Below are positions 1 through 39,532 of a stretch of 39,532 nt of DNA, one piece after another. Location: contig VGOD01000024.1 in assembly GCA_016876015.1 (NCBI GenBank), forward strand, positions 1-39,532. The letters are read 5' to 3'. The stretch's first letter is position 1. Each line of letters begins with the position of its first letter. A program made the translations under genes and the position numbers. The notes under the pieces are model-generated. The model searched no databases and was not told where the DNA came from. It was given only the letters and a program-made list of their open reading frames with translations. This stretch comes from Chloroflexota bacterium. Its GTDB lineage: Bacteria > Chloroflexota > Anaerolineae > CG2-30-64-16.

Positions 1-83
1 GCGACCAGGGCGATGATCAGGCCATACTCCGCCATGCCCTGACCTTCCTCACGATTCATCCAGGCCATCAGTTGAGACAACAT
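1..83 (-). CDS. Flp/Fap-type pilin, 5' part only
   Basis: The first 27 codons of a Flp-family (type IVb) pilin, running off the left edge. The visible peptide contains the residues EEGQGMAEYGLIIALV, the conserved Flp pattern: a prepilin-peptidase-like site followed by a Glu-Tyr pair and the start of the hydrophobic helix that assembles into the pilus core. A strong AGGAGG lies 8 bases before the ATG. It is divergent from the TadA/CpaF ATPase gene, which fits a tad (tight adherence) locus. The C-terminus cannot be seen. Confidence 0.85.
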   Translation of the reverse strand, partial: MLSQLMAWMNREEGQGMAEYGLIIALV

Positions 84-181
84 TGCGAAATCCTCCTATT
101 GAGTTTGGGTGGTGGGTGGGTTGTTTGCACGGAAGCCCGTGCGGGCGTTGGTTGCTGACTGCACTTCGTTCATCTGCCCGC

Positions 182-210
182 AGAATACAACAGCCTCCGG
201 GCATTTTCAA
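182..210 (-). promoter_or_regulatory. Candidate sigma70 promoter for the Flp pilin gene
   Basis: On the minus strand, TTGAAA (205-210) and TATTCT (182-187) are separated by exactly 17 bases. The predicted start of transcription is about 90 bases before the pilin ATG. The rest of the 84-367 intergenic interval shows a small GCACGG/CCGTGC hairpin near 127-142 and no gene; no convincing promoter for the rightward ATPase gene was found. Confidence 0.4.
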
Positions 211-367
211 TAGGACCAATAGCCCATAATTTCAACGTCGGCCTCGCGATCTCTGTACATCGCCACACTCAAGACCCGCAGTAGGTCCAAAGACCTATGG
301 TCACAGCAGCCCTTCGCACGTACAATGCAAGCGCAATTCGAGCCATCGCCCTTTTGAGGAAAGTGAG

Positions 368-1792
368 ATGTCCATCTTTCTGCGCACGCCACAAGCTGTC
401 GAAGTATCACCGCCCCCCAGGCGGGCAGAACCAGCCCCGCCGACCAAGCCGCCGGAGGGCATGTTGGGCATGGGACGCGCCGCGGCGCGCTCCACCAATC
501 TGAACGATGAGCCGTACCTGACGATCCGCAAGAAGGTGCACACGCGGCTGCTGGCCACGATGAACCTGGCGTCAGACGCGCCAGATTCGGGACGCGTGCG
601 CCAGGAGATCACCGCGCTCTACAACCAGGTGTTGACCGAAGAGAAGATGCTGATCGGCCGCGCCGAGCGCGACGAGCTGCTCGAGCAGATCATCGCCGAA
701 ATCCTGGGCTACGGGCCAATCCAGCCGCTGCTGAGCGATCCCTCCGTCAACGAGGTGATGGTCAACGGACCCAAGGAAGTGTACATCGAGCGTAAGGGCA
801 AGATCGAACGCGCGGCCGTGGAGTTCCTGGACGACGATCACGTCCTGCGCATCATCCAGCGCATCGTCTCGCCGCTAGGCCGGCGCATTGATGAGAGCTC
901 GCCGATGGTGGACGCTCGCCTGCCCGATGGTTCGCGCGTCAACGCCATCATCCCGCCGCTGGCGCTGAACGGCCCCACGATCACCATCCGCAAGTTCTCC
1001 AAGATCCCGCTCAGCGTCAATGACCTGATGCGCAACGGCACGTTCGACGAACGGTTCGTGGCGTTCATGAAGGCGGCCATCCTCGGCCGGCTGAACATCA
1101 TCATTTCCGGCGGCACCGGATCCGGCAAGACCACGACGCTGAACCTGCTTTCCGGCTTCATCCCCAGCGACGAGCGCATCCTCACGATCGAGGATGCCGC
1201 AGAGCTGCAACTGCGGCAAGAGCACGTGGTCCGACTGGAATCGCGGCCAGCCAACATCGAGGGCAAGGGCCAGATCACCATCCGCAACCTGGTGGTGAAC
1301 GCCCTGCGCATGCGACCCGACCGCATCGTCGTCGGCGAGGTGCGCTCAGCCGAGGCGCTGGACATGCTTCAGGCCATGAACACCGGCCATGACGGGTCGC
1401 TGACGACTTTGCACTCCAATGGCCCGCGTGATACACTGAGGCGTCTGGAGACGATGGTGCTGATGGCCGGCATGGACCTGCCGCTGCGCGCCATCCGCGA
1501 ACAGATCGCCAGCGCCTTGCACCTGATCGTCCACCAGGAGCGGCTGCGCGATGGCAGCCGGCACATCACCTACGTCACCGAAGTCCAGGGCATGGAAGGG
1601 GACACGATCGTCATGCAGGATATCTTCACCTTCCAACAGTACGGCGTCAAGGACGGCAGGATCACCGGCGCGTTGGAGCCGACCGGCGTGCGGCCAAAGT
1701 TCTCGGAGCGGCTGGAGGCCGCCGGCGCGGCGCTGCCGGCCGACATCTTCGCGCCGAGCGCCAGAGGCGGACGCCAGCCGCGGCACTGGTGA
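368..1792 (+). CDS. cpaF: TadA/CpaF-family pilus assembly ATPase
   Basis: A 474-residue secretion ATPase of the TadA/CpaF (GspE/VirB11-like) family. It would sit on the cytoplasmic side of the Tad apparatus and power Flp pilus assembly. After a variable, proline-rich N-terminus (about 1-45), the helical N-terminal domain contains ILGYGPIQPLLSDPSVNEVMVNG, typical of CpaF. The Walker A motif GGTGSGKT is at residues 248-255, followed by the acidic TIEDAAEL segment, the Walker B region around VVGEVRSAEALDML, and the His box NTGHDGSLTTLHSN. Length is normal for the family. The ATG at 368 has a GAGGA about 8 bases upstream. The divergent pilin gene supports the assignment; whether it is named tadA or cpaF is a matter of convention. 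Confidence 0.95.
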   Translation: MSIFLRTPQAVEVSPPPRRAEPAPPTKPPEGMLGMGRAAARSTNLNDEPYLTIRKKVHTRLLATMNLASDAPDSGRVRQEITALYNQVLTEEKMLIGRAERDELLEQIIAEILGYGPIQPLLSDPSVNEVMVNGPKEVYIERKGKIERAAVEFLDDDHVLRIIQRIVSPLGRRIDESSPMVDARLPDGSRVNAIIPPLALNGPTITIRKFSKIPLSVNDLMRNGTFDERFVAFMKAAILGRLNIIISGGTGSGKTTTLNLLSGFIPSDERILTIEDAAELQLRQEHVVRLESRPANIEGKGQITIRNLVVNALRMRPDRIVVGEVRSAEALDMLQAMNTGHDGSLTTLHSNGPRDTLRRLETMVLMAGMDLPLRAIREQIASALHLIVHQERLRDGSRHITYVTEVQGMEGDTIVMQDIFTFQQYGVKDGRITGALEPTGVRPKFSERLEAAGAALPADIFAPSARGGRQPRHW

Positions 1793-1847
1793 CCTGTGCA
1801 GGAGCCGATGCAAGTCCCCCTGTCACCTTGTCACTTCAGGACAACCG

Positions 1848-2195
1848 ATGCGAGCAATAGACCTTGACCGCGGGAGCGAGGTTGTGACCAGGGGGCGCAT
1901 GGCCAAAACCTTCTGGGCCAGGCTGGCCGGCCTGTTGGGAACCCCGCCCCTGCAGCCCGGCGAAGGGCTGCTGCTGGAGCCGTGCAACAGCATCCACATG
2001 TTTTTCATGACCTATCCGATTGACGCCATCTACCTGGATGGGGACAACGTCGTGCTGCGCATCGCGCCGCGCCTGGCGCCGTGGCGCATCGGACCGACAG
2101 TGCGCCGCGGCCGTCGCGTGCTCGAGCTGCCGGCCGGCCAGGCGGACCGATGCGGGGTGCAGGTCGGCGATCGCTTTGTCTTCGCCGAGGCATGA
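1848..2195 (+). CDS. DUF192 family protein
   Basis: A small protein of 115 residues matching the DUF192 (UPF0127) family: the run GLLLEPCNSIHMFFMTYPID and the downstream pattern of an aspartate, a hydrophobic strand and VLELPAG are characteristic. The family has a compact beta fold and no settled function; some members follow tad genes or are exported. No signal peptide is visible here. The start at 1848 was chosen because homologous-looking sequence begins just after it; the reading frame is open upstream, so a longer start is possible. It lies 55 bases after the pilus ATPase gene in the same direction and probably shares its transcript. Confidence 0.75.
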   Translation: MRAIDLDRGSEVVTRGRMAKTFWARLAGLLGTPPLQPGEGLLLEPCNSIHMFFMTYPIDAIYLDGDNVVLRIAPRLAPWRIGPTVRRGRRVLELPAGQADRCGVQVGDRFVFAEA

Positions 2196-2219
2196 TCTCC
2201 CGCGTCCGAAGGGACTCAT

Positions 2220-4058
2220 GTGAGGGGTAATACCATAGCGCGGCTCCGGCGCTGCGTGCGCGGCCGCTTGACGCTAGAAGATCTCTGGCTCTGCCTGCCG
2301 GTTTTGGGCTTGCTGATCATCCTCGATCTCTCCCTGGTGCGGCCCTACGACTTCTGGTGGCACCTGGCCGCGGGTCAGATCGTCGCCGAGAGCGGCGCGA
2401 TCCCCGCGGTTGATCCCTTCAGCTTCACCCGCGGGGGCCAGCCCTGGACCGACCAGGCCTGGTTGGCGCAGGTCATCCTCTACGCCCTCTACCGGCCCAA
2501 AGCGAGTCTGGGTCTCTTGAGCGGCTTGCCCCTGGTGATCTTCGTTCACGCGCTGGCAGTGACGGCCGGCTACACGCTGGTGATGCTGGCTGCCCTGCGG
2601 GCGGCCGATGGCCAGAGCCGGCCGGCCAGCCTGGCGACGCTGCTGGCAGCCGCGGTGAGTGTGTTCAACTGGAACGTGCGACCGCAGACCGCCTCGTTCC
2701 TGCTGTTCGGCGCGGTGGTGTGGGCCCTGGAAACGCATCGGACCGGACGCGGCTGGGCGATGTGGGTCTTGCCGCCGGTCTTCGCTCTGTGGGCGAATCT
2801 ACACGGCGGCTTCATGTTCGGCGCGCTCCTGGTCGGCATCTATGTCGTGACGCGACTGGTCGAAGACCTCGCTGGCGCGCGCCGTGTGGCTGCGGCGACC
2901 GCCCAGGCGCTGGCCGCGGCGACGGTATCGGCGCTGGCGTTGGTCCTGACGCCATTCGGTCTGCTCGGCAGCGTGCGCTACATCCTGGGGCTGGGGCAAA
3001 GCCGCGCGGTGCAGGACTTCGTGCTGGAATGGATGCCGCTGAGCGTGCGCACGCTCGACGGCCAGATCTTCCTGGTCGTCGTCATCCTGCTCCTGGCGCT
3101 CGCCTACATCCGCCGGCCCGCGATGCCGGCCTATCTCCCCGTGGCGCTGGTCATCTTCGCCAGCCTCAGCCTCTACACACGACGCGCCGAGCCGTGGTTC
3201 GGCATGGTCGCCGCCCCGGCCTTCGCGCTCCTGTTGGCCCCAGCGAGACGATCGGGCAGTTCGACAACGCCTGAAGACGCGCGAAGCGCCGCGAACTCCC
3301 AGGCAGCGGCGCGTCCTCCGCATCAGGACGACTCTGCAGTTGCCGATGCCGCGGCCGGCGCCAGCCTGCCCCCTGGCCTGTCGGCCAGGACAGGCTGGCT
3401 GCGCTACGCAGGCCAGGGTGCGCAGCCTCCCGGTGGGACGGCGAGCGAAAAACAGGTGGGCTGGAATAGAGGCTTTAGCCAGTTTGGTGGTCGGCGGCAG
3501 AAACCGGCTGAGCCTACAAGGAGGCTTCGCACAGCCTCGAGACCAGAGCGGTGGGCCATTTTCAGGACAGCGGGCCCGGCCGGCCAGCGCGACAAACCTG
3601 CGCTCAACTACGCGGTTCTGGGCCTGTTACTCCTGCTGGCGTTCGCCAGCCTGCCGTGGCTGCGGCTGGCCATGCCGTTCCCTCCCCACTGGCGCAGCTA
3701 CATCGCCCTGGCCGAAACGCCGATCGCCGCGACAGAACGGCTATGCGCGCTCGACGACGACATCCGCGTCTTCAACGACATGGGCTATGGCAGCTATCTG
3801 ATTTGGGCGTGCCCGCGCGTGCCGGTGTTCATTGACACGCGCATCGAGGTCTATCCGAGTGCGATGTGGCGCGAGTACTTTCTGGTGAGCGATGGCCAGT
3901 TCGGGTGGGAGGCGGCGCTGGCCAGGCATAACGTCAATGCGATCCTGGCGAACAAGGAGCGACAACGGATGCTCACGCTGGCGGCGAAGGCATCGAACGC
4001 CTGGAAAGTCGTATATGAGGACGCGCACAGCGCCCTTCTGCTGCGCAGCGAGCCATAG
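2220..4058 (+). CDS. Polytopic membrane protein, GT-C glycosyltransferase-like
   Basis: A 612-residue integral membrane protein of unknown substrate. The N-terminal part has LVRPYDFWWHLAAGQIV and later PFSF and PWTDQAWL, a D-x-W-W-H pattern seen in GT-C-like membrane proteins. About eight or more hydrophobic helices lie between residues 20 and 340, with further helices after residue 455, and the C-terminal soluble part contains MGYGSYLIWACPRVPVFIDTR. Residues about 340-455 are low-complexity and arginine/proline-rich and look unlike the rest: they coincide with an interspersed repeat (3456-3571) that reads through in frame. GTG at 2220 is the only plausible near start, since the ATG two bases earlier is followed at once by TGA. 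The sugar or lipid substrate cannot be inferred. Confidence 0.7.
   Translation: MRGNTIARLRRCVRGRLTLEDLWLCLPVLGLLIILDLSLVRPYDFWWHLAAGQIVAESGAIPAVDPFSFTRGGQPWTDQAWLAQVILYALYRPKASLGLLSGLPLVIFVHALAVTAGYTLVMLAALRAADGQSRPASLATLLAAAVSVFNWNVRPQTASFLLFGAVVWALETHRTGRGWAMWVLPPVFALWANLHGGFMFGALLVGIYVVTRLVEDLAGARRVAAATAQALAAATVSALALVLTPFGLLGSVRYILGLGQSRAVQDFVLEWMPLSVRTLDGQIFLVVVILLLALAYIRRPAMPAYLPVALVIFASLSLYTRRAEPWFGMVAAPAFALLLAPARRSGSSTTPEDARSAANSQAAARPPHQDDSAVADAAAGASLPPGLSARTGWLRYAGQGAQPPGGTASEKQVGWNRGFSQFGGRRQKPAEPTRRLRTASRPERWAIFRTAGPAGQRDKPALNYAVLGLLLLLAFASLPWLRLAMPFPPHWRSYIALAETPIAATERLCALDDDIRVFNDMGYGSYLIWACPRVPVFIDTRIEVYPSAMWREYFLVSDGQFGWEAALARHNVNAILANKERQRMLTLAAKASNAWKVVYEDAHSALLLRSEP
3456..3571 (+). 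repeat. Interspersed structured repeat, copy 1 (inside a reading frame)
   Basis: About 115 bases closely matching 11829-11943. Both contain GAGGCTTTAGCC, TTTGGTGGTCGGCGGCAGAAA, AGGAGGCTTCGCACAGCCTC and ATTTTCAGGACA. Internal hairpins are GAGGCT/AGCCTC, and a longer pairing of AGGCTTTAGCC with the GGCTGAGCCT segment. This copy lies inside the 612-residue membrane protein gene without breaking its frame. Confidence 0.8.
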
Positions 4059-4072
4059 GCCAGGGCCGCGCC

Positions 4073-5407
4073 ATGGCTGACGCAGCACAACGGCTGGCCC
4101 GTTTCCTCGGCCCCAAACGTCTCGGCTATGCCTGGATCGCTGGCGCCACACTCTGGATCGGTTGGCTGATCAGCGTCTCGTTGGGGTCGGGCAACGTGGA
4201 CCTGGCCGGCCAGGTGATCGGTACCGACTACCTGGAATTCTACGCGGCCGGCCTCACCGTGCGGCTGGGAGAAAGCGAGCGGCTCTACGACGTGGCCTAT
4301 CAGAGCCAGCTTCAGCAAACGGTCATCGGCCCCCGGCTCAAAGTCTACTACGGCTTCATCACCCCTCCGTTCTTCGCCTGGGTCTTTGCCCCACTTTCGC
4401 TGCTGCCCTACGTGCCGAGCTTTGCGGTTTGGAGCCTGCTCGGCCTGCTGGGGCTGTGGCTCAGCTTGCGATTGCTTGGCGCGGCGCAGCCGCGGCGGGT
4501 CCTCCTGTGGTCGCTGACCTGGTTCCCGGTCTTCGCGACGATCAGCTACGGGCAGAACAGCCTGTTGAGCCTGATGCTGTTGAGCCTGACCTGGCGGCTG
4601 TGGCGCCGCGGGCATTCCTGGCCAGCCGGCCTGGTCGCCAGCCTGCTGCTCTACAAGCCGCAACTGCTGCTGGGGGTGGGTCTGCTGTGGCTGCTGGAGG
4701 CGATTGCCCCCCACCAGGCGCCAGGCGCCAGTGCGGATGAAAACGTAGCGCAAGATGGCATCTTGCGGCACGCTCCGGCGATTTTCAGGACACTCCCCCG
4801 CCGACCCGCGCTGACCGCGCTGCTGGGCCTGGCGGCCGGCGGAGGAGCGCTGTTCGCACTCTCTGTTTTGGGGATGCCAGAGGCCAGCCGGGCCTACTGG
4901 GAGTTTGCGCGCACGGTGCTGCCGAATCTCCCGGCCTGGCAGGAGTTCCCGCTGTGGAATCTGCACACCGTCTGGGGTTTTTGGCGGCTGCTGCTGCCCG
5001 CCGCGGCTCGGTGGGCCGACGTGCTGCACTGGTCGTTCGCTATCGCGGGCGTAGTAGGCTTCGTGGTGTTTTGGCGCAGGCAGCGCGGGCGGCCAGCCCT
5101 GCTCTACGCAGCCGCGATCGGACTGACGCTGTGGGCGACGCCGCACGCGATGATCTACGACTGGACGCTGCTGCTGATCCCGGCCGTGACGCTCTGGCAG
5201 GAAGCGCCCGCCCAAAGGGATCGCTGGAAGATCCTGTTCGTTGCGATTTGGATCGCTTCCTTCGTCAGCGGGCCGCTGACCCATGCGCAGTTGCGCTGGC
5301 TGCCGGTCGCGGTGCAGATCAGCGCGCCGACCCTGCTGATCGCGCTCGGCCTGGCCTGGCGCTGGGTTATCAGGTCAAACCAGCCGGCGGCGCCTCATAC
5401 TGCTTGA
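4073..5407 (+). CDS. GT87/DUF2029-type membrane glycosyltransferase
   Basis: A 444-residue polytopic protein with the layout of the DUF2029 (GT87) family, membrane mannosyltransferase-like enzymes that use a polyprenyl-phosphate sugar donor. Seen here: a first helix near residues 18-36, then the acidic loop TDYLEFYAAG (the Asp is the usual catalytic candidate), YDVAYQ, YGFITPPFFAWVFAPL, ISYGQNSLLSLMLL and SLLLYKPQLLLGVG, all typical of the family. Eight to ten helices are visible. Residues about 223-241 (DENVAQDGILRHAPAIFR) are unlike the family and derive from a palindromic repeat. It starts 15 bases after the preceding membrane protein gene, so the two are likely cotranscribed. Its 3' end overlaps the convergent DUF362 gene by 38 bases. 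Confidence 0.75.
   Translation: MADAAQRLARFLGPKRLGYAWIAGATLWIGWLISVSLGSGNVDLAGQVIGTDYLEFYAAGLTVRLGESERLYDVAYQSQLQQTVIGPRLKVYYGFITPPFFAWVFAPLSLLPYVPSFAVWSLLGLLGLWLSLRLLGAAQPRRVLLWSLTWFPVFATISYGQNSLLSLMLLSLTWRLWRRGHSWPAGLVASLLLYKPQLLLGVGLLWLLEAIAPHQAPGASADENVAQDGILRHAPAIFRTLPRRPALTALLGLAAGGGALFALSVLGMPEASRAYWEFARTVLPNLPAWQEFPLWNLHTVWGFWRLLLPAAARWADVLHWSFAIAGVVGFVVFWRRQRGRPALLYAAAIGLTLWATPHAMIYDWTLLLIPAVTLWQEAPAQRDRWKILFVAIWIASFVSGPLTHAQLRWLPVAVQISAPTLLIALGLAWRWVIRSNQPAAPHTA
4741..4793 (+). repeat. Palindromic repeat inserted in frame in a coding region
   Basis: The core 4749-4767 is a perfect palindrome (CGCAAGATG, one base, CATCTTGCG). It is preceded by GTAG, as in the 13931-13969 copy, and followed by ATTTTCAGGACA, the same tail that ends the 3456 and 11829 repeats. 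It is translated as part of the GT87-type protein and keeps the frame open. Confidence 0.75.
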
Positions 5408-6401
5408 ACAGCCGTTCGCGTGACTCGCCACGCGTCTCGATGCGCTCGATCTGCCCCACGCCGGCCCAGCCGGCCAGCCACAGATAGCCAACCCGCTCCA
5501 CGGGCAGCCCCATCAGTTGGGTGCAGGTCGCATCCACCGCCACGGGGTCCGCGCCGACCGCCAGCAGTCCGTGGGAGACCGCGGGGCCAAACAGCGGCCC
5601 GTCCCCCTCCATTCCCACGATGCCATCCACCACTGCGGCCATCGGCCGGACGAGCTGATAGAGGCCCAGGATGCTCAGCGGCAGACTGTTGATGTGCAAC
5701 ATGTTCTTGGGCCAGCCGTAGCGCGCGCCCGGCACGATGCCGAAGAGGTTCTTCAGGCTGAGCGAGACGCCGGCCCAGTGATGCGTCTTGAGCTTGGGCA
5801 CCGAGACGATCAGCTCAGCCTCGCGCACGTGCCGCGGCAGCCAGATCGTCTTCTGGTTGGCGAACCAGCCATCACGAATCGGAACAGGTCGTGGGTCATC
5901 ATAGTTCAGATCCACAAAGCGGATTTTGCGTCGCGCCAGCTCGGCCGCCCAGCCGGCCGCTTCGACCGCGGGCCATGCCTCGCGGCGGAAGCCAGGCCCA
6001 TCTCCCACCACCACCTCACCCGCGCCTAGCTCTTGCAGCAGATCCAGCACCGCAGCCAACACCGGGGCCGCAGTGGTCGTCGGATGACCCTCGATCACAT
6101 CAATCAGATTGGGCTTGACCAGCACGCGTTTCCCAGCCACATCGGGCATCGCCGCGCTGCGCCAGAGCTCGCGCAGAACGCCTGACACGTCATCGCCATA
6201 GGTGGGGCATTGGCCCAACGCGACGACCGCCGGCCGGCCGGTCAACCGCTGCGTCTGGCCGCGCACAAGCCAGCGCAGATAGTTGACATAGCCGATCCGG
6301 CGGGCCACGCGCTCATAGGCTGCGGCCGCGACCCCCAGGCCAGCGAACGCAGCCAGGCGCAGGAAGGTGCGACGGCTCAGGCGAAAGGTGGGTTTGGTCA
6401 T
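5370..6401 (-). CDS. DUF362 domain protein with Tat signal
   Basis: A 343-residue protein. The N-terminus LSRRTFLRLAAFAGLGVAAAA is a twin-arginine (Tat) signal, so it should be exported folded, or membrane-anchored. The rest is a DUF362 domain: KRVLVKPNLIDVIEGHPTTT, VVVGDGPG, ELIVSVPKLKTHHWAGVSLSLKNLFG and the late VDATCTQLMG segment. DUF362 proteins often carry a ferredoxin domain, but no CxxCxxC cluster is present here. The reaction is not known. It follows the terpene-cyclase-fold gene by 23 bases and is probably in one operon with it. No clear Shine-Dalgarno site precedes the ATG; that spot is occupied by a GTCAGGAGTC-type repeat. Confidence 0.85.
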   Translation of the reverse strand: MTKPTFRLSRRTFLRLAAFAGLGVAAAAYERVARRIGYVNYLRWLVRGQTQRLTGRPAVVALGQCPTYGDDVSGVLRELWRSAAMPDVAGKRVLVKPNLIDVIEGHPTTTAAPVLAAVLDLLQELGAGEVVVGDGPGFRREAWPAVEAAGWAAELARRKIRFVDLNYDDPRPVPIRDGWFANQKTIWLPRHVREAELIVSVPKLKTHHWAGVSLSLKNLFGIVPGARYGWPKNMLHINSLPLSILGLYQLVRPMAAVVDGIVGMEGDGPLFGPAVSHGLLAVGADPVAVDATCTQLMGLPVERVGYLWLAGWAGVGQIERIETRGESRERLFKQYEAPPAGLT

Positions 6402-6407
6402 GGGCAG

Positions 6408-6450
6408 GAGACAGGCATCAGGCGTCAGGTGTCAGGAGTCAGAAGTCGAG
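6408..6450. repeat. GTCAGGAGTC-type short tandem repeat
   Basis: A degenerate run of CAGGCGTCAGGTGTCAGGAGTCAGAAGTC units between the two minus-strand genes. It supplies the last codons of the upstream gene (ending SRLLTPDT). Related sequence in opposite orientation (GTGACTCCTGACCCCTGTCTCC) occurs at about 38528-38553 inside the SpoIIE-like gene. Confidence 0.7.
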
Positions 6451-7360
6451 AGCCGATAGGAAGATGGCCGCGGGCGGCGACGGCTGCGGGCCGGGTGAGC
6501 GCGGCGATGGCGGTATGGTAGGGGTTGGCGTTCCAACTCCCATCGGAACGCTGCATGGCGCGCAAGCGTTCGGCGGCGGCCGGGTCGTCGTTGCCCACCG
6601 CGGCCAGCGCCAACAGGCCCCACGCCAGGGCGAGCGCGCCGCCATCGCGGTGCATCTCGTCGCGCAGAATCTGGAGATCGGCGTCACGGATCGCCTGCGG
6701 CGAGACGCGCTGCAAAGCCAGGAGCGCCCACGCCGTAGGATGGCTGCGCGGAGGCAGATCGCCGCCCAGCATGACCGGGTTGCCGAAATTCCATCCGCCG
6801 CCTCGACAACGCCGATCCTGCAGATAGCGGCTGGCCTCGTCCAATCGGGCTGCGGCTGCGGCCGTCGTCTCCGCGGCGCTCAGCGCGAGCATCGCCAGGG
6901 CCGTCGGCTCGATCCAGGTCGCCTCGCCGGGTCGCCACGGCCAACCGCTCAAGGTCGGATCAACCGCCAGCTTCTGCCGCATCTCGTTTTGCAGCCTATC
7001 GTCCACGACCCGGAGCGCCTTCACCGCCATCAGCCAGGCCACGCCGCGCTGCACGGCCGCCGCATAGCCGGCCTCAGACACGCGGGCGGCGTCTGTACGC
7101 ATCAAGGCCAACACGCCCCAGGCGGTGGTCCAGCCGCTCTCAGGATCGTCACGCGCCAGACCCCAGCCGCCGTCTGCATGTTGGGCCGCAGCCAGCCAGG
7201 CCAGGCCGCGCTGCCTGACAGCGGCCGCGGGATTGTGTCGCGCCAGGGCCAGCACGACCGCGGCCGTGGCTTCGACCGTCGAGGACTCGCCGGCCCCGTA
7301 GCCCCAACCGCCGTCAGCGTTCTGCGCGCGCGCCAGAAACGCCAGGTCAAGTCCATTCAT
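6425..7360 (-). CDS. Squalene/hopene cyclase-fold repeat protein
   Basis: A 311-residue protein built from alpha/alpha-barrel repeats of the prenyltransferase / squalene-hopene cyclase type. Repeated motifs are QNADGGWGYG, QHADGGWGLA, a Gly-Gly-Gly-Trp-Asn variant (CRGGGWNFG) and QRSDGSWNANP, each followed by TA-x-AVLAL-like helices. True squalene-hopene cyclases are about 630 residues with a DxDD acid motif; this protein is half that and lacks DxDD, so it is unlikely to cyclise squalene and may be a binding protein. It has no signal peptide, while its operon partner DUF362 is exported. The last few residues come from a short repeat. A predicted promoter lies almost at its start codon. Confidence 0.75.
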   Translation of the reverse strand: MNGLDLAFLARAQNADGGWGYGAGESSTVEATAAVVLALARHNPAAAVRQRGLAWLAAAQHADGGWGLARDDPESGWTTAWGVLALMRTDAARVSEAGYAAAVQRGVAWLMAVKALRVVDDRLQNEMRQKLAVDPTLSGWPWRPGEATWIEPTALAMLALSAAETTAAAAARLDEASRYLQDRRCRGGGWNFGNPVMLGGDLPPRSHPTAWALLALQRVSPQAIRDADLQILRDEMHRDGGALALAWGLLALAAVGNDDPAAAERLRAMQRSDGSWNANPYHTAIAALTRPAAVAARGHLPIGSRLLTPDT

Positions 7361-7369
7361 CGCCGCCCT

Positions 7370-7399
7370 ATTCTAGCACAGGCCAGGCCCGGCAGACAA
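7370..7399 (-). promoter_or_regulatory. Candidate promoter giving a very short leader
   Basis: On the minus strand TTGTCT (7394-7399), 18 bases, then TAGAAT (7370-7375). Transcription would begin near 7363, about three bases before the ATG at 7360, implying a leaderless or nearly leaderless message. Only a weak GGGCGG could serve as a ribosome site, and it lies within the promoter. Confidence 0.45.
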
Positions 7400-7429
7400 A
7401 CGCGCTTTGGAGATAGTACCCAAAGACTA

Positions 7430-7458
7430 TTGCATTCAGGGGAGAAACGAGCGATACT
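7430..7458 (+). promoter_or_regulatory. Weak candidate promoter for the small secreted protein
   Basis: TTGCAT (7430-7435), 17 bases, then GATACT (7453-7458). The -10 is imperfect. It is placed sensibly for the gene starting at 7511. Confidence 0.3.
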
Positions 7459-7510
7459 GGGGACGCTGATAGCAATCATGGGCTGTGTCTCACACACAAG
7501 GGAGGTGCGT

Positions 7511-7900
7511 ATGAAGAGGTTTCTGGTCGTGATTGTCCTGGTGGGAGTGCTGGCGCTGGCGACAGCCGCAGTGGCTTCGGCTGGCTTCACCTGGTGCCTA
7601 TCGGATCCGAACATCAAACTGCCGGACGGCGGCGGTGTGGCGCATCTGTTGGTATTGGTTCCAGAGCAATACAAGGATGTTGGCGTTACCCTGGACGTTT
7701 GGGCGCCGGCGGGTTCGCGAGTCGTGTCTACGCCTGGCCAGGTAGCGGTGAGCGTCAATCTTTATGAAGGCGGCGCGAATCAGATCACCGCGCAGGTAGC
7801 GGCCGGCTTCCCCGTCAGGCTCGAAGTGAAGTATCGGGGCGACAGGTTGGGGGTATACGAGTTCGAGAACGGCAGCGGCACAGCGGAGTGGAGCTGGTAG
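7511..7900 (+). CDS. Small secreted protein of unknown function
   Basis: A 129-residue protein with a clear Sec signal peptide: MKRFLVVIVLVGVLALATAA then VASAG, with likely cleavage after ASA near residue 24. The mature part is about 105 residues, beta-rich in appearance, and contains a single early Cys (FTWCLSDPNIKL). It ends in SGTAEWSW. No family was recognised. GGAGG at 7501-7505 fixes the ATG at 7511; the frame is open further upstream but that part does not look coding. A good hairpin terminator follows, so it is probably a single-gene unit. Confidence 0.75.
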   Translation: MKRFLVVIVLVGVLALATAAVASAGFTWCLSDPNIKLPDGGGVAHLLVLVPEQYKDVGVTLDVWAPAGSRVVSTPGQVAVSVNLYEGGANQITAQVAAGFPVRLEVKYRGDRLGVYEFENGSGTAEWSW

Positions 7901-7996
7901 GTCGGCTCCCCTCGCCAGCGGGGGTGTGCTTCAGAAGGGAGGGATGGCTATCGAGAGCAACCCGATCGGCCTTACACGCTTGAGTGAGTGTCTCTG

Positions 7997-8029
7997 ACAA
8001 GGCGAAGGTTCCCCAGACCTTCGCCTTGT
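7997..8029 (+). terminator. Strong hairpin, probable intrinsic terminator
   Basis: A perfect 13-base-pair stem (7997-8009 with 8017-8029; arm ACAAGGCGAAGGT) and a 7-base loop, followed by TTGTATAAT. The tail is only weakly T-rich. TATAAT at 8032-8037 could serve as the -10 of the histidine kinase gene starting at 8088, but no good -35 was seen at the right distance. Confidence 0.7.
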
Positions 8030-8087
8030 TGTATAATGGGCCAGGCGCACATGCGCCTGCACGATATACGCAGCGCCGAGGTCAAGC

Positions 8088-9563
8088 GTGGAACAACTTC
8101 CCCGTCCAGTACTGGCTTATCTTCTCTCTATCGCGGCCCTGGGTCTGGGCATCACGGTCTTTTGCCTGACACGCTACCCGATCGGCGGCGATCTGATGAC
8201 GTGGTTACTGCTGATCGGCTTCATCGTCCTGGCAACGCTGAGCGATCGTTACGGCCTGGCCTTTGCGCGCGGCACCAACGTCCACGTAGATACCATCGCC
8301 TTCTTCGCAGGATTGCTGATCTTCAGCCCGGCCCAGGTGTTGATCATCGCCACTCTCGGACGGGTGCTGGGCGGCATCCGCCGCGGGCGCAGGCTGACTG
8401 AACGCCTCTTCAACCTGGGGCAGACGCAGCTCTACGTCGGCGTTAGCGCGCTGGCGCTCAACGCCTTTACCACCACCCCCTGGCAGCCGGCCGGCCTGGC
8501 ATCCTGGCTGGGTTTGCTGGCGGCCGCGCTGGCGATGTACCTCCTCAACACGGGCATCGTGGCGGGCATCGTCGGACTGCACACCCACGTCCGCATCGCC
8601 AGCGTGTGGCTGGACTCGATGTCGCCAGCCCTGCTGGAACACAGCGTGATGTTCAGCATCGGCTTGATGACCGCGCTCATCGTAGAAGACTACCCCTGGG
8701 GTCTGCTGTTGGTGGCGCTGCCGGCCATCGCCGTCTTCATCACGCTGGATCGCACATTGCGCACGGAAGCCCAACAGAAGCAGCTCGCCGATCAGAATGC
8801 GGGATTGGCGGCGCATTTGAGTCAGCAAGCCGAGCAGCTACGCAGCGCCTATACGCACGCCGACGAGACGCTGCGCTCCAGAGACAAGATGCTCAAGGAC
8901 GTGTTCGGCGAGCTGCAGACGCCGTTGGCAGCCATCGCGACGCAAACCGATAAGCTGCGCCGGGGGACGGCGGCCGCGGCAGACCCCGAGGCGCGCGTTC
9001 TGACGGATGGCATCTTGCGCAACGCAAGCCAACTGACGCGCCTCGTTGATGGGTTTCTGGCGTTGCAGGCCCTCGACCAGCGCCAATTGCAGGTGGAAGA
9101 AGTGACGCTCGAAGGCCTCCTGCGGGACTGCCTGGAATCGTTCGCGCAACGGTCGGACGCGGCCCAGGTGGACATCTATGGCGAGTGCGCCGAGGACCTG
9201 CCGCGGCTGCGCGCGGACCGCAAACGACTGGAACAGATGCTGGGCAATCTGGTGGATAACGCCCTGAAATTCAGCCCGCGCGGGGCCGAGGTGCTGGTGA
9301 AGGCCGAGCGTTCCGAGGCGAGAACGGTGCAGATCAGCGTGGCCGACCACGGCGTCGGCATCCCCGAAAGCGAGTTGGCGCACATCTTCAGCCAGTTTTC
9401 TCGCGCCGACCTGCCCGCCGTCCGCCGCATCGGCGGCCAGGGGCTGGGCCTGGCGATCGCAAAGCGGATCGCCGAGCTGCACGGCGGCGAGATCACGATC
9501 GAGAGCGAGGAAGGCATCGGCACAACGGTGTTTGTGACGCTGCCTGTCGCGCCGGACGTTTGA
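8088..9563 (+). CDS. Membrane sensor histidine kinase lacking the H-box histidine
   Basis: A 491-residue protein. Six or seven hydrophobic segments fill residues 1-220. A coiled-coil-like linker (about 225-265) leads into the dimerisation domain, and the ATP-binding domain follows. The ATPase motifs are complete: N box NLVDNALKFSP, G1 DHGVGIPESEL, F box FSQFSRAD, G2 GGQGLGLAIAKRI. The H box, normally SHELRTPL, reads FGELQTPL here, so the phospho-acceptor His is Gly274. Autophosphorylation at the usual site is therefore not possible; it could phosphorylate elsewhere, bind ATP as a signalling pseudokinase, or work with a partner. No response regulator gene lies nearby. The GTG start at 8088 has only a weak ribosome site. 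Confidence 0.85.
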   Translation: MEQLPRPVLAYLLSIAALGLGITVFCLTRYPIGGDLMTWLLLIGFIVLATLSDRYGLAFARGTNVHVDTIAFFAGLLIFSPAQVLIIATLGRVLGGIRRGRRLTERLFNLGQTQLYVGVSALALNAFTTTPWQPAGLASWLGLLAAALAMYLLNTGIVAGIVGLHTHVRIASVWLDSMSPALLEHSVMFSIGLMTALIVEDYPWGLLLVALPAIAVFITLDRTLRTEAQQKQLADQNAGLAAHLSQQAEQLRSAYTHADETLRSRDKMLKDVFGELQTPLAAIATQTDKLRRGTAAAADPEARVLTDGILRNASQLTRLVDGFLALQALDQRQLQVEEVTLEGLLRDCLESFAQRSDAAQVDIYGECAEDLPRLRADRKRLEQMLGNLVDNALKFSPRGAEVLVKAERSEARTVQISVADHGVGIPESELAHIFSQFSRADLPAVRRIGGQGLGLAIAKRIAELHGGEITIESEEGIGTTVFVTLPVAPDV

Positions 9564-9589
9564 CAGCCTTCGCCCTCCTGCACTATAAT
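9560..9589 (+). promoter_or_regulatory. Consensus sigma70 promoter for the DUF4870 gene
   Basis: TTGACA (9560-9565), 18 bases, TATAAT (9584-9589). Both boxes match consensus. The -35 box overlaps the stop codon of the kinase gene. Expected start of transcription is near 9596, 37 bases before the ATG at 9633. It could also drive recJ. Confidence 0.75.
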
Positions 9590-9632
9590 CGCACCGTCGC
9601 ATCGTAAACCCGATTCTGCAAAGGAGAAACCC

Positions 9633-10025
9633 ATGTCAGACGAGAACGCGCCGGTCGAGCAACCGAATCCCTCGGCTCCCCCTCCGGCATCCCCACCGAG
9701 CGGCGACGTGACCAGCGATGACAAGTTGTGGGCCTTGCTGGCTTATGTCTTGTCTCCGGTCGTCCCCATCATCATCCTGTTGATGCAGGACAAGAAAGAT
9801 CGGCCTTTCATCAAGCTGCACAACATGCAGGCGCTCGTGGCGGGCCTGGCAGCCATCGTGATCCTGGCCGTGATCGCGGTGATTCCCCTGGTCAACTGCT
9901 TCCTGCCCGTGATCGGCTTGCTTCTCTGGATCGTCTTGATCTACTGGGGCCTGCAAGCGTACAACGGCAAAGAGGTCGTCATCCCGGTGATCAGCGACTT
10001 CGTGAAGCAGCAGGGCTGGGCCTGA
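9633..10025 (+). CDS. DUF4870 (Tic20-like) membrane protein
   Basis: A 130-residue protein. A disordered, proline/serine-rich N-terminus (about 1-28) precedes SDDKLWALLAYVLSPVVPII, MQDKKDRPFIKLHNMQAL and a final helical pair ending in YWGLQAYNGKEVVIPVI. This is the DUF4870 pattern: three hydrophobic helices and a conserved K-x-(R/K)-x-F-I-x-x-H-x-x-Q motif. Family function is not established. AAAGGAG sits 8 bases before the ATG. It is 15 bases upstream of recJ and probably cotranscribed. Confidence 0.85.
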   Translation: MSDENAPVEQPNPSAPPPASPPSGDVTSDDKLWALLAYVLSPVVPIIILLMQDKKDRPFIKLHNMQALVAGLAAIVILAVIAVIPLVNCFLPVIGLLLWIVLIYWGLQAYNGKEVVIPVISDFVKQQGWA

Positions 10026-10040
10026 TCGGGGCGAGGTTGC

Positions 10041-11789
10041 ATGTCGCCCACACCGAAACGCTGGGATATCGCGCCGCCAATGCCTGCTGGCTTTCGCGCG
10101 CGTTTCTCACACCTCAACCACATCCTGGCGCAGGCCCTCTACAATCGCGGAGTGACAGCTCCAGAGGATGTCAGGGCATTCCTGGAGGGACGCGGGCGCT
10201 TCCATGATCCGTTTCGGATGCTGGGCGTCTCGAAGGCGGTGGATCGGATACGGGCCGCCATCCGGGCCCAAGAGCCGATCGTAGTCTATGGCGACTTCGA
10301 CGCGGACGGCGTGACCGCCACTGCGCTCCTGGTCCAGACGCTCCAAGCGTTCGGCGGCCAGGTCAGCCACTACATCCCCCACCGAGTGGATGAGGGCTAC
10401 GGCCTCCACAAAGACACGCTGGACCGGATCGCGGCGCAAGGCGCACGACTGTTGATCACCGTGGACTGCGGCATCCGCTCGCCGGAAGAGACAGCCCACG
10501 CTCAAAGCCTGGGCATGGATGTGATCATCACCGATCACCATTCGATCTACCAGGATGAGCGCGGCGTGCAGCAGTTACCGCCCGCGCTGGCGGTGATCAA
10601 CCCCAAGCGCGCTGGCGATCCGTATCCCGGAAAAGAGCTGGCGGGGGTAGGGGTGGCGTTCAAGCTGGCCCAGGCCCTGCTGCTCGCCGAGCGCGCAGAG
10701 CCGATCTCGGCCGCGGCCGTGACACTGACCGAAAGCGATCTGCTCGACTTGGTGGCGCTCGGCACGGTCGCCGACCTGGCCCCGCTGTTGGGCGAGAACC
10801 GCAGCCTGGTGCAGCGTGGGCTGGCTGAGCTAAACCAGCCTCGCCGCCCAGGGATCCAGGCGATGCTCGAAGAAGCCAGGCTGCTGCCGGGCCGCGTCAA
10901 CGCCATGGCCATCGGCTTCATCCTGGGGCCGCGCCTCAACGCCGCGGGTCGTCTCAAGACCGCCGAGACAAGCTACAAACTGCTGACCACTCCCGACGCG
11001 CTGTTCGCCCGCAGTCTGGCTGAGGAGCTCGGCCACCTCAATCGCCGGCGGCAGGAGGAAACCCAGACGCTGACCGCGCTGGCCAGGCGTCGCATCGCCG
11101 CGGATAGCCGGCCGCGCCACCTATACCTGGCGGCTGATGCGGAGTTCAACCCTGGCATCGTCGGGCTGGTGGCCGGCAGGCTTGCCGAGGAGTTCTACCG
11201 GCCAGTCTTCATTGCCCAGATAGGCCCCGAGGAAACGCATGGATCGGCCCGCAGCATCGCCGAGTTCGACGTGACCGCGGCGCTGGATCGGTGCCGAGAC
11301 CTGCTCAAGCGTCACGGCGGCCATGCGATGGCGGCGGGCTTCACGGCGCGCAACGAGCGCCTGCCGGCGCTGCAAGCGCGGCTGGAAGAGATCGCCGCGG
11401 AGCAGTTGGCCGGCCAAGACCTGCTGCCAACCCTGGAAGTGGACGCGGTGACGGAGCTGAACGAGCTCGATTTGGCGGTTCATGCTCTGCTCCAACAGCT
11501 CGAGCCGTGCGGCTATGCCAATCCGCAGCCTGTGCTGGCCAGCCTGGCAGTCGAGGTGGTGACGCAGCGCGCGGTAGGCGCGGACCGGCGGCATCTCAAG
11601 CTGGTCGTGCGCGATCCGCACGATGGCCAGGAATGGGATGCGATCGCCTTTGGGCTGGGCGGCTGGTTCGGCCAATTGCCGCATCGCATTGACCTGGCCT
11701 ATACGCTGGAGGCGAATGAGTTCGGCGGCGACCGCAAGCTGCAATTGAACGTGCGCGATCTGCGACCGGCCGTGGACAAACCATCCTGA
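10041..11789 (+). CDS. recJ: Single-stranded-DNA-specific exonuclease RecJ
   Basis: A 582-residue RecJ, the 5'-3' single-strand exonuclease used in recombination and mismatch repair. The DHH-phosphoesterase core is complete: VVYGDFDADGVTATALL with metal-binding Asp85, Asp87 and Asp89, ITVDCGIRSPEE, IITDHHSIY with the DHH triad at residues 165-167, and GVGVAFKLAQALL. The DHHA1 domain includes GRLKTAETSYKLL, FNPGIVGLVAGRLAEEF, GSARSIAEFDVTAAL and GGHAMAAGFTA. The OB-fold (AFGLGGWF) ends the protein. Length is normal. The reading frame is intact although a repeat element begins at its stop codon. Confidence 0.96.
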   Translation: MSPTPKRWDIAPPMPAGFRARFSHLNHILAQALYNRGVTAPEDVRAFLEGRGRFHDPFRMLGVSKAVDRIRAAIRAQEPIVVYGDFDADGVTATALLVQTLQAFGGQVSHYIPHRVDEGYGLHKDTLDRIAAQGARLLITVDCGIRSPEETAHAQSLGMDVIITDHHSIYQDERGVQQLPPALAVINPKRAGDPYPGKELAGVGVAFKLAQALLLAERAEPISAAAVTLTESDLLDLVALGTVADLAPLLGENRSLVQRGLAELNQPRRPGIQAMLEEARLLPGRVNAMAIGFILGPRLNAAGRLKTAETSYKLLTTPDALFARSLAEELGHLNRRRQEETQTLTALARRRIAADSRPRHLYLAADAEFNPGIVGLVAGRLAEEFYRPVFIAQIGPEETHGSARSIAEFDVTAALDRCRDLLKRHGGHAMAAGFTARNERLPALQARLEEIAAEQLAGQDLLPTLEVDAVTELNELDLAVHALLQQLEPCGYANPQPVLASLAVEVVTQRAVGADRRHLKLVVRDPHDGQEWDAIAFGLGGWFGQLPHRIDLAYTLEANEFGGDRKLQLNVRDLRPAVDKPS

Positions 11790-11943
11790 AAAGATCAATC
11801 GCGGCCGGCGCCACGACCCATGAACAACAGGTGGCTGGATTCGAGGCTTTAGCCGGTTTGGTGGTCGGCGGCAGAAATCGGCTGATCCTAAGGAGGCTTC
11901 GCACAGCCTCGAAACCAAGGCAGTGGGCGTCCTATTTTCAGGA
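11785..11943 (+). repeat. Interspersed structured repeat, copy 2, with TCCTGAAAA/TTTTCAGGA ends
   Basis: The part 11829-11943 matches 3456-3571 closely. The element is bounded by TCCTGAAAA on the left (overlapping the recJ stop) and TTTTCAGGA on the right, a 9-base inverted pair. Inside are the hairpin GAGGCT/AGCCTC and the AGGCTTTAGCCGG pairing. It fills nearly all the space between recJ and pfkA, and no promoter for pfkA is evident in it. No transposase is present. Confidence 0.75.
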
Positions 11944-11985
11944 CAAACCAGCCGCGTCATTCAGGGTGAGATGGAGGATGGCAGA

Positions 11986-12957
11986 ATGATCAGACGCATC
12001 GCGGTTCTGACCAGCGGCGGCGACGCGCCGGGCATGAACGCGGCGCTGCGCGCAGTGGTTCGCACCGGCATCGAACGAGGATGGGAGGTCTTCGGCGTCA
12101 ATCACGGTTACACCGGCCTGATCGCCGACGACATGGCGCCCCTGAGTCGCCGCGATGTGGGCGGCATCATGGGACACGGGGGCACGATTCTGGGCAGCGC
12201 GCGCTGCCCAGAATTCCGCACCGAAGAGGGCCGGCGCAAGGCGCTGGCCGTGTTAGCTCGTCGCGACATTCAGGCCTTGGTCGTCATCGGCGGCAACGGC
12301 TCGCAGGGCGGCGCGGCGGCCTTCTCACAGATGGGTTTCCCGGTCATCGGCGTCGCCTCCACCATTGACAACGACTTGGTCGGCTCCGACATCACCATCG
12401 GGGTGGACACCGCGCTGAACGTCGTGCTGGAAGCAGTTGACCGGCTGAAGGTCACGGCGTCGTCGCACCAGCGTGCGTTCCTGATCGAAGTGATGGGCCG
12501 CGAGTGCGGCTACCTGGCCCTCATGGCCGGCATCGCGGGCGGCGCCGAAGCGATAGCGGTTCCCGAAGTGGAGACCGATCCCCAAGAGATCGCCGACAGC
12601 ATTCGCGTGGCCTACGAACGCGGCAAGCCGCATGCGATCATTGTGGTCGCGGAGGGCGCCCGATACAACGCCGCAGGGCTGGCAGCCTACTTCCAGGCGC
12701 ATGCTGAGTTGGGCTTTGATCTACGCGTGACCATCCTGGGTCACGTCCAGCGCGGCGGCGCGCCGAGCGCCTTCGATCGGTTGTTGGCCACGCGACTGGG
12801 CGCGGCCGCGGTCGAGCGCCTGGCAGCCGGCGAACACGGCGTTCTCATAGGCTGGATCAAGAGCGAGATCGCAGTCACACCGCTGTCCCAGGTAGTCGGC
12901 CGGCGAAAACCGCTCGATGTGGACCTGCTCCAACTGGCCCACATTCTGGAGAAATAG
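11986..12957 (+). CDS. pfkA: 6-phosphofructokinase
   Basis: A 323-residue phosphofructokinase (fructose 6-phosphate to fructose 1,6-bisphosphate, glycolysis). Family motifs: VLTSGGDAPGMNAALRAVVR with the nucleotide-binding GGD, GGTILGSAR, STIDNDLVGSDITIGVDTA with the catalytic Asp of TIDND, EVMGRECGYLA and LGHVQRGGAPSAFDR. The Mg-nucleotide loop reads GGNGS where ATP-dependent enzymes usually have GGDGS and diphosphate-dependent ones GGDDS/T, so the phosphoryl donor is not certain. The start at 11986 is chosen for GGAGG at 11973-11977 and the normal family N-terminus MIRRIAVLTSGG. A terminator-like hairpin follows directly. Confidence 0.94.
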   Translation: MIRRIAVLTSGGDAPGMNAALRAVVRTGIERGWEVFGVNHGYTGLIADDMAPLSRRDVGGIMGHGGTILGSARCPEFRTEEGRRKALAVLARRDIQALVVIGGNGSQGGAAAFSQMGFPVIGVASTIDNDLVGSDITIGVDTALNVVLEAVDRLKVTASSHQRAFLIEVMGRECGYLALMAGIAGGAEAIAVPEVETDPQEIADSIRVAYERGKPHAIIVVAEGARYNAAGLAAYFQAHAELGFDLRVTILGHVQRGGAPSAFDRLLATRLGAAAVERLAAGEHGVLIGWIKSEIAVTPLSQVVGRRKPLDVDLLQLAHILEK

Positions 12958-12999
12958 GCTCAGCCTGATTAAGGTCATGGACGTACAGGCAGGCTGAGC
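12958..12999 (+). terminator. Hairpin after pfkA
   Basis: GCTCAGCCTG (12958-12967) pairs perfectly with CAGGCTGAGC (12990-12999), loop of 22 bases, immediately after the pfkA stop. The tail (TTAGATTGTGG) is only weakly T-rich. TACAAT at 13011-13016 is a possible -10 for the corrinoid protein gene. Confidence 0.5.
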
Positions 13000-13086
13000 T
13001 TAGATTGTGGTACAATAGCCATATTCCCCGTGCCAGCGCCGACGAATCGTCGTCGGGTCTGGCGACAGTCACACAGGAGGTTTAGG

Positions 13087-13725
13087 GTGGAGCATCTGGA
13101 GACAATCTACCAGGCAGTGTTGGACGGAGACGCCCGCGGCGCGGAGGCAGGTGTGAAGGCTGCATTGGCTGGCGGCGTCAAGCCAGAGTCCATTTTGAGG
13201 GAAGGACTCATCGCGGCCATGGGCGAGGTGGGCCGCTTGTTCGAAGCAAACGAGTACTTCGTGCCCGAAATGCTCGTCTCGGCGCGCGCCATGAAGACGG
13301 GGCTCGCTGTGCTCAAACCCAATCTCACGGCAGCCGACGCCACGCCAGCGGGCAAGGTAATCGTGGGCACGGTGAAGGGCGATCTACACGATATCGGCAA
13401 GAACCTGGTGGCCATGATGCTGGAAGGCTCAGGGTTCGAGGTCGTTGACCTGGGCACCGACGTCACGCCAGAGAAGTTCGTCTCCGCGGTGTTGGAGCAC
13501 AAGCCGCAGGTAGTCGGCATGTCGGCCTTGTTGACCACGACAATGCCTTCGATGGGCAACACGGTGAAGGCGCTAGAATCCGCCGGTGTGCGCGACCGAG
13601 TCAAGGTCATGATTGGCGGCGCGCCGGTGACCGACAACTTCGCCAGGCAGATCAGCGCGGACGGCTATGCGCCCGATGCCAGCTCGGCGGTTCGCCTGGC
13701 CAAGTCGTTGATCGCGGCTGCCTGA
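13087..13725 (+). CDS. Methyltransferase-type corrinoid (B12-binding) protein
   Basis: A 212-residue protein with the two-domain layout of MtbC/MtmC/MtaC-like corrinoid proteins: an N-terminal helical cap domain (about 1-85, with EGLIAAMGEVGRLFEANEYFVPEM) and a Rossmann B12-binding domain. The cobalt-ligand motif DLHDIGKN is present in GTVKGDLHDIGKNLVAMML, followed by the conserved GFEVVDLGTDV and GMSALLTTTM. It would carry a methyl group on Co(I)/Co(III) between two methyltransferases. No substrate-specific methyltransferase (MttB-, MtaB- or MtmB-like) is in the window, so the methyl donor is unknown. GTG at 13087 is preceded by AGGAGG at 13075-13080. Confidence 0.9.
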   Translation: MEHLETIYQAVLDGDARGAEAGVKAALAGGVKPESILREGLIAAMGEVGRLFEANEYFVPEMLVSARAMKTGLAVLKPNLTAADATPAGKVIVGTVKGDLHDIGKNLVAMMLEGSGFEVVDLGTDVTPEKFVSAVLEHKPQVVGMSALLTTTMPSMGNTVKALESAGVRDRVKVMIGGAPVTDNFARQISADGYAPDASSAVRLAKSLIAAA

Positions 13726-13801
13726 GGGCAGGGACGTCGGCTTGCATCTGCCCGGGTGGGCGACCGCAAGGCCGCGCCTGTGCAAATCGAGAAAATACGT
13801 C

Positions 13802-13854
13802 TTCCCGTTGCAAGGGCGGCGTTCGACCGCAGACCGCCTGCCAGTCAACGGGAA
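13802..13854. repeat. Inverted repeat between corrinoid and aminotransferase genes
   Basis: TTCCCGTTG (13802-13810) pairs with CAACGGGAA (13846-13854); a nested GGCGG/CCGCC pairing lies inside. With the neighbouring hairpins at 13864 and 13931, the 13726-13990 interval is almost entirely inverted repeats and holds no recognisable gene. Confidence 0.6.
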
Positions 13855-13863
13855 TCTGGGAGC

Positions 13864-13906
13864 CAAGCTCCTGTGTCATTCGACGCGGGAGCTTGTGTTG
13901 TTTCTG
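13864..13906 (+). terminator. Possible intrinsic terminator of the corrinoid protein gene
   Basis: CAAGCTCCTG (13864-13873) pairs with CGGGAGCTTG (13886-13895) with one G-T pair, then TGTTGTTTCTG. The stem is GC-rich at its top and the tail moderately T-rich. Confidence 0.5.
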
Positions 13907-13930
13907 GCCACGGGTAGTGGCGCAATGGTC

Positions 13931-13969
13931 AGTGATGTAGCGCAAGATGCCATCTTGCACTACATCACT
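13931..13969. repeat. 39-base near-perfect palindrome
   Basis: Arms of 19 bases around one central base with a single mismatch: AGTGATGTAG, C, GCAAGATG on the left against its complement on the right. The inner 17-19 bases equal the core found inside the GT87-type gene at 4749-4767 apart from the central base and one flank, so these are two members of one family. It sits just before the ribosome site of the aminotransferase gene. Confidence 0.85.
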
Positions 13970-13990
13970 GACGGTGTGAGGAGGACCGCC

Positions 13991-15160
13991 ATGGCTTTTG
14001 CCGACCGCGTGTCGCATCTGGCGCCCGAAGGCGCCTACCACATGTTAGCCCGCGCCCAGGCGCTCGAAGCCACAGGCCGCAAGATCATCCACCTGGAGAT
14101 CGGGCAGCCGGACGCGCCGACCTTCGCCAACATCGTCGAGGCCGGCATCCAGGCGCTGCGCGACGGCCGCACCCGCTACACCGCAGCCGCCGGCATCCTG
14201 GGCCTGCGCCAGGCCATCGCCGAGCAGGCTGGCCGGCAACGCGGCATGACCATCCGGCCTTCGCAGGTGGTCGTCGGGCCGGGCGCCAAACCCGCGCTCT
14301 TCTTTCCGACCCTGGCGCTGGTGCGGCCCGGCGATGAGGTGATCTATCCCGATCCGGGCTTTCCCACCTACGAGGCGATGATCGGCGTCGCGGGGGGCGT
14401 GGCGCTGCCCGCGCCGCTGCTGGAGGAGAGCGACTTCTCCTTCGATCTCGACGCGTTCGACCGCCTCGTCAGCGACCGCACCAGGCTCATCATCCTCAAC
14501 TCGCCCAGCAACCCCACGGGCGGCGTCATGCCGTTGGCGGCCCTCGAACACATCGCCGATGTGGCGCGGCGACGCGACATTTGGGTGCTCTCGGATGAGA
14601 TCTACACCCGGCTGGCCTACGACGGCTGCGCCGTACCCAGCATCGCGGCCCTGCCCGGCATGGCCGAGCGGACGATCATCTGCGACGGCTTCTCCAAGAC
14701 CTACGCGATGACGGGCTGGCGGCTGGGGTTCGGCATCATGCCAGAGCCGCTGGCCGAACGGGTCGAGCTGCTCCTGACCCACTCGGTCGGCAGCACGGCC
14801 GACTTCACCCAACACGCGGGCCTGGCTGCGTTACGCGGCCCCCAAGACCAGGTGGAGGCCGTCGTAGCCGAATACCAGCGTCGCCGCGATCTGTTGGTGG
14901 CCGGCCTGAATGCGATTCCAGGGGTGCGTTGCCGCTATCCACAAGGCGCGTTCTATGTCTTCCCCAACATCACGGCTTTTGGCAGGCCCTCGACGTGGCT
15001 GGCCAACTACCTGTTGGAGGAGGGCGGGGTGGCGCTGCTGCCGGGCACCGCCTTCGGCAAATATGGCGAGGGCTACCTGCGGCTCTGCTTCGCCAGCTCG
15101 CTGGAGAACATCCGAGAGGCGCTCGATCGGATGGCAGAGGCACTCGGCCGCCTGGCGTGA
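13991..15160 (+). CDS. Pyridoxal-phosphate aminotransferase, class I/II
   Basis: A 389-residue fold-type I aminotransferase. The protein shows IHLEIGQPDAPTF, YTAAAGILGLRQAIA, the cofactor-contact ILNSPSNPTGGVMP, WVLSDEIYTRLAYD, and the Schiff-base lysine in DGFSKTYAMTGWRLGF; the substrate-carboxylate Arg is in EGYLRLCFA. This is the pattern of aspartate/aromatic-type aminotransferases, but substrate preference cannot be read from it. GAGGAGGA at 13978-13985 places the start at 13991; the upstream open frame is hairpin repeat, not protein. It converges with the secreted propeller protein gene, 6 bases between their stop codons. Confidence 0.93.
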   Translation: MAFADRVSHLAPEGAYHMLARAQALEATGRKIIHLEIGQPDAPTFANIVEAGIQALRDGRTRYTAAAGILGLRQAIAEQAGRQRGMTIRPSQVVVGPGAKPALFFPTLALVRPGDEVIYPDPGFPTYEAMIGVAGGVALPAPLLEESDFSFDLDAFDRLVSDRTRLIILNSPSNPTGGVMPLAALEHIADVARRRDIWVLSDEIYTRLAYDGCAVPSIAALPGMAERTIICDGFSKTYAMTGWRLGFGIMPEPLAERVELLLTHSVGSTADFTQHAGLAALRGPQDQVEAVVAEYQRRRDLLVAGLNAIPGVRCRYPQGAFYVFPNITAFGRPSTWLANYLLEEGGVALLPGTAFGKYGEGYLRLCFASSLENIREALDRMAEALGRLA

Positions 15161-15166
15161 GAATCC

Positions 15167-16735
15167 TCACTGACCGGGCGTGAGAGTGAAGGTGAACTTG
15201 CCGACCCGGTTGGAGATGCCGGAGGTTTGCCCGCCGGCGTCGGCCGCGCGCACGGCGTAGTAGTGACTGGCGACCTGCGGCATCACGTTGACATCGCTAT
15301 ATCCCGCGGTCACGGTCGTCGTGAGGGGCGTCGTCGGGCTGAAGTAGGGCGCCGCATCGCGATGGATTTCGTAGTGGTGGACCGGGCCGGCCGCGGGGGA
15401 CCAGGTCAACACCGCATCATTGCCGGATCTGCTGATGCGCAGATCGGTCACGGTTGTCAAGCCGCTCGCCTGCGACCACTGTGCGAAGTAGTATGAGCTC
15501 TTGCCGCCTGCTTGCGTGAAGTACCCGCCGACGAACAGGCTGCCGATCGCCAGCGCGTTCACCCGGCTGCCAGACAGGCCGCCGACGCCGCTGCCGAGCG
15601 TCGCCCAGGCGCTCGCGTCGTTGTCCCACAGCGCGATCCGGTTGACGGTCTTGGATGCGCCCCCGGCATCGGTAGCCTGGATGAAGCTGCCCCCCGCATA
15701 GACGAGCCTGCCATCCGCGCTGACCGCGATCGCTCGCACGTGATTGTCAACCCCCTGACCGAGCGCGGACCAGCCGGCGCCATCCCACACCGCGATGCGG
15801 TTGACGCCGATGGGCGAACCGCCGGCCGTCTCGCTGAACTCGCCGCCGGCATATACCGCGGTCGCGTGAATGGCGATAGTCTTGACGCGGCCATTGAAGC
15901 CGTCGCCCAGCGCCTCCCAGCCGCTCCCTTCGCTCCAGCGGCCGATGCGATTGGCCGCTGCGCCGCCGGCCATGTCGAAATCGCCGCCCACATAGACCCG
16001 GCCGCTGGCATCGGCCGCCGCCGCGAAGACATAGGAGTTGACGCCGCCGCCAACGGCGCTCCAGGCGCTGCCGTTCCAACGCGCGATGTGGCTGATGCTG
16101 GCATCGCCGCCTGCGGCCGAGAAATAGCCGCCGACGTAGACATCGCTGCCGTGAACGGCGATCGCGTTGACTGTGTCGTTGACGCCGTTGTTCGCGCCAG
16201 CGCCCAGGGCGGACCAGGCGCTGCCGTTCCAGCGGGCGATGTTATTGGCGCTGGCGGCTCCGGCCTGGCCAAAGGCGCCGCCGACATAAATGCCGCCATC
16301 CGCGGCGACAGCGATCGCATAGACGGTTCCGTCCACGCCGTTCGTCGGGGGGCCGCCCACCGCGGACCAGGCGCTGCCGTTCCAGCGGGCGACATTGTTG
16401 GCACTCACGCCGGCCACCGCGCTGAACGACCCGCCGACGTACACGACGGTCCCGCTGATCGCGATCGCATTGACCGGTCCATTGGGGCTATTGGCCGCGG
16501 TGAAAGCAGCGGACCAGTTATCGTCATCGCCGGAAGTCGAGACGACTTGATCAGCCGCCGCGTGCAGCTCGGTGTGCGATCCTGGAGTGAGGATGCCTTC
16601 GTTGGCCAGCGGCGCGGCGCTCGCCGGACCGGACAGCCGAGGAATCGGGGCCAGGGCCAACAGCGCGGCCGCCAGCACGGTGAGCCAGCGCAGCGCCGGC
16701 GGAGATGATCGGACAAAGGACGTGCGAACAGCCAT
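15167..16735 (-). CDS. Secreted propeller-like repeat protein with fibronectin-type C-terminus
   Basis: A 522-residue exported protein. A signal sequence (RWLTVLAAALLALAPIPRLS, then ASAAP) is followed by about seven imperfect repeats of roughly 48-55 residues with the theme (V/I)YVGG-x-F-x-x-AGG, then (N/H)IARW(N/D)GSAWSALG and VNAIAV. Such repeats fold as a beta-propeller-like surface domain. From about residue 435 a fibronectin type III-like domain follows (VTDLRISRSGNDAVLTW, HHYEIHRD, HYYAVRAADAGG). No catalytic residues were recognised; an adhesive or surface role is a guess. The start at 16735 is supported by GGAGAGG and places the signal peptide correctly; an upstream in-frame ATG would add 28 unlikely residues. 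Confidence 0.85.
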   Translation of the reverse strand: MAVRTSFVRSSPPALRWLTVLAAALLALAPIPRLSGPASAAPLANEGILTPGSHTELHAAADQVVSTSGDDDNWSAAFTAANSPNGPVNAIAISGTVVYVGGSFSAVAGVSANNVARWNGSAWSAVGGPPTNGVDGTVYAIAVAADGGIYVGGAFGQAGAASANNIARWNGSAWSALGAGANNGVNDTVNAIAVHGSDVYVGGYFSAAGGDASISHIARWNGSAWSAVGGGVNSYVFAAAADASGRVYVGGDFDMAGGAAANRIGRWSEGSGWEALGDGFNGRVKTIAIHATAVYAGGEFSETAGGSPIGVNRIAVWDGAGWSALGQGVDNHVRAIAVSADGRLVYAGGSFIQATDAGGASKTVNRIALWDNDASAWATLGSGVGGLSGSRVNALAIGSLFVGGYFTQAGGKSSYYFAQWSQASGLTTVTDLRISRSGNDAVLTWSPAAGPVHHYEIHRDAAPYFSPTTPLTTTVTAGYSDVNVMPQVASHYYAVRAADAGGQTSGISNRVGKFTFTLTPGQ

Positions 16736-16819
16736 TACGCCTCTCCAGACGAAATCGGGCGAATCACGCGGCAGACAGCCGCGGCGCGAGTGAAGCCAGG
16801 AGCAGAGGCCCCCTTCCAT

Positions 16820-16848
16820 AAGGTAGCACAGCGCTGCGGCCCTGACAA
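16820..16848 (-). promoter_or_regulatory. Weak candidate promoter for the propeller protein
   Basis: On the minus strand TTGTCA (16843-16848), 17 bases, TACCTT (16820-16825). The -35 and spacing are good, the -10 is poor. Confidence 0.3.
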
Positions 16849-16893
16849 TAGGCTTTTTGGCCCGGTCGCCCCAGGAGTTTGCTGCTCGCCGAA

Positions 16894-16922
16894 TTGCACG
16901 ATGTCGCCATCTCTGCTAGAAT
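16894..16922 (+). promoter_or_regulatory. Candidate sigma70 promoter for the GNAT operon
   Basis: TTGCAC (16894-16899), 17 bases, TAGAAT (16917-16922). Transcription would start near 16929, about 15 bases before the ATG at 16944. It would drive both the acetyltransferase and the C_GCAxxG_C_C gene. Confidence 0.55.
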
Positions 16923-16943
16923 TGAGCCGAGGTTTCATAGGCC

Positions 16944-17801
16944 ATGCACCTGACCCGCCACCTGACCCCCAACACCTTTCTGGCCCGCAGCCAGGCTGAC
17001 CTGGAACGCGCCGAGGCCGAGAACAACCTGATCCTCGGGGTCAGCACGCGTCTCAGGGATCAGCCAGGCCGCACGGCCGCGCCGCCCTATCTCGCTACCG
17101 TAGAGGACGCGAACGGGTTGGCGGCTGCCGCGGTGATGACCCCGCCGCATCGGGTCATCATCTACAGCGCGCGACGCGATGAGCCGGCCCCGCTGCGCCT
17201 GATCCTGCACGATCTATGCGCCGACGGCTGGCGCGTGCCTGGGGTGGTCGGTCTGGCCGCGACCGCGCGAGCATTCGCCGAGTTGTGGCGTGCAGCCACC
17301 GGCCGACCCTTTCGCCTGAGCCGGCACGAACGGGTGTATGAGCTGCGCGCCGTCACGCCGCCCCCGAAGCCGGCCGGCTTCATGCGGCTGGCCATGGAGA
17401 CCGACGGCGAGCTGGCCAGCGAGTGGTCATTCTGCTTCTGGCGCGAGCTTGGAGTGACGGGCACGGGTGAGGATGCGCGCGCAAGCGCCGGCCCACGCAT
17501 CGCAAACCGCGAACTCTACCTGTGGGATGATGGCGGACCGGTTTCGATGGCGGGCAAGGCGCGACCGACCGCGCACGGCATGGCGGTCAGCCTGGTCTAC
17601 ACGCCGCCAGAGCGCCGGAATCGCGGCTATGCCAGCGCGCTCGTGGCGGCGCTCAGCCAGCATCTCCTGGACGCCGGCTGGCAGTTCTGCGTGCTTTTCA
17701 CCGATCTGGCGAACCCGATCTCGAACAGCATCTATCAGCGCATCGGCTACCGGCCGGTATCTGACTTCGACGAGTATGACTTCGACTATGAACCACGCTG
17801 A
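16944..17801 (+). CDS. GNAT-family N-acetyltransferase
   Basis: A 285-residue protein. The C-terminal half is a GNAT domain: MAVSLVYTPPERRNRGYASALVAALSQ contains the acetyl-CoA pyrophosphate-binding R/Q-x-x-G-x-G/A pattern (RRNRGYAS), followed by CVLFTDLANPISNSIYQRIGYRPV, the usual end of the fold. The N-terminal half (about 1-140) is a diverged second lobe, as in two-domain GNAT proteins. The acceptor substrate is unknown. Its last 14 bases overlap the following gene, so the two are translationally coupled. Confidence 0.88.
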   Translation: MHLTRHLTPNTFLARSQADLERAEAENNLILGVSTRLRDQPGRTAAPPYLATVEDANGLAAAAVMTPPHRVIIYSARRDEPAPLRLILHDLCADGWRVPGVVGLAATARAFAELWRAATGRPFRLSRHERVYELRAVTPPPKPAGFMRLAMETDGELASEWSFCFWRELGVTGTGEDARASAGPRIANRELYLWDDGGPVSMAGKARPTAHGMAVSLVYTPPERRNRGYASALVAALSQHLLDAGWQFCVLFTDLANPISNSIYQRIGYRPVSDFDEYDFDYEPR

Positions 17802-18243
17802 TCTCGCACTATCTCATTTTCAAGAGGGCTTTTCGTGCGCGCAGGCGGTGCTGGTCGCCTTCGCGCCCGATTTCGGGCTCGACCGCGATCTGGCCTTGAA
17901 GATCGCCGCGGCCTTCGGCGGCGGGATGGGACGCACCGGGGGAACCTGCGGCGCGGCGTCGGGCGCGCTGATGGCGCTGGGGCTGAAGGATGGCGCAACG
18001 CGCGGGGAAGACAAGACGACCAAGGAACGCGCCTATAGCCGCGCCAGGGAGTTCCTGGAGCAGTTCCAGGCGCGCCACGGCGCCATCACCTGTCCGGGAT
18101 TGCTCGGCCACGACATCGGCACGGCCGCCGGGATGGAAGCCGCGCGGGAACAGGGGCTGTTCAAGTCTTTCTGTCCGCGTTTGGTCGAGGATGCAGTGAA
18201 GATCGTGGAAGAGATGTGGGCCAGGGACGAACGCGTGGAGTGA
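17788..18243 (+). CDS. C_GCAxxG_C_C family redox-type protein
   Basis: A 151-residue protein of the C_GCAxxG_C_C family, named for its conserved cysteines. They are visible in order: FSCAQAVLVAF, the signature GGTCGAASGALMALG, ITCPGLLGHDIG and FCPRL. The family is thought to bind a metal or work in redox reactions, and is common in anaerobes; biochemical function is not settled. The ATG at 17788 lies inside the end of the acetyltransferase gene. Convergent with the Mth938-type gene. Confidence 0.88.
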   Translation: MNHADLALSHFQEGFSCAQAVLVAFAPDFGLDRDLALKIAAAFGGGMGRTGGTCGAASGALMALGLKDGATRGEDKTTKERAYSRAREFLEQFQARHGAITCPGLLGHDIGTAAGMEAAREQGLFKSFCPRLVEDAVKIVEEMWARDERVE

Positions 18244-18256
18244 CCGTGCGGGGCGA

Positions 18257-18619
18257 CTAACACGTCACGTGGAACAGCCCCAGCACTTTTCCTTCGGCCT
18301 CATTCCATTCGCGAATCGCTTCTGGCGTTTTCCACAGGTCCACCTGGCAATCGTGTTTGGCGAGGAACGCCGCCGCCTCCGCGGAGAGCTCGATCTTGCC
18401 TTCGTGGCCCGCGCCGATGATGATCCGCTCGGCCTTCTTGCGATACAGCTCCTGGATTTCGGCCAGACTGATCTTGTGCGACGTACCATAGACCGCCTTA
18501 GAAAGGGTCTTGCGGCGCTTGCGCACCTTGCCGGAGAGCCGGATGATGATGTCGTGCTCGTAGCGTCGGCCCTCGACGGTGATGCTGCCGAACCAGGTAT
18601 CGTCAATCTTGGGTCGCAT
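18257..18619 (-). CDS. Mth938-like domain (DUF498/NDUFAF3-type) protein
   Basis: A 120-residue protein matching the Mth938/DUF498 fold, the family that includes mitochondrial complex I assembly factor NDUFAF3. Seen: FGSITVEGRRYEHDIII near the N-terminus, the helix LAEIQELYRKKAERIIIGAGHEG and the late strand VDLWKTPEAIREWNEAEGKVLGLFHVTC. The bacterial role is unknown. The start at 18619 (MRPKIDDTWFG) is preferred over a longer open frame because GAGG lies 6 bases before it and a promoter is correctly placed upstream. Confidence 0.85.
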   Translation of the reverse strand: MRPKIDDTWFGSITVEGRRYEHDIIIRLSGKVRKRRKTLSKAVYGTSHKISLAEIQELYRKKAERIIIGAGHEGKIELSAEAAAFLAKHDCQVDLWKTPEAIREWNEAEGKVLGLFHVTC

Positions 18620-18654
18620 GAGACGCCTCGTCAGCGAGTGGAATGTCGGGAGGA

Positions 18655-18683
18655 ATTCTAGCACAGAGCAGCCGGCGATGCAA
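18655..18683 (-). promoter_or_regulatory. Candidate sigma70 promoter for the Mth938-type gene
   Basis: On the minus strand TTGCAT (18678-18683), 17 bases, TAGAAT (18655-18660). Transcription would begin near 18648, about 30 bases before the ATG at 18619. Confidence 0.55.
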
Positions 18684-18724
18684 TCGGCGGGATGGTTACA
18701 CCTGCCGCGTAGACACGACGCCTC

Positions 18725-19034
18725 TCAATGCCGATAGTCGCCCAGCCAATGTACCCAATTCAGCGCCTCATGCACTGCGTTGAATAGTCGCTCATCCGCG
18801 GTCCAGAATGGGCATGTGTACATCTCGGCCAACGCCAGGTAGTGAGCATCGTAGGCTGCCGGATGATTCAGACGCCGCGCCATCTCGGATGCACGTACGT
18901 GGAGATCAGGCGGTCTCATCCAGCTTTTGCGCTCGCCATTCGACCCAAAGCGCCCGCGCCAGAGGCGCGTCCGGCTCATCGAGGAAAACCCGTTTGATGG
19001 CCAGGCCAGCGTCAGCGCAAACCCAGGATTTCAT
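18725..19034 (-). pseudogene. Eroded VapC-type PIN toxin
   Basis: Two pieces of one PIN-domain protein lie in different frames. The N-terminal piece from the ATG at 19034 reads MKSWVCADAGLAIKRVFLDE, with the first catalytic Asp in VCADAGLAIK, and stops at 18906. The C-terminal piece (about 18725-18917) contains AAYDAHYLALAE and PFWTADERLFNAV, the third and fourth acidic positions of PIN nucleases. About 50 residues carrying the second acidic site are missing and the frames do not join, so it is a deletion plus frameshift remnant. Just upstream, a short frame ending near 19012 reads GDSTELLREE, resembling the tail of a VapB-type antitoxin. Nothing else was seen in 19035-19239. Confidence 0.75.
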
Positions 19035-19239
19035 CGTCGCATTCCTCGCGCAACAGCTCAGTGGAGTCGCCAGGCTGGACACCTTGCGCCTGACGCCAGT
19101 GGGAGTGCGAGTTGCAGAGAAGCGGCGGCCATCGGAGTGATAAAACCGCGCCAATCAGACCTTCGAGCTGTCCTGGATCTCGAAGGTCTGATCGCGTCTG
19201 GGCTCCGGACCGGCGCGCCAGGCAGCCCGCCGCGCCAGG

Positions 19240-19683
19240 CTACCGATCGCGGGGATCGTACTCATGGAAGGCTTTCAGTTGATCAATCGCGAATTGCTGA
19301 TTGGAGATGATGGCGTTGACGACATCCCCGATCGAGATCACGCCGATCAAGGCGCCGTCATCCATCACCGGCAGATGCCGCACGTGTTTGTCGGTCATCA
19401 GCGCCATGCACGCCTCGACAGGCGTCTCGGGGTTGACGTGCACCACGCGCGAGGTCATGATCTCGCGGACGGGCGTTTCCTTGGATGACTTGCCGTGCAA
19501 GATGACCTTGCGGGCGTAGTCGCGTTCCGAAATCACACCTACCAGCGTCTGTCCGTCGAGCACCAACAAAGCCCCCACATTCTTCGCAGCCATCAACGTC
19601 AAGGCGTCGAACACGGTGGCGTCTAGCGAAACGGCATGGATCTCGTACCCCTTACGCTGCAAGAGCTCTTTGACAGTCCTCAT
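19240..19683 (-). CDS. Two-CBS-domain protein
   Basis: A 147-residue protein made of a Bateman pair of CBS domains and little else. CBS1 spans about residues 8-62 (VFDALTLMAAKNVGALLVLD, LVGVISERDYARKVIL); CBS2 about 72-130 (VREIMTSRVVHVNPETPVEACMALM, HLPVMDDGALIGVISIGDVVNAII). Such pairs bind adenosine nucleotides. The ERDYARK segment is typical of stand-alone bacterial CBS regulators. An optimal AAAGGAGG precedes the ATG and a near-consensus promoter lies upstream, so the gene is likely well expressed on its own. Confidence 0.92.
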   Translation of the reverse strand: MRTVKELLQRKGYEIHAVSLDATVFDALTLMAAKNVGALLVLDGQTLVGVISERDYARKVILHGKSSKETPVREIMTSRVVHVNPETPVEACMALMTDKHVRHLPVMDDGALIGVISIGDVVNAIISNQQFAIDQLKAFHEYDPRDR

Positions 19684-19747
19684 GAGGCGCCTCCTTTGCA
19701 GAATAGTGCGAGCGGATTGCGTCGCAGACCTGTTGAGAAGATGTCTC

Positions 19748-19776
19748 ATTGTAGCATGTATCACGCTTGCTGTCAA
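19748..19776 (-). promoter_or_regulatory. Near-consensus sigma70 promoter for the CBS protein
   Basis: On the minus strand TTGACA (19771-19776), 17 bases, TACAAT (19748-19753). Transcription would begin near 19741, giving a leader of about 58 bases. Confidence 0.75.
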
Positions 19777-19883
19777 CAGATGCGGCACAATTGAGTGTTT
19801 AGTCGGAACGGGTCTGTTGTCATTTGGCCTTTTGTCGGCGTTTTGTGGTATGATTGTTCGCGCATCTCGGTCATTTTCTACTC

Positions 19884-20594
19884 ATGTGTCTGGACGAAAA
19901 TGGCAACGAGCTGGTGCGCGTGGATTGGGACGGCCAACAGGCCCGACTGATTTCCCCTGACCAACTGCAGAACAAGGCCGATCGGCCTTACTTCCAGGAA
20001 ACTATGAAACTGGCAGCCGGCGAGGTCTACCTTTCTCCCGTGGACCTCAACGCCGTGGATCGCTTTGCGCTGGATACCGAACAACTGCTGAGCACGGCAA
20101 TGCAGATCAGCGGGGGCGCCAGCAGGTCTGACTGCGGCCCTCAGAACGTCGAGGAGATCGCAGCGGCTGTGCAGCGCGCTTGCCACGAAGCCGGCCTGTC
20201 GGCCGATCACTGCACGTTGTGCTATGCAGCGACCGGCCTGCCGCGCCTCGATCTGACGACCCTGGAGCTGATCTTGCGCCAACTGCTGGACAACGCCCGC
20301 AAGAATCATCCTCAACAGAAGCCGCAGGTGCAGATCGTCGGCTGCGATGATGCAGCGGGCGGTGTGCGCCTGGAGGTGGAGGACGATGGCCCCGGCATTC
20401 CGCCGGAATTACAGGACCAGGTGTGGCTGCCCTTCTATCAGATTGATCGTTGGCAAACGGGGCAGACGCCCGGCATGGGCATGGGGCTGGCCATCGTCGC
20501 CAATCACGTCTGGACGGCCGGGGGCTGCTGCTGGATCGAGCGCGGGGTCCGCGGCGGCGCACGCATCTGCCTGACGTTGCCCGCCGCGGCCTGA
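19884..20594 (+). CDS. Truncated histidine-kinase-like ATPase, no dimerisation domain
   Basis: A 236-residue protein that looks like two ends of a sensor kinase joined together. Residues about 2-55 (DENGNELVRVDWDG, LQNKADRPYFQETMKLAAGEVYLSPVDLN) resemble part of an extracytoplasmic Cache-type sensor domain. From about residue 105 a HATPase domain follows: N box LRQLLDNARKN, G1 VEDDGPGIPPEL, G2 GMGMGLAIVANHV. There is no transmembrane helix and no HisKA domain, so no phospho-acceptor. It may be a decayed gene that kept an open frame. The ATG at 19884 lacks a ribosome site; a TTG at 19854 is the alternative. TATGAT at 19849-19854 could be a -10 box, which would favour the later start. Confidence 0.6.
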   Translation: MCLDENGNELVRVDWDGQQARLISPDQLQNKADRPYFQETMKLAAGEVYLSPVDLNAVDRFALDTEQLLSTAMQISGGASRSDCGPQNVEEIAAAVQRACHEAGLSADHCTLCYAATGLPRLDLTTLELILRQLLDNARKNHPQQKPQVQIVGCDDAAGGVRLEVEDDGPGIPPELQDQVWLPFYQIDRWQTGQTPGMGMGLAIVANHVWTAGGCCWIERGVRGGARICLTLPAAA

Positions 20595-20601
20595 GCGCCG
20601 G

Positions 20602-21540
20602 TCAGCGAGGAGTTCGGTTCAGGTAAATGATGATCGTCAGATGCGTGCCCACGCCGACCGTGGATTGCAGGTCCATCTTGTCAGCGCACGCCTTGATGTT
20701 GGGCAGACCCATGCCCGCGCCAAAACCCATCTCGCGCACCCAATCGGGCGCGGTGGAGTAGCCTGGCTGCATGGCCAGCTCCACATCGGGGATGCCGGGG
20801 CCTTTGTCCATCACCTCGATCTTGATGCGATCGGGGCGCACTTCGGCGACGATCTCGCCGCCATCGGTGTAGACCACCACATTGATCTCGGCTTCGTAGG
20901 TGGCCACAGCCACGCGGCGGATGATGGGCGGCGGGATGCCCAGGCGGCCCAGGGTCCGTTTCAGACCGCTGGAGGCCTCGCCTGCGCGCGCAAAGTCGCG
21001 CGCGGCCACTCGATAGCCGAAGACCAGCGCCACCTCATCGGCCACGATGTCCTGGAAAATGTGGCTGGCGCGGTAGCGATGGATCTCTTCTTCGCGGTAG
21101 CTCACCTCCAGGCGTTTGAGCATCGCGCGCACGATGTCGCCCTGGGTGATGATGCCGGCCAGCTTGCCTTCGCGGTTGATCACGGGAAAGCGGCCGAATC
21201 TGAGGTCGCTGAACTTGCTCACCGCGTGCACCAACGGCTCGTCGGCGTACAAAGTCACCGGTTTGGTGTGCATCCGGTCGCTCACCGTAACGCCCAGCTC
21301 ACCCGCGGCCAACGCCTTGATGAGATCCTCGATGCTGATGATGCCCACCATCTTGCCATCCTCGACCACGGGCGTGCCTGAGATGCGGTTGGCGCGCAGT
21401 ATCTCGCGGAACTCGGCCATCGTGGCATTGACGGGAACGGTGATGACCTTGGGGGTCATCGCATCTTCGACCTTCAGCTCGTAGGCCAGCTCTTGGAGCT
21501 TGGTGATCTCTTTGTCCTTGTTGTGGGATGGCGGCTCCAT
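20602..21540 (-). CDS. CBS-pair protein fused to anti-sigma-type HATPase
   Basis: A 312-residue protein with three parts. Residues 25-145 are two CBS domains (VEDAMTPKVITVPVNATMAEF, GIISIEDLIKAL; then VSDRMHTKPVTLYADEPL, GIITQGDIVRAML). About 150-200 is a helical linker. About 205-310 is a GHKL ATPase of the anti-sigma/SpoIIAB type: RRVAVATYEAEINVVVY (N box), IEVMDKGPGIPD (G1) and GFGAGMGLPNIKACAD (G2). Related proteins lie next to DRTGG-domain and hydrogenase genes in anaerobes, where they may sense adenylate energy charge. It begins 4 bases after the DRTGG gene, so the two are coupled. The HATPase could antagonise a SpoIIE-type phosphatase such as the one at 37502-38668; that pairing is inference. 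Confidence 0.88.
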   Translation of the reverse strand: MEPPSHNKDKEITKLQELAYELKVEDAMTPKVITVPVNATMAEFREILRANRISGTPVVEDGKMVGIISIEDLIKALAAGELGVTVSDRMHTKPVTLYADEPLVHAVSKFSDLRFGRFPVINREGKLAGIITQGDIVRAMLKRLEVSYREEEIHRYRASHIFQDIVADEVALVFGYRVAARDFARAGEASSGLKRTLGRLGIPPPIIRRVAVATYEAEINVVVYTDGGEIVAEVRPDRIKIEVMDKGPGIPDVELAMQPGYSTAPDWVREMGFGAGMGLPNIKACADKMDLQSTVGVGTHLTIIIYLNRTPR

Positions 21541-21543
21541 CCG

Positions 21544-21939
21544 CTACTCCCTTCCCCCGAACGCGTCGTACCACCGGCGCAGGGTGAGCTCGAACAGGAC
21601 GTGGGGCGCCAGGCCAGCAACGTACAGCCGGCCGCACGCCTCGAACATGGTGTACTTGGAGCCTAACAAAGGGACCTTCTTGTGTGCGGCCAGGGCGATC
21701 GTCTCCGGCGGGGGAATCTTGGCGCGCACGAATACGATAGCCCCTGTGCCAGCCATCTCAGCCGTGCGCACTACCTGGGGGTTCGTCAGCCCGGTCATCA
21801 GCAACATGCCTTCCTGGGCGAACGCCAGGACGTCGCTCATCAGGTCGGCGCCGCCGCCGCAAGTGACCTCCTCCTCCAGGTCAATGTCCTTCGAGATGAC
21901 CTGTCCCTCGATTATCTGGAGCACTTCGCGCAGTTTCAT
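21544..21939 (-). CDS. DRTGG-domain protein
   Basis: A 131-residue stand-alone DRTGG domain, the domain otherwise found in some phosphotransacetylases and CBS proteins. Visible features are MKLREVLQIIEGQVISKD at the N-terminus, the glycine-rich SDVLAFAQEGMLLMTGLTNPQVVRTAEM and the hydrophobic end VPLLGSKYTMFEACGRLY. Ligand and function are not established. The ATG at 21939 has AGGAG 5 bases upstream; longer starts are possible but not supported. It lies directly before the CBS-HATPase gene. The same pair accompanies NADH-linked [FeFe] hydrogenase genes in other anaerobes, which fits the [NiFe] hydrogenase genes further upstream on this strand. Confidence 0.85.
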   Translation of the reverse strand: MKLREVLQIIEGQVISKDIDLEEEVTCGGGADLMSDVLAFAQEGMLLMTGLTNPQVVRTAEMAGTGAIVFVRAKIPPPETIALAAHKKVPLLGSKYTMFEACGRLYVAGLAPHVLFELTLRRWYDAFGGRE

Positions 21940-21986
21940 GCTTCTCCTCTTCTGGCCGGGATGTATGTCTGCCGAACGTCTGCACG

Positions 21987-22466
21987 TCAGGCCTTGTCTC
22001 CGAGCGCCATCCCTGGCGGCAACCGCACGGCGATCACTTCCCCCCGCGCACACACCTGGTCGCCGGCCAACACCCAGGCTTCCACCACGACCTTGCGACC
22101 CTTCACCTCGCGCACGCGGCCCCGCACCTCTAGCTCAACGCCCAACGGCGTAGGCCGCAGATAGTCCACCTTGAGCGCGGCCGTCACGTAGCGCAGCGCC
22201 GGCTCCGAGCCGGGCTCGCGACCCTCTGCGCGATAACCGGCCCCGGCCGCGGTGCCTGTGCCGTGACAGTCAATCAACGAGGCGATCAGGCCGCCGTAGA
22301 CATAGCCCGGAACGGCGGTGTGATAGGGCTGCGGCGTGAAGAACGCCACGGTCTCATCGCCATTCCAACGGCTCTGAATGTGTAGGCCGTGCGCGTTCAG
22401 GCGACCGCAGCCGTAACAGCGAGCCAAATCGTCGGGATAGAAATCCTGCAAAGCCGCTTCTGGCAT
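21987..22466 (-). CDS. PaaI-type hotdog thioesterase
   Basis: A 159-residue protein with a hotdog fold. The pattern CYGCGRLNAHGLHIQSRW, then YVYGGLIASLIDCHGTGTA, with the conserved Gly-Gly and acidic/His residues on the central helix, and KVDYLRPTPLG matches the PaaI/YbgC-like acyl-CoA thioesterases. The acyl substrate is not known. The start at 22466 has AGAGGAAG at a good distance; an ATG seven codons earlier does not. It lies 36 bases from the methyltransferase gene and 47 from the DRTGG gene on the same strand. Confidence 0.88.
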   Translation of the reverse strand: MPEAALQDFYPDDLARCYGCGRLNAHGLHIQSRWNGDETVAFFTPQPYHTAVPGYVYGGLIASLIDCHGTGTAAGAGYRAEGREPGSEPALRYVTAALKVDYLRPTPLGVELEVRGRVREVKGRKVVVEAWVLAGDQVCARGEVIAVRLPPGMALGDKA

Positions 22467-22502
22467 CGAGTGTCTTCCTCTCACCATCGCACCGGCGAGT
22501 GT

Positions 22503-23264
22503 TCAGCGCTGGGCGGTTCTGCAGACAGTCAACTGCCTCGTCGCGCCAGGGCCAAACGGCGCGGCCTGGTAGTCGCTGAACTTCCACGCCACGGGCAGGC
22601 CGTTGTACTTCAGCAGAGCATCCAGCTCCTGTGGAAAGAACATTCGCATATCCACCTCGCCAACGACCTCCTCGCCGGTTGGCCAGGCGGTATAAGTCGT
22701 GATGTGATTGATCTGCGTCGTCGCATCGTAGACGTTGCTATGCGTCATGACGACCTGGCCTCGGCCATCTGGATCATCATACGGCGCCGACATGGGGAAG
22801 CGCGCGGTAGGATCACGAGTCAGGATGCCGAAATGGGGTACGAACACGTCAATGATGAACCGGCCATCGAGCGCCAGATGCTTCCTGACGCAGGCGGCGC
22901 AGGCCTCGAAATCCGCGATGGTCAGCAGATGACACAGCCCGTTGGCGACGAGAATGATAGTCGAGAAGGTCGCGGCCAGATCGAACGCGCGCATGTCGGC
23001 CTCGATCCAGGTCGCCGAGACGCCCTCCGCAGCAGCCTTGCGGCGAGCCTCGCTGAGCATACCGGCGGACAGGTCAATGCCCGTGACCTTCAGCCCGGCC
23101 CTGGCCAGCGGGATGGCGACCCGGCCCGTGCCGCACGCCAGCTCGAGCAGTGTGTCGTCGGGCCGCGCGCGTTGCGCCTGCGCCAGCAGGAACGGGAGGT
23201 CGCCGCCGTAGTCGGCAAAGAGACGGTCATAGTGCCGGCCATCGCAGTAGATCTGATCCGTCAT
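22503..23264 (-). CDS. Class I SAM-dependent methyltransferase
   Basis: A 253-residue Rossmann-fold methyltransferase. Motif I is LLELACGTGRVAIPLA, the acidic end of strand 2 is VTGIDLSAGMLSEAR, motif III is IEADMRAFDL and motif IV-V is STIILVANGLCHLLT. It resembles small-molecule methyltransferases of the methyltransferase-25 type; the acceptor is unknown. Its ATG overlaps the stop of the preceding gene by one base (TGATG), so translation is coupled to the RNA-ligase-like protein. Confidence 0.9.
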   Translation of the reverse strand: MTDQIYCDGRHYDRLFADYGGDLPFLLAQAQRARPDDTLLELACGTGRVAIPLARAGLKVTGIDLSAGMLSEARRKAAAEGVSATWIEADMRAFDLAATFSTIILVANGLCHLLTIADFEACAACVRKHLALDGRFIIDVFVPHFGILTRDPTARFPMSAPYDDPDGRGQVVMTHSNVYDATTQINHITTYTAWPTGEEVVGEVDMRMFFPQELDALLKYNGLPVAWKFSDYQAAPFGPGATRQLTVCRTAQR

Positions 23265-23806
23265 CAGCCTCCTCCGAAGGCAAGCTTGAACGCCAGACGT
23301 TGCCCTTGCACAGCATCTTCCTCGACGAAAGCCAGGTTATCAATCGTGATCGTCCAGCGGAAGTCTCGCTCGCTCAACAGGCGGACAACTGCCGCGAGAA
23401 GATCGTGGTGGATGTCGCCAACCCCGATCGTGATGTGAGGAAGCCACTGCTCCGGACCATAGTAAGCCAGGCTGCCAGAGGCGCAAGCCGCGAGCTCTGA
23501 CCACAACGCTTGATGGAACTGGCTCAACGCCAGGTCGCGCACGATGGGAATGTAGAGCACGGGCGACGTCCCTGTGAAGATGCCCAACCCGGTCGTTCTG
23601 ACCTGGAAGGGGGAGGCGGCGCGGACGAAGCGATCAAGTCGCGATGCGAGCGCATCACGGTCATAGCTGCGAGCGACGTGGTATGAAAAATGAGGGTGAG
23701 GCGTTGAGTAGACGCCGCACACGCCAAACTGCGTTTCCAGCTCTCGCCAAAGAGCTTCAGTCAACCGGTAATAGTGATCATCAAGCAATGACACAACGGC
23801 CTGCAT
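23264..23806 (-). CDS. 2H phosphoesterase / 2'-5' RNA ligase-like protein
   Basis: A 180-residue member of the 2H phosphoesterase superfamily. The two active-site H-x-S/T-x motifs are HFSYHV at about residues 39-44 and HITIG at about 125-129. The overall layout (TPHPHFSYHVA, then LPHITIGVGD, then FVEEDAVQG) fits YjcG/LigT-like proteins that act on cyclic or 2'-5' phosphodiesters. The true substrate is not known. AGGAGGG precedes the ATG. Confidence 0.85.
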   Translation of the reverse strand: MQAVVSLLDDHYYRLTEALWRELETQFGVCGVYSTPHPHFSYHVARSYDRDALASRLDRFVRAASPFQVRTTGLGIFTGTSPVLYIPIVRDLALSQFHQALWSELAACASGSLAYYGPEQWLPHITIGVGDIHHDLLAAVVRLLSERDFRWTITIDNLAFVEEDAVQGQRLAFKLAFGGG

Positions 23807-23835
23807 CGTGCCCTCCTGACAGGCCCTCCGCCCTT

Positions 23836-24306
23836 CTACGGGGCCATACGGGCAAGTTCGGACAGTACAGCCTCTACCGCGTGCGGCAGAGCCGCCGCCA
23901 CAGCAGGGGTGGGCGCCTCGCCGAAGGTCAGCACATCCTCCACCGCGATCGCTATCACGGTGATGTCGTGGTCCTCCGGCAGCTTCAGACCCAGGCTGCG
24001 ACCAAAGGCCAGCGCGCCGCCGAAGGAAAGGTCGTGGGTGGAACCGGCGTGCAGAGATGCTTGCACGTCCTTCACGCGCAGGCGAGAGACCTGCCCTGCC
24101 GCGGCGTCGTGTACGCCGGCGGCGTCAACCAGGATCAGACGGTCATAGCCCGCGATCGTCTCCAACAGGCGCACCCCGCCCACGCTTGCCTCGACGCAGG
24201 TCACATCATTGCGTGCGCACTGCGCGGCGACTTGCCGGACGACATGAATGCCGATACCGTCGTCGGTCAGGATGGGGTTGCCGAGGCCGAGAACGAGGGT
24301 TTTCAC
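23836..24306 (-). CDS. [NiFe]-hydrogenase maturation endopeptidase
   Basis: A 156-residue HycI/HyaD/FrcD-type protease, which removes the C-terminal peptide of the large subunit after nickel is inserted. Visible: VLGLGNPILTDDGIGIHVV with the metal-binding acid in the TDDGIG loop, VEASVGGVRLLE, YDRLILVDAAG with the second acid, and STHDLSF containing the conserved His. The start is GTG, directly after the stop codon of the rubredoxin-like gene, so the two are coupled. The matching substrate, a large subunit with an uncleaved tail, is encoded at 27671-29131. Confidence 0.93.
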   Translation of the reverse strand: MKTLVLGLGNPILTDDGIGIHVVRQVAAQCARNDVTCVEASVGGVRLLETIAGYDRLILVDAAGVHDAAAGQVSRLRVKDVQASLHAGSTHDLSFGGALAFGRSLGLKLPEDHDITVIAIAVEDVLTFGEAPTPAVAAALPHAVEAVLSELARMAP

Positions 24307-24525
24307 CTACCTCTTCACTGGCTCGTTCACGCGCTGGCTCACCGGCGTGTTCATCAGTTGTGGATCGGGCGTCCCCGGTCCACACTCGGGCGCGTAACAG
24401 GTGACGTCCACAAAGACGCACTTCTGCTGGCAGCTTGGACAGGTTTCCGGCGGAGGCGGCTTGGCCTGGAAGGTGTAGCCGCATTCCGCGCATTTCCACC
24501 AGGGATGGGGTCTACGTACTGGCAT
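24307..24525 (-). CDS. Rubredoxin-like small iron/zinc protein
   Basis: A 72-residue protein with a rubredoxin-type knuckle pair: [11 protein letters not shown] and [12 protein letters not shown], as in the C-terminal domain of rubrerythrins and in small rubredoxin-like proteins. Canonical rubredoxin has CxxCGY...CPxCG; here the second knuckle is CPSCQ, so iron and zinc are both possible. The second half is unstructured in appearance. AGGAGG precedes the ATG. The gene is coupled to the maturation protease, which suggests a role in hydrogenase assembly or electron transfer. Confidence 0.75.
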
Positions 24526-24581
24526 GGGATCCTCCTCATTCAGAAAGGATACTTCTTTTCAGATTCGTTGGCCCAAAGCAC

Positions 24582-24902
24582 CTATCGGGGCCCACATGCA
24601 GCCGCCAGCGCATACGGCCGGATCTCATTCTCCAGGCGAGGTTCCAGCGCTTCGGCAGCTACATCCAGGTCATACTCCGCCTGCAACCCCAACCAGAAAC
24701 GCGGCGACACGTCAAAGAAGCGCGCCAGCCGCAGGGCGGTGTCGGCTGTGATACTCCGCTGTTCCAGCACGATCTCGTTGATACGCCGCGTGTCCACGCC
24801 GATCGCCAGCGCCAGCCGGTTCTGGCTTAGCCCCAGTGGCTTCAGAAATTCCTCTAGCAGCACCTCACCGGGGTGTACTGGCTTCAACCTCTCTTCGGCC
24901 AT
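24582..24902 (-). CDS. higA: HigA-type antitoxin (XRE family)
   Basis: A 106-residue HigA/VapI antitoxin. It begins with the family signature KPVHPGEVLLEEFLKPLGLSQ, then the helix-turn-helix LSQNRLALAIGVDTRRINEIV and TADTALRLARFFDVSPRFWLGLQ. It would neutralise the toxin encoded 16 bases upstream and repress the operon, probably through the palindrome at 25213-25227. Start supported by AGGAG at a good distance. The order toxin then antitoxin is the usual one for higBA. Confidence 0.93.
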   Translation of the reverse strand: MAEERLKPVHPGEVLLEEFLKPLGLSQNRLALAIGVDTRRINEIVLEQRSITADTALRLARFFDVSPRFWLGLQAEYDLDVAAEALEPRLENEIRPYALAAACGPR

Positions 24903-24918
24903 TGTCCCACTCTCCTGA

Positions 24919-25200
24919 TTAATGATAGTCCGCAATCTCCACCTCATACGCATCACTGTCTTCCCATCGAAAACAGACCCGCCACTGGTCATTGATGCGC
25001 ACGCTGTACTGCCCCGCTCGATCACCGATCAGCTTCTCAAGGCGATTTGCGGGCGGCACGCGCAGATCATTCAGCGATGTCGCGTTGTTGATCATGCGCA
25101 GCTTGCGCAGCGCAACTTGCTGAATGCCTGATGGCAGCTTGCGCGAGCGCCGGAGCCTGTAGATCAGACGAGTTTCTTCGTTCCCAAAGGACTTGATCAC
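24919..25200 (-). CDS. higB: HigB-type toxin (RelE fold)
   Basis: A 93-residue HigB/Kid-like mRNA interferase. It reads MIKSFGNEETRLIYRLRRSRKLP at the start, PPANRLEKLIGDRAGQYSVRINDQWRVCFRW in the core and DAYEVEIADYH at the end, the standard HigB pattern with its basic substrate-binding face and final DYH. The start is GTG at 25200; no in-frame ATG exists upstream. The promoter is so close that the GTG would be at or next to the first transcribed base, implying leaderless translation. Confidence 0.93.
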   Translation of the reverse strand: MIKSFGNEETRLIYRLRRSRKLPSGIQQVALRKLRMINNATSLNDLRVPPANRLEKLIGDRAGQYSVRINDQWRVCFRWEDSDAYEVEIADYH

Positions 25201-25206
25201 GGCATC

Positions 25207-25235
25207 ATTCTATAGCGCAACGCGCTAAGTGTCAA
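25207..25235 (-). promoter_or_regulatory. Promoter of higBA
   Basis: On the minus strand TTGACA (25230-25235), 17 bases, TAGAAT (25207-25212). Transcription is expected near 25200, the first base of the higB GTG codon. Confidence 0.75.
25213..25227. promoter_or_regulatory. Palindromic operator, probable HigA site
   Basis: TAGCGC, three bases, GCGCTA: a perfect inverted repeat that fills the spacer between the -35 and -10 boxes. A repressor bound here would block RNA polymerase, as expected for autoregulation by HigA. Confidence 0.6.
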
Positions 25236-25268
25236 ACGCCCAAAGAGAGTGTAACGCGCAAAGCACGC

Positions 25269-25307
25269 GGCCAGACCACTGTAGTTCGTGAACCGGTAGC
25301 CTGGGCC
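25269..25307. repeat. Interspersed hairpin repeat, copy A
   Basis: Matches 27406-27446 in direct orientation: shared GGCC(C)AGACC at the left, TTCG(T/C)GAACC in the middle and GGTAGCCTGGGCCG at the right. The ends pair (GGCCAG with CTGGGCC) and the centre GTTCGTGAAC is itself palindromic. Confidence 0.7.
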
Positions 25308-25324
25308 GGTGGGTGACGCAAGGA

Positions 25325-26482
25325 TCACGATTTCCTCAGCGTCAGCGGCAGATAGCGCCGGATCGGATCGCTCAACGCGATGTCTATCCCCGTCACAGGA
25401 TCGCCGTGCACGGTCACGGGGTCGGGCTGGCGATCGGCGTTCGCGTCGTAGAAGGCCAACGGCTCATCAGGTTCCGGCGCGGCCATGTCGCCATCCAGAT
25501 CCATGTATGCGCCCACCATGTAGTCGCCGGCGGCGACGTTGGTCACAGTGTACGCCCCAGGACCGGCAAGGATCGCATGGTAGGCCGGCGGGCCTTGCTC
25601 CCCCTGGCGGGCGACGAAGACGATGATGGTGTGCGTGCCCGTGATCCGGCCGGCATAGCTGACCTGCCCGGCGATGCTGCCGGTGGCGGGCGCGACCGGA
25701 TCGTGCAAAGCGATGTTGATTCCGCCTACCGCGCTTCCCCCGACCACGGTCACGAAATCGGGCTGACCGTCGCCGTTCGGATCGTACCACGCAAACGGCT
25801 CGTCCGGCTGCGGCGGCCCCATGTCGTCGCCCAGATCCATGAACGCGGCAACCGCGTAGATGCCATCCGCCACGTTCGACACCGTATAGGGCCCGGCGCC
25901 GAAGATGACCGCGGCGTAGGCCGGCTGCTGCTCCCCTGGCCGAATGACGATCACGACGACGTTGTGGGTGAGCGTGACCTGCCCGGTGTAGCTGACCCGG
26001 CCGCTGATACTGCCGGCGCCAACGCCAGGATCGCGCAGCGCGATGTCTACGCCGCCAACCGTCGCGCCCGCGGCCACGGTGACGGGGTTGCCGCCATAGC
26101 CGCCGATCGGGTCCACACTTGGGTCGGGATCACCGCCGGAGTCGTCGGCGTCCATGCCCGCGTAGACGTGGTACGTGCCTGCCTCGACCGTCAGCGTGTA
26201 CGGACCGGGGCCGTTCATCTGTATGGCCGCAACCGGCGGCCCGCCCAGCGTCGTGGTGAACGCGCCCACCCAGATCAAGTGCGCGCCGGTCACTGCGCCG
26301 ACGTAGGACACCGCGCCGCTGATCTCGCCGTGGGTAAGCGCCGGCGCCTGCGGCGATGAGCCAACGTCAGCCCCGGCGGCCATGGTCCAGAGAATCGCGG
26401 CGCCTAACGCGATCAGGGCCGCTCCTGCGACAACTGCGCCCAGGCTGAGCCGGCTGCCTACCATGTATCTGCGCTCGTTCAT
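25325..26482 (-). CDS. Secreted protein with three beta-sandwich-like repeats
   Basis: A 385-residue exported protein. An N-terminal hydrophobic segment (GAVVAGAALIALGAAILWTMAAGA) is a signal peptide or anchor. Three repeats of about 105 residues follow, each beginning with (E/S)ISG(A/R)VSY(V/T)G and carrying GPYT(L/V), Y(H/A)VYAGMDAD or FMDLGDDMG-like acidic turns, then YDPNGDGQPD-type calcium-loop sequences and a final GG(V/I)(D/N)IAL-(R/H)DP. They resemble carboxypeptidase-regulatory-like or SD-repeat domains with probable Ca2+ loops. The protein ends in YLPLTLRKS, a tail seen on secreted proteins of some Chloroflexota; its use as a sorting signal is not proven. An AGAGGG lies upstream of the start. 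Confidence 0.8.
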   Translation of the reverse strand: MNERRYMVGSRLSLGAVVAGAALIALGAAILWTMAAGADVGSSPQAPALTHGEISGAVSYVGAVTGAHLIWVGAFTTTLGGPPVAAIQMNGPGPYTLTVEAGTYHVYAGMDADDSGGDPDPSVDPIGGYGGNPVTVAAGATVGGVDIALRDPGVGAGSISGRVSYTGQVTLTHNVVVIVIRPGEQQPAYAAVIFGAGPYTVSNVADGIYAVAAFMDLGDDMGPPQPDEPFAWYDPNGDGQPDFVTVVGGSAVGGINIALHDPVAPATGSIAGQVSYAGRITGTHTIIVFVARQGEQGPPAYHAILAGPGAYTVTNVAAGDYMVGAYMDLDGDMAAPEPDEPLAFYDANADRQPDPVTVHGDPVTGIDIALSDPIRRYLPLTLRKS

Positions 26483-26654
26483 GATGGCCCTCTTTGACGT
26501 CGTTTTCTGCCTTCGGCTTCGGCGCAGTTCGCTTTCCACCCCTGAAAGCAGCTTCGTCCTCAGTCAGAGCTTCCTCGTCGGTCTGACTTTCGTAGTGCGC
26601 CAAAACTCGAGCCACTCGTTCTTGGTTCCACTCTGGAGGGAAATGTTCTTTCAT
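26367..26654 (-). CDS. Short antitoxin-like protein, probably truncated
   Basis: The first 45 residues (MKEHFPPEWNQERVARVLAHYESQTDEEALTEDEAAF) look like a family of small acidic proteins encoded next to PIN-type genes. Family members continue with an EVP-containing tail; here the sequence switches to a basic, unrelated tail that overlaps the start of the secreted protein gene by 116 bases. It follows the DUF5615 gene by 5 bases. A genuine gene with a replaced C-terminus, or a remnant, are both possible. Confidence 0.45.
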   Translation of the reverse strand: MKEHFPPEWNQERVARVLAHYESQTDEEALTEDEAAFRGGKRTAPKPKAENDVKEGHHERAQIHGRQPAQPGRSCRRSGPDRVRRRDSLDHGRRG

Positions 26655-26659
26655 CAATG

Positions 26660-27049
26660 TCAGCCAACCCAATCAAATCGAGCTTCTCGCTCGACGCGAA
26701 GTTGCCAGGTCACCAGACCCATCGCCGATACGCGTATCACGTGCCCCATGCGCTTGAGACTTGTATCGAATTCGGAATGATGGAGCAACCGCCGGATGAA
26801 GGCGGCGGCCTCAGTGCGACTGACATCCAAGAACACGAGACAATACTCCGCGTGTACCAGCTTTTGCCGATAGTAGTCCCAATCCATGGTAAAGAAAGTC
26901 GCACGAGAGAGGGTCAACAAAAAGGGGATGATCTCCGCGTCGGCCATCCCCTTTCTGCCCACATCATGGCCGATTTGACGCACCGGCACGCGCCAGCGGC
27001 CGAGCAATTGCCGCTGACTTTCGAGGACGTTCTCGTCCAGGATGTTCAT
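26660..27049 (-). CDS. DUF5615 PIN-like protein (probable toxin)
   Basis: A 129-residue protein. The N-terminus MNILDENVLESQRQLLGRWRV with its Asp-Glu-Asn resembles the first acidic site of DUF5615 PIN-like proteins (usually LLDENLP or similar), and TFFTMDWDYYRQ resembles the later VTxDxDF site. The overall size agrees. The gene overlaps the upstream DUF433 gene by four bases (ATGA). DUF433-DUF5615 pairs are a recognised toxin-antitoxin-like arrangement; nuclease activity here is inferred, not shown. Confidence 0.75.
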   Translation of the reverse strand: MNILDENVLESQRQLLGRWRVPVRQIGHDVGRKGMADAEIIPFLLTLSRATFFTMDWDYYRQKLVHAEYCLVFLDVSRTEAAAFIRRLLHHSEFDTSLKRMGHVIRVSAMGLVTWQLRVEREARFDWVG

Positions 27050-27309
27050 GCGGCCACAGGCTCCAGCGCGAACTCGTCCGCGTGCATGATGAATGCCTGA
27101 CCTGACAGCTTGATGGCTTCGGCAATCGCGTCTTTACCGATGCTGTTGTGGCATTCTTCGATGATCGTCTCCCAGGCCAAACCCTCAGCGAGCATGTCTA
27201 GCACCTGCCAAACCATGATCCGCGTGCCGCGAAAGGTCGGTTTCCCATGGCAGATCGCCGGGTCGGCCACGATGTATCGTCCCAGCAAGTGTCGTCCGTT
27301 TCCGCTCAT
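27046..27309 (-). CDS. DUF433 antitoxin-like protein
   Basis: An 87-residue DUF433 protein: YIVADPAICHGKPTFRGTRIMVWQVLDMLAEG is the family signature, with the conserved G-K-P-x-x-x-G-T-R-I. It forms a small helix-turn-helix and is the presumed antitoxin of the overlapping DUF5615 gene. The ATG at 27309 has only a weak ribosome site; the frame is open far upstream, but that part is intergenic repeat sequence. Confidence 0.85.
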   Translation of the reverse strand: MSGNGRHLLGRYIVADPAICHGKPTFRGTRIMVWQVLDMLAEGLAWETIIEECHNSIGKDAIAEAIKLSGQAFIMHADEFALEPVAA

Positions 27310-27373
27310 TGTCCCAATACCTCGGATGTGAATAGGCGGCAGTCGGCTACAAGTACATGACCAGTGTGCAGGT

Positions 27374-27402
27374 ATTCTACGATGCCCGCGTCTTAAAGTC
27401 AA
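27374..27402 (-). promoter_or_regulatory. Promoter of the DUF433-DUF5615 operon
   Basis: On the minus strand TTGACT (27397-27402), 17 bases, TAGAAT (27374-27379). Transcription would begin near 27367, about 58 bases before the ATG at 27309. Confidence 0.6.
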
Positions 27403-27405
27403 CAC

Positions 27406-27446
27406 GGCCCAGACCGCCGAGATTCGCGAACCTGGTAGCCTGGGCC
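27406..27446. repeat. Interspersed hairpin repeat, copy B
   Basis: Direct copy of 25269-25307. The outer stem GGCCCAG/CTGGGCC is a perfect seven pairs. The two copies flank the secreted protein and DUF433-DUF5615 genes. Confidence 0.7.
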
Positions 27447-27510
27447 GAGTTGCTGTTGAGCACATCGTCATTGCCCTAAAGGGGGCCTTTGGCTCCGAGC
27501 GGAGTCCGAC

Positions 27511-27542
27511 GTCCTGAGCGAAGCGCAGCGGAGTCGAAGGAT
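27511..27542. repeat. Short interspersed repeat in the hydrogenase-TA intergenic region
   Basis: The sequence TCCTGAGCGAAGCGCAGCGG followed by AGTCGAAGGAT belongs to a type of short repeat common in environmental bacterial genomes; TCCT and AGGA close it. The whole interval 27310-27670 holds no gene: it contains the DUF433 promoter, hairpin copy B, this repeat, and a CACCTGCA/TGCAGGTG hairpin near 27590-27622 that could terminate the hydrogenase transcript. Confidence 0.5.
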
Positions 27543-27670
27543 TGTCGGACGGAGCGAAACAATCTCCCTCGCCTGGATGGGATTGCTCACCTGCACTGCA
27601 CCTGTCGGTGTGTGCAGGTGCAAGTATCGGCCCCAACGGCGGGCCTCGCAATGACTGAAAAGGCGAGCTC

Positions 27671-29131
27671 CTACCCGCGCTTCAACACATCCCTGATCTT
27701 CCCCTCTGCGTCGAAAATCCGCACCTCCAGCGGCATCTGGCCGGGGAGGGTGTGCGTGGCGCAGCCGAAGCACGGATCATACGACCGGAAGGCCATTTCC
27801 ACGCGGTTCAGGATCCCTTCTGTCACCACGCCCTTTTGGATCACGGCCTGCGCCGCCTGCTTGACCGAGATGGCGATGGGCGCGTAGTTGTTCGTCGTGC
27901 CGACGATCAGGTTGGCCTTCTTGACGATGCCGCGCTCGTCGGTGACGTAGTGGTGCGTGAGCGTGCCGCGCGGGGCCTCAACGATGCCCACCCCTTCGGT
28001 CGGCTTCTCAGTCGGCAGGTTGCGGACGTGGGGGTTGGTGATGTCGGGGTCGGTGCACAGCTCCAGCAGCCGCTCGGCCGCGTAGAGCAGCTCCACCAGC
28101 CGCGCCCAATGCGTCGCCAGGGTGTGGTGCACCGGCTTGCCGCCCAGGGTGGCGTAGAACTCCTCGTAGGCCTCCTGCGCGCGCGGGGTGGCCATGCCGT
28201 CGGCCGCGTTGAGCCGCGACAACGGGGTGGCCTGGTAGACGCCGCTTTCTTTGCCGGGGACAAGTCCCTTCCAGCCGACCTTCTTCAGATAGGGGAATTT
28301 GAGATAGGTCCACGGCTCGACCCGTTCGGCCACGACATCCAGGTACTCGTTCGGGCTGTACTTCAGCAGCTCTTTGCCATCTGGCCCGACGACGCGCACC
28401 TTGCCGTCATAGAAGTTGGTCTTGTTGTTGGCGTCCACCATGCCCATGTAGTAGGTGGGCAGGGTGAAGGCCTCCGACAGGATCAGGTCCACGTAGCCCT
28501 GGTTCTTCAGCACTACATCCTTGAAGAGCTGGATGCTGAACAGGCCGAAGTCCACCAGCTCACGCGCGGTCTTCTCGAACCCGGCGCGTTCCTCCTCAGT
28601 GATCTTCTTGGCCACGCCGCCAGGCACGCCGAAGGTGGGGTGCACCTTGCGGCCGCCCAGCGCGCCGACGATGTCCATCGCCTTGCCGCGCGCCTGGATC
28701 ACCGCCGTGCCGGTCTCCACGCCGACCTTGTGGATCAGGCCGAGGATATTGCGCTCGGCCGGCGGCGCATCCGGCCCCAAGACGAAATCGGGCGCGGCCA
28801 GGATGTAGAAGTGGACGGTGTGATCGGCGACGTAGAACGCGGAGTAGAAGAGCTCGCGCAGCTTCTTGGCCGTCGGCGGTGGGTCCACGTGGTAGACGGC
28901 ATCGGCCGCCTTGGTGGCGGCCATGTGGTGCGCCTCGGGGCAGACGCCGCAGATGCGCGGGGTGATGTCGTTCATCTCCTCCACGCGACGGCCCTCCGCG
29001 AACTTCTCGAAGCCGCGCAGCTCCGGGATCACCAGATACGCGTTCGCCACGTCGCCCACGTCGTTGAGAAAGATGTCTATTCGCCCATGACCTTCCAGGC
29101 GAGTTATCGGATCAATGCTGATCTTCTGCAT
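27671..29131 (-). CDS. [NiFe]-hydrogenase large subunit, group 3 type
   Basis: A 486-residue catalytic subunit that holds the NiFe(CN)2CO site. N-terminal RLEGHGR (residues 11-17) is followed by the first nickel motif RICGVCPEAHH, with Cys61 and Cys64. The second motif, DPCFGCATH, is at residues 452-460 with Cys454 and Cys457. After His460 there are 26 more residues, the peptide expected to be cut off by the maturation protease encoded at 23836-24306. No Sec replaces any of the four ligands. General sequence and the company of MvhD and HdrA place it with soluble group 3 enzymes rather than membrane-bound ones. The start at 29131 is fixed by AGAGGAG; a longer in-frame start reads through repeat sequence. 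Confidence 0.95.
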   Translation of the reverse strand: MQKISIDPITRLEGHGRIDIFLNDVGDVANAYLVIPELRGFEKFAEGRRVEEMNDITPRICGVCPEAHHMAATKAADAVYHVDPPPTAKKLRELFYSAFYVADHTVHFYILAAPDFVLGPDAPPAERNILGLIHKVGVETGTAVIQARGKAMDIVGALGGRKVHPTFGVPGGVAKKITEEERAGFEKTARELVDFGLFSIQLFKDVVLKNQGYVDLILSEAFTLPTYYMGMVDANNKTNFYDGKVRVVGPDGKELLKYSPNEYLDVVAERVEPWTYLKFPYLKKVGWKGLVPGKESGVYQATPLSRLNAADGMATPRAQEAYEEFYATLGGKPVHHTLATHWARLVELLYAAERLLELCTDPDITNPHVRNLPTEKPTEGVGIVEAPRGTLTHHYVTDERGIVKKANLIVGTTNNYAPIAISVKQAAQAVIQKGVVTEGILNRVEMAFRSYDPCFGCATHTLPGQMPLEVRIFDAEGKIRDVLKRG

Positions 29132-29152
29132 AGGTTTCTCCTCTTCTGCCAC

Positions 29153-29273
29153 GGATTACACGGATTTCACTGATTTCTTCTTACGCTGTCAAGAGCGAAC
29201 GTCTGTCCCGACGCAGTCCTCTTACCCACCGAATGAATAATCTATGCAATCCGCGTCATTCGTGGCTGAACCG
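29153..29273. repeat. Diverged CACGAATT-family repeat between GxxExxY and large-subunit genes
   Basis: Contains GCCACGGATTACACGGATTT at the left and a degenerate partner ending CATTCGTGGCT near 29257-29267. These are relatives of the hairpins at 29663 and 31182. No gene is seen in the interval. Confidence 0.55.
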
Positions 29274-29646
29274 TCACTTTATCAGGCGTTTGTGTTGAAG
29301 GGATTGGGCGCCGAAATCGAGAAGGAGCGCCAGGCGAAGTCCGGTCGCGGCCAAATAGTTGAGCGCCTGAGCTTCGTGGTTGGCGTTCAAGGTTAGAGAT
29401 GGCCTTAAGCTCCAGGATGATCTTACCCGCTACTACGCAATCAGCCTCGTAGTCGCCTACTAACACACCCTTGTAAGTGACTGGAAGGCGCTTCAACTGC
29501 TCAAATTGAATGCCGCGCAGGGTCAATTCATGCGCTAACGCCGCCTGGTAAACCGCTTCCAGATATCCAGGTCCCAGGATTCTGTGAACCTCCATCGCAG
29601 CTCCGATAATCGCGAACGAAAGCTCCTTGAACAGAATCTCGGCCAT
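29274..29646 (-). pseudogene. GxxExxY protein with one frameshift
   Basis: A GxxExxY-family (PD-(D/E)XK-like) protein. The opening MAEILFKELSFAIIGAAMEVHRILGPGYLEAVY carries the naming motif (GPGYLEAVY) and DYEADCVVAGKIILELKAI holds the probable catalytic D...E-x-K. Near 29388 there is one extra base. Skipping it, the second frame continues NANHEAQALNYLAATGLRLA, then LLLDFGAQSLQHKRLI to a stop at 29274, which is the normal family ending. As read, translation runs into an unrelated tail to 29242. The gene sits between the hydrogenase small and large subunit genes, with CACGAATT-type repeats on both sides. AAGGAGAGG precedes the ATG. Confidence 0.85.
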
Positions 29647-29662
29647 GAGACCTCTCCTTTTT

Positions 29663-29724
29663 GCCACGAATTACACGAATTTCACAAAGAACTCCTTCCA
29701 TTCGTGTAATTCGTGCAATTCGTG
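29663..29724. repeat. CACGAATT hairpin flanking the GxxExxY gene
   Basis: GCCACGAATTACACGAAT at 29663-29680 pairs with a segment ending at 29724 that carries one extra 9-base unit. It lies between the small subunit stop and the GxxExxY start. Confidence 0.75.
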
Positions 29725-29725
29725 G

Positions 29726-30694
29726 CTACGTCAACCTCGCTCTGTGGAGCATCGACGCGGGCAGGCTGAAGCGGTAGAAGGTCCCGATCGGGTCCGGGAT
29801 ATCGCTGACGATTCGACGGGCCTCCTGCTCGGTGTCGGCGTCCACCACGGAGGCGACCGCCGAGAGAAGCGCGGCGCCCTGGTCGTGGACGTGCGGCGGC
29901 GGGCCGTAGCAGCCGCGACAGGGGATGTCCACCTTGGTGCAGAGCGCGCCACAGCCGCCGCGCGTCGCCGGCCCAGCGCAGATGATCCCCTGGTCGAACA
30001 GGCACCTGGTCGAGTCGGCGATGATCTCGTGGTAGCGGTAGAACTTCTTGATCTTCTTCTCTTCCCGCACGTGCTTGCACTCGTCGCACACCGTCTTGTC
30101 GTTGGCGCCAACCACGCTGCCCTTGGGCGGCAGGTTGCCCGACACGATGGCCTCGATCACCGCCCAGATCTGCGGGTCCTGCGGCGGGCAGCCGGGCAGG
30201 AAATAGTCCACGTCGGTCACCTGGGCCAGGGTCTTGACCGTGTTGTAGAACTTGGGGATCTCGATCTCGCCCTCGGGCATGTGATAGGCCTGCTGCGGCA
30301 CGACCTTGTTGGGGTTGTCGGCCGACTCCGACTCCAGGTAGACCCGGCGGAAGATGGACTCACGGTCGAAGAGGTTCGCCAGGCCGGGGATGCAGCCCTC
30401 ATAGGCGCAGGAGCCGAACGCCACCAGCACCTTCGACTTCCGGCGCAGCAGGTGCGCCAGGTGCTCGTTTTCGCTGGTGCGAATGGCGCCGTTGAACAGG
30501 CAGACATCCATGTAGCCGTCGGGATACCCCTCGACGTCCTTGTACTTGAAGTCGGTAGCGCAGGGCCAGAAGACGATGTCGGCCACCTGGTCCACGATGA
30601 GGAGCTTCTCGCGCAGCTCGACGACTGCGATCTCGCAGCCGCCGCAGGAGGCCGCCCAGTAGAGGCCCAGCTTGAGTTTTCCGTTGCCTGGCAT
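29726..30694 (-). CDS. [NiFe]-hydrogenase small subunit, MvhG-like
   Basis: A 322-residue iron-sulfur subunit. The proximal cluster ligands appear as ASCGGCE (Cys17, Cys20), then FGSCAYEGC and PGCPP. Further cysteines (VCDECKHV, GIICAGPATRGGCGALC and CRGCYGPPP) supply additional clusters, as in F420-non-reducing (Mvh) small subunits. It has no Tat signal or membrane anchor, so the enzyme should be cytoplasmic. It starts 3 bases after the MvhD stop, with GAGG before the ATG. Confidence 0.93.
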   Translation of the reverse strand: MPGNGKLKLGLYWAASCGGCEIAVVELREKLLIVDQVADIVFWPCATDFKYKDVEGYPDGYMDVCLFNGAIRTSENEHLAHLLRRKSKVLVAFGSCAYEGCIPGLANLFDRESIFRRVYLESESADNPNKVVPQQAYHMPEGEIEIPKFYNTVKTLAQVTDVDYFLPGCPPQDPQIWAVIEAIVSGNLPPKGSVVGANDKTVCDECKHVREEKKIKKFYRYHEIIADSTRCLFDQGIICAGPATRGGCGALCTKVDIPCRGCYGPPPHVHDQGAALLSAVASVVDADTEQEARRIVSDIPDPIGTFYRFSLPASMLHRARLT

Positions 30695-30697
30695 GGT

Positions 30698-31141
30698 CTA
30701 GTCCTCCTTGCTCGCGAACTGCCGCTTCCAGTTCAGCGGCCCCAGGCCGCGCACCTGCTCGGTGAAGCTGCGCACCAGCTCGGCCCACTTGGGCGCCTCC
30801 GCGCCGGAGATCCAGCCCCAGTGGAACCGCCCTGGCTCGATACCGTATTGCTGCAACAGCGCCTCCACCAGCGGCATCCGGCGGAAGGTCTTGTAGTTGC
30901 CGTTGGTGTAGTGACAGTCGCCGGGCGGATGGCAGCCGGAGATGATGACGCCATCCGCGCCCTCGGCAAAGGCCTTCAGGACGAAGGCCGGCTCGATGCG
31001 GCCCGTGCACATGAAGCGGATGATGTCCACGTTGGGCGGCTGCTCCATGCGCGAGACGCCGGCCGTGTCGGCCGCGGTGTAGGTGCACCAGTTGCAGAGA
31101 AAGCCCACGATGCGGGGCTCGAATTTGCCGTTATTGGTCAT
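30698..31141 (-). CDS. mvhD: MvhD-like hydrogenase iron-sulfur subunit
   Basis: A 147-residue MvhD/FlpD-type protein, the [2Fe-2S] subunit that passes electrons between a hydrogenase (or formate dehydrogenase) and HdrA. The conserved cysteines are in VGFLCNWCTYTAADTAG, IIRFMCTGRIEP and ISGCHPPGDCHYTNGN. In some relatives one of these positions is selenocysteine; here all are Cys. AAGGAGTG precedes the ATG. It is separated from the upstream fusion gene by a 21-pair hairpin. Confidence 0.93.
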   Translation of the reverse strand: MTNNGKFEPRIVGFLCNWCTYTAADTAGVSRMEQPPNVDIIRFMCTGRIEPAFVLKAFAEGADGVIISGCHPPGDCHYTNGNYKTFRRMPLVEALLQQYGIEPGRFHWGWISGAEAPKWAELVRSFTEQVRGLGPLNWKRQFASKED

Positions 31142-31181
31142 GGGTCACTCCTTTGTGGGAGTAGGTCGAGCACCAGACCTT

Positions 31182-31242
31182 AGCCACGAATTACACGAAT
31201 TTCACGAAGAAGCACAGGAGAAAATTCGTGTAATTCGTGGCT
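31182..31242. repeat. Perfect 21-base-pair CACGAATT hairpin within the hydrogenase operon
   Basis: 31182-31202 is the exact reverse complement of 31222-31242; the loop is 19 bases. The arm begins AGCCACGAATTACACGAATT. It lies between the NuoG-HdrA fusion gene and mvhD, where it would appear in the polycistronic message and could act as a processing or attenuation site. Confidence 0.9.
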
Positions 31243-31261
31243 CCCGGTCCTCAACATCATC

Positions 31262-33043
31262 TCAAGCCGGCACCCTTTCTGGCAGCCGGAACAGCCCCTC
31301 GATCTGCGCGTAGATCTGCTCGTCGGTGAAGTGCTGGCCGGTGATCGCGCCCGCCGGGCAGGTCGCCACGCAGGTGCCACACCCCTTACACAGCGCCTCG
31401 TTGACGCGGGCGACGTTGTCCTCGATGATATAGCTGATTGCCGTGTACGGGCACACCGTCAGACACGTCTTGCAGGCCGAGCAGAGCTTCTCATCCACGA
31501 TCGCGACCTGCGGCGAGATCGTCACCTCGCCCCTGCTCAGCAGCGCCAGGGCCTGTGAAGCAGCCGCGCCCGCGTGGGCCACCGTGTCAGGCACGTCCTT
31601 CGGGCCTTGTGCGCAGCCGGCCAGGAACACGCCGTCGGTGTTGGTCTCCACCGGCTTCAGCTTGGGATGCGCCTCGGCGAACCAGCCATCGGGGGTGCGG
31701 CTGAGGCCAAACAGCGAGCCGACCTTGGATGCGTCGGCAGGCGACTCGATGGCAGAACTGAGCACCACCATGTCCACGTCAGCCGCCACCAGCTTGCCCA
31801 GGTTGGCGTCCTCGCCCGTCACGCGCAGCTTGCCCGAGGGGAGCACCTGGACCTCGGCCCCGCGGCCGCGCACCATCGTGACTCCTTCTTCCTGAACCCG
31901 CTCGTAGAACTCCTCGTAGCCCTTGCCGAACGCGCGCATGTCCATGTAAAACTCGTACACCTCGGCGTTCGTCTTATCGCGCACCAGGTGCGCCTGCTTG
32001 AGCGAGTACATGCAGCAGATGCGCGAGCAGTACTCGTGCGCGTTCTTGTCGCGCGAGCCGACGCAATGGATGATCGCCACCCGTTCCGGCTTCACCCCAT
32101 CGGCCGTCACGATCTGGCCGCCGGTGGGGCCGCTGGCATTCGAGAGCCGCTCGAACTCCAGCGCGGTGATGATGTTGGGCGACTTGCCATAGGAATATTG
32201 GCTGAGCTTCGTCGTATCCCACATCTGAAAGCCGGTCGCGACCACGATCGCGCCGACGTTCAGCTCCACCACTTCGTCCTCTTGGGTGAAGTCAATGGCC
32301 TTGGCCTCGCACAGCATCTGGCACGCGCCGCAGGCGTCAGCGATATCGCCGTTGGAACGATCGTGCTGGCGGAAGCGAATGCACGAGTCGGTGTCAATCA
32401 CCGGCACGCGCGGCACTGCCTGGAGGAACGGCACATAGATGGCCGACGTGGGACCGAGCGGCTTCTCGGCGTAGATCCCCTGCTGCTCCAGCACGATCTC
32501 GATCGCGCCGGTGGGACAGACGATAGTGCACGCGCCGCAGCCAATGCACTCGCGCGTCTTCTCCATGAAAGGCGGCCCGACCACGCGATCTACACCGTGC
32601 TGCGAGAAGTTCAACACGTGCGCCTTGACCATATCATTGCACACGCGCACGCACAGACCGCACAGAATACACTTCTCGTTGGGGTCGGTCACCGCGAAGG
32701 GCGGCTCAGCGACGCCATATTCGGCCGCCAACTGCTTGATGACGGGCACGTTGGGCGCGCGCGAGAGCAGCAGCCCCATCACCACCTTGCGTGCTTCCAT
32801 CACCGGGTCCGAATAGGTCTTCACTTCCAGCCCGTCCCACGCTGGATGGGTACACGCCGCCTGCAGGCTTGACCAACCGCGACGGACAACCTCCACCGTA
32901 CACAGACGGCACGCGCCGTAAGGCTCCAGCACGGGGTGAGAGCAGAGCGTGGGGATGTAGATGCTGTTCTTGCGGCAGACTTCCAGGATCGTCTGATCGT
33001 CTTCGGCCTGGATTTTCTGGCCGTCTATCGTCAATGTGATCAT
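31262..33043 (-). CDS. Fusion of NuoG/HydA-type Fe-S N-terminus with HdrA C-terminal half
   Basis: A 593-residue iron-sulfur flavoprotein part. Residues 1-78 form a plant-type [2Fe-2S] domain (Cys34, 45, 48, 64) as in NuoG/HydA. Two [4Fe-4S] clusters follow (Cys125/128/131/135 and Cys166/169/172/176). From about residue 198 the sequence becomes HdrA: AIYVPFLQAVPRVPVID, a half-ferredoxin site (Cys221 and CGACQMLC at 238-245), VGAIVVATGF, NASGPTGGQIV, HCVGSRD, FYMDMRAFGKGYEEFY, and AGCAQGPKDVPDTVAHAGAAASQA. Two C-terminal clusters end it (CSACKTCLTVCP, CKGCGTCVATCP). The missing HdrA N-terminal half, with the FAD Rossmann motif, is encoded separately at 35782-36627. The HxxxC cluster of classic NuoG and an H-cluster domain are absent. 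Confidence 0.9.
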   Translation of the reverse strand: MITLTIDGQKIQAEDDQTILEVCRKNSIYIPTLCSHPVLEPYGACRLCTVEVVRRGWSSLQAACTHPAWDGLEVKTYSDPVMEARKVVMGLLLSRAPNVPVIKQLAAEYGVAEPPFAVTDPNEKCILCGLCVRVCNDMVKAHVLNFSQHGVDRVVGPPFMEKTRECIGCGACTIVCPTGAIEIVLEQQGIYAEKPLGPTSAIYVPFLQAVPRVPVIDTDSCIRFRQHDRSNGDIADACGACQMLCEAKAIDFTQEDEVVELNVGAIVVATGFQMWDTTKLSQYSYGKSPNIITALEFERLSNASGPTGGQIVTADGVKPERVAIIHCVGSRDKNAHEYCSRICCMYSLKQAHLVRDKTNAEVYEFYMDMRAFGKGYEEFYERVQEEGVTMVRGRGAEVQVLPSGKLRVTGEDANLGKLVAADVDMVVLSSAIESPADASKVGSLFGLSRTPDGWFAEAHPKLKPVETNTDGVFLAGCAQGPKDVPDTVAHAGAAASQALALLSRGEVTISPQVAIVDEKLCSACKTCLTVCPYTAISYIIEDNVARVNEALCKGCGTCVATCPAGAITGQHFTDEQIYAQIEGLFRLPERVPA

Positions 33044-33055
33044 ACTCTGATCTCC

Positions 33056-34912
33056 TTACCGGCCGCGTCCCGCCGCTGCCGGCTTGACAGCCACGACAGC
33101 CGGTTTGGGCATCATAGCGATCGCCTGGGGAGAGACGATCTCGATTTTGTCGAGGTTGCACGCCTCGCGGCACGCGCCGCAGCGCAGGCACTTATCTTGA
33201 TCTATCATGTGCGCCTGCTTCTTCTCACCGATGATCGCGTCCTCCGGGCACGCCTTGACGCACAACCCACAGCCAGAGCACGTCTCGAGGATGTGGAAGC
33301 GAGACAGCGAGCGACACACCCCCGCCGGACAGAGGCCTTCGCGGATGTGGGTTTCGTATTCGTCACGGAAGTATCTGAGCGTGCTGAGCACGGGATTAGC
33401 AGCCGTCTTGCCCAGACCACACAGCGAGACCCCCTGCACCACTTTCGCCAGTTGTTCAAGCTGGTCGAGGTCGGCCAGACTTCCCTGGCCCTTGGTGATG
33501 CCGGTCATGATGTCCAACATGCGGCGGATGCCCTCGCGACAGGTGCTGCATTTGCCGCACGACTCATCCCTGAGAAAATCCAGGAAGTAGCGCGCCACAT
33601 CCACCACACAGGTGCGGTCATCCATCACGACCACGCCGCCGGTGCCCATCATCGAGCCCGCCTCAGCCAGCGTCTCGTAATCCATCGGCGTGTCCAGCAG
33701 GCCAGCCGGCAGCACGCCGCCGGAAGGTCCGCCGATCTGGATCGCCTTGAAGTAACGCTTCTTGGGCAGGCCGCCGCCCACGTCGAACACGAGCTGGCGG
33801 ATCGTCGTCCCCATGGGCACCTCGACCAGCCCGGTGACGTTGATCTTGCCGGCCAGCGAGAAGACTTGCGTGCCCTTGCTGCGCTCGGTGCCGATCTCGG
33901 CAAACCAGTCGCCGCCCTTGACGATGATTTCGGGGATGATGGCCCAGCTCTTGACGTTGTTCAGGCAGGTCGGCCGCTCCCACAACCCCTTGTCGGTCGT
34001 GTGGACGTGCTTGGCGCGCGGCTCAGAAGGCTTGCCCTCGATGGCGTGCATGATGGCTGTGGACTCGCCGCCGACAAACGAACGCGCGCCCAGACGCAGG
34101 GTGATGTTAAAATCGAAACCCGAGCCCAGGATGTCTTGTCCGAGCAGTCCGAAGTCACGCGCGCGGCGCAGGGCGGCCTGCAGCGACCGCGCGGCCAGGG
34201 TGTATTCGAACGGCAGGTAGATATAGCCCTGATGCGCCCCGATCGCATAGGCGCCGATGGTCATCCCCTCGACGATGCTGAAGGGGTCGCCTTCCATCAG
34301 CGCGCGATCCATGAAGCAGTTGGGGTCCCCCTCGTCGCCGTTGGCGAGCACGTATTTGATCTCGCCCTCGGCGTGGCGGGCAGACTCCCACTTGCGACCG
34401 GTAGGGAAGCCCGCTCCCCCGCGGCCTCGCAACCCTGACTTCTTAACTTCGGCGATCACCTGTTCGGGAGTCATGGAGCTGAGGGCTTTAGCCAACGCCT
34501 CGTAGCCGCCGAGCGCGATGTATTCCTCGATGGATTCAGGGTTCACCAGGCCGCAGTTGCGCAACGCGATGCGCAGCTGCTTGCGGTGCGAAGGGATGTC
34601 GGCGTAACGGTGAACGCGCTTGCGCGTGGCCGGGTCGCGAAAGGTCAGCCGCTCAACTACGCGACCCTTGACCAACGTCTCCTCGACCAGTTCGGGCACA
34701 TCGGCCGGCTGAACGCCGACGTAGAAGGTGTCATCGGGCTGCACGTGGAGCACCGGCCCCTGGGCGCACCAGCCCCGGCAGCCAGCCTTCACCACCCGGA
34801 TTTCCTTGTCCAGGCCGCGGTGCGCGAGCTCCGCGTCGAGGGCGGCGAGCAGTTCGGGCGGCCGGTCGTGCAGGCAACTGACCAGCAGGTCAGCACGGTA
34901 TTGATCTGCCAT
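33056..34912 (-). CDS. NuoF/HydB-type NADH-binding flavoprotein
   Basis: A 618-residue NADH:acceptor subunit. Residues 1-95 are a thioredoxin-like [2Fe-2S] domain, but only three cysteines are in plausible positions (Cys13, Cys45, Cys49). The FMN/NAD site follows: GLRGRGGAGFPTGRKW (about 159-174) and ANGDEGDPNCFMDR. A SLBB region leads to the [4Fe-4S] motif ESCGKCSTCREG. The C-terminus adds two ferredoxin clusters, CSGCGLCVKACP and CLRCGACREACN, as in HydB of bifurcating hydrogenases rather than respiratory NuoF. It would be the site of NAD(H) oxidation or reduction, and possibly bifurcation, in the complex. AGGAGG overlaps the end of the previous gene. Confidence 0.94.
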   Translation of the reverse strand: MADQYRADLLVSCLHDRPPELLAALDAELAHRGLDKEIRVVKAGCRGWCAQGPVLHVQPDDTFYVGVQPADVPELVEETLVKGRVVERLTFRDPATRKRVHRYADIPSHRKQLRIALRNCGLVNPESIEEYIALGGYEALAKALSSMTPEQVIAEVKKSGLRGRGGAGFPTGRKWESARHAEGEIKYVLANGDEGDPNCFMDRALMEGDPFSIVEGMTIGAYAIGAHQGYIYLPFEYTLAARSLQAALRRARDFGLLGQDILGSGFDFNITLRLGARSFVGGESTAIMHAIEGKPSEPRAKHVHTTDKGLWERPTCLNNVKSWAIIPEIIVKGGDWFAEIGTERSKGTQVFSLAGKINVTGLVEVPMGTTIRQLVFDVGGGLPKKRYFKAIQIGGPSGGVLPAGLLDTPMDYETLAEAGSMMGTGGVVVMDDRTCVVDVARYFLDFLRDESCGKCSTCREGIRRMLDIMTGITKGQGSLADLDQLEQLAKVVQGVSLCGLGKTAANPVLSTLRYFRDEYETHIREGLCPAGVCRSLSRFHILETCSGCGLCVKACPEDAIIGEKKQAHMIDQDKCLRCGACREACNLDKIEIVSPQAIAMMPKPAVVAVKPAAAGRGR

Positions 34913-34921
34913 CGGTTCCTC

Positions 34922-35293
34922 CTATGCCGCCACCCGCGCGACGACCCAATCCTCGACCACGCGGCCATCGGCCACGTGCTCGTCCAGGATGCGCGGCACC
35001 ATGGTCGGATTGACATTGCCGTAGGTGATCTTGGGGTCGTCCCCGCGCTTGACATCCACCAACGGCTCCTTCGAGCACATGCCGATGCAGCCGACGGTGG
35101 TCACGTGGGCGTTGATCCCGCGCGCGGCCAGGTCATCGAGCAGCGCGCTCATCACCTCGCGTGCGCCCGCAGCGATGCCGCAGGTGCCCATGCCGACGGT
35201 GATGGTGGTGGCCGCTGCGGTGCGAGCCTGGACGTCCCGTTGCAGTTGTTGGCGCAGCGCACGAAGTTCGTCAAGACTTTTGAGTTGAGGCAT
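34922..35293 (-). CDS. Thioredoxin-like [2Fe-2S] ferredoxin protein
   Basis: A 123-residue protein with a helical start (residues 1-25) and then a thioredoxin-like [2Fe-2S] fold: ITVGMGTCGIAAGAREVM and TTVGCIGMCSKEPLVDV, with three clear cysteines at the usual C...C-x3-C positions and a first pair partly altered (GTCGIAAGA). It resembles the small [2Fe-2S] proteins found between nuoE and nuoF in anaerobe hydrogenase operons. It ends 9 bases before the NuoF start. Confidence 0.88.
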   Translation of the reverse strand: MPQLKSLDELRALRQQLQRDVQARTAAATTITVGMGTCGIAAGAREVMSALLDDLAARGINAHVTTVGCIGMCSKEPLVDVKRGDDPKITYGNVNPTMVPRILDEHVADGRVVEDWVVARVAA

Positions 35294-35305
35294 GTAGAAT
35301 CCTCC

Positions 35306-35785
35306 CTACGCCCCCTTCCCGTTTCCGTCAGGGGCGGCGTACTGTTTAACGACCTCGGTCACACGCACGGGGGTCACCTGGTTGTGCGGGTCATTATCCA
35401 CCTGCACGAAAGGCGCCTGCGCGCAGGCGCCCAAGCAAGAACAGGCCTCCAGCGAGAAGTTGCCGTCGGCCGTGCTCTCGCCAGCCTTGATGCCCAGCGC
35501 GCGCTCGAACGTCTCCAGAATCGTCGGGCCGCCGTGCACATGGCAGGCGGTGCCCAGGCAGATCTTGATGCGATGCTTGCCCATGGGCTTGAGGCTGAAG
35601 GTGCGGTAGAAGGTTGCCAGGGCATACACATGCCCCCGAGGCAGGCTCAAGCGTTGAGAGACCAACTCCAGGGCATCTTTGGGCAGGTAGTTGTTCTCCT
35701 GCTGGATCTCCTGGAGGATGGCCAGGCTGCACGCCGGGTCCGCCCCGTAGACATCAATGATCGCGTTGACACGGTCGAGGTTCAT
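35306..35785 (-). CDS. nuoE: NuoE/HydC-type [2Fe-2S] subunit
   Basis: A 159-residue NuoE-like protein. The N-terminal helical bundle contains LAILQEIQQENNYLPKDALELVS and ATFYRTFSLKP; the thioredoxin-like domain binds one [2Fe-2S] cluster with CLGTACHVHG and CSCLGACAQAP. It normally pairs with NuoF. The ATG at 35785 overlaps the stop of the HdrA N-terminal gene (ATGA), so its translation is coupled to read-through of that gene's internal UGA. Purine-rich AGGGGAAAG precedes the start; an upstream in-frame ATG is inside the HdrA gene and not needed. Confidence 0.95.
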   Translation of the reverse strand: MNLDRVNAIIDVYGADPACSLAILQEIQQENNYLPKDALELVSQRLSLPRGHVYALATFYRTFSLKPMGKHRIKICLGTACHVHGGPTILETFERALGIKAGESTADGNFSLEACSCLGACAQAPFVQVDNDPHNQVTPVRVTEVVKQYAAPDGNGKGA

Positions 35786-36627
35786 CTTTCCCCTGGCCTC
35801 CTCTCGCCGAGGCTCATCTCGCCCATCTTGATGAGCTTGAGCTGCGGAACGCGTTTGGTGAAACACTCTTGCCAGCACAGGCCGCAGCCGGTACACGCCT
35901 CGGGATCCACATAGCGGGCCTTCTTGCGCACCTTGACGGTGAAGTTGCCCACGTAGCCTGCAACCTCTTCGACTTCGCTGTAGGTCAGGAGCTCAATGTT
36001 GGGATGCCGACCGGCATCCATCATTTTTGGCCCCAGAATTCAGGTGCTACAGTCGAGCGTGGGGAACGTTTTGTCCAGTTGAGCCATGTGGCCGCCGATG
36101 GACGGGTCCCGCTCGACCAGGTAGACCTTGTAGCCGGCGTCTGCGACGGTCAGCGCGGCCTGGATGCCCGCGATGCCGCCGCCGACCACCAGCGCGGCGG
36201 GCGTCACCGGCTCCTTGCGCGCGAACAGCTCTGTTTGCAGCGCCACACGCATGACGGCCGCGTTGATCAGGCGCTTGGCCTTCTCGGTGCCCGCGGGCAC
36301 GTCTTTGCAGATCCAAGAGACGTGCTCGCGGATGTTGGCCATGGCGAAGTGGTAGGGATTCTCGCCAGCCTCCGAGACCGCGTTCTGAAAGGTCGGCTCG
36401 TGCATGCGGGGCGAGCACGCCGCGACCACCACGCGGTTGAGGCCCAGGTTTTGGATATCCTCCTTGATCATCTTCTGGCCGGGTTCAGAGCACATATATT
36501 TGTACTCTCGCGCCACAGCCACGTTGGGCAGCCCGTCGGCGAACTTGACGACCGCGGGCACATTGACCGTGGCCGCGATGTTCACGCCACAGTCACAGAC
36601 GTAGACTCCGATTTTGGGTTGTTCCAT
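35782..36627 (-). CDS. hdrA: HdrA N-terminal half, predicted selenoprotein (UGA = Sec196)
   Basis: A 281-residue protein if the TGA at 36040-36042 is read as selenocysteine. The HdrA N-terminal domain shows VYVCDCGVNIA, YMCSEPGQ and AACSPRMHEPTF. The FAD Rossmann motif is VVGGGIAGIQAAL (about 147-159), followed by ERDPSIGGHMAQLDKTFPTLDCST, then the TGA, then ILGPKMMDAGRHPNIELL. Typical HdrA has DCS-x-C-ILxPKM, so the TGA replaces a conserved Cys exactly. The same frame continues HdrA-like to a half-ferredoxin site CTGCGLCWQEC and ends at 35782, overlapping nuoE. Sec at this Cys is known in HdrA of methanococci. The remainder of HdrA is in the 31262-33043 fusion. GGAGG precedes the ATG. If UGA were a stop, the product would be 195 residues. 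Confidence 0.85.
36002..36042 (-). promoter_or_regulatory. Candidate bacterial SECIS element with the UGA codon
   Basis: UGA is at 36042-36040. After 20 bases comes a perfect hairpin: GGATGCC, loop GGTC, GGCATCC (36019-36002 on the minus strand). Bacterial SECIS elements are short stems directly after UGA with a G pair in the apical loop; here the loop starts 27 bases after UGA, inside the usual range. Confidence 0.7.
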
Positions 36628-36659
36628 GAACGGTACCTCCTACCTCCTGCGTTGAATGA

Positions 36660-36725
36660 GCCAGGTGGCCGTCCACGAATGGTTTCCACGAATGCACGAA
36701 TCGAGAATCGCGCGTAATGCAATTC
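36660..36725. repeat. CACGAATG-type inverted repeat downstream of the GxxExxY gene
   Basis: Contains GTCCACGAATGGTTTCCACG at the left and CAATTCGTGCTC at the right. It lies between the GxxExxY stop and the HdrA start, with a weaker match than the hairpin at 37283. Confidence 0.55.
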
Positions 36726-36748
36726 GTGCTCTATTGGCGGAAGGCACC

Positions 36749-37207
36749 TCACCCACGCATATCAAATCGCTGCCGAACATTATCACGTCCCAGTCGTGCG
36801 GGTGGTTCATTTCCTGCCTTGCCAGGAAATATTCGTTTGTATTCCAACTTCCGGCGTCCAAAGTTGAACAGCAAGCCAACAGGCGCGCCGGTTGCCTTCA
36901 GGTAGTTGATGACCTGCGCTAATTCATCTCGTGTGAGCTGGTGCGAGAATGCTTTCATCTCAACCACAACTGTACGTGCTACAAACAGGTCGAGAAAAAA
37001 CACGGCTACCAGCGTGCCAACATCGTAGACATCAACCCGGTATTGGGTTTCGACAGGCAGGTCTTCTTTCGCCAACTCAGCGGCCAGGCTGCGTTCATAG
37101 ACCTCTTCTTTGTAGCCAGGTCCGAGACGATTGTGTACTCGCATCGCGGCGCCGATGATGCGGTAGGTTAAGTCGTTACCGGTAGCGTCCCGCACAAGTC
37201 CGGGCAT
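36749..37207 (-). CDS. GxxExxY family protein (PD-(D/E)XK-like)
   Basis: A 152-residue GxxExxY protein, intact. The naming motif is LGPGYKEEVYERSLAAEL; the probable nuclease core is VFFLDLFVARTVVVEMKAF (D...E-x-K); the end is INYLKATGAPVGLLFNFGRRKLEYKR, typical of the family. Function is unproven; a nuclease-like fold is predicted. AAGGAGAA precedes the ATG at 37207. The last 25 residues are basic and may derive from the adjoining repeat. It interrupts the hydrogenase gene order between the SpoIIE-like gene and hdrA and has CACGAATG-type repeats on both sides. The family's members are often present in many copies per genome. Confidence 0.88.
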   Translation of the reverse strand: MPGLVRDATGNDLTYRIIGAAMRVHNRLGPGYKEEVYERSLAAELAKEDLPVETQYRVDVYDVGTLVAVFFLDLFVARTVVVEMKAFSHQLTRDELAQVINYLKATGAPVGLLFNFGRRKLEYKRIFPGKAGNEPPARLGRDNVRQRFDMRG

Positions 37208-37282
37208 AAACGAGTTCTCCTTGTGCGTCCCTGGCCAGTAACCCTGTTTGGTTGTCCACAAGTGCCATCCACGAATGATTTT

Positions 37283-37325
37283 CACGAATGCACGAATGAC
37301 GCACCAGACCCTTCGTGCATTCGTG
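37283..37325. repeat. 14-base-pair CACGAATG hairpin, diverged first repeat unit
   Basis: CACGAATGCACGAA (37283-37296) pairs perfectly with TTCGTGCATTCGTG (37312-37325), loop of 15 bases. It is the core of an older, less conserved copy of the 77-base units that follow. Confidence 0.85.
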
Positions 37326-37346
37326 TCCGATTTGTGGACGGCCCGC

Positions 37347-37500
37347 CATGAACAATCTCCACGGATGCACGCATCGCACACCAGGCCATTCGTGCATTCG
37401 TGTCCGATTCGTGGACGGCCCCCCATGAACAATCTCCACGGATGCACGCATCGCACACCAGGCCATTCGTGCATTCGTGTCCGATTCGTGGACGGCCCCC
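37347..37500. repeat. Two tandem 77-base units built from CATTCGTG/CACGAATG
   Basis: Units 37347-37423 and 37424-37500 are almost identical. Each starts CATGAACAATCTCCACGGAT and ends GATTCGTGGACGGCC plus a C run. They fill the space between the SpoIIE-like stop and the GxxExxY leader; no other gene is seen in 37208-37501. Confidence 0.9.
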
Positions 37501-37501
37501 C

Positions 37502-38668
37502 TCACAAATACTCCACCCTCACAATCTTCCCTCGCGCCCGCAACGCCTCGGCGAGGCTGGAGACCGCGGCCTTGCGCAGCGGCGTCCCGTCCCGTTCGAC
37601 CTGCGCGGGGTTGACCGCCAGGCCGACGATGAAGCGCACCTTGTCCGCGGTCAGCAGCCGCATCGCCAGCCGCGAAGCGCCATCCGTCCGGCCCGCCAGG
37701 TCGCGCGGCCGGCTCGCCTCAGCCAGCCGCTCGCGCGCCACGCGGAGCGTCACCGCGCCCTCGGTGAGCAGGTCAATCCGCTCGGCGCAGCCGACCAGGC
37801 GCGAGGTCGGCGGGACCTCCGTCCAGCCCTCCGCGGGCGGCGGCTCCATCGCCAACCTGCCGCCCAACAATCGGGCCGCGATCTCCGCGGTCGTATCCCC
37901 ACAGATGATACGCGTCCCTTCCTCGGCCAGCAGCCGATCCAGCGCCTCCCGATCCCGCCCCCGATCCGCCGGCGGCCCAGTCCAAACCGTGGCAGTGCGC
38001 ATGGGGCGGACGAACATCGCGAGGAGGCAGAAGGCAGAAGGTAGAAGGCAAAACTCCGATTTGCTGATTTGCTGATTTGCTGATTTGCGATCTGCCAGCC
38101 GCGCCAGCGCCCCCGCCAACTGCTCGGCATCGCAGCCGGTAGCGGTCAGGCGACGGATGGCGAGGGCGATATCGCGCCAACTCCACGGCCGGCCGCCGCC
38201 ACGCGCCCGAATGTAGCCTTCACTGACCAGCGCCAAGTGATCGCCGGCCTGCACCGTGAAGTCGCAGCGGCGCACCAGCCGGCCGCCGAGCTCCACCTCG
38301 GTGACAGGGAGTAGAACAAACTCACCTTTGCGGGCCACAAACAGCGGCGGCGCATCAATCTCGGCCAACTCCGCCCCCCCGTTGCGGCCGATGCGCAGCA
38401 GAGCTGCAGCGACGTGCTCGTCTGCTGGCAGTGCGGCGAGCACGTCAGCCACGACGCCGTCCATCGGGACGCCGGAGACCAGCTCAGCAGTCACTCGCCG
38501 CGCAATGCCCGTACTGATCCCTGGCCCGTGACTCCTGACCCCTGTCTCCTGCCCCCCGACTACGGCTGCTACAAACTGATCTTCAGTTGTTACAGTGCTC
38601 ACTCCGTCGGCAGTTGTACCATCTCCTACCGGCCAAACCCGATATGCGCTTTCGACCCACAGTTTCAT
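37502..38668 (-). CDS. SpoIIE-type PP2C phosphatase relative, catalytic motif altered
   Basis: A 388-residue protein. Residues about 1-190 follow the SpoIIE/PP2C fold (MKLWVESAYRVWPVGDGTTADG, later IDAPPLFVARKGEFVLLPV and VQAGDHLALVSEGYI). The second half (about 222-388) is a domain seen in SpoIIE-like proteins of hydrogenase operons (ICGDTTAEIAARLLG, VDL-type repeats). The usual VLSDGxGSG metal-binding motif is replaced: residues 36-52 read VVGGQETGVRSHGPGIS and the DG Asp is missing. That stretch matches the GTCAGGAGTC-type repeat. A second repeat block encodes residues about 195-217. Phosphatase activity is therefore doubtful. It may have bound or opposed the CBS-HATPase protein (20602-21540); this is inference. 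Confidence 0.75.
   Translation of the reverse strand: MKLWVESAYRVWPVGDGTTADGVSTVTTEDQFVAAVVGGQETGVRSHGPGISTGIARRVTAELVSGVPMDGVVADVLAALPADEHVAAALLRIGRNGGAELAEIDAPPLFVARKGEFVLLPVTEVELGGRLVRRCDFTVQAGDHLALVSEGYIRARGGGRPWSWRDIALAIRRLTATGCDAEQLAGALARLADRKSANQQISKSEFCLLPSAFCLLAMFVRPMRTATVWTGPPADRGRDREALDRLLAEEGTRIICGDTTAEIAARLLGGRLAMEPPPAEGWTEVPPTSRLVGCAERIDLLTEGAVTLRVARERLAEASRPRDLAGRTDGASRLAMRLLTADKVRFIVGLAVNPAQVERDGTPLRKAAVSSLAEALRARGKIVRVEYL
38026..38089. repeat. Tandem 7-mer and 8-mer repeats inside the SpoIIE-like gene
   Basis: Four imperfect copies of GGCAGAA (38026-38053) are followed by four copies of GATTTGCT (38058-38089). Together they encode a foreign-looking stretch around KSANQQISKSEFCLLPSAF and leave the frame open. 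Confidence 0.85.
38528..38560. repeat. ACTCCTGACCCCTGTCTCC repeat inside the SpoIIE-like gene
   Basis: Inverted relative of the 6408-6450 repeat. It encodes GGQETGVRSHGP in place of the region where SpoIIE-type phosphatases carry their DG motif. Confidence 0.65.
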
Positions 38669-38722
38669 TGGAAATCTTCGGATAATCCGTGCAACCTGTC
38701 CCCGCAGTTTGGGGATTCGTGG

Positions 38723-39481
38723 CTACTCCGGCCCCGACCGCAGCCCATCTACCCACACGCCTCGCTCCCCCTCGCCGGCCAACGCCAGGGCCAGCTCCGC
38801 GATGGTGCGATGCGCCAGCTTGAGGGTCGTGCGCCGCAGCATCTCGCACAGACGGTGCGCGTCGCCGTTGGCGATCAGCCCGTAGCTCGCCAACTGCGGG
38901 AACCGGCCGCGCGCATCCCTGGCAGTGATCAGAGGTGAAATCTCCACACCGGGCAACGCCAGTTCTGGCGGGACAAACCCCAGGTTGGCGATGACGCTGT
39001 AAACCGGTCGATCCACATGGGCAGGAATACATAGACCGCCCAACCCCTGCACCTGTGTCACGACCTCGTCAACCGAAAGGAAAGTCGAGGTCTGCAATAG
39101 CCGGTCATTGTAGCGGATTGGCTCGCCATCCTCGGCCAGCACCACTTGTTCGCCGAAGACGGCTGGCTTGTTCTTCCCCGGCGGCAGGTTGGCGTATACT
39201 ACTGCTTGCCAGGCCAGCGCCTGCGGCAGCCGGTCGAACAGACACAGCAGATGAACTTCCTCGCGGGTCTGCACTTCCATGCCGGGCCACACGGTGATCG
39301 CTGTGTCTTCGGCCGCGTGGAGCATCGCCGCTGCGTTCTCCGCCGAGTTATGATCGGTGACAGCGATCAGATCCAGACCCAACTCTCTTGCGCGCTCCAA
39401 GATCAACTCCGGCAGCATCTCAGGCTCGGCACAGGCGGAGAGAACGGTGTGAACGTGGAGGTCGGCGGTGAAGAAGGGCAT
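38723..39481 (-). CDS. PHP-domain phosphoesterase
   Basis: A 252-residue PHP (polymerase and histidinol phosphatase) protein. Metal-binding motifs are in order: DLHVHTVLS (about 7-15), IAVTDHNSAE (about 39-48), the Glu in PGMEVQTREEVHLL, CIPAHVDRP, and IANGDAHRL. It is likely a cytoplasmic phosphoesterase of unknown substrate. Proteins of this type also sit beside bifurcating hydrogenase operons. No ribosome site precedes the ATG, because a simple repeat begins five bases upstream and runs to the end of the window. Confidence 0.92.
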   Translation of the reverse strand: MPFFTADLHVHTVLSACAEPEMLPELILERARELGLDLIAVTDHNSAENAAAMLHAAEDTAITVWPGMEVQTREEVHLLCLFDRLPQALAWQAVVYANLPPGKNKPAVFGEQVVLAEDGEPIRYNDRLLQTSTFLSVDEVVTQVQGLGGLCIPAHVDRPVYSVIANLGFVPPELALPGVEISPLITARDARGRFPQLASYGLIANGDAHRLCEMLRRTTLKLAHRTIAELALALAGEGERGVWVDGLRSGPE

Positions 39482-39485
39482 GATC

Positions 39486-39532
39486 AGATAGAGATAGAGA
39501 TAGAGATAGAGATAGAGATAGAGATAGAGATA
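39486..39532. repeat. Hexanucleotide microsatellite at the window end
   Basis: About eight copies of ATAGAG in a row, reaching the last base. It replaces the expected leader of the PHP gene. It may be a genuine simple repeat or the cause of an assembly break. Confidence 0.95.

Follow-up and report, generated by a model that had tools for sequence, protein, structure and literature searches.

The repeats that resemble the one described here most closely are the REPs, which TnpAREP transposases cut in single-stranded form using GTAG (PMC8266576). The survey of Di Nocera 2013 (PMC3733652) lists GTAG-tagged REP families 1–24, which include Chloroflexi (e.g., T. roseum GTAG-23), and reports that intragenic REPs occur in many species and that REPtrons can be absent in some; the same survey files RPE-4 and RPE-6 among the CGTC REPs without a dedicated transposase. 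In tnpAREP genes, double-foot REPs of TnpAREP (TnpAY1) subclass 2.4 have been found as insertions that keep the reading frame (PMC6006769).

We analyzed a window of 39,532 nt (contig VGOD01000024.1) from a draft metagenome-assembled genome (MAG) of a Chloroflexota bacterium of the Anaerolineae (GCA_016876015.1, here the own genome or G000; 6.53 Mb, 533 contigs, 98% complete, 5.5% contamination). The closest protein relatives of this host were Chloroflexota MAGs, mostly Anaerolineae and Thermoflexus. The original prediction, made from the window alone, held that a 19-base palindrome interrupts a GT87-type gene in frame and recurs between genes further along. Both copies were located: the core CGCAAGATGGCATCTTGCG at 4749–4767 on the plus strand, and a variant core in a longer intergenic palindrome that stops about 20 bp short of the start codon, the ATG at 13991 (Table 1). 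Chance matches to the palindrome expected within the window amounted to 0.01. A genome-wide search confirmed that these were not two chance copies, since the 27-bp form GTRGSGCAANNTGNCANNTTGCSCYAC was detected with up to three mismatches in 36 places (reversed-pattern control, 0) and GCAAGATGSCATCTTGC with up to two mismatches in 37 (reversed pattern, 0). Roughly two-thirds of the own-genome copies were extragenic, in keeping with the mainly extragenic placement of REPs. The palindrome was counted by this pattern census; other repeat families were scanned in about 0.8 Mb plus the loci of the own genome. The core palindrome was present in 38 of 298 genomes of the class, and the 27-mer, with at most two mismatches, in 11 of 400 sampled genomes of the phylum.

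Table 1. Features of the window (nucleotide positions) and other own-genome loci (L numbers) with an in-frame palindrome
Feature	Position or locus	Strand	Remarks
Membrane-protein gene upstream of GT87 gene, 612 aa (P0002)	2220..4058	+	51% identity to L056 protein on both sides of insert
In-frame repeat-derived insert, about 100 residues, in P0002 gene	~3249..3578	+	Absent from L056 homologue
GT87-type membrane glycosyltransferase gene, 444 aa (P0001)	4073..5407	+	PF09594
In-frame 33-residue insert A210–P242 (AIAPHQAPGASADENVAQDGILRHAPAIFRTLP)	4700..4798	+	MAFFT alignment; homologues without repeat lack insert
Left part: fragment of second palindromic repeat (HQAPGAS...) and GGCGCCAGTGCGGATGAAAAC module	4710..4742	+	96% match to C41
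27-bp REP hairpin GTAG-CGCAAGATGGCATCTTGCG-GCAC	4745..4771	+	Frame gives VAQDGILRH
Tail module GCTCCGGCGATTTTCAGGACA, reads APAIFRT	4772..4793	+	Aligned with dispersed copies C36, C388, C40, C89, C1
Non-coding copy of P0002 composite repeat	11822..11945	+	86% over 127 nt
Intergenic copy in 5' leader of next gene	13931..13969	.	39-bp near-perfect palindrome, variant core; 27-mer at 13937–13963
FAD oxidoreductase	L014		In-frame palindrome; +8 aa vs 1y56_B
MrfA-like helicase	L016		In-frame palindrome; +12 aa vs 6znp
Secreted subtilase N-terminus	L017	+	In-frame palindrome; left side is signal peptide only, low codon score
Subtilase with Big_1 domains	L024		In-frame palindrome; ORF and codon evidence
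PyrF–PyrE fusion linker	L027 (C40)		In-frame palindrome; 530 residues over 471 model positions
PMT-like glycosyltransferase	L030		In-frame palindrome; ORF and codon evidence
Secreted-type protein	L033		In-frame palindrome; ORF and codon evidence
DNA methylase, two palindromes	L034		In frame; ORF and codon evidence
BirA ligase	L228		In-frame palindrome; ORF and domain evidence only
Membrane protein	L265		In-frame palindrome; ORF and codon evidence

The consensus of the repeat is a 27-bp hairpin, GT[AG]G–core–C[CT]AC, and its GTRG...CYAC pattern was matched exactly by 13 copies. With this length and copy number it falls among the short dispersed hairpins (20–40 bp, many copies), and some copies reach a palindrome of 45–50 bp. 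Of the two ends of the copy in the GT87 gene, one is GTAG and the other a degenerate GCAC; the DNA fold of this copy was estimated at −8.0 kcal/mol (z −4.1) with the GTAG foot unpaired, and that of the intergenic copy at −15.0 kcal/mol (z −7.4). The arms covaried among copies: 97.5% of cells were paired (32–46% in slid controls) and double changes numbered 61 vs 15.9 in shuffles, figures that describe the set more than they prove the structure because the sequences had been pre-selected as palindromes. A general excess of palindromes was rejected, as the loose hairpin scan returned mostly masked N runs and its shuffled control found 176; the scan served only for spotting families. Positions 16362–19519 of own-genome locus L245 are a run of masked N of about 3.1 kb.

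The GT87 assignment of the interrupted gene was borne out, with P0001 scoring 57.3 bits against PF09594 (cut-off 25). Its homologues were 43–61% identical. In the MAFFT rows without a repeat, LLWL.. was followed by xRxGWxAL with nothing at the P0001 insert site; some rows are one genome fetched twice, so the independent homologues are fewer than the rows. The comparison was made with homologous proteins, with no empty GT87 site at the DNA level. About 18 residues had been predicted to be foreign to the family. Their absence from the homologues of other genomes was confirmed, so they are not residues shared among orthologues, but the estimate of size was too low, as the insert spans 33 residues. 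Its recognizable repeat-derived part (nt 4710–4793) is a composite with three sources: a second palindromic repeat contributed HQAPGAS, the 27-bp hairpin VAQDGILRH and the tail module AIFRT. The insert DNA matched dispersed copies on C36 (93%), C41 (96%) and C388 (83%), and translated dispersed copies matched P0001 residues 213–262. The CACCAGGCGCCAGGCGC stretch of the left part was matched exactly at L228:15352, within an in-frame HQAPGASEAPGAW copy. AlphaFold2 gave pLDDT values of 55–68 for residues 211–240 and 96–97 for the flanking helices, so that in the model the insert forms a loop of low confidence linking two membrane helices; the site is most likely a permissive loop.

The same site was occupied by a different repeat in the nearest relative. 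The protein of this Lake Pavin MAG (G004, JAPLHB01; 61% identity; MAFFT rows L037, L045 and L056) carries an insert of about 60 residues there, encoded by 180 nt (L056:3636–3815) that were matched at least 60 times within G004, with identity to other sites reaching 90%. This repeat is in frame and distinct from the 27-bp hairpin, and thus one GT87 loop took up repeats of unrelated kinds in two related lineages. In Di Nocera 2013 (PMC3733652), the different REPs near the same recB site in two Xanthomonas species are a similar case.

In-frame spread, the broader part of the original prediction, was also found: flank codon scores and ORF continuity placed 12 palindromes in 11 probable genes of the own genome. 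Alignment supports genuine insertion in the GT87 protein (33 aa), the MrfA-like helicase (12 aa) and the FAD oxidoreductase (8 aa); aligning BirA (L228) with E. coli BirA gave no clean gap. Matches in L028 (AVQDGIWLP) and L029 (LEQAAIL) were left out of the count as natural coding coincidences, and L012, L013 and the minus-strand ORF of L017 were judged spurious. The PyrF–PyrE linker (L027, C40) consists largely of dispersed repeat DNA. The second palindromic repeat, CAGGCRCTTCNGAAGYGCCTG, lies in frame in three probable genes (L228:15362, L230:18441 and L265:2023) in one common phase, read as PG[TA]SE[VA]PG.

All 12 in-gene palindromes were read in the GTA-GCG-CAA phase, giving V-A/G-Q-x-x-x-L-R/P-x. 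Two of the three codon phases of the hairpin are free of stops and the third has TAG, with both strands giving the same phases. With equal odds for the two open phases, this outcome would have p ~2e-4, a post hoc value. Among 47 scanned copies in G239, a genome with 97, none lay in this frame within a gene, which indicates that in-gene insertion is not a fixed property of the repeat family; 46 had no coding context and one was flagged in a different phase with marginal scores. The single-phase bias deserves a test and, like the filling of one loop by two repeats, is worth following.

RAYT genes were detected in 67 of 298 genomes of the class. Palindromes of this type were present on both sides of 11 of 30 RAYT loci in related genomes and on at least one side of 17, some of the remaining loci having shorter hairpins or lying near contig ends. 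Palindrome density was 3.44/kb within 150 bp of RAYT loci vs 0.19/kb farther off. The G181 RAYT sits between GTAGCGCAAATTGTCAATTTGCGCTAC and GTAGGGCAAGATAACATCTTGCCCTAC, and that of G092 adjoins an exact GCAAGATGCCATCTTGC core, so that these relatives have the repeat beside a RAYT/TnpAREP gene, as in REPtrons. L190 and L191 scored above the NCBIfam NF047646 REP_Tyr_transpos cut-off, and L190 matched the TnpAREP structure 4er8 in PDB. The G092 gene beside the exact core palindrome (L211) has an apparent frameshift near its C-terminus and is possibly a pseudogene.

No member of the closest RAYT subfamily was found at E ≤ 1e-10 in the own genome, a MAG that is 98% complete. A cognate RAYT in the genome is the rule for such REPs but no requirement; here its absence means loss, an assembly gap or the action of another enzyme. 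The one clear own-genome RAYT (L123, C209; 177 aa; NF047646, 101.7 bits) has copies of another repeat, GAGGCTTTAGCCGGT, on either side. The own-genome Y1_Tnp genes were rejected as mobilizers of the palindrome, neither being flanked by it. Across genomes, several of them incomplete MAGs, no correlation of copy number with Y1_Tnp presence was seen; G239 (79% complete) had no Y1_Tnp match, nor did G002, which has many copies.

The hairpin can be named a further double-foot GTAG REP of the RAYT/TnpAREP type. It belongs to a known kind of REP, since it fits the double-foot GTAG REPs of the literature, which have already been reported to insert in frame. It shares with those of PMC6006769 the 5' GT[AG]G and 3' C[TC]AC feet, a long stem, the bracketing of RAYT genes and in-frame insertion with the reading frame kept; the likeness to subclass 2.4 is one of hairpin features. 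It differs in that the named in-frame cases are in tnpAREP genes, whereas here about 11 unrelated host genes are affected and no cognate RAYT was found in the same genome. With the GTAG REPs, as PMC3733652 describes them, it shares the GTAG foot, compensatory stem variants, dimers, REPtrons and intragenic units of 20–30 aa; compared by description, classic GTAG REPs have one unpaired foot, whereas here a foot at both ends can pair. The suggested analogy to Rickettsia RPE, which left the family open, was supported. The present repeat and the RPEs are both palindromic repeats in frame in many unrelated genes, and the comparison is apt because RPE-4 and RPE-6 are themselves filed among REPs in the Di Nocera survey. 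However, the hosts belong to different phyla, the likeness is one of behavior and not of RPE sequence, and the present repeat is a double-foot GTAG REP of RAYT/TnpAREP type instead of a stand-alone RPE analogue.

Unusual here are the number of in-frame cases and the single-phase bias. The locus adds a case from outside Rickettsiales and Proteobacteria of selfish hairpins supplying peptide to many unrelated proteins. With a diverse set of Chloroflexota hairpins now tied to RAYT genes, it becomes possible to test how RAYTs and REPs co-evolve and what intragenic REPs cost. Annotation of such genomes should allow for repeat-derived inserts of ~9 to 110 residues.

We consider it probable, with good confidence, that the GT87 segment arose when a composite REP repeat (the 27-bp GTAG double-foot hairpin together with the modules that usually flank it) was inserted in frame in a GT87 loop, and that the repeat was dispersed most likely by a RAYT and tolerated at a permissive site. 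The enzyme that spread the hairpin family would most likely have been a REP-associated tyrosine transposase (HuH/Y1 TnpAREP) with single-stranded hairpins as its substrate. The GT87 insertion probably survived because the 27 bp of the hairpin make nine codons, two of the three phases are open and the loop is permissive, with most other in-gene insertions presumably removed by purifying selection. Arm covariation, RAYT bracketing in relatives and the TnpAREP likeness make dispersal by a RAYT, with selection then keeping the tolerated sites, the best model. As no matching transposase was found in the own genome, we infer the mobilizing step, and with it RAYT mobilization in this lineage; the encoded peptide is presumably neutral. 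Dispersal of a different kind, as a MITE of another insertion sequence independent of RAYT, is unlikely on a search centred on RAYT and Y1_Tnp genes: the 45–50 bp palindromes and the copy-rich G239 and G002 fit it, but the GT[AG]G/C[CT]AC feet at both ends and the bracketing of RAYT genes in several families do not. Less probable still is a site of protein binding or regulation, such as a transcription-factor operator or bidirectional terminator, that overlaps genes by chance. Although many copies lie between genes, close to where a gene starts or ends, and the second copy in the window lies in a 5' leader, the core varies by compensatory pairs among copies and genomes, unlike a fixed operator; copies have mosaic flanks and sit in unrelated proteins, and related palindromes bracket RAYT genes.

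That the insert is a natural family-specific loop with a coincidental palindrome is scarcely credible. Such coincidences do seem to exist, as the L028 and L029 peptides illustrate, but at the GT87 locus this reading is already refuted by the flanking DNA, since dispersed non-coding copies match it too on either side of the palindrome, and by the absence of the loop from all homologue rows without a repeat. For the preferred explanation, REP insertion at a tolerated site, a difficulty, beside the missing cognate RAYT and the copy-rich G239 with no Y1_Tnp match, is that all 12 in-gene palindromes leave the second open phase unused, which plain tolerance does not predict. It is conceivable, if rather doubtful, that in this lineage the hairpin repeat is a coding module, with one phase favored by insertion or selection so that either strand yields the same V-[AG]-Q-x-x-x-L-[RP]-x nonapeptide, and with composite repeats repeatedly supplying loops and inter-domain linkers (the GT87 loop, the upstream membrane protein and the PyrF–PyrE linker).

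The upstream membrane-protein gene likewise contains repeat-derived DNA, in this case from another dispersed repeat. In the L056 homologue of P0002, about 22 nt separate the blast segments flanking the insert, and nine other homologues also lack it. The insert DNA was matched at many other fetched own-genome loci, some of them overlapping. The PyrF–PyrE linker shares the stretch WxRGFSxFGGRRQxPAxPxRRLRTASRPER with this insert, and GGAATAGAGGCTTTAGCC, within the insert repeat, also flanks the own-genome RAYT (L123) on both sides. Elsewhere in the window, positions 36668–37516 hold tandem and dispersed CACGAATGCACGAATG-type repeats, with three 99-nt copies at a spacing of 77.
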